Of a stretch of DNA of 64,000 nucleotides, positions 1 through 64,000 are shown in pieces; positions within the stretch are counted from its first letter, which is position 1; each line of letters begins with the position of its first letter. A program made the position numbers and the translations under genes. Source of the DNA: Bacteroidota bacterium (GTDB lineage Bacteria > Bacteroidota > Bacteroidia > Bacteroidales > WCHB1-69). The notes below the pieces were generated by a model. That model did no database searches. It saw nothing but the letters and a program-made list of their open reading frames with translations, and was not told the origin of the DNA. Where the stretch lies: assembly GCA_029570835.1 (NCBI GenBank), contig JAKPTX010000274.1, forward strand, positions 1-64,000, read 5' to 3'.

Positions 1-1697
1 ACAATGAAGTTCAATCCAAAATTACTGATGTCATAATAGTGGGATAAATATTGCGATGCCAGATTGTTAACTTGCGCAAAACAGGCAAATTGAGGTGTAA
101 TCAGATATTCAAAGGCAGCATCAAAATTAAGCACGGGTTTCATTTGTTTCACTACATAATTGTTGTTCTCCAATGGGAAAAATCCCCATTTACCAAACTG
201 TAAGATGAAGTTCAAGTCAAAGATATAACGATCTCCGTGATAATATTTTCCACCAAAAGCACCCTCCCAGGTGGGTTTATACCACGCATGGTCAGCATTG
301 GAGAGTTTGTAATATTTCCAAAAATTGAGGTCAAAGTTAAGGAATAAGTGATCAACCACTTGCCAGGTGAGATTTCCGGAAACGTTGAGAATGTTGGCAT
401 TAGTGTATATTACATCAAATTGATTTTTCAGATAACAAAGCGTATCTACCATAAAAAGCGGCATATCCTTGGTGTAAGAGTAACGCGCAGCAAAGTGGTA
501 GTTCAATTTTTTAACCAAATTACCCTTTAACCCTCCATACACACTGATCTGTGTTCTGGAAAAACGCAAAGAATCAAGTCCCGGTTTAATGTATGGATTT
601 TCATAAATCAGATCTTGTAATGAGTTCCAGTGCGTGTTCCCGTCAAGCCCCCCATATAAACTCATAATCCCTTTAATTAATCCTAGTTGCACTTCTGCAA
701 CAGGATAGATCGGTATCATCGCCTTACTGTAAAGTGTTGAGTTAATGATAGGAATACCCACTCCTAAAGTAAGCATGTACTCATTCACCTCAAAACTCAT
801 GGTGGGTTTGAATAAAAATTTGAAAGTGTTGCGTGTTAAGTTCAGATCATTTGGTGCATTACCCCATCTGTTTTGATAGTAATCAAAGTCAATATCTATT
901 CTGTAGTTTTGGGTTCCCGATACCTTTAAAAAGCGGTCATCATAACCGATAAAACCTTGCAATCCCCAATGATGCTCCCAATCTTTTGGATAAGTAGCCA
1001 GCATATCATATACAAAGCGAACATCATACTTAACTACCTTAACATCAGCGGTTTGGTTTGATCTGACACCGGTAACCGCCCGGAGATGATGGAAGTTGTT
1101 TTTTAAGGAATCGCGATAAGCTTTAAGGTAATAATGGTCATCATAACCATATAAACGATTGAACGCAAAACGGTGAGCTACCTCATGGTTGTAGTTGAGG
1201 TGATTATAAAAGGTTGCATTTCTTAGAAAATGATGAAAGAAAACTCCGACTTTAGTATCACTGACAGGTGCGTAAGCAAAGTTTTCCATACCTCTAATGA
1301 CATTAGGACCCCATAAGGAGAAATGATTCACATTAAGTCCGTAAGAAAATTTAGAGTTGTCAAAATTATGGATATTCAACTGTGCCAGAGGGGTTATCGG
1401 ATAACCAAATCCGACGCGTAAGAAGTTACGGTACAATCGTTTCATGACATCAGCCGGCAATTTTGCAGGTGCTACCGTTGAGGGTTTAAACGAGAGATCA
1501 ATACGTTGTGGCATGATGTAGTAATCAAACCTAACCTGATCCTTAACCGTATCAATAATCTCTGCACTTTTATTGATTTTTTCAAAGTTTTGCAGTGTCA
1601 ATGAGTAATCAACATTAAATTTAGCTGTATCGATAGGTTGTGCTTGTACTAAAACATACAGCGTAAAAGTGATTAATATGGAAATATATTTTTTCAT
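1..1697 (-). CDS. Outer-membrane beta-barrel (TonB-receptor-like barrel) protein, 3' end truncated by window edge
   Basis: Open frame from ATG at 1697 (MKKYISILITFTLYVLVQAQPIDTAKFNVDYSLT...) through position 1 with no stop. Signal peptide and alternating aromatic barrel strands. Not in the ORF track because the stop lies outside the window. Confidence 0.8.
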   Translation of the reverse strand, partial: MKKYISILITFTLYVLVQAQPIDTAKFNVDYSLTLQNFEKINKSAEIIDTVKDQVRFDYYIMPQRIDLSFKPSTVAPAKLPADVMKRLYRNFLRVGFGYPITPLAQLNIHNFDNSKFSYGLNVNHFSLWGPNVIRGMENFAYAPVSDTKVGVFFHHFLRNATFYNHLNYNHEVAHRFAFNRLYGYDDHYYLKAYRDSLKNNFHHLRAVTGVRSNQTADVKVVKYDVRFVYDMLATYPKDWEHHWGLQGFIGYDDRFLKVSGTQNYRIDIDFDYYQNRWGNAPNDLNLTRNTFKFLFKPTMSFEVNEYMLTLGVGIPIINSTLYSKAMIPIYPVAEVQLGLIKGIMSLYGGLDGNTHWNSLQDLIYENPYIKPGLDSLRFSRTQISVYGGLKGNLVKKLNYHFAARYSYTKDMPLFMVDTLCYLKNQFDVIYTNANILNVSGNLTWQVVDHLFLNFDLNFWKYYKLSNADHAWYKPTWEGAFGGKYYHGDRYIFDLNFILQFGKWGFFPLENNNYVVKQMKPVLNFDAAFEYLITPQFACFAQVNNLASQYLSHYYDISNFGLNFI

Positions 1698-1722
1698 TTT
1701 CTTCTGTTTTTACTGTTTGTTA

Positions 1723-4700
1723 TTACTGAGCGTTTTCTAATGCGGTTACTTCACTGATCTTCTGTAAGGCGATCTCTTTCAATTCCCCTTCAAAATTATC
1801 CACAATACTCTGATAGGTGTGTCTCGCCTGGAAATAATTTTCTTTCTCTTTATACCAATCTCCATACAAGATGAAGGTTTTTCCTAACCAATAAGCGGAG
1901 GTGTAGGAGCCACTAATAATTTTCTTAATTAAACGTTCAGCTTCATCATAATCTTTTTCATTAAAAGTGATCTCAGCATGTTTGTATGCAGCTTCTGCAC
2001 AAATCTCATTGTTGCAACTGGTTGCCAGAGTGGAAAAATAACGCTTAGCACTAATGGTTTCGTTCAAAAGATAGGCACTTCTTCCGGCGTAAATTAAGGC
2101 ATCATTTTTTAAATCCTGGTCATTTTGATTGGAATTAATAATCGACTCAGCACTTTCCAAAGACTGACGATACCGCTCTAATTCAAAAGCGCAACGCATC
2201 ACCCCATTATGAGCGTAAATGGTGTTGTTTTGGCTCGACGAAAGTTCAATCAATTTGGTGAAATACTCCAACGCACGACCATATTCGTTTTTGTTGAATA
2301 GGATGATAGAAAGCTTCTTAACGGCAACCTCGTTGTTATTGGTGTTGTATTTGGTTACCAACGCTTCATAAGAGATAAGAGCTTTGTCGTAATTCTTATT
2401 GCCATATTCACATTCCCCTTTATTAAAGAGTGCTGTGGCTGCAAATAATCCGTTGGGGAACTGTCTCAAATAATCTTCATATCCTTTTATGGCTCCATCA
2501 CAGTCGCCACGTGTAAATTTGCTGTCGGCAGCTTTAAAGGCAACAGAGTCCTGTTTGGATTCGGAATAGTTTACGTTTTTAGTACGGATATAATCAAAAA
2601 ACTCTGCAGTATTCCCTTGTTCAGTGTAGATACTCTCTAAGTTGGAGATCGCATCAATAGCTTCCTGAGATCCTTTGTAGTTGTCAATCACATATTTAAA
2701 GTTCTTAATTGCATTTTCTCTGTCCTGAATGTTCAAATAAGCTAGAGCCATTTTATTATAAGCTTGTTTGGTATAAACACTCCTTGGATTTTTACTGATA
2801 AAGGATTGATACGATGCAATCGCACTGCTATACTGTCTTTGCAGGTGATAGGTTGAAGCTAACTCAAATTCCGCATCTACAGCATAAGATGAGGAAGGAT
2901 AAGTTCGAATGAGACGCTCTAAAATTTCAATCTTTTTGTCAAAAGATCTTTGATATCCATAAGATTTAGCTTGTTGGAACAGAACATAATCTCTGTTGGC
3001 AACACCTGTTCTTTCATTTTTTTGATATGCAGCAATGGCTTGAGAGAAATTTCTTTGCATGTAATAGGAGTCCCCAATTCTGATTTGTGCATCATTCACT
3101 AAGAACTGATTTTCACCGTCATACAGATCCAAAAAGCGATTAAAAGCAGTGATGGCATCCGGAAATTGATTCTGTTTGATATGTGTATAGCCTAAAGTAT
3201 AAAATGAGGTAGCGTAATGCTGATCCTTTTTCGCATTCTCATGACGTTGATATAAGCGTAAAGTTTGAGCAGCAGCTCCATATTTTCCGAGACGATACTC
3301 AATCTCTCCCTTCCAATAGAGTGCCGAAGCATGTGTAACGGGATCTAAAGGATATTGAATTGACTTATCGATCATTCCCAATGCTCTGGAATAATCATTA
3401 TTATTCACCAATTCTAAAGCTCTGAAATAAGTACAACGTTGGTATCCTCTCAATAAATCCGGATTTTTATTCGGTATCTTTTCAAGAGAGGTGATCGCAC
3501 CCTGATAGTTTTTAGTTGACAAGTAAATCCGCGACAAATAGCCGCTGGCTTCCTCACTTCGGGTAGAGTATGGATATTGTGTGATATACTCCTCTAAAGC
3601 GCCAATGGCGGTGTTAAAAGGCTGATTTGAAGTCTCATACTGTAATTTGGCATAGTTGTAAAGCGCATCTTCAGTAATCTCCGGATCAATTTTCATCTTG
3701 TAAGCCTCGTGAAACATTTGTGAAGCCAATGAAAGTTGCGAATTTTTCATATAGCAATCTCCCAATACGTACAAACTGGTTTGTGACATAATGGAAGGCG
3801 TTTTGGTCGTTTGAGAAAGATACTCAATAGCTCTTTTATAGTTTTCAACGTTGTAATAGGTGTATCCTGCTGCAAAACAATCACTGGAATCCAAAGTGCC
3901 TCTATTGCGCTCTAAATAGAAATTAAAGTAGGGTTCCGCATTTTTATATTGACCTAAGTTGTAGTAAGACAGTGCGATAGCTCTGGCAATATCGGTTTTA
4001 CTTTTTTCATTAGAATTTTCAAATAAGGGGGGAGCAATCTCTACCAGTTCGGTATACTTTTGCTGTAGAAACAAAATTTGAACAACATAGTAAGGAATAA
4101 GGGCTCTGTACTCATAGGAATCTTTTAACTCTAAAAAACCTTCCAAGGCTGCTTCATACTGCTGCTCTTCGTATGCGATATGCGCTAAATAATAGGTAGC
4201 TCGCTCCTGGTACGGACCACTGGCACGTCTGGCGCGATACATAAAGGTTTTCGCATCATCATACTGATTGGTTGCAAAATAGGAATACCCTTTTTTAAAG
4301 TAAAACTCTCCCATCTCATCCGGACGAACATGACGCTCATCAATCATGTCAAAGGTCTCTATTACTTTTTTGTACTGCTTTTTGTAAAAGTAAAATTTTC
4401 CCAAATAATAGTACGCTTCCGGAACTAAAGAGTGCACCGGATAGATACGAATAAAATCACTCAGGTAAAAAATGGCATCCTCATTATAGAGTTGTGCCGC
4501 ACAAACGCCGATGTAAAAGTAGGAGTTCGATTTGATATCCTGCTGTTTATTGGGCGTATTTTCGTACACATATTTGAAATATTGCTGTGCGGAGCCATAT
4601 TTTTCCTTCTGAAATAGCTCCATCGCTGTATTGAACTCAAACTCAGGCGATTCAAAGCGAATCGGCTTCTGTGCCGCAAGAGGAGTGATTAATAAAAAAT

Positions 4701-4740
4701 AAAATGTTAATAAAAGAAGAATACTTTTAAAAAATCTCAT
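1723..4740 (-). CDS. Large TPR-repeat protein (YbgF/tol-pal-like), secreted or periplasmic
   Basis: Track ORF 1723..4902. Better start at 4740 (MRFFKSILLLLTFYFLLITPLAAQ signal peptide). More than 15 TPR-like units with YxxG/A spacing. Confidence 0.85.
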   Translation of the reverse strand: MRFFKSILLLLTFYFLLITPLAAQKPIRFESPEFEFNTAMELFQKEKYGSAQQYFKYVYENTPNKQQDIKSNSYFYIGVCAAQLYNEDAIFYLSDFIRIYPVHSLVPEAYYYLGKFYFYKKQYKKVIETFDMIDERHVRPDEMGEFYFKKGYSYFATNQYDDAKTFMYRARRASGPYQERATYYLAHIAYEEQQYEAALEGFLELKDSYEYRALIPYYVVQILFLQQKYTELVEIAPPLFENSNEKSKTDIARAIALSYYNLGQYKNAEPYFNFYLERNRGTLDSSDCFAAGYTYYNVENYKRAIEYLSQTTKTPSIMSQTSLYVLGDCYMKNSQLSLASQMFHEAYKMKIDPEITEDALYNYAKLQYETSNQPFNTAIGALEEYITQYPYSTRSEEASGYLSRIYLSTKNYQGAITSLEKIPNKNPDLLRGYQRCTYFRALELVNNNDYSRALGMIDKSIQYPLDPVTHASALYWKGEIEYRLGKYGAAAQTLRLYQRHENAKKDQHYATSFYTLGYTHIKQNQFPDAITAFNRFLDLYDGENQFLVNDAQIRIGDSYYMQRNFSQAIAAYQKNERTGVANRDYVLFQQAKSYGYQRSFDKKIEILERLIRTYPSSSYAVDAEFELASTYHLQRQYSSAIASYQSFISKNPRSVYTKQAYNKMALAYLNIQDRENAIKNFKYVIDNYKGSQEAIDAISNLESIYTEQGNTAEFFDYIRTKNVNYSESKQDSVAFKAADSKFTRGDCDGAIKGYEDYLRQFPNGLFAATALFNKGECEYGNKNYDKALISYEALVTKYNTNNNEVAVKKLSIILFNKNEYGRALEYFTKLIELSSSQNNTIYAHNGVMRCAFELERYRQSLESAESIINSNQNDQDLKNDALIYAGRSAYLLNETISAKRYFSTLATSCNNEICAEAAYKHAEITFNEKDYDEAERLIKKIISGSYTSAYWLGKTFILYGDWYKEKENYFQARHTYQSIVDNFEGELKEIALQKISEVTALENAQ

Positions 4741-4848
4741 GTTATCTGCTTTTTTATCCTTACTATGGTATTTAACGAACAAAGATATAGTTTTGGTATC
4801 TAATATCATAGCCCCAACCCCATTATTTGTCAACAGCCCAATTTTAAT

Positions 4849-5220
4849 AAAATATGAAATATGAAATGTGAAATTCGAAATCCTTCTACCTTCTATCTTC
4901 ATAAATTTTCGCCTTTTGCCTTCAAATAATTTCTAATTTACTTCTTACTTCTTATTTCTTCCTTCTTATTTGTAAATTACAGCAATATCATATTTCTGAT
5001 TTCTTACTTCTTATTTGGTATTTAAAATAAAAGGGGGGCAGCATAGAACTCCCTTTTCAGCCATTCCATTTCCCCACTCTGGAATTTTAGACCTTTTAGG
5101 ATCTGCAAGATCAATTACGAACAATTTTTCACTCGGGATGCGACTTCAAGTTTTGTCCCATGTAGTAAGTTACACGAGTAGTAGTCGCGTCCCGAGTAGC
5201 CCAATTTTCAATTTTCAATT
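4849..5220. repeat. Intergenic repeat module A (short-word repeats, G6 element, hairpin)
   Basis: Words such as TTCTTACTTCTTATTT, CCTTCTACCTTCTATCTTC, AAAAGGGGGGCAG...CCCCACTCTGGAATTTTAGACCTTTTAG, CAATTTTCAATTTTCAATT; 15-bp stem at 5131-5145/5183-5197. Confidence 0.7.
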
Positions 5221-5970
5221 AAATTTAGTGCAGAGCTCATACAGCAAAATTCCCGTCGCCACCGAAGCATTCAACGATTCCGCACCCGCTGTACCGCTTC
5301 CGGTTGGGATATGAACTTTATACTCAATCAGTTGCTCTACTTTTTTAGAGATTCCTTCGCTCTCATTGCCAACAATTACAAGACTGTTTTTCGCAAAATT
5401 TACCTCCCGAAGCGGTTTGCCTTCCAAAAACATTCCGTATGTGGCTCTACCAGCTTGACTTTGAATCAACTCCACTATATTTCCATACACGATTTTGACT
5501 CTACAAAAAGAACCCATAGTAGCCTGAATCACTTTGGGATTGCTGAACTCAACACAATCTTGAGAACAGAAGATCTGCCGGATACCAAACCAGTCGGCAC
5601 TGCGGATTATCGTTCCCAAATTACCCGGATCGCGAATCGCATCTAAAACGAGAATCGGCTGTTGCGAATCAAATTGAGCAGCATTGTACAGAGGAATCTT
5701 GACCACAGAAAGCACTTCTGGGGGAGTAGAAAGCGCACTGATCTGTCCCATCTCACGTTGAGAAATAATCTCACAATCGATATTGATAGGCAATTTCCCA
5801 TCCATCTTATCGATCCAATCCTGTGTTACATAGGTACTTACAATCTCCAAAGAGGAGTTCCACACCTCCAGGCACGATTTCGTTCCCTCTACCAACATCT
5901 CTTGGGTGAGTTCGCGCTGCTTTTTCTGATGTAACGCCCTAATCTTTTTGATTCTCTCTTTGCTAATCAT
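5215..5970 (-). CDS. TrmH/SpoU-family RNA 2'-O-methyltransferase
   Basis: SpoU motifs: LVLDAIRDPGNLGTIIRSADWFG, LVIVGNESEGIS, IPTGSGTAGAESLNASVATGILLYE. Confidence 0.9.
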   Translation of the reverse strand: MISKERIKKIRALHQKKQRELTQEMLVEGTKSCLEVWNSSLEIVSTYVTQDWIDKMDGKLPINIDCEIISQREMGQISALSTPPEVLSVVKIPLYNAAQFDSQQPILVLDAIRDPGNLGTIIRSADWFGIRQIFCSQDCVEFSNPKVIQATMGSFCRVKIVYGNIVELIQSQAGRATYGMFLEGKPLREVNFAKNSLVIVGNESEGISKKVEQLIEYKVHIPTGSGTAGAESLNASVATGILLYELCTKFN

Positions 5971-7330
5971 TTTGCAATATTATCATTTTAAATTGATCCC
6001 CGCGATCTTCAAAGTTTTTAAATAATCCGTAACTGGCTGCAGCTGGGGAAAGTAGACAAATTTTACCGGTAGAGGTCTCTTTTTTGCAAAACCGAACTAC
6101 ATCCGACAAATTGTTGGATATCAGGAACTTCTCAATATCCGATGCACTTTCTCCCCACTCTTGATAGATCCTTCTGCCGGCATCTCCCATCAATGCGATA
6201 TTTTTTACCGGGTGCCGGTTAAGATACTGATAGAGAGGCGTATAGTCGATGGAGCGATCCATCCCCCCCAATATTAATGTTTCCACAAAATTCAAAGTCT
6301 CTAAAGCAGAAATAGTCGCCTCGGGAATGGTGGAGATTGAGTCGTTATAATAGCTAACTCCCTCTAATGTAGCAACAAACTCGATTCTGTGAGGTAATCC
6401 TTTAAAACTGTATGCCGCTTCTATACTCTTTTCCAAAGAAATGCCCAAACGACTCGCAGCAAGGGAAGCCGCCAGCAGATTATATAAATTGTGCTTTCCT
6501 GCTAATCCGGGTAAGGATTTAAGCGGCTGATTCTCAACAATATTGTTCTCATTTCTAATGCTGATTGTTTCTCCCTCAATCCAGCCGAACAGTTGCTCAG
6601 AACTCTTTTCTCCGTATGGAAGTAGGGTAGAAATATGTTGAGAATGAGCTAATCGCTCTTTAAGCTGCTGATTATCATAATGATAGATCAAGAAATCTCC
6701 TTCTCTCTGCTTTAATGCCATATTCAATTTAGCTGAGTGATAAGCAGTTAAGTCCTGAAAGTGATCCAAATGCTCTTGATATAAATTCAAAATAATCCCG
6801 ATATGAGGCGCTTTACTCAGGTACTGTAGTTGGTGTGCGGACAATTCTGCCACAATAATGGTATCCTTTTTTATTTTTGGAATTATATCAAAAAGGGGGG
6901 TGCCAATATTCCCTCCCAGCAAACTCTTTTGCTGATTATGAACTAAAATGTGGTGGAGCAAGGAACTGGTACTGCTTTTCCCTTTTGTCCCTGTAATGCC
7001 CACTGTTTGCGCTCCCCAAAACCGTAGAAATAGGTCGGTTTGCGAGCTGATTTTCTCAGTCGGAACCTGATCTGCCCACTTTTTTGTGGAAACACCAGGC
7101 GATTTAATGATCAGATCAAACTGATTCAAAAAGTTCGCATCTACTTCGCCAATATAGGATTCTACAAACTGATCCTCAACCTCAAATGCTTGCTGATCCG
7201 ATATGGTTAATCTCTTATCAGGCAGATGGTTGCGAATAAACTGATAGGTGGATTTTCCCTCTTTCCCAAATCCTAAAATCAGTATCTCTAAGGATTCCAA
7301 TAGGTTGATTAATGCAGTAACTTGATCCAT
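5963..7330 (-). CDS. murD: Mur ligase, MurD family; looks like MurD2 (UDP-MurNAc-L-Ala--L-Glu ligase) rather than canonical MurD
   Basis: Mur ligase P-loop GITGTKGKSSTSSLLHHIL, NLYQEHLDHF, GxxGTP. ILGFGKEGKSTYQFIR at the N-terminus and YNDSISTIPEATISAL in place of the canonical NDSKATN; GGMDRSIDYTPLY. Confidence 0.85.
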   Translation of the reverse strand: MDQVTALINLLESLEILILGFGKEGKSTYQFIRNHLPDKRLTISDQQAFEVEDQFVESYIGEVDANFLNQFDLIIKSPGVSTKKWADQVPTEKISSQTDLFLRFWGAQTVGITGTKGKSSTSSLLHHILVHNQQKSLLGGNIGTPLFDIIPKIKKDTIIVAELSAHQLQYLSKAPHIGIILNLYQEHLDHFQDLTAYHSAKLNMALKQREGDFLIYHYDNQQLKERLAHSQHISTLLPYGEKSSEQLFGWIEGETISIRNENNIVENQPLKSLPGLAGKHNLYNLLAASLAASRLGISLEKSIEAAYSFKGLPHRIEFVATLEGVSYYNDSISTIPEATISALETLNFVETLILGGMDRSIDYTPLYQYLNRHPVKNIALMGDAGRRIYQEWGESASDIEKFLISNNLSDVVRFCKKETSTGKICLLSPAAASYGLFKNFEDRGDQFKMIILQND

Positions 7331-7362
7331 CCGATAATGCTAGAAATAATCGACAAAGATAA

Positions 7363-7393
7363 TAAAAAAAAAGACAGCGAATGAATCGCTGCC
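7363..7393 (-). terminator. Rho-independent terminator of the fabH-fabF-fabZ-like minus-strand genes
   Basis: Minus strand reads GGCAGCGA-TTCAT-TCGCTGTC followed by a run of T; 8-bp stem with one G-U. Confidence 0.75.
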
Positions 7394-7446
7394 TTTAATG
7401 GAAAAGAATATGATGACCTCATGAGGAGGAAATCCGAAAATATTGT

Positions 7447-7902
7447 TTATAGTGTGCTACTATCAATTAAAGCAAATGAGAGTTTACCTGAAGCACAAAG
7501 CTCCCCGTCAACTTTAGCGGATGCATCCACAAAAAAGAGAGGACCGCGTCGACTGGTAATTGTTGCAGAAACTTCAACGGTATCATTAGGACGAACTTGT
7601 TTTTTAAAACGAACTCCATCAATTCCTGTGAAGAAAGGAGTTTTTCCTTTTAATGCTTCCAACATCAGGATTGAACTTGATTGTCCCATAATTTCACAAA
7701 GAATAACGCCGGGAACAACCGGGTATCCGGGAAAATGACCATTTACAAAATACTCATCACCCGTGATGTGAAGTTTGCCGGTACAATGTTGTTTGCCATT
7801 TTCATCCTCAAATAAAACCATTTCGTCAACTAAAAGCATGGGTTCTCTGTGGGGAAGGTGTTCTTTGATTTGTTCACGGTTTAAAGTTAATACAGTTTTC
7901 AT
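7447..7902 (-). CDS. fabZ: 3-hydroxyacyl-ACP dehydratase, FabZ-like hotdog protein
   Basis: LPHREPMLLVDEM and NGHFPGYPVVPGVILCEIMGQSSS. Confidence 0.8.
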   Translation of the reverse strand: MKTVLTLNREQIKEHLPHREPMLLVDEMVLFEDENGKQHCTGKLHITGDEYFVNGHFPGYPVVPGVILCEIMGQSSSILMLEALKGKTPFFTGIDGVRFKKQVRPNDTVEVSATITSRRGPLFFVDASAKVDGELCASGKLSFALIDSSTL

Positions 7903-7953
7903 ATAATTTTAAGTTTATAATTAATTTAACAATCCACAAAGGTACAAAAAAAA

Positions 7954-9180
7954 TTAGATTTTTCTGAATGCTAATGTTCCATTATGGCCACCAAATCCTA
8001 AAGAGTTGGAAAGTGCTAAAGTAATATTGGCTTTTCTTGCAGTATGAGGTACATAATCCAAATCACATTCGGGATCCGGATCATTGAGGTTAATAGTGGG
8101 GGATATTATACCATCTTTGAGAGCCAGTACAGAAGCAATAGTTTCGAAACCTCCTGCAGCTCCCAACCCGTGGCCGGTCATTGATTTGCTGGAGCTGATT
8201 AAGATTTGACGTGCTCTTTCTTCGCCAAATGCTGTTTTGATTGCTGCAGTCTCAATTTTATCATTCAATGGCGTACCTGTACCATGTGCATTGATGTAGA
8301 TTAAGTCCTGATCTGTTAAATTAGCTTCTTCAGCAGCTAAACTCATCGCTCTTGCTGCTGATTCTCCACCAGGCATAGGTGCTGTTACGTGGAAAGCATC
8401 ACAAGTGTTACCATATCCACACATCTCTCCATAAATCTTGGCACCTCTCGCTTTGGCGTGCTCATACTCCTCTAATATAACGATTCCGGCACCTTCAGCA
8501 AGTACAAACCCTTGTCTTCTCTTATCAAAAGGAAGAGATGCAGCGTGGGGGTCTGTGGATTTGGATAGTGCTTTCATATTGGCAAATCCACTGATAGCGA
8601 GTGGATGTATCGATGATTCTGATCCCCCCGCAATGATAGCATCAGCATAACCATGCTTAATAGCACGATATGCCTCTCCAATGGAGTGTGTGGCTGTAGC
8701 ACATGCTGTAACAATAGGCAATGTAGGACCTTGAGCATTATGCATTATCGCAACGTTACCGGCTGCAATATTGGAAATTACCATAGGAATAAACAGTGGA
8801 GAAACCCATCTTGGACCATCTTGATACATCTTATTGGATTGATTTACAAAAGTTTCCATTCCTCCAATTCCGGAACCAATATAAACCCCCAAACGTTCAG
8901 GATTAATAGTCAGTTGACTGTCTTCCATAGCTTGTTTGGATGCGATCATAGCATATAAAGTGAAACGGTCCGACCTTCTGATAGTAGAGGGATCAAGACC
9001 ATGTGCTGCAGGATCAAAATCTTTCAATTCACCGGCAACCTTAACTTCAAGATTGCTGGTATCAAACGTTTTGATAAGATCGATACCGGAAACTCCATTT
9101 TTTAGATTATTCCAGAACGTTTCAACGTCATTTCCAATAGGGGAGAGTACTCCCAAACCTGTAATTACAACTCTTTTCAT
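7954..9180 (-). CDS. fabF: Beta-ketoacyl-ACP synthase II
   Basis: VTGLGVLSPIG, TACATATHSIGEA active site, INAHGTGTPLND, SSSKSMTGHGLGAAGG. Confidence 0.93.
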   Translation of the reverse strand: MKRVVITGLGVLSPIGNDVETFWNNLKNGVSGIDLIKTFDTSNLEVKVAGELKDFDPAAHGLDPSTIRRSDRFTLYAMIASKQAMEDSQLTINPERLGVYIGSGIGGMETFVNQSNKMYQDGPRWVSPLFIPMVISNIAAGNVAIMHNAQGPTLPIVTACATATHSIGEAYRAIKHGYADAIIAGGSESSIHPLAISGFANMKALSKSTDPHAASLPFDKRRQGFVLAEGAGIVILEEYEHAKARGAKIYGEMCGYGNTCDAFHVTAPMPGGESAARAMSLAAEEANLTDQDLIYINAHGTGTPLNDKIETAAIKTAFGEERARQILISSSKSMTGHGLGAAGGFETIASVLALKDGIISPTINLNDPDPECDLDYVPHTARKANITLALSNSLGFGGHNGTLAFRKI

Positions 9181-9261
9181 ATTTATTTATAAAATATTTG
9201 TTAATTGCTTTTCTTTTTTATATTTATATAATAGTTAACGTTATATCTTTCTTTTTATTTT

Positions 9262-10215
9262 TTACCATCTGATTAGTGCTGCTCCGGTACAAAATCCCCC
9301 GCCAAAAGCACTCAACATCAACAGATCATTCTCTTTGATTCTTCCTTCACGATTGATTTCATCAAGTAAAATGGGAATGGAAGCAGAAGAAGTATTTCCA
9401 TATTTGTGGATGTTTCTTGGGAATTTTTCAATGGGTTCTTCCAAAAAGTCACGAATAGTCTCTAAAATTCTGGTATTCGCTTGATGTAATAAGTACAATG
9501 AAACATCATGCGGAGTATATGTAGTTTTCTCAAATACCTTCTTAATATCAGCAATGGATGAGGAAACAGCCAACTTATAAACCTCTTTTCCATTCATAAT
9601 TAATGGGTGGGAAGGTTGTGGAATTTCATTAAATGGATTGGGTTCCATCGCTCTTTCGTAAAAAAGCGGTTCTGTGGCACATGTTGTGTTAAGATGAATG
9701 GCAATTAAATTTTCAGGTGCCTCATTGGTAACAACAACAGCTCCGGCACCATCTCCAAATAAAATACTGGCATCTCTGGCTCTCCAATCCACAAATTTGG
9801 AGGGCTCTTCAGCTGCAATAATTAATATTTTTTGGTATCTTCCGGTTCTAAAGTAGGCATCAACCATGTCAATAGCGTACACAAAACCGGTGCAGGCAAC
9901 ATTGATGTCAATACAAGGACAAGTTGCTCCCAGTTGGCCTTGTACAATAGAACTGAGAGAAGGGGTAACAAAGTTATTAGCTACATTGGAAACAATGATA
10001 AAATCCAAATCTTTTGGACCTATTTGAGCGTTTTCTAGAGCATTTTTTCCCGCTTCTACAGCTAAGTCTAAAATTGTTTCATTTGATAAAATCCTTCGCT
10101 CCTTAATTCCGGTTCGAGTCGTGATCCACTCATCACTAGTGTCCAAAAATTGGGAAAGTGTGTTGTTGGTGACGACTAATGATGGCAATGCACGCCCGGT
10201 TCCTCTAATTTTCAT
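9262..10215 (-). CDS. fabH: Beta-ketoacyl-ACP synthase III (FabH-type)
   Basis: SDEWITTRTGIKERRI, DINVACTGFVYAI, LHQANTRIL, HKYGNTSSASIPI, AFGGGFCTGAALIRW. Confidence 0.93.
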   Translation of the reverse strand: MKIRGTGRALPSLVVTNNTLSQFLDTSDEWITTRTGIKERRILSNETILDLAVEAGKNALENAQIGPKDLDFIIVSNVANNFVTPSLSSIVQGQLGATCPCIDINVACTGFVYAIDMVDAYFRTGRYQKILIIAAEEPSKFVDWRARDASILFGDGAGAVVVTNEAPENLIAIHLNTTCATEPLFYERAMEPNPFNEIPQPSHPLIMNGKEVYKLAVSSSIADIKKVFEKTTYTPHDVSLYLLHQANTRILETIRDFLEEPIEKFPRNIHKYGNTSSASIPILLDEINREGRIKENDLLMLSAFGGGFCTGAALIRW

Positions 10216-10362
10216 ACTCTATATTAAGTTGAATTGATAACTTGGTTAATTGACGCAATTCAATCTCCTTTTAATCTCAAATTGCAACTGCAAAAAAACT
10301 ACAAATATTAATAAATCTTAAAATAGTTGATATTTAAGATGCTTAAATTATATGAATTGGGT

Positions 10363-10399
10363 TATTTAGGGGTAAAATTCTCTATTTAGGGGTGAAATT
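10363..10399. promoter_or_regulatory. Tandem direct repeat, candidate regulator-binding site in the divergent fabH/murL-like intergenic region
   Basis: TATTTAGGGGTAAAATT (10363-10379) and TATTTAGGGGTGAAATT (10383-10399): 16/17 identical, 20-bp period. Confidence 0.45.
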
Positions 10400-10515
10400 T
10401 AATCACACACTCATTTGAACCCTGATAAATTGTTCTATTTTTTTTCATTTGAGCCATATAAAATGGCTTTATAGCTATTATTCTTTGAAAGGGGTTTTAA
10501 TTTAAATAAAATTTG

Positions 10516-10523
10516 TACTTTTG
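10516..10523 (+). promoter_or_regulatory. Bacteroidota -7 promoter element
   Basis: TACTTTTG matches TAnnTTTG, 21 bp upstream of the ATG at 10544. Confidence 0.5.
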
Positions 10524-10543
10524 TCTGCTTTATTTATAAAGAA

Positions 10544-11818
10544 ATGAGTCAACAAATTTCCTCGAAATGGACACAATTAAGAAAAACTTATCCGGTTTTT
10601 CATTATGATTCATTTCATTATTTTTGGAAAGAGGATCATATTGAAATCCAGTTTCAATTCCGAACTCAAGAACTGGTTTATAAACCCTCAATGATTGTAA
10701 AATACGGTAATTATTTGTCTCCCGGAATAAAAAATAGACAGCTCGATTCTTTTATATTTAAGATAGGTATGATTGAGCTGATTAGTTATTGGAAAGCAAC
10801 AGCCTCTCCGCTGGTTCATGTTCATCCGGCCCAACTCTCTATTTTAGAACAAAATTGGTGGAAAAAGCTCTATTTCAAAGGTTTATCGGAATATTTTTAT
10901 CAAAATGGCATCGAAACCAATTTGGAAGAGTTTCTTTCATTTTCTTTTGATACGGATGCACCTCATACCGCTCAATTTGATTATCCTCATGTTCTTTCTT
11001 CATCTTCTGTAATAGTACCAATAGGGGGGGGCAAGGATTCAGTTGTTACACTCGAACAGTTGCGCTCCTCTCGGGAAATTATACCATTAATTATTAACCC
11101 CCGAGGTGCTACGCTCGATTGTGCTAGAGTAGCAGGATTTGATTCTTTGGAGCAAATTTTTATTATTGAACGGGAAATAGATCCTTTACTGTTGAAAGTC
11201 AATTCAAAAGGTTATTTGAATGGACATACTCCATTTTCAGCTATGCTGGCTTTTTATACTGTTTTGGCAGCATATCTGACTCAAACACGCGATATTGCAT
11301 TGTCCAATGAGTCAAGTGCAAATGAAGCAACTATTGTAGGTACAGAGGTCAATCACCAATATTCAAAATCGTTGGAATTTGAAAGAGATTTTCAATATTA
11401 TGTCACTCATTTCATGAATGATTGTGCTCATTATTATAGTCATTTGAGACTCTATTCCGAATTACAAATTGCCCAATTCTTTGCTCAGTATGATCAATAT
11501 CATGCCGTGTTTAGAAGCTGTAACGCCGGAAGTAAAGAAAATATATGGTGTTGTAACTGCTCAAAATGTTTGTTTGCATACATTATTCTCTCTCCATTTA
11601 TTGAAGATGAAAAAATGATCCGAATCTTTGGTGAAGATCTGTTGGATAAAGAGAGTTTAGTACACTACTTTGATCAGTTGGTAGGGTGGGAGGCTACAAA
11701 ACCTTTTGAGTGTGTTGGGACTGTGGAAGAGGTGAATCAGGCAATACAAATGATGCTGGACTCTCGCAAAGATAAAAAATTGATTCAAAGATATATAGAA
11801 AATAATAACTTAAATTGA
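10544..11818 (+). CDS. murL: MurL-like UDP-MurNAc-L-Ala-L-Glu epimerase (PP-loop type GGGKDS protein)
   Basis: VIVPIGGGKDSVVTLE, ALSNESSANEATIVGTEVNHQYSKSLEFE, CNCSKCLFAYIILSPF; paired nearby with a MurD2-like ligase. Confidence 0.7.
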   Translation: MSQQISSKWTQLRKTYPVFHYDSFHYFWKEDHIEIQFQFRTQELVYKPSMIVKYGNYLSPGIKNRQLDSFIFKIGMIELISYWKATASPLVHVHPAQLSILEQNWWKKLYFKGLSEYFYQNGIETNLEEFLSFSFDTDAPHTAQFDYPHVLSSSSVIVPIGGGKDSVVTLEQLRSSREIIPLIINPRGATLDCARVAGFDSLEQIFIIEREIDPLLLKVNSKGYLNGHTPFSAMLAFYTVLAAYLTQTRDIALSNESSANEATIVGTEVNHQYSKSLEFERDFQYYVTHFMNDCAHYYSHLRLYSELQIAQFFAQYDQYHAVFRSCNAGSKENIWCCNCSKCLFAYIILSPFIEDEKMIRIFGEDLLDKESLVHYFDQLVGWEATKPFECVGTVEEVNQAIQMMLDSRKDKKLIQRYIENNNLN

Positions 11819-11823
11819 AATTT

Positions 11824-12696
11824 ATGAAACCCACATTGTTGATTTTGGCAGCCGGTATGGGCAGTCGTTATGGTGGTTTAAAGCAACTTGATATGTTAGG
11901 ACCCAATAACGAAACAATTATGGATTACTCTGTTGATGATGCTATTCAAGCTGGTTTCGGAAAGGTTGTTTTTGTGATCCGTAAGCACATGGAACAAGAC
12001 TTTGATCGATTGATCCTCTCAAAATATAGATCTAAAATAGAAGTGGGAGTGGTTTATCAGGAATTGGATTGCCTTCCGGAAGGATTTACTCCCGATCCTG
12101 AAAGAGAAAAACCTTATGGAACGGCACATGCTATTTTGATGGCCAAAAATGCAATTAAAGAGCCTTTCGCTGTAATTAATGCAGACGATTTCTACGGGAA
12201 AAACGCCTTCGAAACAATGGCACAATTCTTATCTCAACCACAAAATGAATCGATTCCCCGATTCGCTATGATTGGTTATCAGTTGAAAAATACATTGTCT
12301 CCATTTGGGACTGTTTCTCGTGGAGTGTGTAAAACTAACGATCAGGGAGAGTTAGTCCAAATAACTGAAATGACCAAGATTAAACAAGTTGAGGAAAAGA
12401 TTTATAATCTGGCAGATGAAAATAACCCCGTTGCTTTAACCGGGAATGAGCCTGTATCTATGAATTTTTGGGGATTTACTCCCCCTATATTTCAATTCTT
12501 AGAAGATCAATTCGTAGAATTTCTGACGGATAACGAGGATAGCCTTAAAGCTGAATTTCCAATTCCTTCTGTCGTTGACCGATTGATTAAAAATAAGCGG
12601 GCAAAAGTGACAGTTTTGGATTGTTCAGCAATCTGGTTTGGGGTTACCTACCAGGAGGATAAACCATACGTAATGGAGCAGTTAAGAAAACTATAA
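11824..12696 (+). CDS. Sugar nucleotidyltransferase family protein
   Basis: LLILAAGMGSRYGGLKQL signature. ATG at 11824 preferred over the TTG at 11815 used in the track. Confidence 0.85.
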   Translation: MKPTLLILAAGMGSRYGGLKQLDMLGPNNETIMDYSVDDAIQAGFGKVVFVIRKHMEQDFDRLILSKYRSKIEVGVVYQELDCLPEGFTPDPEREKPYGTAHAILMAKNAIKEPFAVINADDFYGKNAFETMAQFLSQPQNESIPRFAMIGYQLKNTLSPFGTVSRGVCKTNDQGELVQITEMTKIKQVEEKIYNLADENNPVALTGNEPVSMNFWGFTPPIFQFLEDQFVEFLTDNEDSLKAEFPIPSVVDRLIKNKRAKVTVLDCSAIWFGVTYQEDKPYVMEQLRKL

Positions 12697-13439
12697 TGAG
12701 ATATTTTATTCAGTTGAGCTATAAGGGTGCTCCCTTCGTAGGATGGCAGATACAGCCCAATGGGGTTTCGGTTCAGGCGCTCCTGGAAGAGGGTTTGCAG
12801 GTCATGCTCAAAGAACCGATCTCTCTGGTGGGTTGCGGGAGAACTGATGCAGGTGTGAATGCTTGTCGTTTTTTTGCCCATTTTGATTCAGATCTCATTA
12901 TTGATGATCAGAATTATCCCTTTTTAATCTCAAAACTGAATAGTTGGCTCCCGACTGAAATCGCTGTTGCAAAACTTTTTCTTGTTCCGGACGATCTTCA
13001 TGCTCGTTTTAGCGCAATAGAACGTACTTATCTCTATTTTGTAGATACACAAAAAGATCCTTTTACAACCGATCGTGCTTATCGGGTTTACAAACCGCTG
13101 GATCTGGAAAAGATGAATCAGGCAGCACAATTGTTGTTGCAAACATCTGATTTTACCAGTTTTTCAAAGCTGCATACACAGGTGAATAATAATTTTTGTT
13201 CTGTTACCTATGCTCATTGGGAACAGATTGATAATCAACTGATATTTAGGATAACGGCTAATCGTTTTCTAAGAAATATGGTACGTTCTATCGTGGGTAC
13301 TCTGTTGATGGTCGGAGAAGGAAAGATCGATTTAGAGCAGTTTCAAGAAATTATTGATGCCAAAGATCGCTCTAAAGCAGGAAAATCAGTCCCTGCTCAT
13401 GCACTTTTTTTGGAAAATGTGCGTTATAATATGATCTAA
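12696..13439 (+). CDS. truA: tRNA pseudouridine synthase A
   Basis: GCGRTDAGVNACRFFAHFD catalytic Asp motif, RFLRNMVRSIVGTLLMVGEGK. Start overlaps the previous stop (TAATG). Confidence 0.95.
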   Translation: MRYFIQLSYKGAPFVGWQIQPNGVSVQALLEEGLQVMLKEPISLVGCGRTDAGVNACRFFAHFDSDLIIDDQNYPFLISKLNSWLPTEIAVAKLFLVPDDLHARFSAIERTYLYFVDTQKDPFTTDRAYRVYKPLDLEKMNQAAQLLLQTSDFTSFSKLHTQVNNNFCSVTYAHWEQIDNQLIFRITANRFLRNMVRSIVGTLLMVGEGKIDLEQFQEIIDAKDRSKAGKSVPAHALFLENVRYNMI

Positions 13440-13461
13440 ATTCATTTTGATAATCTTTGAT

Positions 13462-14856
13462 ATGAAGAGATATTTTTATTTAATCGTTATATTGTTGATA
13501 ACTCTGTTTTTTACGAGTTGTAGACCGGAGCAATTTGGAGACACTCCTCTTGTATTTTCAACGACTGAGGTAACATTTGATACCGTTTTTACAACTGTAG
13601 GATCTACAATTCAATCTTTTACTGTACACAATCCTTCCCACACTTCGGTTAAAACAGATATTCGTTTGGGCGGAGGAAATCAATCTTACTACAGTATTAA
13701 TGTAGATGGTGAACCCGGAATTTACTTTAAAGATGTGATTATTCCACCAAAGGATTCTATCTATATTTTTGTGAAAGTAACGATCAATCCGGGGAATGTC
13801 AACAATCCTTTTTTAGTAACTGATTCTATTGAATTTATCACAATAAGTGGAAAACAATCTGTCCAATTGATTGCTTATGGTCAGGATGCTAATTTTATAG
13901 TGGCTGATTCAGGTCCCGACCATTTAAGATATAAAGTGGTTGCCGGTGCACATGAAGAGGTTATTTGGACTAAAGAGAAGCCTTATGTAGTTTACGGCTG
14001 GGCTGTGGTTGATTCATTAGGTACTTTAAAGATTGAACCGGGAACAAAGATCTATTTTCACGCCAATTCAGGACTGTGGGTTTATCGGTATGGGCATCTT
14101 GAGGCAGTAGGAAGTGTGGATGAACCTATTCTCTTCAGAAGTGATCGCCTGGATGAGTGGTTTGATTCCGATTTTACACAATGGAGCAGAATTTGGATTA
14201 TGGAAGGAAATCGGGATAATCTGATTGATCATGCCATTGTAACTAATTCTTATGTGGGTATCCAAATGGAAGGATTTTCAGAATATACTTCCAATAAAAC
14301 CATCATTTCCAATACAATTATTAAAAATAATCAAAATAGTTCCGTGATTGCTCGCTGGGCTAATTTTGACATGGTAAACTGTGTTGTAACACAAACCGGT
14401 GGCTGTTGTTTGCAGTTAGAAGTAGGGAAGTGGAGGATAGTTAACTCCACTTTAGCTAATTATGCCGCCGTGGGAAGAGATACTACCCATCCCGTGGTAT
14501 ATGTGTCTAATAAAAGTTCATTTGATTTGCAATCATACCATTCTGAAGCCTATTTTGAAAATACAATTATTGATGGTAGTTTCAGAAGAGAACTAAGAGA
14601 GTATAAGTCTCCCGAATATCAGTTAAATACACTTTATAAAAACTGTATGATTAGGATACCCAATTCATTACCCTCATTTGTACAAGTTATTTTGAATCAA
14701 AATCCTCAGTTTAAAGATCGTACAGAATTAGATTTTAGACTCAAAAGTAATTCTCCTGCTATTGATGCCGGAGTTCCTAACGGTGTTCTTTTTGACATCC
14801 TCGGAAATCCGCGCGTTGGTATTCCCGATATTGGTGCTTATGAGTTTACGGAATAA
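13462..14856 (+). CDS. Lipoprotein with right-handed beta-helix repeats
   Basis: MKRYFYLIVILLITLFFTSC lipobox; IISNTIIKNNQNSS / SPAIDAG...GNPRVGIPDIGAYE typical of parallel beta-helix proteins. Confidence 0.8.
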   Translation: MKRYFYLIVILLITLFFTSCRPEQFGDTPLVFSTTEVTFDTVFTTVGSTIQSFTVHNPSHTSVKTDIRLGGGNQSYYSINVDGEPGIYFKDVIIPPKDSIYIFVKVTINPGNVNNPFLVTDSIEFITISGKQSVQLIAYGQDANFIVADSGPDHLRYKVVAGAHEEVIWTKEKPYVVYGWAVVDSLGTLKIEPGTKIYFHANSGLWVYRYGHLEAVGSVDEPILFRSDRLDEWFDSDFTQWSRIWIMEGNRDNLIDHAIVTNSYVGIQMEGFSEYTSNKTIISNTIIKNNQNSSVIARWANFDMVNCVVTQTGGCCLQLEVGKWRIVNSTLANYAAVGRDTTHPVVYVSNKSSFDLQSYHSEAYFENTIIDGSFRRELREYKSPEYQLNTLYKNCMIRIPNSLPSFVQVILNQNPQFKDRTELDFRLKSNSPAIDAGVPNGVLFDILGNPRVGIPDIGAYEFTE

Positions 14857-14898
14857 AAAAAACTAACAACCTTTTGATCAAACAAAAAGTTGTTAGTT
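14854..14898 (-). terminator. Terminator between convergent genes; T-tract on the minus strand
   Basis: AACTAACAAC (14861-14870) / GTTGTTAGTT (14889-14898): perfect 10-bp stem followed on the minus strand by TTTTTT. Confidence 0.75.
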
Positions 14899-14921
14899 CT
14901 TAAGTTATCGGGACCCTATTT

Positions 14922-17036
14922 TTATTTTAATCCTCTGTTCTTAAGTAAGGGCTCAATAGATGGTTCTTTTCCTCTAAATGCGATATAAAGTTCCATCGGT
15001 GGTACGGTATTCCCTTTCTTCAAAATATTTTCTTTGTATAATTTAGCAGTTGTAGGATCAAAAATTCCATTCTCTTTAAAAGCTTCAAAAGCGTCATTGT
15101 CTAACACTGCAGACCATGTATAAGAGTAGTATTGAGAGTCGTATGATCCACCAAAAATATGTAGGAAATATGCACTACTATGACGGGCAATAATCTCAGG
15201 AATTAAACCGATACTAGTTAAATAATTACGTTCAAATTGAGGAAGTTCAATTTTTGTAGGTTCAGTAATGGTATGATATTTCATATCCAGGAAGGAAGAA
15301 GCAATCAATTCGGTGTTGATAAATCCTTGACCATAATTGGAGGCTGCATTGAGTTTTTGAATTAACTCATCAGGAATAACTTCACCGGTTTGGTAGTGTT
15401 TTGCGTACATTTTTAATACTTCGGGTTCACTTGCCCAATGTTCAAATATTTGAGATGGTAATTCAACAAAATCACGTGCAACATTAGTTCCTGAAAGTGA
15501 ACGATACTTGCAATCGGTTAACATACCATGTAATCCATGTCCAAATTCGTGGAAGAAGGTTTCTGTTTGGTCAAAAGTAAGTAAGGAAGGGGAGTCAGCA
15601 GTAGGTTTTGCACTATTCAATACCAATGAAACAATCGGGATCACTTTTTCCCCCTCTTTGGTGTACCATTGTTCACGGAAATTGGTCATCCAGGCACCAC
15701 TACGTTTACTTTCTCTTGGATAATAGTCCATATATAAAATAGCAATTACTTCCCCATTTTCTTTCACTTCATAAGCTTCAGCATCAGGATGGTATAATGG
15801 TAACTCTTTATTTAGCTCAAAAGTAATACCAAAAAGTTTATTGGAAACCGCAAAGATTCCATTTTTAACATTTTCAAGAGAGAAGTATTGACTTACTATG
15901 TCTTGATCTAAGTCATACTTTTCTTTGCGGACTTTTTCACTATAGTATCTGTAATCCCAAGGTTCAACTTTAAAGTTTTTACCCTCTTTTTTAATCATTT
16001 TTTCAAATTCAGCAACCTCTTGTTTTGATTTTTCTATTGCAGGTTCCCAAACTTGAGCTAAAAGATCCATAACAGCATCAGGATCTTGAGCCATGTTGGC
16101 TTCCAAAACAAAGTCAGAGTGTGTTTTATAACCCATGATCTCAGCTCTTTCCAGTCTAAGATTAACCATCTCATTGATAATGAGTGAGTTGTCGTAAGGT
16201 CCTGACAAACAACGACCGGTTAAGCCATCCCACATCTCTTTCCTCAAATCCCTGTCATGGCAATATTGAAGTAAAGGTTCCCAGCTTGGAAGTTGAATAG
16301 TGAAAACGTATTTCCCTTTTGTTGCAGGATCAGCTTCACCTAGTTCTAAAGCTGCTGCAATAGCATTGGCAGGCATTCCATCCAAACGTTTGACATCATC
16401 AACAACTAATTTGAACTCATTAGATGCTTTGAGTACATTGTTCCCAAATTGCAAGCGTAATGAAGCTAATCTCTCATTGATTTCTCTAAAACGCTCTTGT
16501 TTTTCAGCAGGAACATTGGCACCACCACGTACAAATGATTTGTAGGTTTCTTCCAATAAGCGAAGTTGTACAGGATCCAGGTTCATTCCTTCTCTTTGGT
16601 CATAAACAGTTTTAATTCTTTCAAAAAGTTTGACATTCAATGAGATATCATCACTGTGTTTTGTAACTAGAGGAGTTATTTTCTCGGAAAGAGCTTCTAA
16701 TTCAGGAGAATTCACTGCTTCAGTTAAATTAAAAAATACAAGAGATACTTTGTACAAAAGAGCTCCACTATATTCCAAAGCTTCAATTGTGTTTTCAAAC
16801 GTGGGTTTTTCCTTGTTATTACAAATCGCATCAATCTCTTCTAATTGCTGTCTGATACCTTCTTCAAAAGCAGGTAAGTAGTGTTCATTTTTAATTTTGT
16901 CAAAAGGGGGAACACCATAAGGAGTGTCCCATTCTGTTACAAATGGATTGTCTTTCAATGCCTCATTTTCTTTTTTCTTGCATGCACTGAAAAGAATAAT
17001 TGTTGCTAAAGCAATCATTGTTAATGTTTGTTTCAT
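14922..17036 (-). CDS. M3-family metallopeptidase (peptidyl-dipeptidase Dcp-like), lipoprotein
   Basis: FFHEFGHGLHGML HExxH; lipobox ILFSAC. Confidence 0.92.
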   Translation of the reverse strand: MKQTLTMIALATIILFSACKKKENEALKDNPFVTEWDTPYGVPPFDKIKNEHYLPAFEEGIRQQLEEIDAICNNKEKPTFENTIEALEYSGALLYKVSLVFFNLTEAVNSPELEALSEKITPLVTKHSDDISLNVKLFERIKTVYDQREGMNLDPVQLRLLEETYKSFVRGGANVPAEKQERFREINERLASLRLQFGNNVLKASNEFKLVVDDVKRLDGMPANAIAAALELGEADPATKGKYVFTIQLPSWEPLLQYCHDRDLRKEMWDGLTGRCLSGPYDNSLIINEMVNLRLERAEIMGYKTHSDFVLEANMAQDPDAVMDLLAQVWEPAIEKSKQEVAEFEKMIKKEGKNFKVEPWDYRYYSEKVRKEKYDLDQDIVSQYFSLENVKNGIFAVSNKLFGITFELNKELPLYHPDAEAYEVKENGEVIAILYMDYYPRESKRSGAWMTNFREQWYTKEGEKVIPIVSLVLNSAKPTADSPSLLTFDQTETFFHEFGHGLHGMLTDCKYRSLSGTNVARDFVELPSQIFEHWASEPEVLKMYAKHYQTGEVIPDELIQKLNAASNYGQGFINTELIASSFLDMKYHTITEPTKIELPQFERNYLTSIGLIPEIIARHSSAYFLHIFGGSYDSQYYSYTWSAVLDNDAFEAFKENGIFDPTTAKLYKENILKKGNTVPPMELYIAFRGKEPSIEPLLKNRGLK

Positions 17037-17055
17037 AAGTTAAGTAGTTTTATGG

Positions 17056-18753
17056 TTATTTAATTTGAAGTTTTGAATTATATTGTTTTCCGAAATTGTC
17101 GGTAAATCTGAGTATATAGAGTCCGGTGGCTAGTGAAGATACAGAGATTGTGTTCTCACCGTTTGCTAATTTTTCACTATGTAAAAGAGCTCCGGTCATT
17201 GAATATATTTCTACATTCATTTCTTCTTGAAGTTGAACTCTTACAAATTGAGAAGCAGGATTGGGCGCCAATTTGATTAAAGAGTGGTTGTATTCAGAAA
17301 TAGAGCTTGTAATCCCGTTATTGGCATTGTTTAGAATAACAATTCTATTCCTTTGAGGAATATTGGCCCCTCCCTTATACAAACATATTCCGGTTAAGTT
17401 AACAACATAACTGGGAATAGCGGTATTGATGTAGTCGGCACTGAAATTATCAGTGTAAATAACGGAATCCTTTGAAACTCCGTTTTGAGTGGCTCCATAA
17501 TATTTACCGGATGCCCAATTACCGGTTTCGTTAATCGTTACATCAGGAAGTTTGATTAACTTTGACTGTATCGTATTTTGATGATCCTCATCTAAATCAT
17601 CTAATGTTACTATGGTGGGTGTTACACTGTTAAACGCGGAAACAGGAGTGCAATTGGATGTAGGAACCACTTCAACCATGCCATAATAATTGGTTAAAGT
17701 ACCCATAACACTGGTGATTTTTTCACCAATCTCTACATTGGTAATCTTACCTGTGGGGTCATAGATCATGATTGCAGCGGTTTCATCTTGGATATACTTA
17801 ACATTGTTAAACGTTTGCATATGGGTTACGATAGCTTCACCAGTAAACTTATATACTGTAGTACCATTATTAGCAGAACCTGTATAGGGGGGAGCAACTG
17901 CTCTTAACTCGGCAATAGTGTTTACTGTTGTGATATTAATTCCACTACCGGATAAAGCTAAAGTTACGGGGTTAGCTAATCCACCTCCCGTAAAAGTTAA
18001 GGTTCCTGTATAATCACCAACAGCAGTTGGATTAAAATTAACAACTACAGGTGCTCCAGTTTCAGTCATAACAGCACTGGTAGCAAGTTGGGTAGTAGTA
18101 GTACTGAATCCATTGCCTGAAACAGCCACTTGGATATTGCCGGGAGTTAAATTAGCACCACGAACAGTTACAGTAGCATTAACGTTTCCGTTGAGTTCAA
18201 CTCCACCAAAGTTAAGAGCGGAAGGAGTGAGGATCAAAGCAGGATCTGTAGAATGAAAAATCTCAATATCGTCAATAAAGAAACGACTGTTGGCAGCTTG
18301 GAAAGCTTCAAATTTCACCAGTGTATTGCTGGTCCCACCTGTTGCAATAACAACAAACTCAGTCATTACGTTAGTAACCAAACCAGTAACCAAATACTCT
18401 GTTTCATTTACAAAAACTTTCATCTGTTGTTGGTCTGTTGTCCATCTCCGGGCTTTGAATCGGATGGTAAAGTTACCACCGTTACCTGAAAGATTCAATG
18501 AGGGTGTGGTAATATAACCTTTAACACTGGAAGTTCCGATTTTAGCTGCTCCATTACTTTGATACACCTTGTTACCGGTCCATCCGGGTACCTGAGTATA
18601 GTTGTCTAGTGAACCACTAATATCAGTAGTTGTAGAGTCAGTCATTCCTGAGAAATCCTCAAACAGGATCTGCTGCGCTTGTAGTGAGGAAAATAATCCT
18701 CCGGTTAATAATGCTACTAAAAGTGTAGCGAAAAGAGTTTTAATTGTTTTCAT
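17056..18753 (-). CDS. T9SS type A sorting-domain protein with choice-of-anchor-D-like and OB-fold (DUF5689-like) regions
   Basis: Signal peptide; LILTPSALNFGGVELNG...; KYIQDETAAIMIYDPTGKITNVEIGEKI; C-terminal MEVYSMTGALLHSEKLANGENTISVSSLATGLYILRFTDNFGKQYNSKLQIK-type tail. Confidence 0.85.
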   Translation of the reverse strand: MKTIKTLFATLLVALLTGGLFSSLQAQQILFEDFSGMTDSTTTDISGSLDNYTQVPGWTGNKVYQSNGAAKIGTSSVKGYITTPSLNLSGNGGNFTIRFKARRWTTDQQQMKVFVNETEYLVTGLVTNVMTEFVVIATGGTSNTLVKFEAFQAANSRFFIDDIEIFHSTDPALILTPSALNFGGVELNGNVNATVTVRGANLTPGNIQVAVSGNGFSTTTTQLATSAVMTETGAPVVVNFNPTAVGDYTGTLTFTGGGLANPVTLALSGSGINITTVNTIAELRAVAPPYTGSANNGTTVYKFTGEAIVTHMQTFNNVKYIQDETAAIMIYDPTGKITNVEIGEKITSVMGTLTNYYGMVEVVPTSNCTPVSAFNSVTPTIVTLDDLDEDHQNTIQSKLIKLPDVTINETGNWASGKYYGATQNGVSKDSVIYTDNFSADYINTAIPSYVVNLTGICLYKGGANIPQRNRIVILNNANNGITSSISEYNHSLIKLAPNPASQFVRVQLQEEMNVEIYSMTGALLHSEKLANGENTISVSSLATGLYILRFTDNFGKQYNSKLQIK

Positions 18754-18798
18754 AATCATCTAATTTTTATGTTTATAATTATAATTTTTCTACTACTA

Positions 18799-20262
18799 TT
18801 ACATTTCTCTCTGATTAGGAATAAAGAACGTTTTTATTTTGTCAATATATATGATTACCGATTCAAACTCAATTTTTTTGCCATTTTTGATAGCATAATT
18901 GGTGTTTCCGTAATAAGTAATTTCTTCCTCATTATCTTTATAGGTGAGAGTGGGGGAGAGTAGATCTTGATCATGAATAATAGGAGTTAGATGAGTATAT
19001 ACTTGATAATGAGGTTTATATATAGATTCTGTTGTTTTCTCCAAAAGTTGATTCCATCCCAATTCTTTTACAATATATTCGGTAATCTCATAGTTTCGGC
19101 AATGTCCCATAGCTGTGTTTTTATTCGGGTGGTAGATGGCCAGTAGCAAATCCTCTCCTGTGTGTCCCCAGGTGGTAAAACTGATCAAAGAAGTGAGTTC
19201 CAATTTTGCACGTAAAAGTATATCCTTCTTTGTTAGAGCATGATCCTGCTCTTCAAAAGGGTTAAAAAATTGATCTAAAGATTTTTTTGCATAGCCTGAA
19301 TTGGTATTCATTCCACCGATTGAGATTCCGGAGGTCCCGTGATCCGGTATAATCACTACCAAAGTGTGTTGATCAGCTTTTGCAAATTGAATAGCCACAT
19401 CTACAGCTTTGTCAAATTCTAAAAATTCTAATATTCCTGTCTTAGCATCTAAATTGTGCATAGCCCAATCTATAAGACTGCCCTCAACCATAAGGAAAAA
19501 CCCATCATCATTTCGTGAGAGGGTTTCAATCGCTTTTTGCGTCATTTCAGCTAAGGAGGGGAACTCCCCATCTTTTTGATCTATAAAATAGGGCATGTTA
19601 ATAGAGTCAAAAACACCCCAATATTTAGAAGATTGGGTCTGATAGAGCTCTTCTTTAGTGGTAATAATATCATACCCAAGAGATTGAAGGTACTCAATGT
19701 GAGGTTGGAGATATTTGATTCCTCCACCTAAAACGATATCAATTTGATTGTAAACCATCTGTTTTGCGATGATCTCTTCAGCATCTCTGTCGTAGTAATG
19801 TGCGGAGGTAGAAGCCGGTGTCGCATGGGTAAACTGAGAGGTTGCCACGATTCCTGTACTTTTGCCTTCCAGTTTCGCTACCTCCATCAGAGAAGCTAAG
19901 GGAAAGTATGCACGAGAAGAATCGATATCATAAAGATCTTGATCGGTTTTTACGGGATAGATCCCAATGTTTCCTTTTTGTGCCGGTTGGCCGTTGAAAT
20001 AGCATGACCCGGTTGGAGCAGAGTCCCCAATAGGGGCATTGGAACAGGTACTCCTTACCAGTCCGCAAAAATAAGGATCAATGGCAAGGCTGAAATTGGG
20101 GTTACCGGTACGCCATTGCTCATAGTATCTGGAAAGAGAAACTAAACTGATAGAACAGCCGTCAGGGATCATTACAATTACGTTTTTAATCTTCTCTTGA
20201 GACCATAAACTGACTGATAGAATCAGAAAGAGAAAAGAAAAAACAATTTTTTTAATCCGCAT
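18799..20262 (-). CDS. Alkaline phosphatase (PhoA-like superfamily)
   Basis: NVIVMIPDGCS, IGDSAPTGSCYFNG nucleophile region, VIIPDHGTSG, TTWGHTGEDLLLAIYHP. Confidence 0.9.
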   Translation of the reverse strand: MRIKKIVFSFLFLILSVSLWSQEKIKNVIVMIPDGCSISLVSLSRYYEQWRTGNPNFSLAIDPYFCGLVRSTCSNAPIGDSAPTGSCYFNGQPAQKGNIGIYPVKTDQDLYDIDSSRAYFPLASLMEVAKLEGKSTGIVATSQFTHATPASTSAHYYDRDAEEIIAKQMVYNQIDIVLGGGIKYLQPHIEYLQSLGYDIITTKEELYQTQSSKYWGVFDSINMPYFIDQKDGEFPSLAEMTQKAIETLSRNDDGFFLMVEGSLIDWAMHNLDAKTGILEFLEFDKAVDVAIQFAKADQHTLVVIIPDHGTSGISIGGMNTNSGYAKKSLDQFFNPFEEQDHALTKKDILLRAKLELTSLISFTTWGHTGEDLLLAIYHPNKNTAMGHCRNYEITEYIVKELGWNQLLEKTTESIYKPHYQVYTHLTPIIHDQDLLSPTLTYKDNEEEITYYGNTNYAIKNGKKIEFESVIIYIDKIKTFFIPNQREM

Positions 20263-20288
20263 CGATCATTATATTTTGTATCAACTTG

Positions 20289-20296
20289 CAAAGATA
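20289..20296 (-). promoter_or_regulatory. -7 element of the alkaline phosphatase gene
   Basis: TATCTTTG on the minus strand, followed by C. Confidence 0.5.
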
Positions 20297-20319
20297 TAAA
20301 AAAGATTCAATTATTTGTG

Positions 20320-20327
20320 TAATTTTG
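20320..20327 (+). promoter_or_regulatory. -7 element of the DUF4831 gene
   Basis: TAATTTTG followed by C, about 30 bp upstream of the start. Confidence 0.5.
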
Positions 20328-20355
20328 CAGTTAATAATCGGTAAAGATTTTAAAA

Positions 20356-21474
20356 ATGATATTTATGAAAAAGATTAGTTTACTTCTCTCTTTATTTATT
20401 ACCATTGTTGCAGCTTTTGCGCAAAAAAGTGTCATTCCTTTCCCTATAGATTCTACATACCTGCCCCCTTCCAATAGTTTTGTTTATGCTCTTCCCCAAA
20501 GTGTACTCAATATAAAGGTTACGGTTGCTGTGATGAAACAGCAGAAAGGGAAATATGGCGATTTTGCTGAAAAGATGTTGGGAGTATCGAACTCAATTCG
20601 TACTAATCGAACACTCTATAAAGTCAATAGTGTTGAGATATCAAATGGTGTTGTTCCGGATCCCGATTATCAATATTTGGTTACTCTATCCGGAAAGGAG
20701 ATGAAAAAAATGCTTTTGAAAAAGATTGAAATCGAATCTAAAAATGGAATAGTGCGTCAAATCACAATTGAAAATCCATTAAAAGAGGATAAGGAAGCTC
20801 CGCAATGGCTTTATTTTGGAAATCTTATTTTTGAAGAGAAGGTAGAAAACTATATTGATACAAAAATTATTGATGGGGTAGTCACTCAGGTCCCGATTAC
20901 CAATACTACTACAATCGCCAAAACATTGGAGGATGAAGCACAAGAGATCGCTGATTTTATTTTGAAAATCAGAAAAGATCGCTATGCACTGATTTCAGAA
21001 CCCCATGAGTATTCGATCTCTAAGGAAGCTTTGGAATATACAATTGAGCAGATGAATAAAATGGAAGCAACCTATATGGAGCTTTTTGTAGGCTCTACAG
21101 TAACAGAAGAGGTAACAGAATATTTTACTATCATACCTCAAAAAGAGGATGAAAATATAATCCCTCTCTTTGGATTTTCTGAAACACATGGAATCGTTTC
21201 TCTCCAATCTCCTTTTACCAGTGTAACATATCAACTCAAAATGGATCCTCTGGTTAAATCTTCTGAGACTGTTCGATTAATTCAAAATAACAGATCAGCC
21301 TCTTTTGCCGGCTATAGGATTAGAACGCCTCTTGCTGTTTCCGTATCACTCTACAAAAATGAAGAGTTAGTGAATTGTTTTGGTCTCTTTCCTATTTTCC
21401 AATTGAATGAAATTCAAGTTCTTCAAAAAAACATTCCTAATTTTGATATTTTTCAATGGGGTATCGTTTATTAA
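20356..21474 (+). CDS. DUF4831-like exported protein
   Basis: Signal peptide (second Met at 20365: MKKISLLLSLFITIVAAFAQ); YALPQSVLNIKVTVAVMKQQKGKYGDFAEKMLG resembles DUF4831. Confidence 0.75.
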   Translation: MIFMKKISLLLSLFITIVAAFAQKSVIPFPIDSTYLPPSNSFVYALPQSVLNIKVTVAVMKQQKGKYGDFAEKMLGVSNSIRTNRTLYKVNSVEISNGVVPDPDYQYLVTLSGKEMKKMLLKKIEIESKNGIVRQITIENPLKEDKEAPQWLYFGNLIFEEKVENYIDTKIIDGVVTQVPITNTTTIAKTLEDEAQEIADFILKIRKDRYALISEPHEYSISKEALEYTIEQMNKMEATYMELFVGSTVTEEVTEYFTIIPQKEDENIIPLFGFSETHGIVSLQSPFTSVTYQLKMDPLVKSSETVRLIQNNRSASFAGYRIRTPLAVSVSLYKNEELVNCFGLFPIFQLNEIQVLQKNIPNFDIFQWGIVY

Positions 21475-21494
21475 TGTACAATAATTGAATAGTA

Positions 21495-21998
21495 ATGAAA
21501 AAAATAATAATAATTATTATTTTCGGGGTTGTAGCTGTTATTGCTCTCTCTGTCTACCTACTGACTCCAAAAATAGAAGCATGGAAATTAAGAAAGAATA
21601 TCAACAGTTCGGCTATAGAATATGTAACTTCCATTTTACTTATTCAAGATTATGATTCAATAAAAATCAACAAGATTGATTCCCTTTCTGATTTAAGGTT
21701 AGCACAAATTTCATTGGAATTACTGGAAGAGATGAAGTTTAATTACGAATATCTATATCAAGACTTGCTAATCAATGCAGGGTCTGATTCCGAATTGGAT
21801 CAACTTTATGATCAAATCTTGGAGATCGATGCTGTTATTGCTGATCAACATAATCTGATTAATGATGATAATACTGAATCTAAAAACCTGAATAGCTATT
21901 TGATCTCTGCTATCTATTATACTCGTAAAGAGGCGGTTCCATTTCTCTTTTTAACTACTCCCAAAGGAAAATACAAAGAGCTCAATCCTTTCAGGTAA
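21495..21998 (+). CDS. Hypothetical membrane-anchored protein
   Basis: 167 aa, N-terminal TM segment IIIIIIFGVVAVIALSVYLL, no recognised domain. Confidence 0.65.
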   Translation: MKKIIIIIIFGVVAVIALSVYLLTPKIEAWKLRKNINSSAIEYVTSILLIQDYDSIKINKIDSLSDLRLAQISLELLEEMKFNYEYLYQDLLINAGSDSELDQLYDQILEIDAVIADQHNLINDDNTESKNLNSYLISAIYYTRKEAVPFLFLTTPKGKYKELNPFR

Positions 21999-22053
21999 CG
22001 AGACTTTGATTAGGATTGAGCTCTCTCAGAAAAATTCTGACTATGGAATAATT

Positions 22054-23001
22054 TTATTGTAATTTATTTTGATTTGCAACCAAGAGATGATTCATCTTAT
22101 TGAAACGTCTAATAATAACGCATTCCATTAAGAGGTAAGCAGCCCAAAAAGCAATAGCAACAATCACCACGCCTTGATGATTTAATTTATAGTACATAGC
22201 AGATTGACCAAAAAAAGTACCTCTGAGTACCCATGTCATGATAACCATAGTGATGATCAACAGTCCCCACCAAATGCCAATATTAAATTCACCATTGTCG
22301 TTTTTGGTGTTTTTAGGAAGAATCTCTCTATCTTTTAGAATGTAATCTGTTTCATTCCAAATTTCAGCAAACACGGAGTACGGTTTAATCAGGTTGTATC
22401 CGGGGATCAACCATCCAACAATAGCCCAAAATGGTGCTACACCTTTTTTCATCCAGGGTGTTGCATTTCTTAAATTATGAATGTTACGGTAATTCCAATA
22501 TCCAAATATTAAAATTTTGATAAATACCAACCCGACAGTGATCCAAATAAAAAGATTGAATTTGGATTTGGCCTGATTGGTTTCATTTTCAAGATCAGTG
22601 TACACAGTTTGAATAGGCTCAAAAAATAATTGTTCAATTCCAATTAATGAGTCAATTTCAGCCAATTGTGCTTTCTTTTCCGGTAAAACTTCCCGAACTC
22701 TTTTTAAATTGTCTTCATGTTCTTTTTTGAGTTTAGCATCCGTAGGAACCGCTTTTTTAACCAGTGAGTCTAATCTAACCTGGTAATGTTCAACTTCAGC
22801 TAAAGCTCTTCTACGGGGTTGCTCAACTTCTCGTAAACTCTCTCTAGCACTTTCAAATTCCGGTTTCTTTTGAACAAACTTAATGTTCACTTCGTCAAAT
22901 TTTAAAATAAAAACCATGGAAATAATGAAAAATACTAAAATAAGGAGATTAAGAACCATAGATAATTTTCCTAATTTTGAGTTGTTTGTGATTTTTTTCA
23001 T
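22054..23001 (-). CDS. DUF4328-like membrane protein with a coiled-coil insert
   Basis: TPWMKKGVAPFWAIVGWLIPGYNLIKPYSVFAEIWNET; four or more TM segments. Confidence 0.75.
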   Translation of the reverse strand: MKKITNNSKLGKLSMVLNLLILVFFIISMVFILKFDEVNIKFVQKKPEFESARESLREVEQPRRRALAEVEHYQVRLDSLVKKAVPTDAKLKKEHEDNLKRVREVLPEKKAQLAEIDSLIGIEQLFFEPIQTVYTDLENETNQAKSKFNLFIWITVGLVFIKILIFGYWNYRNIHNLRNATPWMKKGVAPFWAIVGWLIPGYNLIKPYSVFAEIWNETDYILKDREILPKNTKNDNGEFNIGIWWGLLIITMVIMTWVLRGTFFGQSAMYYKLNHQGVVIVAIAFWAAYLLMECVIIRRFNKMNHLLVANQNKLQ

Positions 23002-23115
23002 CTTTGTTATTTATGCTTTATAATGTTTGTTATTCTATTTTCTTCGGTAACTAAAATATACAAAATGCAAAAGTAAATAAATCTTTTGTAATAGATTCAA
23101 AAATTTGAAATATTT

Positions 23116-24633
23116 TTAATCATTTATTTTAAAACTTTTGTAAAAGGGAGCTCCATTTTTGTAACAGCCTGATACTGTGATAAATTTATTTTTCTCATCT
23201 TCAATAAAAACAATTTTGGCACTTTGATCCTGAGTCGATATGATAAACCCTCCTATAATTCCCCATTCTATTTCACCGATAGAACGCCCACTTATGGCAA
23301 AAATTTGTAAATTGTTATAGTTTCTAAAAATTTCAATCTCTTCAGGAATCAATTCATCATAGAAAAAGTCACGCATCTCTTTTGTTATGTAATCGTGGTT
23401 TTTATTGGGCATTCCTTTTTCATCTACGTGAGGTTCATGATCCGAGTTTTTAAAAGTAACCAACTTCTCCCTTGTTTTGAGTTGTTTCAACATTTTATGA
23501 ATCTCATAAGAACCATACATCTTGCCAAATATGATTTTTCCTAATTTTTTGCTGACCACTTCAAAAGGATAATCATATCCGTAAGGAACAATCCGATCTT
23601 GGTCTCCATGAAACGAAATAACGGGAATAGGAGCAGTTTTAAGATGGTTGATATCATTGATTGCTCCCCACATATTACCAACTCCTTTGATGGTAAAACG
23701 CTCTTTTAGATTATTACCTGAAGTTTCAATATCTCCCAGTTCATCATTAAAAAAACTTTTTCTCGAGCTCTCCGGTCTGTTGGCATTGGTCATATAAGCC
23801 AGATTTAACGCCGTAATGGCACCCGCACTGGTTCCACAAACAAAAATGGTTGAAGTGTCAATCTGATATTCATTTTGTTTATTGACTAAAAAACGGATCG
23901 CAGCATGGGCATCCTGAATGGCTTGATATCCGGTGCGCTCAATACTGGATTTGTTCAGAGTATAACCCAATCTGTAGTTGATAGAAGCGGTTGTGTAGCC
24001 GAGAGATGCAAACTGTTTGCAAAACGCAACAATAGCCGGATTCTCCTTGTCGCCAATGTAAAAAGCACCGCCGTGAATGCAAACCAATAGCGGACGTTTA
24101 TAGGAATCATTGCTCTGTGGAATGTAAAGATCCATTTTTAATTCCAAATCTTTACTCGATAGTGTTGATGTTAATCCTTTTGCGAGAATGCTCAAATAGG
24201 ATTCATCATCCGTTACATAGCTGTCCCAATGGCCTTTTACAGAGGCAAAAGGGATGTTTTTAATGGTTTGGACCTGATAGAGAGATTCTTTATATCGGTT
24301 CGGATAAGTTTTGGGTATGGAAGGGTAATTATAGAGTGTACAAGAATCTACGAGAAAAGGGGTTTTTCTACTGACTCTGCGTAAAGAGGTGCGAAATGAA
24401 ACGGCTTGGGTGGTCGGTAAATCGGTAGCCATATAATAGACTCCGGATACCCTTTTTTCATCCAATTGATTGATGGTGAAAAAAATAGTAGTATCACCAC
24501 GAGAGGTTTTGTAATATCTGTTTTGTTGGTAATGAGTTAGATTGGCTTTAGGAGTACAAGAAGAAAGTAAAACGAGGATCGGAAACAGTACAATAAACCT
24601 ATTTCTGAATCGAAATATAAAATCGTTTAACAT
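23116..24633 (-). CDS. Alpha/beta hydrolase (carboxylesterase-like) lipoprotein
   Basis: LLVCIHGGAFYIGDKENP, CGTSAGAITALNLAYM; lipobox VLLSSC. Confidence 0.85.
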   Translation of the reverse strand: MLNDFIFRFRNRFIVLFPILVLLSSCTPKANLTHYQQNRYYKTSRGDTTIFFTINQLDEKRVSGVYYMATDLPTTQAVSFRTSLRRVSRKTPFLVDSCTLYNYPSIPKTYPNRYKESLYQVQTIKNIPFASVKGHWDSYVTDDESYLSILAKGLTSTLSSKDLELKMDLYIPQSNDSYKRPLLVCIHGGAFYIGDKENPAIVAFCKQFASLGYTTASINYRLGYTLNKSSIERTGYQAIQDAHAAIRFLVNKQNEYQIDTSTIFVCGTSAGAITALNLAYMTNANRPESSRKSFFNDELGDIETSGNNLKERFTIKGVGNMWGAINDINHLKTAPIPVISFHGDQDRIVPYGYDYPFEVVSKKLGKIIFGKMYGSYEIHKMLKQLKTREKLVTFKNSDHEPHVDEKGMPNKNHDYITKEMRDFFYDELIPEEIEIFRNYNNLQIFAISGRSIGEIEWGIIGGFIISTQDQSAKIVFIEDEKNKFITVSGCYKNGAPFYKSFKIND

Positions 24634-24683
24634 AAGTCACGAAATTAAAATGCAAAAATACAGATTCTATTCTTATATTTTGA

Positions 24684-24713
24684 TTGTTAGAATAATTATT
24701 TATCGTATCTTTG
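24684..24713 (+). promoter_or_regulatory. Bacteroidota-type promoter: TTG-N19-TATCTTTG
   Basis: TTG at 24684-24686, 19-bp spacer, TATCTTTG at 24706-24713, 17 bp before the ATG at 24731. Confidence 0.6.
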
Positions 24714-24730
24714 CCATTAAATTAAATAAA

Positions 24731-25423
24731 ATGAAAGAGAATCTGAGCCAATTATTGATTACTAAAGGAAATATGGAATTGGATGTCTATCAGGCTGCTT
24801 TGGATTTGATGAAGTTGTTTAAAAATAGTGCAGAAGAATTCAATATTTACTTTAAAAATGAGTATCCCGAACAGTATAAAACACTGTCAATAAAATATAT
24901 AGATAAAAATTCTAATCTTTTTCAGATCAATTTTGCTTCTGATGTGCTGATTTTTATGCTGCACACCAATATTTTTGAGTTTTCCCGTAATCATGAGGTG
25001 ATGAATACCCCTTATATCAAGGAGGATAAAGAACGTTCCTATTGTGGCATGATTTCAATATACAACTTTTTGGCCGATTCTTTAAATAATATCCGTGTCA
25101 ACGATATCGGTTATTTGGTTGGAAGAGTGATGGTTAACAAGGATCGACACTACTATGTTGAGGGTAAAAGAGAACTGGCACAAATCTTGAATAACTTTAG
25201 TGTCAATGAGTTTTCGCAAGAGGCTGTTGATGATATTTTCTATTCTGCCATGAAGTATAGCATCAATTTTGATTTGTTGCTTCCCGATTTTGACGTGATT
25301 AAGTTCGTTACAGTCAATGATATGATGCAAATGGAAAACCAAATTGTAACTATTCCGACTGCTAAAAGATTGGGCTTTACTTTCGATCGGGATAAGGATA
25401 TTAAGAATAATAAAAAAAAATAA
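24731..25423 (+). CDS. Conserved hypothetical protein
   Basis: ATG at 24731 (MKENLSQLLITKGN) fits the promoter better than the track start at 24542, which overlaps the divergent gene. Confidence 0.75.
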   Translation: MKENLSQLLITKGNMELDVYQAALDLMKLFKNSAEEFNIYFKNEYPEQYKTLSIKYIDKNSNLFQINFASDVLIFMLHTNIFEFSRNHEVMNTPYIKEDKERSYCGMISIYNFLADSLNNIRVNDIGYLVGRVMVNKDRHYYVEGKRELAQILNNFSVNEFSQEAVDDIFYSAMKYSINFDLLLPDFDVIKFVTVNDMMQMENQIVTIPTAKRLGFTFDRDKDIKNNKKK

Positions 25424-25482
25424 AAAGGGGGGGTGGACATTCATCGCTCCCGGGAAACGATAGAGATAATAATTTAATCTAA

Positions 25483-26955
25483 ATGCTTATGCTCCAATTC
25501 AGTGAACAAGATAACAAAGCGATGTTGCAACGAGGTAGCGACCCTCAATGGGTGGCCAGACAGTTTACCTTTTTCAAAGAAGGATTTCCTTACGCTCAAC
25601 TGGATAGAATTGCTACCATTGAGGATGGAATTGAACGGTTGACAGAGGAGGAAAAGAAAGAATATATCACCTATTATGATCAACAAGCTCCTCATATCAA
25701 AATAGAAAAATTTGTCCCCGCTTCGGGAGCTGCATCCCGCATGTTTAAAGCTCTTTTTGATTTTCTGGAAACCGGAAAAATGACAGATCAGATTCAACTT
25801 TTTCTTGATGAATTAGATCGTTTTGCCTTTTATGAAGATCTAAAAAAGTGCTTCCCTGAAGGAACAGATTTAAAAAAGATTGCCCCTCAATTGATTGTGG
25901 AGAAATTAGTTACCGATTCAGGATTGAACTACGGAGCTCTTCCAAAAGGAGTGTTACAATTCCACATTTATCCGGATCATCAACGTACAGCAATTGAAGA
26001 GCATTTGGTTGAAGCTGCCCAATATGCCGCATCCGGGAAAGATGCGTATATTCACTTCACTGTTTCTCCCAACCATTTGGAGCGCTTTAAAGAGTTGATA
26101 GAGGAGAAAAAGGGAATCTACGAAAAACGGTTTGATATCACTTATCACATATCTTACTCTATCCAGGACCCTAAGACGGATACATTGGCCGCTAATCCGG
26201 ACTTAACCCCATTTCGGGATGCTGAAGGTCAACTTTTATTCAGACCGGGTGGGCATGGAGCGTTAATTCATAACTTGAATAACCTCGATGCAGATCTGGT
26301 TTTTGTGAAAAATATCGATAACGTAACAACTGAAGAACAATTACAGCCTACTACCGATTATAAAAAGGTCTGTGCAGGTTTGGCGCTGCAATTAAGGAAT
26401 CAGACTAATGAATATCTCAAGAGGTTAGCCCAAACTCCCGATGATCCCGGGCTGATTAAGGAGGTAACAGATTTCGGAAGCAAGAGACTCCATATTGCAT
26501 GGAGCCACAGTTCCCCCCCTTTAATTGAAATTCTAAAAAAAATAGATAAACCAATCAGAGTATGTGGAATGGTGAAAAATGAGGGAGAACCGGGCGGTGG
26601 ACCATTTTGGGTAAGAAAAGGTAACGAGGTATCGTGTCAAATTGTGGAAACATCTCAGATTGACAAGAATAACCCGCAGCAACATGAGATTCTGCAACAG
26701 GCGACGCACTTTAATCCGGTTGATATGATCTGTTGCTGGAAAAATTATGAAGGGAAACCGTATGATCTTTTGCAATATGTGGATGAAAATACAGGATTTA
26801 TTTCTGATAAATCATACGAAGGAGCCACTTTGAAAGCCATGGAGTTGCCCGGATTGTGGAACGGTGCCATGGCGCATTGGATTACGCTGTTTGTGGAGGT
26901 TCCATTAGCTACGTTTAATCCGGTTAAAACGGTATTTGATCTTTTAAGAGATTGA
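25483..26955 (+). CDS. DUF4301-like protein
   Basis: KFVPASGAASRMFKALF, RPGGHGALIHNLNNLDADLVFVKNIDNV, RVCGMVKNEGEPGGGPFWV. Confidence 0.85.
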   Translation: MLMLQFSEQDNKAMLQRGSDPQWVARQFTFFKEGFPYAQLDRIATIEDGIERLTEEEKKEYITYYDQQAPHIKIEKFVPASGAASRMFKALFDFLETGKMTDQIQLFLDELDRFAFYEDLKKCFPEGTDLKKIAPQLIVEKLVTDSGLNYGALPKGVLQFHIYPDHQRTAIEEHLVEAAQYAASGKDAYIHFTVSPNHLERFKELIEEKKGIYEKRFDITYHISYSIQDPKTDTLAANPDLTPFRDAEGQLLFRPGGHGALIHNLNNLDADLVFVKNIDNVTTEEQLQPTTDYKKVCAGLALQLRNQTNEYLKRLAQTPDDPGLIKEVTDFGSKRLHIAWSHSSPPLIEILKKIDKPIRVCGMVKNEGEPGGGPFWVRKGNEVSCQIVETSQIDKNNPQQHEILQQATHFNPVDMICCWKNYEGKPYDLLQYVDENTGFISDKSYEGATLKAMELPGLWNGAMAHWITLFVEVPLATFNPVKTVFDLLRD

Positions 26956-26985
26956 TACATTGAGTATAATTGAAATTTTTAAGAA

Positions 26986-27918
26986 ATGAACAGAGTTTTA
27001 GTAACCGGCGGAGCCGGGTTTTTGGGTTCACACTTATGTGAAAAGTTGTTGGAACAGGGGAATGAAGTGATCTGTTTGGACAATTTTTTTACCGGGCATA
27101 AGAGTAATATTGCTCATTTATTACAAAATCCTTATTTTGAATTAATTAGGCATGACGTTACTGCACCTTTTTTTGCGGAGGTGGATCAAATCTATAATTT
27201 GGCATGCCCCGCTTCTCCAATTCACTATCAATACAATCCCATAAAAACCATTAAAACCTCTGTAATGGGTAGTATTAATATGCTAGGATTGGCAAAAAGG
27301 GTGAAAGCAACTATCCTGCAAGCCTCTACCAGCGAAGTGTATGGTGATCCTATCGTGCACCCTCAGATGGAGGAGTATTGGGGTAATGTGAATCCGATAG
27401 GAATCAGGTCCTGTTACGATGAAGGAAAAAGATGTGCAGAAACCCTCTTTTTTGATTATCACAGACAAAACCAGGTGAAGATTAAAGTGGTGCGGATTTT
27501 CAATACCTATGGTCCCAGGATGGATAGAAATGATGGACGGGTAATTTCTAATTTTATTGTACAAGCACTTCAAAATCAAGAGATTACTATTTTTGGAACC
27601 GGAGAACAAACCCGTAGTTTCTGTTATGTTGATGATCTGATCGATGGTTTGATTAAAATGATGAACAGCCCTGAGGAACTGTGTGGTCCCATCAATATGG
27701 GTAATCCGGGTGAGTTTACGATGAACCAATTGGCACACTTGATTATTAAAATGACAGGTTCAAAGTCTAAAATAGTGTACCATCCTCTACCCGAAGATGA
27801 TCCAATGAGACGACAACCTGATATTAGTAAGGCAAAATCATACTTAAATTGGGAGCCTACAACCCCGTTAAAAGAGGGATTATCTCGTACAATTGAGTAT
27901 TTTAAAACCATTTTGTAA
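26986..27918 (+). CDS. SDR-family UDP-glucuronate decarboxylase-like protein
   Basis: [74 protein letters not shown]. Confidence 0.92.
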
Positions 27919-28001
27919 TTTTTAAATATTTGAAAATCAGCATATTGAATATTTTTTGCAAAAAAAAGTAAAAAATAGGCTCTATATTGAAAAAAAAGAT
28001 G

Positions 28002-28009
28002 TATATTTG
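28002..28009 (+). promoter_or_regulatory. -7 element upstream of the ECF sigma gene
   Basis: TATATTTG followed by C. Confidence 0.5.
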
Positions 28010-28124
28010 CACATTGAAACTAGTATAATTATTCATCACATTAAAATCATAAGGAGAGGCGCGTATTGATTAGATTTCTACACTTTGTTTTTTAGTATTA
28101 ATCTATTAAAAGAAGGGAGATCTT

Positions 28125-28706
28125 ATGAGACAGATTGAAAGAGAAGATAATGAACTTATCTCTAGTTATCTAAATGGTGATGAGTCTGCTTTAAAAGAGT
28201 TGATCGAAAAGCATCAAAAAAGGATTTTCACTTACATTTTACTTTCTGTTAAAAATAGAGAGTTAGCTGAAGATATATTTCAGGACACCTTTATTAAAGT
28301 AGTGAATACCCTTCGATCCGGGAATTATAAGGAGGAGGGCAAGTTTGTTCAATGGGTGATGCGCATTGCGAACAATCTGAAAATAGATTATTTTAGAAAA
28401 GTGCAAAGGATGCCTACTTTCGAATCTAGTGATGATTTTGATATTTTTGATGTGCTGAATGGGACAGATGCTTCCGTTGAGCAAAAATTGATCGAAGAGC
28501 AGATCAATCATGATGTTAAATCTCTGGTTCAATTATTACCGGATGAACAAAGAGAAGTGCTCGAAATGAGGATATACGATGAGATTAGTTTTAAGGACAT
28601 TGCTGCATTAACTAATGTAAGTATCAATACTGCATTGGGCAGGATGAGATATGCCTTGATCAACCTGAGAAAATTGATCAAAGAGAATAATGTAATTATT
28701 AGTTGA
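28125..28706 (+). CDS. ECF RNA polymerase sigma factor
   Basis: Sigma-70 regions 2 and 4: AEDIFQDTFIKVVNTL, QWVMRIANNLKIDYFRK, LPDEQREVLEMRIYDEISFKDIAALTNVSINTALGRMRYALINLRK. Confidence 0.93.
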   Translation: MRQIEREDNELISSYLNGDESALKELIEKHQKRIFTYILLSVKNRELAEDIFQDTFIKVVNTLRSGNYKEEGKFVQWVMRIANNLKIDYFRKVQRMPTFESSDDFDIFDVLNGTDASVEQKLIEEQINHDVKSLVQLLPDEQREVLEMRIYDEISFKDIAALTNVSINTALGRMRYALINLRKLIKENNVIIS

Positions 28707-28785
28707 TTTTTTTTGCTTTATCTGCAATATCTTATGTAAACTCACGTTCTTAATAGGTAATTCGTTAAATAAATAAGGAGTGCCT

Positions 28786-28935
28786 ATGAAGAATACATTT
28801 ACTATTTCAAAAAAGTATTTTACAAATCTCTGGTTTACACCTAAAAAAAAGACAATAGAAAATATATTGAACTACTCTAAAACAATGAGTATTGTCAATT
28901 CTAAAGTTGGAGATATTATTATTGCCAGTAACTAA
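28786..28935 (+). CDS. Small 49-aa ORF downstream of the sigma factor (not in the ORF track)
   Basis: AAGGAG SD at 28775-28780; ATG at 28786: MKNTFTISKKYFTNLWFTPKKKTIENILNYSKTMSIVNSKVGDIIIASN*. Confidence 0.65.
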   Translation: MKNTFTISKKYFTNLWFTPKKKTIENILNYSKTMSIVNSKVGDIIIASN

Positions 28936-28959
28936 GTACGCCTTGTAGCGTTAATTATA

Positions 28960-29697
28960 ATGAAGCGTTATAAATTATCTCTTCTATTGCTGCTTCCGTT
29001 CTTCCTGTTTATTGGGACGGAATTTTCTTCAGTGCAGGCTCAAACCTCGATTCATTCTACAAAATCATGTACAACCATAGTGGCTATTGATACAGTAACT
29101 ATAGAGATTAGGAATCATAAGGATGTTCGCCATTTTGCCAACTATGTTTGTAATGCGGAGGTTGAATTGTTTAAAGATGGGAAATCTTTGGGAGGAGTTG
29201 CTTACCAAAATATAGCCCAAGAAGGGACTTACGGTCTTTATCTTCATAATCAACTTTTACCGGAATTTATTTTTTTATCTAAATATGGAAATGCAGAAGA
29301 TCAAACCATTATTGTGAATAAAAAAGGAAGGTGGGAGGTTTTGAATGGAAATCTGGTATTCCTGGATACTTTACAACAACTTCTTTTTGTAATATCACAA
29401 GATCTTAAGAATGAAGTTTCGGTTTATAATCTTCAAAATGAAGGAAAGGTTGAATTTGTTTATTCCGATTTAGAAACGATTCCTCAGTGGATTTCTAAAG
29501 ATAAAAAAGGAAACTATTGGGTCTCTTTCTTTGATCCCAAATCGAAATTAACAACCTATTATATTCTGGATTACAAGAATAAATATCTGATTAAATCCAA
29601 GATTAAAAGAGAAAAATATTATCAATCTTTGATCCATCTTCCATATCCGGGATTTCCTAACTTCCGCTGTGAGTGTAATTGCGAAAAAACTCTCTAA
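28960..29697 (+). CDS. Hypothetical exported protein
   Basis: Signal peptide MKRYKLSLLLLLPFFLFIGTEFSSVQAQ; no recognised domain. Confidence 0.7.
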   Translation: MKRYKLSLLLLLPFFLFIGTEFSSVQAQTSIHSTKSCTTIVAIDTVTIEIRNHKDVRHFANYVCNAEVELFKDGKSLGGVAYQNIAQEGTYGLYLHNQLLPEFIFLSKYGNAEDQTIIVNKKGRWEVLNGNLVFLDTLQQLLFVISQDLKNEVSVYNLQNEGKVEFVYSDLETIPQWISKDKKGNYWVSFFDPKSKLTTYYILDYKNKYLIKSKIKREKYYQSLIHLPYPGFPNFRCECNCEKTL

Positions 29698-29724
29698 TTT
29701 TTAACAAATATTAAAAAAAATCCT

Positions 29725-29732
29725 TATCTTTG
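29725..29732 (+). promoter_or_regulatory. -7 element of the phosphohexomutase gene
   Basis: TATCTTTG followed by C, 19 bp before the ATG at 29752. Confidence 0.55.
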
Positions 29733-29751
29733 CATCTTAAACTTAAGATGT

Positions 29752-31479
29752 ATGGATGAATTAATTAAAGGTAAGGTTAACGCTTGGTTAGAAGGTGATT
29801 ATGATATTGAGACCAAGAGAACAATTGAAACTCTGATCAAAGAAGATCCACGTGAGTTGTACGAATCATTTTACAAAAATTTAGCTTTTGGAACCGGAGG
29901 GTTGAGGGGAATTATGGGTGTCGGTACCAACAGGATGAATAAGTACACAGTGGGAGCTGCAACACAAGGATTTGCAAACTATTTGAAAAAATGTTTTCCA
30001 AAACAGAAAATTAAAGTGGCAATAGCTTACGATTCTCGTCTCAATAGTTCCTATTTTGCTGATATTACCGCTGATGTCTTTTCTGCAAATAATATTCAAG
30101 TTTATCTTTATAAAGAGTTGAGACCTGTTCCTGTATTGTCTTTTGCAGTGAGAGAATTAGGATGTCAAGCCGGTGTGATGATTACAGCTTCGCATAATCC
30201 AAAAAAATATAATGGCTATAAAGCATACTGGAGTGACGGTGCACAACTGCTTACACCACATGATGAGCAGGTGATCAATCATGTGAACAAAATTAAAACC
30301 TTGGATCAGGTTAAGTGGACTAGAAATCCGGATTATGTGGAGATGATAGGGGAGGAGATGGATCAAAAATATTTGGATCAGGTGAAGGCACTCTCCTTTA
30401 ATATGGAATCTATAAAAAAGAGAAAAAAATTCAAAATAGTTTATACTCCCCTCCATGGAACAGGAATTACTATGGTTCCACAAGCCTTGGAGAATATTGG
30501 CTTTAGACATGTGATTCTGGTTGAAGAACAAAAAAGACCGGATGGAAATTTTCCAACTGTTATTTCACCCAATCCGGAAGAAAGAGATGCTATGCGAATG
30601 GCTTTGCACAAAGCTGAAAAAGTGAATGCAGACGTTATTCTTGCCACTGACCCCGATACCGATCGCTTGGCTGTTGGAATTCGTAAAGAAAAAGGAGAAT
30701 ATTATCTCTTGGATGGCAATGAAACAGCTATCTTGTTAACGCATTATATCCTCGAACAAATGCAAAAAAGAGGGGAGTTGAATGAGGATATGTATATTGT
30801 TAAAACAATTGTAACATCTGAACTGATACCTCTGCTGGCAAAAGATTATAATGTAGGATGTGATGATGTGTTGACCGGTTTTAAATATATTGCACAGATT
30901 ATCCGCGAAAGAGAAGGAAAGCAAAAGTTTATTTGTGGTGGTGAAGAGAGCTACGGCTTTTTAGTTGGAGATTATGTGAGAGATAAAGATGCAGTATCCG
31001 CTTGTTGTATGGTTGCTGAAATGGCGGCTCAAGCTGTAACAGAAAAAACGACACTCTACAAGAAACTCCTGAAAATATTTAAAGAGTATGGTCTTTATAG
31101 AGATAAATTACTCTCATTGACTAAAGAGGGTAAAGAGGGATTGGATGAAATCAAGAAAATGATGACTCAGTACAGAACTAATCCTCCCACTGAAATCAAT
31201 CAATCTAAAGTGGTCATGATTAAAGATTACCTGAATCAAAAGACAACCGATTTGAGAACAGGTAAAGAGTATCCTATAAATCAGCCGGTTTCTGATGTAC
31301 TCCAATTCTTTACTGAAGATGATACCAAGATTACTATCAGACCTTCCGGAACTGAACCTAAAATTAAGTTCTATTTTTCTGCAAAAATGGATCTGCCTTT
31401 TGTAAGTAGTTTCAAACACGTAACTAAAAAATTGGATGATAAATTCAAGAAAATTATCGAATCTTTACAATTAACTTAA
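29752..31479 (+). CDS. Phosphoglucomutase/phosphomannomutase family (PGM2-like)
   Basis: GTGGLRGIMGVGTNRMN, MITASHNPKKYNGYKAYWSDGAQL, ATDPDTDRLAVGI, TIRPSGTEPKIKFY. Confidence 0.93.
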   Translation: MDELIKGKVNAWLEGDYDIETKRTIETLIKEDPRELYESFYKNLAFGTGGLRGIMGVGTNRMNKYTVGAATQGFANYLKKCFPKQKIKVAIAYDSRLNSSYFADITADVFSANNIQVYLYKELRPVPVLSFAVRELGCQAGVMITASHNPKKYNGYKAYWSDGAQLLTPHDEQVINHVNKIKTLDQVKWTRNPDYVEMIGEEMDQKYLDQVKALSFNMESIKKRKKFKIVYTPLHGTGITMVPQALENIGFRHVILVEEQKRPDGNFPTVISPNPEERDAMRMALHKAEKVNADVILATDPDTDRLAVGIRKEKGEYYLLDGNETAILLTHYILEQMQKRGELNEDMYIVKTIVTSELIPLLAKDYNVGCDDVLTGFKYIAQIIREREGKQKFICGGEESYGFLVGDYVRDKDAVSACCMVAEMAAQAVTEKTTLYKKLLKIFKEYGLYRDKLLSLTKEGKEGLDEIKKMMTQYRTNPPTEINQSKVVMIKDYLNQKTTDLRTGKEYPINQPVSDVLQFFTEDDTKITIRPSGTEPKIKFYFSAKMDLPFVSSFKHVTKKLDDKFKKIIESLQLT

Positions 31480-31494
31480 AAAATATTAACTTTT

Positions 31495-33555
31495 ATGATT
31501 AATCCTAAATTAATTAATCCTCAATCTATTGTTGTGATTGGGGCTTCCAATGATGTCCAAAAACCGGGTGGAAAAGTATTGAAAAACTTGTTAGGCAGTA
31601 CTTTTAAAGGGGAAGTCATGGCCGTAAATCCAAAAGAAACAGAGGTTCAAGGTGTTCGCTGTTATGCTAAGGTTGAAGATTTACCTCAGGTGGATTGTGC
31701 TATTTTAGGTATAGCAGCCAAATATTGTCCGCATACAGTACGTGTACTGGCTCAAGAGAAAGGAACAGGTGGTTTTATCATTTTATCTGCCGGTTTCTCA
31801 GAAGAAAATGAAGCAGGTGCAGCACTGGAAAAAGAGATTGTGGAAACGATCAACAGTGTAAATGGAACATTGATTGGACCCAACTGTACCGGATATCTGA
31901 ACACAAACTATTGTGGTAACTTTGCTGAACCGGTTCCTCCACTGGATCCTCATGGTGTTGATTTTATTACCGGTTCCGGTGCAACTGCTGTTTTTATTAC
32001 AGAGCATGGAATAACTAACGGATTGAAATTCAATTCTGTATGGTCAGTTGGAAATTCAGCTCAAACAGGGATTGAAGAGGTGTTGGAACATCTCGACCTT
32101 ACTTTTGATCCCGTAAAAAGCTCAAGAGTGATTATGCTCTATATGGAGAATGTTGGCAATCCACACAAATTGTTGAAACATGCTGTTTCTCTATACAATA
32201 AAGGTTGTCGAATAGCTGCGATTAAATCGGGTGGCTCGGCAGCAGGAAGTAGAGCCGCTTCTTCACATACCGGCGCATTGGCAACCTCCGATGTGGCAGT
32301 TGAAGCACTCTTTAGAAAAGCAGGTATTGTGCGTTGTGCTAATCGTGAAGAGTTGACAACAGTTTGCTCTATTTTTATGCACCCTGAAGTAAAAGGAAAG
32401 AATGTAGCCGTTATTACACACGCAGGCGGACCCGCAGTGATGTTGACAGATACACTCTCCAATAATGGAATGGAAGTTCCTCCAATCGAAGGAGAAGCTG
32501 CTGATCGCTTATTGAGTAAACTGTTTGCAGGTTCATCAGTTGGCAATCCCATTGACTTTTTAGCTACAGGAACAGCTGAACAATTGGGTTATATCATAGA
32601 TGCATGTAACGATGACTTTGACAATATTGATGCGATGGCTGTTATTTTCGGTTCTCCCGGATTATTCCCTAACTGGGATGTATATGAACTGTTGCACGAG
32701 AAGATGAAAACATCGAAAAAACCGATTTTCCCAATTCTTCCCTCTATTGTTAATGTGAAAGATGAAATTCATGATTTCATTCACAATAAAGGACGTATCA
32801 ACTTCCCCGAAGAGTGTGTGTTTGGTAATGCATTAGCTAAAATCGTAAATACTCCAAAACCACAACCATTGCAATTTGAAGGTCCTAAAATTGATGTGAA
32901 AGCGATTCGTTCGGTTATTGATAACGCTGAAAATGGATATTTGGGATTGGCAGAGATTGCAGCTTTAATGGATGCAGCAGGAATTGCCAGAAAAGAGGAG
33001 ATGGAAGTGCGTTCAGAACAAGAAGCTATCGAAGCAGCCAGTAAGATAGGATATCCATTGGTGATGAAAGTGGTTGGACCTGTTCACAAGTCTGACGTGG
33101 GTGGGGTAGTCCTCAATGTGAAAGATTTGGATACAGTAAAGAAAGAGTTTAACAGATTGATACAAATTCCTGAAACTTACGCAGTTGAGATTTGTAAAAT
33201 GTATCAAGGAACAGAGATCTTTATCGGTGCCTCCAGAGAGGATAAATTTGGACATCAGGTACTATTTGGCTTGGGTGGTATATTCATCGAAGTGTTGAAA
33301 GATGTACAAGCAGCGATCGTTCCGGTGAGTCAACCCGAAGCACGTTCATTGATTAACAACTTGAGAGGATATAAGATCCTGGAAGGTGTTCGTGGACAAA
33401 AACCGGTGAATCTGGATATCTACTCCGAGATCATTGCAAGAGTATCGGCATTAGTTCAAGCGGCGCCTGAAATAGCTGAAATGGACCTCAATCCTTTGTT
33501 AGGAACTCCGGAATATGTTATTGCGGTAGATGCGAGAATAAGAGTTGAGAAATAA
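31495..33555 (+). CDS. ADP-forming acetate/acyl-CoA synthetase (fused alpha-beta, ATP-grasp)
   Basis: VIGASNDVQKPGGKVLKNL CoA-binding domain, GGSAAGSRAASSHTGALA active-site His region, YPLVMKVVGPVHKSDVGGV ATP-grasp. Confidence 0.9.
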   Translation: MINPKLINPQSIVVIGASNDVQKPGGKVLKNLLGSTFKGEVMAVNPKETEVQGVRCYAKVEDLPQVDCAILGIAAKYCPHTVRVLAQEKGTGGFIILSAGFSEENEAGAALEKEIVETINSVNGTLIGPNCTGYLNTNYCGNFAEPVPPLDPHGVDFITGSGATAVFITEHGITNGLKFNSVWSVGNSAQTGIEEVLEHLDLTFDPVKSSRVIMLYMENVGNPHKLLKHAVSLYNKGCRIAAIKSGGSAAGSRAASSHTGALATSDVAVEALFRKAGIVRCANREELTTVCSIFMHPEVKGKNVAVITHAGGPAVMLTDTLSNNGMEVPPIEGEAADRLLSKLFAGSSVGNPIDFLATGTAEQLGYIIDACNDDFDNIDAMAVIFGSPGLFPNWDVYELLHEKMKTSKKPIFPILPSIVNVKDEIHDFIHNKGRINFPEECVFGNALAKIVNTPKPQPLQFEGPKIDVKAIRSVIDNAENGYLGLAEIAALMDAAGIARKEEMEVRSEQEAIEAASKIGYPLVMKVVGPVHKSDVGGVVLNVKDLDTVKKEFNRLIQIPETYAVEICKMYQGTEIFIGASREDKFGHQVLFGLGGIFIEVLKDVQAAIVPVSQPEARSLINNLRGYKILEGVRGQKPVNLDIYSEIIARVSALVQAAPEIAEMDLNPLLGTPEYVIAVDARIRVEK

Positions 33556-33563
33556 CCTTCCCC

Positions 33564-33590
33564 CCTTTTTTATTTAATTCCTAAAAAAGG
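33564..33590. terminator. Possible bidirectional terminator between convergent genes
   Basis: CCTTTTTT (33564-33571) / AAAAAAGG (33583-33590); overlaps the end of the minus-strand CDS. Confidence 0.4.
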
Positions 33591-35638
33591 ATACGATATT
33601 TCTTACCATATTCGAGCATTTGCTCCATATAAGTTTGAGAATAATCAAGTTCAATATCAATAACTTGGTTATTCTCTTTTATTATGTGGAATTTGGGATT
33701 GATAAAACCGCTGTAAGGATGCACATCCAATAATGAATAGCGATCTTTTACCTCTTTGTGTAACTCCGGGTCAATATGAATGGCGTAGGTTTCTACTAAT
33801 TTCTTAGCTTCTGCCAGTTTACCATACGATTTGATATCCTGAACTATCTTTAAAAGCTCGCCAAAATAGCCTCTTAGCTTTTCGTAATCGTTGATTTTAA
33901 CGTACTTTTTGCCATCTCTCACAACAATCTCAATCACTTTTTCATCTTTTCCTCTTTCTAAACACCAGCGTGCAATCAACGCTCTGTCTCTCATGTGCGT
34001 TTGCGTAATTTGACCGCCTAAATCGATTCTGTTGAGTTGCATCATCAAACCATTCACAATTTGTCTGTAATATTCGGCTTTGTAGGCTTCAGGATTGGAT
34101 ACGAGTCCTAAATCTACAATCTTTTGATCTCCAAGGAAATACAATGCGAAAAGGTCAGCTCTGGTCTCTTCAATCACAGAGTGATACTCTCTCAAAGATC
34201 CGTCACTCACTCCGGGAGCCAACTGTCCGGAACCATGTCCCAAACATTCGTGCATATCCACAAAAAGATTGTATGTGATATAGCCATACTCTTCAGCTCT
34301 CTTGATCTCTTCAGCGGAGTAGTAAAATTCATCATTCACACCGGATCTCAGACCGGCTTGATTATGAGCAAACATAATGTTACTCATCGTCACAGATTTC
34401 GATCCGTACCCTTTTCTAATCCAGTTGGAGTTGGGCAAATTGATACCGAGTGGGGTAGTAGGGTAGGACTCTCCACCTAAAAATGCCAATGTAATCACCT
34501 TGGCAGCCACTCCCTTAACCTCTTTTTTCTTTAGATTATTCGCGATAGGTGAGTGATCCTCAAACCATTGCGCATTATCACTGATAATTTCCGTTCTCTT
34601 GGTATTCGCTTCATCCTTGAAGTTAACAATCGATTCCCAGGTTCCTTTTCTTTGAAGCGGATCACCATAAACTTCGATAAAACCGTTTACGTAATCCACT
34701 TTTGAAGCCAAATCCTGCACCCAAAGAATATTATAGTCGTCCCAAGTGGTCAAATCCCCGGTTGTGTAGTACTCAATCAACTTTTGAATATGGTTCTTTT
34801 GAGCCTCATTTTCAGCAACAGAGGAAGCTTTATCAAGCCAATAAATGATTTTTTCAATCGCTTTACCGTAAAGACCATTCAAATGGTAAACATTTTCCTG
34901 AACTTTGTTATCAACTTTCACTAATTGAGAGTTTAACCCAACGGCAATCGGTTGTTCAGGATTCTTTTTCCACAATTTTTGTTCTAATTTATGATAGTAA
35001 TCTTCAACCTCTTTTTGAGTTACGTTTTGATAAAAGTTTGATGCAGAGTAAGTTATTTTATCTTTAGCATTATCAGAAGAGATTTTCATGGGAGCAATGT
35101 CAGGATTAAAAATCAGATTGCTCATCCACTCTTGATATTGTTCATAGGTTTGATTTTCCTGTACAGTATATTGAGAAATATCAGAGTTTTCCATCAACTC
35201 TTTAAAATCTTCCGGGCTAATTTCCGGAAAAAATTTAGCATTGGAATAGTGATGATGGATTCCATTAGAGAACCAGAATCGCTTCACATAATCAGTAAAT
35301 GCAATAAAATGTGCAGACTCACGATCTCCGGAATAGGTATTCATGATATTCTCCAAGACCTCTTTAATCGCAAGATTATGGACATAATTTTGATCAAAAG
35401 TGATATCTCTGCCCCAGGAAGCCGCTTCACTCAAATAATAGATCAACAGTTTTTGATTCAGCGACAAGTCATCCCACGCAGGCACTTGATATCTTAAAAT
35501 TTCTACATCTGCAAACTGATCTACCACATACTCAAAGGGTTCCGAAGCATCAGTTTCATTTTGAACTTGTTTATTTTTACAAGATCCAATCACAAAAGGT
35601 GTCATCACAATCATAAAAAAGTAAAAAAATCTCTTCAT
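33581..35638 (-). CDS. Dipeptidyl peptidase III-like (M49) lipoprotein
   Basis: HECLGHGSGQLAPG (HExxxGH motif of M49) and EETRADLFALYF; lipobox FVIGSC. Confidence 0.92.
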   Translation of the reverse strand: MKRFFYFFMIVMTPFVIGSCKNKQVQNETDASEPFEYVVDQFADVEILRYQVPAWDDLSLNQKLLIYYLSEAASWGRDITFDQNYVHNLAIKEVLENIMNTYSGDRESAHFIAFTDYVKRFWFSNGIHHHYSNAKFFPEISPEDFKELMENSDISQYTVQENQTYEQYQEWMSNLIFNPDIAPMKISSDNAKDKITYSASNFYQNVTQKEVEDYYHKLEQKLWKKNPEQPIAVGLNSQLVKVDNKVQENVYHLNGLYGKAIEKIIYWLDKASSVAENEAQKNHIQKLIEYYTTGDLTTWDDYNILWVQDLASKVDYVNGFIEVYGDPLQRKGTWESIVNFKDEANTKRTEIISDNAQWFEDHSPIANNLKKKEVKGVAAKVITLAFLGGESYPTTPLGINLPNSNWIRKGYGSKSVTMSNIMFAHNQAGLRSGVNDEFYYSAEEIKRAEEYGYITYNLFVDMHECLGHGSGQLAPGVSDGSLREYHSVIEETRADLFALYFLGDQKIVDLGLVSNPEAYKAEYYRQIVNGLMMQLNRIDLGGQITQTHMRDRALIARWCLERGKDEKVIEIVVRDGKKYVKINDYEKLRGYFGELLKIVQDIKSYGKLAEAKKLVETYAIHIDPELHKEVKDRYSLLDVHPYSGFINPKFHIIKENNQVIDIELDYSQTYMEQMLEYGKKYRILF

Positions 35639-35743
35639 AATAGCACATGTTTTTTTGAACCTGTAAATATATGAAATAATTTGATATTGATCTTTACTTT
35701 TTTTTACGGCAATTTCTTATTTTTTTTTCTTCTTTTTGAAATA

Positions 35744-36030
35744 AAAATAAAAGGGGGGCAGGATTTGGGGAGTCTTTTTTGTCAATCCATCACCCCACTC
35801 TGGAATAATAAACCTTTTAGAGAATTTTATTTCGGATTTCGGATTTCGGATTTCGGAAAAATCGATGTGTATAAATTCCCCTCCTTGGAGGGGTGCCCGA
35901 AGGGCGGGGTGGTTATTCCCCACTCTGGAATGTTTGACCTTTTTGGACATGCAGGATTAATTACGAATTACGTTTCCTATTCATTCCGCCCTCCGCCTTC
36001 CGCTTTCCGCCTTTTTTCATTTCGCCTTTC
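35744..36030. repeat. Intergenic repeat module B
   Basis: AAAAGGGGGGCAG...CCCCACTCTGGAATAATAAACCTTTTAG (35749-35820), ATTTCGG tandem units (35831-35856), CCCCTCCTTGGAGGGG, second CCCCACTCTGGAAT...GACCTTTTTG (35918-35945), TTCCGCC words. Confidence 0.75.
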
Positions 36031-36087
36031 GATTTTTTTATTTATCTTTGTTATTGTTTTAGTTCCTGAAAATTATAGATAAAAACC

Positions 36088-36912
36088 ATGAAAAAAACTC
36101 TTTTCTTTATTTTATCTTTTATTATCATTTGTTCTTCTTGTTCAAAGGAAAAAGTGTTTTTTTATGAAGAAGAAGAAGGGATGTGTGCATTTCTATTCAA
36201 TGATAATATATGCATGTGGGGCTCTGATAACCGTGAAATTTTAGATGAACAATTGAAAGATTCTCTTGAGATTTTTAATTTTGAGCATTATTTTATCAAA
36301 AAAGAAATTGAAGTTGAAAAAGCTACTTTTGACTCAATTTATATGGCTAATGTGATAGATTTATATGAAGATTGGAATAAATATGTAGTTTTATATAATG
36401 CAAAAATTATTAAAAATGAGTGGACAGTTGCTATATATTATCCTTTTGATTATAAAGGGACCTACGTTTTTACACTTCTACCTCAAGAAGAAAAAATGTT
36501 TCATAGCATTCTAAGTCTCAATATAAATCAAGAGAAGTGCCAAAATCAAAAAAAGTATAGAGTTTTGGTTGATAAAAATGATGATCGTTACGTTCACTTT
36601 AACCATAGTTTTTTAATGAATGTTTATAATGATGGGGAGGAAAAAAGTTTATTTGCCTACTTCCCTGACAAAACTCAAAATATGTACAGGTTGTTACAAC
36701 TAACCTCAGTTATTATTAATAATCACATTAGAACAGATCAGCTGGAGAGAAAAGAAATAGGTCTCATTGAAGTAAGAAATAAATTTGATCAGATTTTTTT
36801 TGATGAAATGGGAGAAAAAAGTTATTTTGTACACGATGTTGATTCAATGACAAAATGGCTAGATGAAACGGAACAAATGATGAAAGAAGATACGGTTTTT
36901 AAAGATTTATAA
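36088..36912 (+). CDS. Hypothetical lipoprotein
   Basis: MKKTLFFILSFIIICSSC lipobox; no recognised domain; flanked by repeat modules B and C. Confidence 0.7.
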   Translation: MKKTLFFILSFIIICSSCSKEKVFFYEEEEGMCAFLFNDNICMWGSDNREILDEQLKDSLEIFNFEHYFIKKEIEVEKATFDSIYMANVIDLYEDWNKYVVLYNAKIIKNEWTVAIYYPFDYKGTYVFTLLPQEEKMFHSILSLNINQEKCQNQKKYRVLVDKNDDRYVHFNHSFLMNVYNDGEEKSLFAYFPDKTQNMYRLLQLTSVIINNHIRTDQLERKEIGLIEVRNKFDQIFFDEMGEKSYFVHDVDSMTKWLDETEQMMKEDTVFKDL

Positions 36913-36954
36913 CAATCATTCAGTGGTTAATTCTCCGTTTTTTTGTAAAGTATT

Positions 36955-37174
36955 AATGTTTCCGAGTGGGGAAACGGAATAACTAAAACGCAATATCTAT
37001 TCTGCCCCCCATTTATTTGAAGGTAGAAATAAGAAGGTAGAAGGTAGAAGTAAAGGCGGAAATCCAAATTCATTCGGTGTTAAGGGAAGGATAATTCCCC
37101 TCCTTTGGAGGGGCTAGGGGAGGTCGATTCGTAATTCGTAATGATTCCGCCTTCCGCCTTCCGATTTCCGCCTT
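36955..37174. repeat. Intergenic repeat module C (inverted relative to A and B)
   Basis: Reverse complement contains AAATGGGGGGCAGAATAGATATTGCGTTTTAGTTATTCCGTTTCCCCACTCGGAA; also AAGGTAGAAGGTAGAAG, CCCCTCCTTTGGAGGGG, ATTCGTAATTCGTAAT, TTCCGCC words. Confidence 0.75.
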
Positions 37175-37179
37175 TATAT

Positions 37180-37213
37180 AAAAAAAAGACTGCCTCAAAA
37201 TTTAAGACAGTCT
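37180..37213 (-). terminator. Rho-independent terminator downstream of tsf
   Basis: Minus strand AGACTGTCTTAAATTTTGAGGCAGTCTTTTTTTT. Confidence 0.8.
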
Positions 37214-37242
37214 CCTTTTAAAATTTCTGTTATAGGTTGAAA

Positions 37243-38073
37243 TTATCCGCCGATTTGAACTCTAAAGAACTGAGTAGCAGTTAATTTAGGATCAACTTGT
37301 TTAAGGTAATCACCTACGGAAGTTTTGTTATCTTTAATATAATCTTGACTTAACAAGGTGTTTTCTCTAAAGAATTTATTCAACTTTCCTTTTACGATTT
37401 GTTCAACCATATTTTCTGGTTTTCCTTCTTGACGAACCAACTCTCTATTGATCTCCATTTCATGGTCAATAGTAGCTTGTGGAACAGCATCAGCATTCAA
37501 TGCGATAGGATTCATAGCTGCAATTTGCATTGCTACGTTATAACCTGCTTCTTGAACGTTTTCACCGGCAAGGTTAAATCCAACGATTGTAGCGATACGG
37601 TTTCCATTGTGGTTGTAAGCAGAAACAGACTCAGCTTCGATATGATGATAAGCAGCAAGTTCTACTTTTTCACCGGTTTTTCCTGTCATTTGAAGGATCA
37701 TCTCAGCAACGGTAGAACCATCGATAGTTAATGCATTGAGTGCGTCGATATCGCGTACTTTATTGGCAATAGCAGCATCAATAATGCTATCAGCAAATTC
37801 TACGAAATCGCTATTTTTTCCAACAAAGTCAGTTTCGCAACCAATCACAACAACAGCAGCAAAAGTTTTGTCAGCATTTACTTTTGCAACAGCTCTTCCT
37901 TCAGAAGAAGCGCGGTCTGCACGTTTTGCAGCCACTTGTTGTCCTTTTTTTCTTAAAATATCGATAGCAGCATCAAAGTCACCATCTGCCTCAACGAGAG
38001 CCTTTTTGCAGTCCATCATACCGGCTCCGGTCATTTGTCTTAATTTGTTTACATCAGCAGCAGTAATAGCCAT
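37243..38073 (-). CDS. tsf: Elongation factor Ts
   Basis: VNKLRQMTGAGMMDCKKALVEADGDFDAAIDILRKKG. Confidence 0.97.
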   Translation of the reverse strand: MAITAADVNKLRQMTGAGMMDCKKALVEADGDFDAAIDILRKKGQQVAAKRADRASSEGRAVAKVNADKTFAAVVVIGCETDFVGKNSDFVEFADSIIDAAIANKVRDIDALNALTIDGSTVAEMILQMTGKTGEKVELAAYHHIEAESVSAYNHNGNRIATIVGFNLAGENVQEAGYNVAMQIAAMNPIALNADAVPQATIDHEMEINRELVRQEGKPENMVEQIVKGKLNKFFRENTLLSQDYIKDNKTSVGDYLKQVDPKLTATQFFRVQIGG

Positions 38074-38098
38074 ATTTTTATAATTTTAAAGATTAATA

Positions 38099-38977
38099 TT
38101 ATTTCTTAGCAGGAGGATTTTTACGTACGTTGGTACGTCTTCTTCTAGGACCATCCTCTTCATCACTTAATTTTGTCCTTTTGGTTGTTTTAGCATTTTC
38201 TTTTGGAATATCTTCATCATCGTGATCTTCTTCCACAACAGCTCTTGTAGTTTCATCAACCTCAACCTCTTCGTAAACCTCTTTGCTTAATTTTCTCTCT
38301 TCAATACCTTCTTTGATCGCTTCACAAATGGTACCTACGATTAATGCTACAGATTTTGATGCATCGTCATTAGCAGGAATTGGGAAGTCAATGAGATTTG
38401 GATTAGAGTTGGTATCAACAATAGCAAAGGTTGGGATGTTCAATCTACGTGCTTCAGCCACAGCGATATGTTCTTTTAAAACATCCACGATAAATACGGC
38501 AGCGGGCAAACGAGTCAAATCAGAAATAGAACCTAAGTTTTTCTCTAATTTTGCTCTTTCACGTTGAATTTGTAATCTTTCTCTTTTAGAAATATTATCA
38601 AATTGTTGACTCTCAATCAATTTATCGATATCGGTCATCTTTTTAACCGCTTTTCTGATGGTGAAGAAGTTGGTTAACATTCCACCTGGCCAACGCTCAG
38701 TTACGTAAGGCATTCCGGTTTCTTTTACCAATTCGGCAACAGTATCTTTCGCTTGTTTTTTGGTAGCAACAAACAAAATTTTCCTACCTGATTTGGCAAT
38801 TTGTTTAGCTGCATTGGCAGCTTCTTCTATTTTTACAATAGTTTTGTTTAAGTCGATAATGTGAATCCCATTCTTCTCCATGAAGATATATTGCGCCATA
38901 GCGGGATTCCATTTTCTTTTCAAGTGACCAAAGTGGCAACCTGCGTCTAATAATTGTTCAAAATTTACTCTTGACAT
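38099..38977 (-). CDS. rpsB: 30S ribosomal protein S2 with charged C-terminal extension
   Basis: LLDAGCHFGHLKRKWNPAMAQYIFMEKNGIHIIDL, PYVTERWPGGMLTNFFTIRK. Confidence 0.97.
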   Translation of the reverse strand: MSRVNFEQLLDAGCHFGHLKRKWNPAMAQYIFMEKNGIHIIDLNKTIVKIEEAANAAKQIAKSGRKILFVATKKQAKDTVAELVKETGMPYVTERWPGGMLTNFFTIRKAVKKMTDIDKLIESQQFDNISKRERLQIQRERAKLEKNLGSISDLTRLPAAVFIVDVLKEHIAVAEARRLNIPTFAIVDTNSNPNLIDFPIPANDDASKSVALIVGTICEAIKEGIEERKLSKEVYEEVEVDETTRAVVEEDHDDEDIPKENAKTTKRTKLSDEEDGPRRRRTNVRKNPPAKK

Positions 38978-39005
38978 GTTTTTTTTTGTTTACGTTCATT
39001 AAATC

Positions 39006-39042
39006 AATTGCTAAGTAGTTCTCAAGGGAAGTCTCAACAATT
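39006..39042 (-). promoter_or_regulatory. Candidate hairpin in the rpsB leader
   Basis: Minus-strand AATTGTTGAG ... CTTAGCAATT, 10 bp (two G-U), 17-nt loop, between rpsI and rpsB. Confidence 0.4.
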
Positions 39043-39074
39043 TCGATACTAAACTAATTTTAATAATAAATTGA

Positions 39075-39461
39075 TTAACGTTTTGAGAATTGGAATCTTT
39101 TACGTGCACCTGGTTGTCCGGGTTTCTTCCTTTCCACCATACGTGGGTCACGACGAAGTAATCCTTTCTCTTTCAAAGTTGGTCTCAATTCGGGATTGAG
39201 TTCAACCAACGCTCTGGAAATAGCCAAACGCAATGCTTCGGCTTGCCCTGTAAGACCACCGCCATTCAAATTAACTTTTACGTCAAATTGATTTTGTAGA
39301 TTGGCTAATTCAAAGGGTTGGGTTACAATATATTGAAGAGTAGGCAATACAAAATATTCTTTGTAATCTCTTCCATTAATAACGATCTGACCAGAACCGG
39401 CTTTTAAATAGATTCTGGCAACAGCACTTTTTCTTCTTCCTAATGTATTAGTGATTTCCAT
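39075..39461 (-). CDS. rpsI: 30S ribosomal protein S9
   Basis: NTLGRRKSAVARIYLK ... RRDPRMVERKKPGQPGARKRFQFSKR. Confidence 0.98.
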   Translation of the reverse strand: MEITNTLGRRKSAVARIYLKAGSGQIVINGRDYKEYFVLPTLQYIVTQPFELANLQNQFDVKVNLNGGGLTGQAEALRLAISRALVELNPELRPTLKEKGLLRRDPRMVERKKPGQPGARKRFQFSKR

Positions 39462-39466
39462 TGTTA

Positions 39467-39922
39467 CTATTTGATTTCGTGAATGTTAATTAATTTAGGT
39501 TGTTGTCCTTCATGGGGATGCTCATTGCCGGCATAAACGTAGAGATTTCTGTAAAGCTGAGCTCCTAATCTGTTTTTAGGTAACATCCCTTTGATGGCAT
39601 GTTCCAAAATTCGGATAGGATTTTTCTTCAAAAGCTCTTTTGGTGTTCTGAAACGTTGTCCACTGGGATAACCGGTATGTCTGACATACTCTTTGGTTTC
39701 CATTTTGCTTCCTGTAAATCTCACTTTCTCAGCATTGATGATGATAACATTGTCACCACAATCGAAATGAGGTGTGTAATAGGTTTTGTTTTTACCTCTT
39801 AAGATACGAGCGACAACAGTGGCTAAACGACCCACAACTTCATTCTCCGCATCAATTAAAACCCACTCTTTCTGAACTATTTTTTCATTAGCTGAAACAG
39901 TTTTGTAACTTAATGTGTCCAT
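39467..39922 (-). CDS. rplM: 50S ribosomal protein L13
   Basis: VLIDAENEVVGRLATVVARILRGKNKTYYTPHFDCGDNVIIINAEKVRFTGSK. Confidence 0.98.
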   Translation of the reverse strand: MDTLSYKTVSANEKIVQKEWVLIDAENEVVGRLATVVARILRGKNKTYYTPHFDCGDNVIIINAEKVRFTGSKMETKEYVRHTGYPSGQRFRTPKELLKKNPIRILEHAIKGMLPKNRLGAQLYRNLYVYAGNEHPHEGQQPKLINIHEIK

Positions 39923-39948
39923 TTTTTAGTTTTCGTTTTTTTTTGTAT

Positions 39949-39974
39949 GAGCTTTGTCTTCACCTACAAAACTC
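39949..39974 (-). promoter_or_regulatory. Candidate rplM leader hairpin
   Basis: Minus-strand GAGTTTTGT-AGGTGAAG-ACAAAGCTC, 9-bp stem with one G-U, about 27 nt upstream of the rplM start. Confidence 0.45.
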
Positions 39975-40037
39975 AAGGTTTTTCAATTAATTTTTCCTTC
40001 TCTAAGTTAAAGGATAATAATCGGTTTTTTAAGGGTG

Positions 40038-40045
40038 CAAAAATA
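40038..40045 (-). promoter_or_regulatory. -7 element upstream of the rplM operon
   Basis: Minus-strand TATTTTTG followed by C, leaving a leader of about 110 nt. Confidence 0.5.
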
Positions 40046-40137
40046 CACATTTATTTCATATAATCAGACACTTATCTCATTTTTTTTGAATTTATTTACA
40101 AAAAAGTGATCTGATTGATATTGAGGAGGTTATGATT

Positions 40138-41547
40138 TTACTTTTTGATGTCTAATTTTTCTAACTCTTTTAAAAAGAGATCAACCCGGGCATCTTGTTC
40201 AAAACAATTGCAACTCTCGAGCTTTTTGGCAGCACTGAACTGTTGATATGCTTCCTCAAACTCTTCTTTGATACAGGAAACCAATCCATCCATAATTAAA
40301 TCCTGATATTTTTTGTACTCTTTCATCGGATCAACCGGTTCCTGAGCCGGAGTTTGGGGAGTATCACTATTTGCATTTTCTATCTTTAAATTTTCTTTTT
40401 TTTCTTCTTTTTGATTTAAAAATATTTGGGGGGCAGCAGAAACAGTGGCTGTTTCCTCTTTTTTATCCCCCTCTCGGATTGTCGGTGCTTTAGGAGCAGC
40501 CGTGTGTGAGTTGGGTTTGGATTGTGCCGGACGATCCTCAACAACGGGATTCGGCAAGGTTTTGATGGGGGGATCTACTGCACTAACAGTGATCTCAGTT
40601 GAGGGAGTTGGTTTTTTTAAAATGGGTTGGGGAGCCGGAGTAGAGTAGGAGAGCAGTTCCGATTTGGGTTGTTTTCCCTGATCTGCTATTTCAGGATTCT
40701 CATCCAAGTATTCCTGTGCATATTGCAGAAACCGTTTTTCCATTTCATAGTTTTTACGCTCCCGAGCCACCGATGCAATTTTTAAATAGGATTCATAAAC
40801 TCCTGATTTTGAACGTAGTATACCATGATAGTAGTCGTCATTGCAGTAGCCTGAAGGCATGATGTGGCAGAAGGTCTCTAAAATTCCAAATAGTCTGAAA
40901 GCCTCAGTGGCTCGATCTTCAATAACCAACGAATCCCCCAGATGATATACCTGGTCATAAAATCGGGCATTGAAGTCGATAATCTTTTTCTCTTGTTCTT
41001 CATTGATTTCGATATCGTAATAGAGAACATTTAAAATGTCAAGACACTCTTTGTATCGTTCATTATGAAATAAAATCTCCAATTTGATGAGTAGTGGGTC
41101 TCCATTTAACGGGTTGTACTCTAATGATCTATCTACGTGATAAAGAGCATATTCGAAGTTCTTCAGTTTAAATTCGTGGTATCCCATCCGGTAAAATAGC
41201 TCATCCACCCGATCTTTTTGTCTGGAGAGTGAATCAAGAAAAATAGAGTTTACTTTTGACAATTGATCATACTTTTCAATCAGTTGATAATAATAACTCC
41301 GGTCACAATGCGAAAGTGACGGAATAATTTCCGTATAAAATTGCTCTAACTCTTTTTTATTGTCAAGAGCAAACAAATAGTGAAGTGTTATCAACTCCGG
41401 ATCTTCGGGTTGGAAGTGAGCAATTTTTTTTTCTATTTTGTCCAAAAAGTGAGCAGCGCTATCACATGTCCATCCCCCCTGGGAATATAATATGATAGAA
41501 AAAGAGAAAAAAAGAACAAAAAGAGTTGTTTTTTTAATTAAGCCCAC
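40138..41547 (-). CDS. TPR-like exported protein with Pro-rich linker
   Basis: Signal peptide; helical repeats, then PTPSTEITVSAVDPPIKTLPNPVVEDRPAQSKPNSHTAAPKAPT low-complexity linker. Confidence 0.75.
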   Translation of the reverse strand: MGLIKKTTLFVLFFSFSIILYSQGGWTCDSAAHFLDKIEKKIAHFQPEDPELITLHYLFALDNKKELEQFYTEIIPSLSHCDRSYYYQLIEKYDQLSKVNSIFLDSLSRQKDRVDELFYRMGYHEFKLKNFEYALYHVDRSLEYNPLNGDPLLIKLEILFHNERYKECLDILNVLYYDIEINEEQEKKIIDFNARFYDQVYHLGDSLVIEDRATEAFRLFGILETFCHIMPSGYCNDDYYHGILRSKSGVYESYLKIASVARERKNYEMEKRFLQYAQEYLDENPEIADQGKQPKSELLSYSTPAPQPILKKPTPSTEITVSAVDPPIKTLPNPVVEDRPAQSKPNSHTAAPKAPTIREGDKKEETATVSAAPQIFLNQKEEKKENLKIENANSDTPQTPAQEPVDPMKEYKKYQDLIMDGLVSCIKEEFEEAYQQFSAAKKLESCNCFEQDARVDLFLKELEKLDIKK

Positions 41548-41556
41548 ATTTTTATT

Positions 41557-42087
41557 TTATAAAAGCACCTCTTGAATGATTTTGTCCAGTTCATCCTGCG
41601 AAGGAGCCCCAACCATCATTCTGGGTTGCTCATTAGGTTTCAAGAATAACAACGAAGGTACACTTTGGATTCCAAATTGTATAGCTAAACGTTGTGCTTT
41701 GTCAACATTAACCTTATATACGATAATTTCTCCCTTATATTTTTCGCCCAAAGTTTCTAAAACGGGTCCTAAAGCAATACAAGGTCTGCACCAATCAGCG
41801 TAAAAATCTACGATAGCCGGAGTTGAACCTTTATACTGGAACCCTTTTTCATTATCTATTTCGGTAATTTTAGCAATAAACTCTTCTTCACTAAGGATTT
41901 GTACTTTCCCGGATAGGTCTTCAGCAGGACGAGGGTTTACTTTAGTAGCATCCTTTTGTATGGTTTCATTCACCATTTCATCATCTTGAACAATATTGTT
42001 CTCTTTGTCTTTGGATTTACAAGCACTCACCAGGATTATGCCGGAGAGAAAAAGAGTAAGAAATTTTAGAAATGTTTTTTTATTCAT
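41557..42087 (-). CDS. Thioredoxin-like lipoprotein
   Basis: VDFYADWCRPCIALGPVLETLGEKY; lipobox ILVSAC. Confidence 0.9.
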   Translation of the reverse strand: MNKKTFLKFLTLFLSGIILVSACKSKDKENNIVQDDEMVNETIQKDATKVNPRPAEDLSGKVQILSEEEFIAKITEIDNEKGFQYKGSTPAIVDFYADWCRPCIALGPVLETLGEKYKGEIIVYKVNVDKAQRLAIQFGIQSVPSLLFLKPNEQPRMMVGAPSQDELDKIIQEVLL

Positions 42088-42109
42088 GGTTTTTACTGTT
42101 TATTTTGTT

Positions 42110-43711
42110 TTACAAATGGTCTTTCAATAAAGGTGATTCGTCACGATGATCGGGAAAATCGATAGAGTAGTGTAGTCCACGACTCTCTTTGCGTTCCATA
42201 GCATGTTTAATAATAATATATCCCACATTGATCATATTTCTCAATTCACAAATTTCAGGCATCAGTTTTGACTTTTTGTACAACGTTTCGGTCTCTTGAA
42301 ATAGTATGTGAAGTCGCACCAATGCACGTTCCAATCTCAAAATAGAGCGCACAATACCAACGTAATTAGACATGATTTGTTGTAATTCTTTTTTGGATTG
42401 TGTGATCAGTACCATCTCTTCGTTATGTACCGTTCCTTCACTATCCCAATCGGGAACATCTAAGCAAAAATCGACATCATTCAGATGTTCAACGGCATTT
42501 ACACAGGCTCTGTGAGAAAAGACTAAAGCTTCCAATAAGGAGTTGGATGCCAAGCGATTAGCTCCATGCAATCCGGTAGATGCACATTCCCCTGAAGCAT
42601 ATAAATTGCGAATTGAAGAAGCTCCCCATTCATCGGTTTTGATTCCTCCGCAAGAGTAGTGTGCTGCCGGAACAACCGGAATCATATCTTTAGTGATATC
42701 GATGCCGGCACTCAAACATTTGGCATAAATATTGGGGAAATGTTGAAAAATCTGATTGTGTGGGATCGATCGTGCATCCAGAAAAACATGCTCTTTTCCA
42801 CTGATTTTCAATTCATTGTCAATGGCACGGGCAACAATATCTCTGGGTGCTAAAGAGCCTCGTTTGTCATATTTAGACATCAGTTCATTACCGTAAAAAT
42901 CTTTCAAAACAGCTCCTGCACCTCTTAATGCTTCTGTAATCAAAAAAGATGGGGATTCTTTTGGATTGTACAGAGAAGTTGGGTGAAACTGTACAAACTC
43001 CATTCCATTGATCACTCCTTTTGCCCGGTAAACCATTGCTATTCCATCTCCTGTGGATATCAAAGGGTTTGTTGTATTGCCATATACAGTACCAATTCCT
43101 CCCGTTGCCATCATGGTAAACTTAGCGAGGATGGTAGTTACTTTTTTGGTTTCGACATCAAAAACATAAGCCCCGTAACATTCAATATTGTTGGATCTGC
43201 GGCTTACATTTTCTCCCAAATGGTGTTGGGTGATAATTTCCAAACCGATATGATTTTCCAGAATCTCAATATTTTCATTTAACTGAGCTGCTTTGATCAA
43301 TTTACGTTCAATTTCAAATCCGGTAATATCTTTGTGATGTAAAACCCGATATTCTGAGTGTCCTCCCTCTTTTGCCAAAGAGAATCTTCCGGATGGAGTT
43401 TTGTCAAAATTTACTCCCCATTCAATCAGTTCCAATACACGCTCTGTAGATTCTTTAATCGTCAATTCAACGATTTTTCTATCTGACAGAGAGTCACCGG
43501 CAATCATGGTGTCATTGATATGTTTTTCGTATGTATCCGGGTGATAGACAACTGCAGCAATTCCTCCTTGTGCATATTTTGTAGCCGTATCATCAATTTT
43601 TCCTTTGGTGATTACGCATACGTTACCATAATTGGCTGCTTTCAATGCAAAGCTAAGTCCGGCAATACCGGAACCAATGACCAAAAAGTCCACTTTTTTA
43701 CGTGTCTCCAT
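42110..43711 (-). CDS. nadB: L-aspartate oxidase
   Basis: VIGSGIAGLSFALKAA FAD motif, TKYAQGGIAAVV, GEGGHSEYRVLHHKDITG-like (KEGGHSEYRVLHHKDITG), LYASGECASTGLHGANRLASNSLLEAL. Confidence 0.95.
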   Translation of the reverse strand: METRKKVDFLVIGSGIAGLSFALKAANYGNVCVITKGKIDDTATKYAQGGIAAVVYHPDTYEKHINDTMIAGDSLSDRKIVELTIKESTERVLELIEWGVNFDKTPSGRFSLAKEGGHSEYRVLHHKDITGFEIERKLIKAAQLNENIEILENHIGLEIITQHHLGENVSRRSNNIECYGAYVFDVETKKVTTILAKFTMMATGGIGTVYGNTTNPLISTGDGIAMVYRAKGVINGMEFVQFHPTSLYNPKESPSFLITEALRGAGAVLKDFYGNELMSKYDKRGSLAPRDIVARAIDNELKISGKEHVFLDARSIPHNQIFQHFPNIYAKCLSAGIDITKDMIPVVPAAHYSCGGIKTDEWGASSIRNLYASGECASTGLHGANRLASNSLLEALVFSHRACVNAVEHLNDVDFCLDVPDWDSEGTVHNEEMVLITQSKKELQQIMSNYVGIVRSILRLERALVRLHILFQETETLYKKSKLMPEICELRNMINVGYIIIKHAMERKESRGLHYSIDFPDHRDESPLLKDHL

Positions 43712-43751
43712 AGTTCCTTAGAAATCAATCTGCAAAGTTACAATTTTTTCA

Positions 43752-44675
43752 TTATATCTTATAGAACTTTCCCTGGAAACTCTCTCTACGCTCAAACTCT
43801 TTTTCAATCATTTGAAGGATAACATCATATCTGGTTGTACCCCAATTGTTTAGTGCTAAAAATCGAGGTGGGACTTCACCGGCAAAACGTTCAATAATTA
43901 GTTGGGGATCCAATTTTTCTACGAAATCTACAATAAATGGGATATAATTATGAATATCAAAAAGATAAAACCGTTCAGGATATTGCTCAAACTCAATTGC
44001 CATCTGAGTTCCTTGAATGAGCTGTAATTGGTGAAATTTGATACTGTTTAGTCCTAATCTGTTGATTTCATTGAGATCTTCCATCCAAATTTCAGGAGTT
44101 TCAAAAGGCAATCCAAAGATAAAATGTCCTCCGGTATGGATATTTCTTTTTCGGGTTTCTTCAATTGCATGTTGCGATTGTTCAAACGTGTGTCCTCTGT
44201 TGATATGTTCTAAGGTTTCATTATGTATCGACTCAATACCATACTCTATGGAAACAAATCTTTTTTGGTTTAACCGGGCAAAATATTCTAGCTTTTCTTC
44301 ATCTATACAGTCAGGACGAGTACCGATGACAATTCCAACTACATCGGGATGGTTTAAGGCAGGTTCATAAATCTTTTGCAGTTGATCCAGAGGAAGATAA
44401 GTATTGGAGTAGGCTTGAAAATAGGCAAGATAGGAGTCAGCTCTTCTATATCGGTTACGATGAAACTGAATTCCTTCTTCGAGTTGCCGGGTCACACCTT
44501 TTGATGGATCACAATAGGAAGGATTAAATGCATCATTAGAACAAAAAGTACATCCTCCCGTTCCTACGGTACCATCACGGTTTGGACAAGTAAAGCCGGC
44601 GTCAATAGTTAGTTTTTGAACCCTTTTCCCAAATTGATTGATCAGAAACTGTTTATATGAGTTAAATCGTCTCAT
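43752..44675 (-). CDS. TIGR01212-type radical SAM protein (YhcC-like)
   Basis: RVQKLTIDAGFTCPNRDGTVGTGGCTFCSNDAFNPSYC; LGLNSIKFHQLQLIQGT. Confidence 0.92.
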   Translation of the reverse strand: MRRFNSYKQFLINQFGKRVQKLTIDAGFTCPNRDGTVGTGGCTFCSNDAFNPSYCDPSKGVTRQLEEGIQFHRNRYRRADSYLAYFQAYSNTYLPLDQLQKIYEPALNHPDVVGIVIGTRPDCIDEEKLEYFARLNQKRFVSIEYGIESIHNETLEHINRGHTFEQSQHAIEETRKRNIHTGGHFIFGLPFETPEIWMEDLNEINRLGLNSIKFHQLQLIQGTQMAIEFEQYPERFYLFDIHNYIPFIVDFVEKLDPQLIIERFAGEVPPRFLALNNWGTTRYDVILQMIEKEFERRESFQGKFYKI

Positions 44676-47600
44676 TTCAAAGTCAGGGTGTAATGAGCAT
44701 GAATTTTTAAATTGTTCACAAAAGCTTCAGGATCAATTTTATGACTTATATTACTTAAATTAGTAGCATAGTTTTCTTTACTGTTGATAACTTTGAAGTA
44801 TAACAGTTTCTTACCGGGAGAGTTTTGAATGGTTTCTTGTAAGGATAGTGCCACTGAGGTGGAAATCTCTGATACATCAATGGTAAAATGGATTTCAGAG
44901 CATAATTTCTCATATATTTCATTGAGAGGAAGAAATCCGGTTGGAACAAATTGGTACACTTGTTCCATTTTAGCCTTATTAAAGTAAGTCTCTACATGTC
45001 CTTTAGCATAAATCAGTTTATTAGGAACAAAGTAGTTTTTGTATTTAATAAAATTATTTCCCCTGATAAACCACTCAAAGGCTCCTGTTTCATCTTCGAT
45101 TGTTATTTTCCCCCATTCAGTACCATTTTTGGACACTCCGGTTTGAACCTTGGTTATGATGCCGGCAAATCTGAAAGTTTTGTCCATATATTTTGGTGAT
45201 TCAACCTCATTTAATTGAGCAATGGTAGTATTACAAAAATGCTGAATAGCTACTTCGTAAGCATCTAATGGATATCCGGAAATGTAGAAACCTGCAATCT
45301 CTTTTTCATGTTTTAATTTTTCCAATTGAGACCACTCTTCGACAATAGGAAGTGCCGGTAAAGCCTCTTTTTGCATCTCTTCAGACTCTCCAAAGAGTGA
45401 AAATTGTCCTTGGGTTTGTAGTTTTTGCTCTTGATTTCCCCATGCTATAATCTTATCAATAAAATTAGTTTTATCATCATCAGAGTGTAAAAACTGAGCT
45501 CTATGTAAGTCTGTAAATCCGTCAAATGCCCCCGAAAGCACAAGGGCTTCAATATTTTTCTTGGTACATATTCTCAAATTAATTCGTTTAAAGAAATCAA
45601 AAATGTCTTTGAAATTTCCATTTTCCCTTTCTTCAAGGATGGCGGCTACAGCACTACTTCCAATCCCTTTCAATGCAGCTAATCCAAAACGAATATTTCC
45701 ATTTGAAACGACAGTAAAGTGATCGGATGATTCGTTGATATCAGGGTGTAAGATCTTGATATTCATCATCCCTGCATCTTTGATAAATTTTCTGATTTCA
45801 TCGATTCTATCCAGATTATTAGTCAACAATGCAGCAATATATTCAGATGGATAGTGTGCTTTTAAATAAGCTGTTTGGTAAGAAACCAAAGCGTAACAGG
45901 TAGCATGTGATTTATTGAAAGCATATTCAGCAAATTTTTTCCACTCATCCCAAATTCTTCTCAGAGTAGAGATATCGTGTCCATTTTTAGTTGCTCGTTC
46001 ATAAAATGAAGATTCCAACTTGGCCATATCATCTATATTCTTCTTACCCATTGCCTTACGCAGTTGATCCGCTTCTCCGGGAGTGAAGCTTGCAAGCGAC
46101 CTGGATAAAAGCATCACCTGTTCCTGGTAGATCGTAATCCCATATGTATCACTCAAATACTCACTCATGATAGAAATGGGATACTCTATTTTTTCCCGTT
46201 CATATTTTCTGTTGATATAGGATGGTATATTCGCCATAGGACCCGGTCTGTAGAGAGACACCATAGCGATAATATCTTCAAAACGAGAAGGTTTCAGATC
46301 AACAAGATATTTTCTCATTCCGGGACTTTCCAATTGGAAAACTCCTATACTATTGCCTGCTGACAACAATTGATAGGTTAGCTTGTCATCCAGAGGAATA
46401 TTATCAATGTCCAGATCAATTCCCCGACTCATCTTGATGTTTTTAAGCGCTTCATTGATGATACTTAGGGTTTTAAGTCCCAAAAAGTCCATTTTGAGTA
46501 ATCCGGCCTCTTCCACGAACTTTCCTTCGTACTGTGTAATGGGAGTAGTCGAATTTTTAGAAGTTGCCAGAGGAATCTGCTCCATGAGAGGATCTTTTGA
46601 AATAATCACACCACAGGGATGTACACCGTAACTTTTAATGGTTCCCTCTAAAAGCTCAGCAAGCCTTAATCCTTTTTGAATCAAAGGTTCCCCATTCTTT
46701 AACTCTTCATTTAGTTCAGGAACCTTTTCATAGGCTTCTTTAAAAGTTTTAATACCCTCCGGAATTAGTTTTGCAACTTTATCGGCTTTATCATATGGAA
46801 CATCCAATACTCTTAGGCAATCTCTGATAGATGAACGGGTTGCCATAGTGTTAAAAGTAATAATTTGAGCAACTTTGTCAGCTCCATATTTTTCTATAAC
46901 ATATTTAATCACTTCATCTCTGCCAAAATCGTCAATGTCGATATCCATATCAGGCAATGACACTCTATCCGGATTCAGAAAACGCTCAAATAGCAGTTGA
47001 TACTTGATGGGATCTACATTCGTAATCTCCAAACAATAAGCTAATATGGAACCTGCAGCTGAACCCCTCCCGGGACCGAAACGGATATTTCTTTTTCGCC
47101 CCTCTTTTATAAAGTCCCATACAATGAGAAAATAACCGGGATATTGCATCCTATTAACAGTGGAGAGCTCAAACTGAATACGATCTTCAATTTCGGGAGT
47201 TAATCCTTCAGGCCATCTCTTTTTGGCTCCTTCATACACTAAATATTCCAGATACTCACTCTCATTTTCAAATTCTTCAGGTATAGGGAAATGAGGTAAT
47301 TCAACCTCTTTTTTAAGGGAAATAGATTCAACTTTATCAACAATGAGTTGCGTATTTTCTACTGCTTCAGGATACTCTTTGAATAAATCCATCATTTCGG
47401 AGTAGTTTTTCAAATACTCATTACCGGTGTAGAATAATCCCGGATCTGACTCGGAATCTTGTACCGTAGAACTTAAGTCGACATAAGATTTTCCGGTATT
47501 TAAGGCCAACAATACACGGTGTGCTTCAAAATCATATTGATTTACAAAGTGAACGTCGTTAGTAGCAACATAAGGAATATTAAGTTTTTCCGAAAGTTGT

Positions 47601-48235
47601 TTTATTGCAGCATTTACCATTTCTTGTTCAGGATGACCGTGAATCTGCATCTCCATGTAATAATCTTCCCCAAAAATATCGCGGTACTCTAAGGCAACCT
47701 TTTCCGCTTCTTCAAGATTCAACGGCAGATTATTTTGATATTCCTGAACAGAGTTGTAAAGTGTGATTGCTTTAGCTAATTCTCCTCCTAAACAGGCAGA
47801 AATAGCAATTAATCCTTCAGAATAGGTTCTCAATAGTTCTTTATCAATCCGTGCAGTGTAATAAAAATTTTCATCCTCAAAAGAGATGCTGTTTAATTTG
47901 CTTAAATTACGGTAACCTGTCATGTTTTTAGCCAATAGTACCAAATGCCATCCGCTACGATCTTCTCTCGCTGATCTGTTTAATCTTCCGTTTCGAGCAA
48001 CATATACTTCAGAACCAATGATCCCTTTAATAGGAACTTCTTCCGATTTTAGTTTTTTATTGAATTTCGAAATCTCATTCATGAATTCGAAAACGCCATA
48101 CATGTTACCATGATCCGTTATGGCGATAGCTCTTTGCCCATCTTCATAGGCTTTAGCTATTAATTTGGGAATTTTAGCCATTCCATCCAAAATGGAATAT
48201 TCGGTGTGCAGGTGTAAGTGGGAAAAGTTGGTCAT
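44672..48235 (-). CDS. dnaE: DNA polymerase III subunit alpha
   Basis: PHP domain FSHLHLHTEYSILDGMAKIPKLI; GPGRGSAAGSILAYCLEITNVDPI; LPDMDIDIDDFGRDEVI; GITIYQEQVMLLS. Confidence 0.97.
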   Translation of the reverse strand: MTNFSHLHLHTEYSILDGMAKIPKLIAKAYEDGQRAIAITDHGNMYGVFEFMNEISKFNKKLKSEEVPIKGIIGSEVYVARNGRLNRSAREDRSGWHLVLLAKNMTGYRNLSKLNSISFEDENFYYTARIDKELLRTYSEGLIAISACLGGELAKAITLYNSVQEYQNNLPLNLEEAEKVALEYRDIFGEDYYMEMQIHGHPEQEMVNAAIKQLSEKLNIPYVATNDVHFVNQYDFEAHRVLLALNTGKSYVDLSSTVQDSESDPGLFYTGNEYLKNYSEMMDLFKEYPEAVENTQLIVDKVESISLKKEVELPHFPIPEEFENESEYLEYLVYEGAKKRWPEGLTPEIEDRIQFELSTVNRMQYPGYFLIVWDFIKEGRKRNIRFGPGRGSAAGSILAYCLEITNVDPIKYQLLFERFLNPDRVSLPDMDIDIDDFGRDEVIKYVIEKYGADKVAQIITFNTMATRSSIRDCLRVLDVPYDKADKVAKLIPEGIKTFKEAYEKVPELNEELKNGEPLIQKGLRLAELLEGTIKSYGVHPCGVIISKDPLMEQIPLATSKNSTTPITQYEGKFVEEAGLLKMDFLGLKTLSIINEALKNIKMSRGIDLDIDNIPLDDKLTYQLLSAGNSIGVFQLESPGMRKYLVDLKPSRFEDIIAMVSLYRPGPMANIPSYINRKYEREKIEYPISIMSEYLSDTYGITIYQEQVMLLSRSLASFTPGEADQLRKAMGKKNIDDMAKLESSFYERATKNGHDISTLRRIWDEWKKFAEYAFNKSHATCYALVSYQTAYLKAHYPSEYIAALLTNNLDRIDEIRKFIKDAGMMNIKILHPDINESSDHFTVVSNGNIRFGLAALKGIGSSAVAAILEERENGNFKDIFDFFKRINLRICTKKNIEALVLSGAFDGFTDLHRAQFLHSDDDKTNFIDKIIAWGNQEQKLQTQGQFSLFGESEEMQKEALPALPIVEEWSQLEKLKHEKEIAGFYISGYPLDAYEVAIQHFCNTTIAQLNEVESPKYMDKTFRFAGIITKVQTGVSKNGTEWGKITIEDETGAFEWFIRGNNFIKYKNYFVPNKLIYAKGHVETYFNKAKMEQVYQFVPTGFLPLNEIYEKLCSEIHFTIDVSEISTSVALSLQETIQNSPGKKLLYFKVINSKENYATNLSNISHKIDPEAFVNNLKIHAHYTLTLK

Positions 48236-48262
48236 AATGGTTTGAATTTTAGGGTTATAAGA

Positions 48263-49801
48263 TTAGTGTTTGAAGTGTCTTATTCCGGTGAATATCATAG
48301 AAATACCCAATTTATTACATGCTTTGATTGAGTCCTCATCACGAAGTGAACCACCCGGTTGTATTATAGCTGTAACTCCATATTGATGTGCTAATTCTAC
48401 TACATCATCAAAAGGGAAAAAGGCATCACTGGCAAGAATTAAATTTTGTGTATAGCCACTGTTTTTAGCTTGTTCCAAGGCAATACGGGCTGCGCCAACC
48501 CGATTCATCTGTCCGGCACCAATTCCTACGGTTTTTCTGTTGTGAACAACGGTAATCGCGTTCGATTTAACATGTTTGCATACTTTCATTCCGAATAGTA
48601 AATCTTGTAATTGAGCTTCAGTCGGTTTTTTCTCAGTAACATATCTGATATCATATTGAGAATCAGAGAAATGATCTTTGGTTTGAGCCAATAATCCACC
48701 ATTAATTGAAATGTAGGAGTTGCCGTTGCTTTCATCGGAAGAAAGGTCAAAGGTGATCAATCTGATATTCTTTTTCTGACTTAAAATCTCAAAAGCTTCA
48801 GGAGTAAATGAGGGTGCTAAAATGATCTCGAGAAAGATCTGGCTCATTTCTTCAGCTGTTTTTTTATCAATAGGCTGATTTGTGGCAACAATTCCCCCAA
48901 AGATAGAGGTAGTGTCCGCTTCATAACAACCTTTCCAAGCTTCATAAAGATCAACTCCAATACCCACACCGCAAGGATTTTTATGCTTTACAGCCACACA
49001 AACCGGCTCCCGGAACTCTTTGACTATATTCAGTGCAGCATCTCCATCCTGTATATTGTTGTAAGATAACTCTTTACCATGCAATTGCGTTCCCCATGCT
49101 AAAGAATATCCCTCTTTTTTCCCAATATAAAAAATCGCTTTTTGATGTGGATTTTCGCCATATCTTAAAACTTGCTTTTTGGAATAAGTAAGCGTGATCG
49201 ATTCTGGGTCGTTTTCTCCAACCTGCTCAGTCAAATATTGAGCAATGTGGGCATCATAAGCAGCAGTGTGTCTGAATGCTTTTGCAGCTAGTTTTCTGCG
49301 TGTTTCTAACGAAGTATTGCCTTTTTTGGCAATCTCGTCAATCACCCATTCATAATCTTGGGGATCGCAAATGACGGTTACATCGCGATGGTTTTTAGCA
49401 GCGCTACGTAGCATTGAAGGGCCACCTATATCTATATTTTCAATAGCATCCTCATAAGTGGTTCCCTCAGTTTCAACGGTTTTTTGAAAAGGATAGAGAT
49501 TAACAACCACTAAATCAATAAATTGAATGTCATTTTCTGACATTTCATCAAGGTGTTTCTGATTATCTCTGAGTGCCAATAAACCTCCATGTACTTTTGG
49601 ATGTAGCGTTTTTACTCTTCCATCCATCATTTCGGGATACTCAGTTATCTCTTCAACGCCAATCACTGCGATTCCGGTCTCTTCAAGGGCTCTTTTTGTA
49701 CCACCGGTTGAGATGATTTGATAATCAAATTGCGCTAATTGTTGTACTAAACCAACGATATTGGTTTTATCACTAACACTAACGAGGGCTCTTTTACTCA
49801 T
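48263..49801 (-). CDS. purH: Bifunctional AICAR transformylase/IMP cyclohydrolase
   Basis: ALVSVSDKTNIVGLVQQLAQFDYQIISTGGTKRALEETGI; MMDGRVKTLHPKVHGGLL; LRYGENPHQKA; KHKNPCGVGIG. Confidence 0.97.
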   Translation of the reverse strand: MSKRALVSVSDKTNIVGLVQQLAQFDYQIISTGGTKRALEETGIAVIGVEEITEYPEMMDGRVKTLHPKVHGGLLALRDNQKHLDEMSENDIQFIDLVVVNLYPFQKTVETEGTTYEDAIENIDIGGPSMLRSAAKNHRDVTVICDPQDYEWVIDEIAKKGNTSLETRRKLAAKAFRHTAAYDAHIAQYLTEQVGENDPESITLTYSKKQVLRYGENPHQKAIFYIGKKEGYSLAWGTQLHGKELSYNNIQDGDAALNIVKEFREPVCVAVKHKNPCGVGIGVDLYEAWKGCYEADTTSIFGGIVATNQPIDKKTAEEMSQIFLEIILAPSFTPEAFEILSQKKNIRLITFDLSSDESNGNSYISINGGLLAQTKDHFSDSQYDIRYVTEKKPTEAQLQDLLFGMKVCKHVKSNAITVVHNRKTVGIGAGQMNRVGAARIALEQAKNSGYTQNLILASDAFFPFDDVVELAHQYGVTAIIQPGGSLRDEDSIKACNKLGISMIFTGIRHFKH

Positions 49802-49813
49802 TTCTATATTTGT

Positions 49814-53521
<3,708 letters not shown>

Positions 53522-53597
53522 TTATTTATAAAAATAGAATTAACTCCTTTTTTCGTATAATTTATATTATGTTAAATAGGAATTAAGCCTCCCTATT

Positions 53598-54332
53598 TTA
53601 AGCTGATTTTTGCTTTTTCCAAAAGAAACTTCTGAATCTGAGTGCTATTACACCTAAGATTGCTTCTTTGAAAATTCCTGCACTCATTTTAGAGGTACCC
53701 AATTTTCTATCAACAAATACAATGGGAACTTCAATAATCTTCAGTCCTAACTTGTGAACATTGAATTTCATTTCAATTTGAAAACCGTATCCAACGTGCT
53801 TGATTCTCGAAAAATCTATTTTTCTGAGTGTACTGGCTTTATAGCATTTGAATCCTGCAGTAGTATCCTTAACAGACATTCCTAAAATAAATCTCACATA
53901 CATTGATCCGTAATAAGACATCAATAGTCGTCCCATAGGCCAATTTAGAACATTTACTCCCTTACAATATCTGGAACCAATGGCCAAATCTGCACCTTCT
54001 ACTGCACATGCATGATATAAACGAGCTAAATCTTCAGGATTATGAGAAAAATCGGCATCCATTTCAAAAACATAATCATAATCATTCTCAAGCGCCCATT
54101 TAAAACCGGCAATGTATGCTGTTCCTAGTCCTAATTTGCCTTTTCTTTCAAGAATAAAAAGTCTTTCGGGGAACTCTTCCATCAATTCTTTTACTTTTTT
54201 ACCTGTTCCATCCGGTGAACCATCATCTACTACCAAAATATGTACATCGCTAATACTGAATGTTTTACGAATAATATTTTCAATATTTTCTATTTCGTTA
54301 TAAGTTGGAATAATTACAATTTTTCTATCCAT
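53598..54332 (-). CDS. Polyprenol monophosphomannose synthase-like GT2
   Basis: VIIPTYNEIENIENIIRKTF, VVDDGSPDGTG, MDADFSHNPEDLARL. Confidence 0.9.
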   Translation of the reverse strand: MDRKIVIIPTYNEIENIENIIRKTFSISDVHILVVDDGSPDGTGKKVKELMEEFPERLFILERKGKLGLGTAYIAGFKWALENDYDYVFEMDADFSHNPEDLARLYHACAVEGADLAIGSRYCKGVNVLNWPMGRLLMSYYGSMYVRFILGMSVKDTTAGFKCYKASTLRKIDFSRIKHVGYGFQIEMKFNVHKLGLKIIEVPIVFVDRKLGTSKMSAGIFKEAILGVIALRFRSFFWKKQKSA

Positions 54333-54359
54333 TTTTAAGTTTGTTTATGAAGTTATTTA

Positions 54360-55397
54360 TTATTTAATTTCTTTCTTTTCTAAAATGATGTAAACAGGAA
54401 GGTGATCGCTATAACCCCCTAAAAATGCTCCCCCTGCGTATGTCCTGTGGGGATAACCTGCAAATGAACCGGTTTTATTGATCATAAAATTACGTCTGAA
54501 TACATGTGCAGATATAAATTTATAGGTATTGGGTTTTGCTGTAATCAGATTTGATGAAACTAAAATCTGATCAAAAAGCTCCCAATTATCCTGATATGCA
54601 ATAGATCCGATTCCATCACGAAACATTTCAGACATCGGGTTAAAGATATCATTTTTTTTCAAATCTTTCATTTTTCCAATAGCTCCCAATCCTTTGGTAA
54701 AACTTTTCGCATTAGGATTATCATTAAAATCACCCATAATAATAATTTTAGCGTCAGGATGATGTTGGTAAATGGAATCGCAGATATGCTTAGTCAATTC
54801 AGCCGCAGCAATTCGTAAAGGGGCGCTTCTTCGCTCCCCCCCTATTTTTGAAGGCCAATGATTAACAATAAGAAAAAGTGTATCAACTTGATCCAAAACG
54901 CCGGTCATCAATACTTGATCCCGAGTGATAAAATCGGGTTTTTCAGGAATAAAAAGTGTAAATCCTTTGATAGAGAGCATTTCAAATCGCTCTTTTTGAT
55001 AGAGAAAGCTAACATCAACTCCTCTTCGATCAGGTGAATCATGGTGTGCCACTTTGAAATTAAACTTTTTCAGTTTTTCCTGGTTTACCAGATCCAAAAG
55101 TACGGCTTCATTTTCCACTTCACTGACTCCCAAGATTGCACAACCACCATGCTCCTCCCCTATCAGAGATATAACATCTGCTAAATTATTAAGTTTGAGT
55201 TGATATTTCTCTGAATCCCATTGATAAGATCCGGTGGGCAGGAACTGTTCATCATTTTTTAATGGGTCATCGATAGTATCAAATAAATTTTCAACGTTAT
55301 AAAATCCAATCACGGCAGTTTGTTGAGTTTGTGCCCATGTTATTGAACAACAGATTCCTAAAATTAAGAACAAACCGATAAATTTCAACTTCTTCAT
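54360..55397 (-). CDS. Secreted endonuclease/exonuclease/phosphatase (EEP) family protein
   Basis: Signal peptide; VIGFYNVENLFDTIDDP, LGVSEVENE, LIVNHWPSK, IIMGDFNDNPNAKS, GGYSDHLPVYI. Confidence 0.9.
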   Translation of the reverse strand: MKKLKFIGLFLILGICCSITWAQTQQTAVIGFYNVENLFDTIDDPLKNDEQFLPTGSYQWDSEKYQLKLNNLADVISLIGEEHGGCAILGVSEVENEAVLLDLVNQEKLKKFNFKVAHHDSPDRRGVDVSFLYQKERFEMLSIKGFTLFIPEKPDFITRDQVLMTGVLDQVDTLFLIVNHWPSKIGGERRSAPLRIAAAELTKHICDSIYQHHPDAKIIIMGDFNDNPNAKSFTKGLGAIGKMKDLKKNDIFNPMSEMFRDGIGSIAYQDNWELFDQILVSSNLITAKPNTYKFISAHVFRRNFMINKTGSFAGYPHRTYAGGAFLGGYSDHLPVYIILEKKEIK

Positions 55398-55470
55398 AAC
55401 ACTAAATATATTTCGCGAAATTATAAATTTTATTTGTAATATTCTACAATTCTATGTAATCTTTTTTTTG

Positions 55471-55478
55471 TACTTTTG
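55471..55478 (+). promoter_or_regulatory. -7 element upstream of the TonB-receptor-like gene
   Basis: TACTTTTG. Confidence 0.45.
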
Positions 55479-55508
55479 TTCTCCTTAATAAATTAAAAGA
55501 TTTATGAT

Positions 55509-58046
55509 ATGAAACAGTACGTTTTATCCTTGTTTACCATACTCTTATTGACCTCTACTCTTTTGGCGCAGAGCGGTGAGACACCACCTGATTCAACCAG
55601 AACTAAGCCGCAAGGTGCTGCTGAAACAGCCTTTTTAAATATTGGAGATGGTCAAGATAGTGATGATCACTCTTCAGGAAATTTTATTCCAAGTATTTTA
55701 CAATCTTCGCGCGACCTGTATTTAAACAATACTTCATACACATTTAGTATCGCTTATTTTAGGATTAGAGGTTACGATAATAAGTATAATGCGATCTTTT
55801 TGAATGGATTTCGGATGAATAGTATGGTAACCGGTAGGGCTACTTTTTCTCAATGGGGAGGTTTAAATCACGTTGTTCGTTATCCTGATACCAGAATTTA
55901 TATGACTCCTGCATCCTATACTTTCGGATCAATAGGAGGAGTTTCAAATTATAATTTAAGGGCATCAGCATTCGGAAAACAGATTAAGGGGACCTACTCT
56001 TTATCCAATAGAACCTATAATAACCGCCTTATGCTCACTTATGCAACCGGTATTATGAAAAATGGCTGGTCTTTTGCAGCTTCTTTATCCGGGCGTTTTG
56101 GGAATACTATCTCATATGTAGAGGGTACCACCTACGATGCATTCAGTTATTTCCTTGCTGCTGAAAAAAAAATAAACAAAGAACATGCGGTTAATCTCAC
56201 TCTTGTTGGAACACCGACACGACGGAGCATGCAAGCAAATTCTGTTTCTGAAGCGTATATTTTGACCGGTACAAACTATTACAATCCTAACTGGGGTTGG
56301 TATCAAGGAAAACAAAGAAGTGCCAGAGTCAGAACTATTTATGAACCGATTGCACTCCTCTCCCACTACTATACTCCAACACACAATAAGTACACGATTA
56401 ACTCAACATTGGGTGCCACTTTTGGAAGAAATTCAACTACTGCTTTGAATTGGTATGATGCTGCAGACCCAAGGCCTGATTATTATCGCTATTTGCCTAG
56501 TTACTTCATTGAAAATGGGGATACAACAAGCTTATATTGGGATTATAAAGAGGAATGGATGAATAATGATCAGTTTAGACAGATTAATTGGGATAGAATG
56601 TATCATATCAATCAGTTGGCAGCTTCGCAAGGTAAAAGAGCTCAATATATCCTGGAAAATAGGGTTATGGATCACATCCAGCTGGGAGCTGCATCTCATA
56701 TAACGGCTGACCTAAATGAGAACATCAGACTTTTTGCTGGTGTAGATGTAAGAGGTTTCAAACAACATAATTACAATCAAATTAATGATCTTTTGGGTGG
56801 AGCATATTGGATTGATGTGGATAAGTTTTCAGAGGGAGCCTTCCCGGATTCTCTAAACACTATTTATAATGACTTACTCCACAAAAATGATACATTGTAT
56901 GAGGGTGATCTCATTGGAAATAGCTATGAGTTGCATCTTTATAGTCAGAAAGTATGGGCACTTTTGAATTTTAATTACAAAAAAGTTGATTTTCACTTGG
57001 GTGCCAGTGTTGGAAATGAACAGATGTGGAGAGTAGGATTAATGAAAAATGGAAGATTCCCTGAAGCCTCTCTTGGAAAATCAGATGTTAAGTCTTTTAT
57101 GTTATATGGATTTAAGGGGGGAATAACCTATAAGATTAGCGGACGGAATTATCTTACGCTGACATCCCATTACGAAAATGATGCTCCCGGTGTGCTGAAT
57201 TCATTTATTGCACCAAGAATTAGAAATACCTTTGTCCCTAATTTGAAATCAGAAAAGATATTTAGTGCAGATTTCTCCTATATCATGAAATATCCTAAAT
57301 TTCAGATGCGCTTAACAGCTTATTATACTCAATTAAATGATCTCAGTCGTGTTATCAGTTTTTATCATGACGACTATTATACGATGGTCAATTATGCCAT
57401 GAGCGGTATCGATCAACGCCACCTAGGCATCGAAATTGGATCTGAATTGAAGATGGGTTCTATGTTTTCATTAATCTTTGCAGGTAATTTTGGAGATTAT
57501 AGGTATAGTAGTAATCCATCAGTGAATATTAACGCAGAAAATGGTTATGATATTTTAAGTACAGGTGGTGGGGATAAAATGGAAACTGTGTATTGGAAAG
57601 AATATTTTGTAGCCGGCACCCCACAAGTGGCTACTACATTAGGACTTAAATTTAATCACAACTATTGGTGGGTAAATATCAATGCCAATTATTTCGATAG
57701 AATCTTTTGTGACTTGAACCCACATAGAAGAACTATCCATGCACGTGGAACATGGAATCTGGATATTCCTGAAGAAGCTGAAATATATCATGCTATTGTG
57801 GATCAAACTCGATTGAAAGGACAGTTTACGCTTGATTTTTCTGTTAGTAAAAGCTGGAGAGTAAAAGGTAAACTGATCGCAGTTAATGTGAGTGTTACCA
57901 ATATAACAAATAATACTAATTTGGTTACTACGGCATGGGAACAGTATAGATTTGATTATAAAGAGTACAATCCTTCAAAATACCAAAACAGATATTATTA
58001 TGCGTTTGGAACCACTTTTTATGCGGGAGTTACTTATACATTTTAA
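55509..58046 (+). CDS. TonB-dependent receptor-like outer-membrane protein
   Basis: Signal peptide; FRIRGYDNKYNAIFLNGFRMNSMVTGRATFSQWGGLN plug-like; C-terminal RYYYAFGTTFYAGVTYTF barrel strand. Confidence 0.85.
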   Translation: MKQYVLSLFTILLLTSTLLAQSGETPPDSTRTKPQGAAETAFLNIGDGQDSDDHSSGNFIPSILQSSRDLYLNNTSYTFSIAYFRIRGYDNKYNAIFLNGFRMNSMVTGRATFSQWGGLNHVVRYPDTRIYMTPASYTFGSIGGVSNYNLRASAFGKQIKGTYSLSNRTYNNRLMLTYATGIMKNGWSFAASLSGRFGNTISYVEGTTYDAFSYFLAAEKKINKEHAVNLTLVGTPTRRSMQANSVSEAYILTGTNYYNPNWGWYQGKQRSARVRTIYEPIALLSHYYTPTHNKYTINSTLGATFGRNSTTALNWYDAADPRPDYYRYLPSYFIENGDTTSLYWDYKEEWMNNDQFRQINWDRMYHINQLAASQGKRAQYILENRVMDHIQLGAASHITADLNENIRLFAGVDVRGFKQHNYNQINDLLGGAYWIDVDKFSEGAFPDSLNTIYNDLLHKNDTLYEGDLIGNSYELHLYSQKVWALLNFNYKKVDFHLGASVGNEQMWRVGLMKNGRFPEASLGKSDVKSFMLYGFKGGITYKISGRNYLTLTSHYENDAPGVLNSFIAPRIRNTFVPNLKSEKIFSADFSYIMKYPKFQMRLTAYYTQLNDLSRVISFYHDDYYTMVNYAMSGIDQRHLGIEIGSELKMGSMFSLIFAGNFGDYRYSSNPSVNINAENGYDILSTGGGDKMETVYWKEYFVAGTPQVATTLGLKFNHNYWWVNINANYFDRIFCDLNPHRRTIHARGTWNLDIPEEAEIYHAIVDQTRLKGQFTLDFSVSKSWRVKGKLIAVNVSVTNITNNTNLVTTAWEQYRFDYKEYNPSKYQNRYYYAFGTTFYAGVTYTF

Positions 58047-58068
58047 AACATTGTAATTTAAAATAAAG

Positions 58069-59337
58069 ATGAAAAAAGTTGCTATTATAAATATATTTCT
58101 TGTTATCGCATTTTTTGGCGTTGTGAGTTCTTCTTGCTTTAAACCCGAGGAGATTCCGGTAGAAACATATCCTGGAGAGGCTACTCATACTATTGCTGAA
58201 TTAATCCACTATCATACTTTGGGTGTAAAACCTGCAACACTGATTACGGATACAGTGGTCATAAAGGGAGTTGTAATTTCCACCGATAAACATGGTTCTT
58301 GTTATAAAGAGATTTTTTTACAAGATGAAACAGGTGGTATTAGTATTAGAACTGCCAATTCGGCGTACCATAACAAGTATAGAATTGGTCAAACCATTTA
58401 TGTTGAATGCCAAGGGTTATATCTTGGAAGTTATATTGCCAACAATGGAAATTCCGGATGGTATCAATTGGGATTGTGGGGAAATGATGAAATGCAATAT
58501 ATTCCTTCTAATGTTGAAATGCGTCATATTTTTAAATCAGGAGTGTTGGTGCCGGAACCCGCTTGTAAAGTGATACGATCTACAAACGATATAACAGAGG
58601 CTGATTTTCACACTCTAGTAGAGCTTCCCAATTGTTCTTTTGTGGATGCTAATGGATCTAATCTCTATTTTGATGCCAGTCAGGGTTATTCAACAATTAA
58701 TAGGAATATTCAACTTGAGAGTGGCAATACTAAGATTATTGCCAGAATTAGTCAGTATATAGATTGGGCTGACGAAGTTTTACCTGAAGGGAAGTTAAAT
58801 ATTAGAGGAATTCTGACTAAATATGGCAGTGATTATCAATTGATGTTACGATCCATTAATGATGTTACTGTTTTGCCTCCTCCCGGAGGGTATGTAGTGT
58901 TCCAATATAACATGGAAACTTCTCCTTTCACTATGGGATGGAGTAATCACTCTGTAGCAGGAAATGCTCAATGGGAATATAAACCTGATTTTAAAGTAGT
59001 AACCATAACAGGATCAACTGCGGAAATGACTGATTGTTATCTGGTTTCGCCTCAGTTGGATTTCGGATCCTATAGAAATGTTAAACTTTATTTCACACAT
59101 CGCAACTTTAACGGACTAGGTACAACTGACCAATTTAGATTGTATTATTCAACTACGGATGGTCAATGGATTCCACTAGAAATTCCTACATTACCATCCT
59201 CATTTACTGAAACAGTAATCCCAATACCGGATGAAGCAGTTTCAAAACCCACTTTTAGAATTGGATTTAGATATACCGATCAGAATAACTCCAATTGGGC
59301 TATAAATAATATTCAGTTTAAATCAAAACCTAACTAA
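58069..59337 (+). CDS. DUF5689-type lipoprotein (OB-fold-like plus choice-of-anchor-J-like)
   Basis: Lipobox VVSSSC; VIKGVVISTDKHGSCYKEIFLQDETGGISIRTANSAYHNKYRIGQTIYVECQGLYLGSY. Confidence 0.85.
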   Translation: MKKVAIINIFLVIAFFGVVSSSCFKPEEIPVETYPGEATHTIAELIHYHTLGVKPATLITDTVVIKGVVISTDKHGSCYKEIFLQDETGGISIRTANSAYHNKYRIGQTIYVECQGLYLGSYIANNGNSGWYQLGLWGNDEMQYIPSNVEMRHIFKSGVLVPEPACKVIRSTNDITEADFHTLVELPNCSFVDANGSNLYFDASQGYSTINRNIQLESGNTKIIARISQYIDWADEVLPEGKLNIRGILTKYGSDYQLMLRSINDVTVLPPPGGYVVFQYNMETSPFTMGWSNHSVAGNAQWEYKPDFKVVTITGSTAEMTDCYLVSPQLDFGSYRNVKLYFTHRNFNGLGTTDQFRLYYSTTDGQWIPLEIPTLPSSFTETVIPIPDEAVSKPTFRIGFRYTDQNNSNWAINNIQFKSKPN

Positions 59338-59351
59338 AAAACATTGAAATT

Positions 59352-60653
59352 ATGAATAGAATTTATAAAAATATAATACTTGCATTAGTTCTCTCTTTAG
59401 TATGGAGTGGCTGTCAGAAAGAGTGGGAAGAACCAAAATTTGAAGCTCCAACTTATAATGGTCCCGCCCCCAATAAAACAATTCAAGATATTAAAAATAA
59501 ACACCTAATACTGGATGCTTATAAGCTGGACTCTATTTGCAGCTACGATGAAATATTTTTAGTTGAAGCGGTTGTTGTAAGTACGGATGAGGGGGGTAAC
59601 TTTTACAAATCGATGGTGGTTCAAGATGAAACCGGTGCTATTGAGATTCAAATGGATATGAATGGACTTTTTAACTTATATCCCGTTGGTCAAAGGGTGA
59701 TTATCGATTGTAGGGGTTTGATTGTAGGGGATTATAATCGCTACTATCAAATCGGTTGGGAATATCGTAAAACGAGTGTTGGCCGGATTAATGCGCTCCA
59801 TTTTGATAAATATATTCATCGTGTTGGACTGCCTAGCAAAGATAATCTCCCTACTCCCCTATTGGGAACAGAGATAGATTTGAACTCTTTAGATGACGTA
59901 GGAAAATTAGTTAAACTAGAGAATTGCCAGTTTGCTCAGGAATCCTGGGGAAAACCATTGTCATATAATGAATTTGTTACTGAACATACTTTAAATGTTC
60001 AGGGCGTTTCTAAGCCGATTATTGTTAGAACTTCTAACTATGCACGTTTTAGAAGTATTAGAGTACCTTCCGGAGTGGGAACACTATACGGGATTTTAAC
60101 CATATATGATAATAACTACCAGTTTATGATCCGAACTAGGGACGACATTCAATTTGCTGAAGTTGAAATACCTGAAGATGAAGTTATCTTTTCACATCAA
60201 TTTAATGAAAACTCTATTGGATCAGGAGGATGGAGTGTTTTCCCGGTCGATATAACTCGTTGGCGGTTTGTGAATTTTGGAGGGGATCAGTTTATGTACC
60301 ATGAGTATAATAATGGTAATACTCCAATGGATGATTGGTTAATTTCACCACCGATAGAGATCGATGCAACAAAAGAGAGTTTTGTTCGTTTATTGCATAA
60401 AATAGATCTCGTGGGACTACAAGAGTATTATAGTCTTTACTATACTACTAATGTTGACCAACAATTTGATCCTAATAACTATATACTTCTTCCTCCAATA
60501 ACTCAGTTCCCCTCAGAGTTTAGTAATAGTAATGATATTGCTATACCTAATCTGACAGTTTCTAAAGTGCGAATAGCCTTGAGATATAATAATCATGGAG
60601 GGAACACGTCAGGTGATTGGAGAATTAAAAAAATTGAATTGATTAACAGATAA
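59352..60653 (+). CDS. DUF5689-type lipoprotein, paralogue of the preceding gene
   Basis: Lipobox [64 protein letters not shown]. Confidence 0.85.
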
Positions 60654-61864
60654 TGGAAATAACACTAAATACAATAGAAGAAGCTTTAGAGGACTTCAAA
60701 GCCGGAAAATTTTTAATCGTCGTTGACGATGAGGATCGTGAGAATGAGGGTGATTTTATAATTGCAGCTGAAAAAATAACACCCGAAAAAGTAAATTTTA
60801 TGCTTCAGTATGGGCGTGGTGTTTTATGTGCTCCCGTTACTGATGCACGCTGTAAAGAACTCCAACTGGAAATGCAAGTGGTTTCAAATACTTCCATCCA
60901 CGGAACTCCATTTACTGTAACGGTTGATCTTTTAGGACATGGATGTACAACAGGAGTATCTGCTCACGACAGAGCTGCAACTATTAAAGCACTAGCTGAT
61001 CCTGATTTAAAACCTGAAGATTTGGGTAGACCCGGTCATATTAATCCACTAAAAGCTCGTGACGGAGGAGTTTTAATTCGTGCAGGACATACTGAAGCTA
61101 CTGTTGATTTAGCAAGATTGGCAGGTTTATATCCCGCAGGAGCTCTGATTGAAATTATCAATCCGGATGGAACGATGGCACGTATGCCCGAATTGATGAA
61201 AGTTGCAAAAGAACATAATATTAAGATTATTTCTATCCGTGATTTGATAGCTTATCGAGTTAAGAATGAAACTTTGATTAGAAAAGAGGAGCAAGTTGAA
61301 CTTCCAACTGAATGGGGAACTTTTCAACTCATCGCCTATACTCAGCTTAATAATGGGGCAGTTCATTATGCTTTAAAAAAGGGAGAATGGAAAAAAGATG
61401 AAGAGATTTTAGTTCGTGTTCACTCTTCATGTGTTACCGGTGATATTTTTGGATCTCAAAAGTGTGATTGTGCTAGCCAACTTCATGAGGCTTTGCAAAT
61501 GGTTGAGAAAGAAGGAAAAGGGATGGTGTTGTATATGAGCCAGGAAGGACGGGGTATTGGAATTGTTAATAAACTGAAAGCATATAATTTACAGGCTCAG
61601 GGCTTGGATACAGTTCAGGCTAATCTTGAGTTGGGATTTAGAGCTGATGAACGTGAATATGGTGTCGGAGCTCAAATTTTGAGAGATTTGGATGCTACCC
61701 GAATCAGACTTATTACTAATAATCCAGCCAAAAAAATAGGATTAAGCGGTCACGGTATTGAAATTGTTGAAACAGTACCGATCATTATTACTCCTAATGG
61801 GGCTAATTTTAAATATTTAAAAACAAAACAAACTAAGATGGGACATGATCTTCATCTCGAATAG
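60653..61864 (+). CDS. ribBA: Bifunctional DHBP synthase/GTP cyclohydrolase II
   Basis: [72 protein letters not shown]. Confidence 0.97.
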
Positions 61865-61879
61865 AGAGAAGTATTGTGA

Positions 61880-62359
61880 TTAATCTTTTTTTACTGGGGT
61901 ATGCTCCCGGATTGTGATCCCAAATTCTGTTATTCCAACGAGGTCTTCATCTCGCATCGCGTGTTGAAAGGAAAAGTTGTATACTCCCCTTTCTTGAAAT
62001 CTTACCTTTTGTCGCATTAATAAACGATGGTCTTTGATTCTTCCGGATCCTTTTCCATACCAATTTCCGAAAGGATCACATAAAAGTGCTTCAATGGTAT
62101 CTGTTACAGCAATTCCAGAAGGGAACTGATGGGTTAAGAAAAGATATAGATTCTGATAAGGATAGTCAGTACTGTTTCGGATATTGATAAAAATATCATA
62201 AAACTGCGCTGTATCTACAACTTTAAATTGATATTTTAAAATATGGCTACTCTCCCACTTTTCATCCGAAAGATGATCAGCTTTTTCAAATAAAATAGTT
62301 CTTCCACAGGAAGATAAACTCAAAGCCAGTAAAATGGAATAGAAGAATTGTAATTTCAT
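61880..62359 (-). CDS. gldH: GldH-like gliding motility lipoprotein
   Basis: ATG at 62359: MKLQFFYSILLALSLSSC lipobox; length and position next to a PSP1/RicT protein typical of GldH in Bacteroidota. Confidence 0.8.
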   Translation of the reverse strand: MKLQFFYSILLALSLSSCGRTILFEKADHLSDEKWESSHILKYQFKVVDTAQFYDIFINIRNSTDYPYQNLYLFLTHQFPSGIAVTDTIEALLCDPFGNWYGKGSGRIKDHRLLMRQKVRFQERGVYNFSFQHAMRDEDLVGITEFGITIREHTPVKKD

Positions 62360-62363
62360 TATA

Positions 62364-63563
62364 TTAACGATCTTCAATATTTTTCAAATCATCTATGCTG
62401 TACCCTCCATCTTCATCTACTTTCTTCTGATTTACGATAGCAAACTCTTCCAACGATTCAGGATTTTTTCCCTTATTATTCATATCAATTATATGATGAA
62501 CTTTTTCAAGAGGAATAGCAAAAATGAAATTGGGGTCTGTTACATAATTATACCATACAACCTTTTTAAAAATGTCAATTTTGTTAAATTGTGCTTTTCC
62601 TTTTTTAGTATGTAAGGATATATTAGGTTGAGGAAATTCTTTTAATTCAAGTAAATAGGTTTCTTGTTCAAAGTTCAAACAGCATTTTAACTTACCACAC
62701 ATTCCTGCTATTTTTTTAGGATTGAGTGTGAGTTGCTGCGTTTTAGCAGATACTGTAGAAACAGATTGAAAATTAGTCAACCAGGAAGAACAACACAATT
62801 CTCTTCCACAAGAACCTATACCTCCAAGACGCGCAGCTTCCTGACGAACACCGATCTGCCTCATCTCAATTCTGATTTTAAACTGTTCTGCTAATATTTT
62901 AATTAATGTTCTAAAATCAACACGTTCATCTGCAGAATAGTAAAAAATGGCTTTCCCTCCATCTCCTTGATATTCAACATCATTGACTTTCATTTCAAGA
63001 TTTAAATCCCATGCAATATAGCGAGACGATAGCATTGTAGTATGCTCCAAATCAACAGTAGCTATCCATTTGTCAATATCAGAAATTTTAGCGTGTCGAT
63101 ACAATTTTTTAGAAACATCTTCAGGTTTGATTTTCTTTGCAGCTAATTGTCTTTTAACTGAAACACCGGTCATGGAAATAATTCCAATATCATGTCCGGG
63201 ATTAGCTTCTACAGCAACAATTTCACCAACATTAAAGACTCCTTCTTCAGGCAAAAGAAAGAAATCTTTGTGACTATTTTTAAATCTAACTTCAACAATG
63301 TGGTAATAGTTAAATTGTTGTGGTAGATTAATGTAATCTACCCAGTCGTGACTGGCTAATTTACAACAAGATTGCTTGTACTCTTCCGGTTGACATTGAT
63401 CTACTGGTGGAATAGCAGAAAAACCCCTGGTAAAAAAAGGATTACTGGTTATCTTATCAGTTTCACTTTTGGGTGCAAACTGTATATTTACATCTATATT
63501 TTCATCGTAATCTTCCATGTTCATGGATTCATTTTCGATGCATTTATTTTTGTCGTTATTCAT
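62364..63563 (-). CDS. ricT: PSP1-domain protein (RicT/YaaT-like)
   Basis: VDFRTLIKILAEQFKIRIEMRQIGVRQEAARLGGIGSCGRELCCSSWL, KIAGMCGKLKCCLNFE. Confidence 0.93.
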   Translation of the reverse strand: MNNDKNKCIENESMNMEDYDENIDVNIQFAPKSETDKITSNPFFTRGFSAIPPVDQCQPEEYKQSCCKLASHDWVDYINLPQQFNYYHIVEVRFKNSHKDFFLLPEEGVFNVGEIVAVEANPGHDIGIISMTGVSVKRQLAAKKIKPEDVSKKLYRHAKISDIDKWIATVDLEHTTMLSSRYIAWDLNLEMKVNDVEYQGDGGKAIFYYSADERVDFRTLIKILAEQFKIRIEMRQIGVRQEAARLGGIGSCGRELCCSSWLTNFQSVSTVSAKTQQLTLNPKKIAGMCGKLKCCLNFEQETYLLELKEFPQPNISLHTKKGKAQFNKIDIFKKVVWYNYVTDPNFIFAIPLEKVHHIIDMNNKGKNPESLEEFAIVNQKKVDEDGGYSIDDLKNIEDR

Positions 63564-63646
63564 AGGTGATTGGTAATCTGTTTATTAATAGTAAAGTGTG
63601 GTTCTACAGTATTTAAAATAGAATCTACAAAAATAATTAAAATTAT

Positions 63647-64000
63647 TTACATAGTACAAACAGTATGCTCAATTAAAATTTTTATGGCCACCATAATTAG
63701 AATGACACCACCCAAAACTTCAATCTTAAATCGTTTAAAATCTTTTATTTTACTTCCTATTTGGACTCCAAGGTACGCAAACAAAAAAGTAACAATACCT
63801 ATAATAACTACAGGAAACAGAATGTTCATGTCGAGGAGTGCAAAGGAGATTCCAACGGCGAGAGCATCAATACTGGTTGCAAATGCTAGAATGAATAGTG
63901 TTTTATTAGAGTGAAAATTAATTTTTTTCTCTCCATCGGTTTCTTTCTTTAATCCCTCGTATATCATCCCTCCTGCAATTACAAAAAGTAAAATGGCAGC
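63647..64000 (-). CDS. mntP: MntP-like manganese efflux pump, 5' end beyond window
   Basis: Frame stays open to 64000 (AAILLFVIAGGMIYEGLKK...). FILAFATSIDALAVGISFALL, GSKIKDFKRFKIEVLGGVILIMVAIKILIEH. Confidence 0.88.
   Translation of the reverse strand, partial: AAILLFVIAGGMIYEGLKKETDGEKKINFHSNKTLFILAFATSIDALAVGISFALLDMNILFPVVIIGIVTFLFAYLGVQIGSKIKDFKRFKIEVLGGVILIMVAIKILIEHTVCTM

Follow-up and report, generated by a model that had tools for sequence, protein, structure and literature searches.

An uncultured gut-type Bacteroidales bacterium appears to be a user of the MurD2-MurL route to cell-wall D-glutamate, as do about one third of the genomes sampled from its order. The two genes lie in a 64,000-nucleotide stretch of its DNA, here called the window, and we are highly confident that the ligase and the epimerase they encode form this route and make D-glutamate for the cell wall without glutamate racemase; use of L-glutamate and its epimerisation are inferred. 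In the proposed scheme, MurC would produce UDP-MurNAc-L-Ala, L-glutamate would be attached first and then flipped in place to D-glutamate, and MurE would proceed as usual. With MurE continuing on this product, both MurI and free D-glutamate would be unneeded. The best-supported reading is that, in this lineage, MurD2 and MurL took the place of MurI and MurD, and that the ligase part of MurD then became dispensable. The observations that support the route are homology, stereospecificity residues, membership of a MurD2 clade, absence of recognised D-glutamate sources, mutual exclusion with murI, adjacency or fusion of the two genes in relatives, and a canonical murD that no longer encodes its ligase part. 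The initial annotation had proposed a MurD2-like ligase and a MurL-like epimerase at this place, and both reading frames, with the motifs it quoted, are present exactly as claimed; their profile scores, given below, exclude a chance resemblance.

Features of the window, of its genome and of related loci (first five rows, window positions)
Feature	Location	Strand	Details
MurD2-type ligase	5963..7330	-	455 aa; P-loop GTKGKS; E182, R348, I319 (E. coli literature numbering)
FabZ	7447..7902	-	between ligase and MurL genes; outside route
FabF	7954..9180	-	between ligase and MurL genes; outside route
FabH	9262..10215	-	between ligase and MurL genes; outside route
MurL-type epimerase (predicted)	10544..11818	+	424 aa; PP-loop-like GGGKDS at residues 161-166; conserved Cys326/336/339/342/390
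murD stub, window genome	L011:11366-11923 (contig C81)		185 residues; start codon 2 nt after mraY
MurL-MurD2 fusions	L182, L183, L188, L191, L193, L204, L219, L018, L021		genomes include G079, G107
MurD2-MurB fusions	L269:1688-3934, L270:2898-5195, L277:103-2628		one genus (g279), window's family

The ligase, which carries the motifs ILGFGKEGKS, NDSISTIPEAT and GGMDRSIDYTPL, matches the MurD model TIGR01087 with 318 bits (cut-off 212). This model is blind to the distinction between MurD and MurD2, because the X. sacchari MurD-type gene adjoining the annotated murL is also called MurD, with 298 bits. More informative are the residues defined by mutagenesis of the X. oryzae enzyme. X. oryzae MurD2 has E197 and R358 where E. 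coli MurD has Asp182 and Lys348, and the double substitution E197D/R358K turns the X. oryzae enzyme into a user of D-glutamate; K319T makes E. coli MurD accept L-glutamate (PMC8788868). The window ligase and X. sacchari MurD2 have E182, R348 and I319 in common, and the window ligase thus meets a MurD2 test based on E182 and R348. Among MurD2 proteins of the order, E182 is found in 45 of 46, and R348 and I319 each in 45 of 45 readable sequences, whereas all 36 canonical MurD proteins compared have D182, K348 and K319. Equivalents of Pro433 and Phe435 are absent from the window ligase, which has Ala and Tyr there. These positions are not defining, as they differ in X. oryzae MurD2 and yet P433A and F435L leave its specificity unaffected (PMC8788868). 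The general catalytic residues K115, N138, E157, H183 and K198 are kept in all ligases compared.

A tree of 48 sequences places X. sacchari MurD2 with the Bacteroidales MurD2 proteins, apart from E. coli MurD and canonical MurD of Bacteroidales, with 99% SH-aLRT support. This split is good but not final, because the branches leading to Xanthomonas and E. coli are long. Judged by sequence, the window ligase is a homolog of Xanthomonas MurD2 (27% identity to the X. sacchari protein, homologous over most of the length), and on its residues and clade we reject a canonical MurD that was merely relocated. In the absence of biochemistry, L-glutamate as its substrate is an inference.

The second protein is, again on sequence grounds, a MurL homolog of a distinct branch. 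It carries the motifs VPIGGGKDSVVTLE, SNESSANEATIVGTEVNHQYSKSLEFE and CNCSKC, and shares 33% identity over 356 aa with X. sacchari MurL (E=8e-53), which meets a test of broad-family homology. The model search that had been suggested as a check gives a match to NF041275 (MurL_Xanthomonadales) of 250 bits (E=3e-74). As this falls short of the model's 700-bit threshold (X. sacchari MurL scores 836 bits), the protein is classed only as a MurL homolog and not within the equivalog. Fifty positions are conserved across 50 Bacteroidales MurL proteins, Xanthomonas and two Pseudonocardia plasmid homologs, including GGG-DS, H228, N255-E256, N270-H271-Q272, SCN, W335-C336, C339, C342 and KPFxC.

No sequence-related solved structure for this protein exists in the PDB. 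In a confident AlphaFold model (pLDDT 95, pTM 0.92), GGGKDS links a strand to a helix, and PP-loop enzymes are among its best PDB partners in a fold search (E 0.02 to 0.4), beside other Rossmann-like matches. The recurring PP-loop partners are argininosuccinate synthetase, GMP synthetase (GuaA), TtuA and LarE, which are AMP-forming. PP-loop ATP pyrophosphatases resemble MurL in having a strand-GGxxDS-helix nucleotide loop and in AMP being the expected product. However, no match in the fold search is significant by E-value (best E 0.02), there is no significant sequence match either, and the resemblance is a lead rather than evidence of membership. MurL is reported to convert ATP to AMP, and an adenylate mechanism has been proposed for the X. 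oryzae enzyme (PMC8788868). PP-loop-type adenylation is therefore reasonable for MurL but unproven. That the window protein epimerises L- to D-glutamate in an ATP-dependent reaction, through an adenylate and with release of AMP, is likewise inferred without biochemistry.

The genome of the window is a draft of 2.92 Mb that is 95% complete. It contains no protein of the Asp/Glu racemase family (PF01177) and two class-IV aminotransferases, identified as IlvE and as a fusion of PabB with PabC, and the window ligase is its sole full-length MurD-type protein. Within the limits of the draft, the genome thus meets a pathway test for MurD2 and MurL without glutamate racemase and D-amino-acid transaminase. 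Among 149 genomes of the order, MurL is found in 55 (53 of them with a full-length protein) and murI over the cut-off in 89, with no genome having both (Fisher p=2e-35). This value overstates the independence of the data, because the switch between MurL and murI takes only about two changes on a MraY-FtsW tree and hence reflects few evolutionary events. It is unlikely that murI was simply missed in an incomplete draft, since it is absent from 55 of 55 MurL genomes and present in 89 of the 94 others. Dat can also be set aside as a D-glutamate source, as no MurL genome of the order sample has a match over the cut-off and the aminotransferases here are IlvE and PabB-PabC. Five genomes (G015, G088, G118, G126 and G127) have neither MurL nor murI over the cut-off, reflecting another D-glutamate source or gaps in assembly.

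In about 45 of the 53 genomes of the order with full-length MurL, MurD2 is the next gene after MurL, and the two are fused in one reading frame of 885-965 aa at nine loci. The initial annotation had noted that the genes are separated by fabH-fabF-fabZ; this holds for the lineage of the window but not for most of the order, where they are adjacent. Another member of the window's genus, genome G448, has the identical order trmH-murD2-fabZ-fabF-fabH / murL-nucleotidyltransferase-truA at locus L268, and the arrangement is therefore real and not an assembly artefact. MurL and MurD2 are apart in the family of the window and do not form one operon.

The old canonical murD of the window genome survives only as a C-terminal fragment between mraY and ftsW, which matches MurD 279-440 and Pfam Mur_ligase_C alone. 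Among 48 MurL genomes in which the copy in this cluster can be scored, 21 have such a stub and 27 a full-length canonical murD. In contrast, every one of the 92 murD copies on record for genomes without MurL has its full length, and the stub is never seen there (Fisher p=9e-12, a conservative value computed with 88 MurL-negative copies). Among 79 genomes from 17 genera of the window's family, about 72 have canonical MurD only at stub size, and one genus has the full-length form. The 27 MurL genomes with the longer copy (e.g. L084, L085, L122 and L127) combine MurL and MurD2 with an intact-looking canonical MurD that has canonical residues, and their D-glutamate source for it is unrecognised.

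All 21 stubs are 176-185 aa long (mostly 182), start 1 to 94 nt downstream of mraY and share an internal start, the Met preceding LALQGKHN in full-length MurD. The ATP and UDP-sugar domains are gone, GKHN is mostly lost or eroded, and K348 of the D-glutamate pocket is kept in only 6 of 21. The stub is therefore neither a ligase nor a conserved binder of D-glutamate, and its retention is unexplained because a C-terminal domain cannot ligate. As to how often it arose, the MraY-FtsW tree speaks against a single origin, needing 13 changes of which at least 4 are forced by starred branches. Genus g35 and family f26 each hold both stub and full-length murD, which also points to more than one truncation. 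Nonetheless, AU tests do not reject one stub clade (p=0.11; p=0.81), and the number of truncations is undecided.

We tentatively suggest, as a possibility that falls short of a probable one, that, once MurD2 and MurL had taken over glutamate addition, canonical MurD was whittled, probably more than once, to a stand-alone C-terminal domain. This domain would keep a second job other than ligation in the mraY-ftsW cluster, where it might serve, for instance, as scaffold or regulator for precursor enzymes and the divisome. Our favoured guess, which is inferred, is that it binds or scaffolds other components of this cluster. It is also conceivable, if rather unlikely, that the stub is a decaying remnant kept for signals or translational coupling to ftsW at its end. 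Such a relic would fit the direct junction of the stub end with ftsW at scorable loci, and also the eroded GKHN and scarce K348. It would fit less well with the near-constant length and common start Met, or with the Asp of NDS and two Trp that are invariant in 21 of 21 stubs. Strong purifying selection is a further difficulty for it (dS 2.33 and dN 0.18 for the pair G005/G124; other stub pairs are synonymous-saturated). If the stub does have a second job, the third domain of MurD might have a hidden function in ordinary bacteria too, and the conserved leftover domain makes it a testable question whether MurD acts beyond glutamate ligation.

Several observations count against the MurD2-MurL route, namely the limited identity of the window MurL to the Xanthomonas protein and its score below the NF041275 cut-off, the 27 MurL genomes with intact-looking canonical MurD, the incompleteness of the draft, and the lack of a common operon in the family. 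The window ligase might instead be an ordinary D-glutamate-using MurD that moved out of the dcw cluster. Its D-glutamate would then come from a racemase that escaped recognition, from a promiscuous transaminase or from salvage of the peptidoglycan of neighbours, and the GGGKDS protein would have some other job. The TIGR01087 call is compatible with this possibility, but applies equally to X. sacchari MurD2; the canonical MurD kept in 27 MurL genomes and weak Asp-racemase-like matches in some relatives could be read in the same way. We nevertheless regard it as improbable, given the E182/R348/I319 residues and the MurD2 clade, the lack of a PF01177 protein in the window genome, the strict exclusion of murI by MurL and the existence of MurL-MurD2 fusions. 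That the pair makes some other D-Glu/L-Glu product, such as a secondary metabolite or poly-glutamate, rather than the main peptidoglycan finds some support in the Pseudonocardia plasmids with MurL-like genes but no adjacent MurD2. It is very improbable because the dcw pathway, whose other genes are present (murE, mraY, ftsW), needs a MurD-type ligase, the window ligase is the only full-length one in the genome, and the MurD2-MurB fusion links MurD2 to precursor synthesis.

The MurD2-MurL route therefore remains our preferred reading, and use of it in this Bacteroidota lineage, as the initial annotation inferred, is supported by homology, residues, clade and the lack of a recognised D-glutamate source. 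None of the three results named beforehand as refuting it was found: the ligase does not group with canonical MurD, the second protein does not lack similarity to MurL, and the proposed genome check for murI, D-amino-acid transaminase and a second murD revealed no intact murI plus murD, but only the two aminotransferases and the stub. The system resembles that of Xanthomonas in the homology of both proteins, the stereospecificity residues, the shared GTKGKS and NDSIST motifs and the absence of MurI and Dat. It differs in its phylum, in the opposite strands and intervening fab genes of the window lineage, in the fusions elsewhere in Bacteroidales, in the reduction of canonical murD to a C-terminal domain, and in a MurL outside the Xanthomonadales equivalog. 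With the canonical MurD and MurI of E. coli and other Bacteroidales it has in common the Mur ligase fold and Lys115, His183, Lys198 and Asn138, but the window ligase has D182E, K348R and K319I and falls in a separate clade, and its genome is without murI.

Open-access papers on MurL name Gammaproteobacteria, Alphaproteobacteria and Actinobacteria as carriers and mention relatives of low similarity in cyanobacteria, a fungus and an amoeba, and we found no report of the route in Bacteroidota (subscription papers were outside the search). Our results extend a rare peptidoglycan route, so far described from Proteobacteria and Actinobacteria, to about one third of the genomes sampled from a major order of Bacteroidota. 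In bacteria with MurD2 and MurL, inhibitors of glutamate racemase would be without a target, and inhibitors of MurD2 or MurL would have one. In a phylum sample of 297 genomes, the only real MurL match is in the window's own genome, and the gene therefore seems to be rare in the phylum outside this order. At least 574 related stretches turned up across GTDB. Of the best 80, almost all belong to Bacteroidales metagenome-assembled genomes sampled from rumen, faeces, sediment and lakes; the named relatives, too, are mostly such genomes, and their sources are rumen, faeces of animals, sediment and lake water.

Two mobilizable Pseudonocardia plasmids (L242:2764-4164 and L243:2803-4197) encode a MurL-like 'hypothetical protein' with no MurD2 beside it. 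A candidate phage MurL, in a sequence labelled Bacteriophage sp. (MT836755.1, L244), was rejected: there MurL is followed by a MurD-like reading frame, a long translation-factor-like frame is also present, and the sequence looks like a bacterial scaffold.
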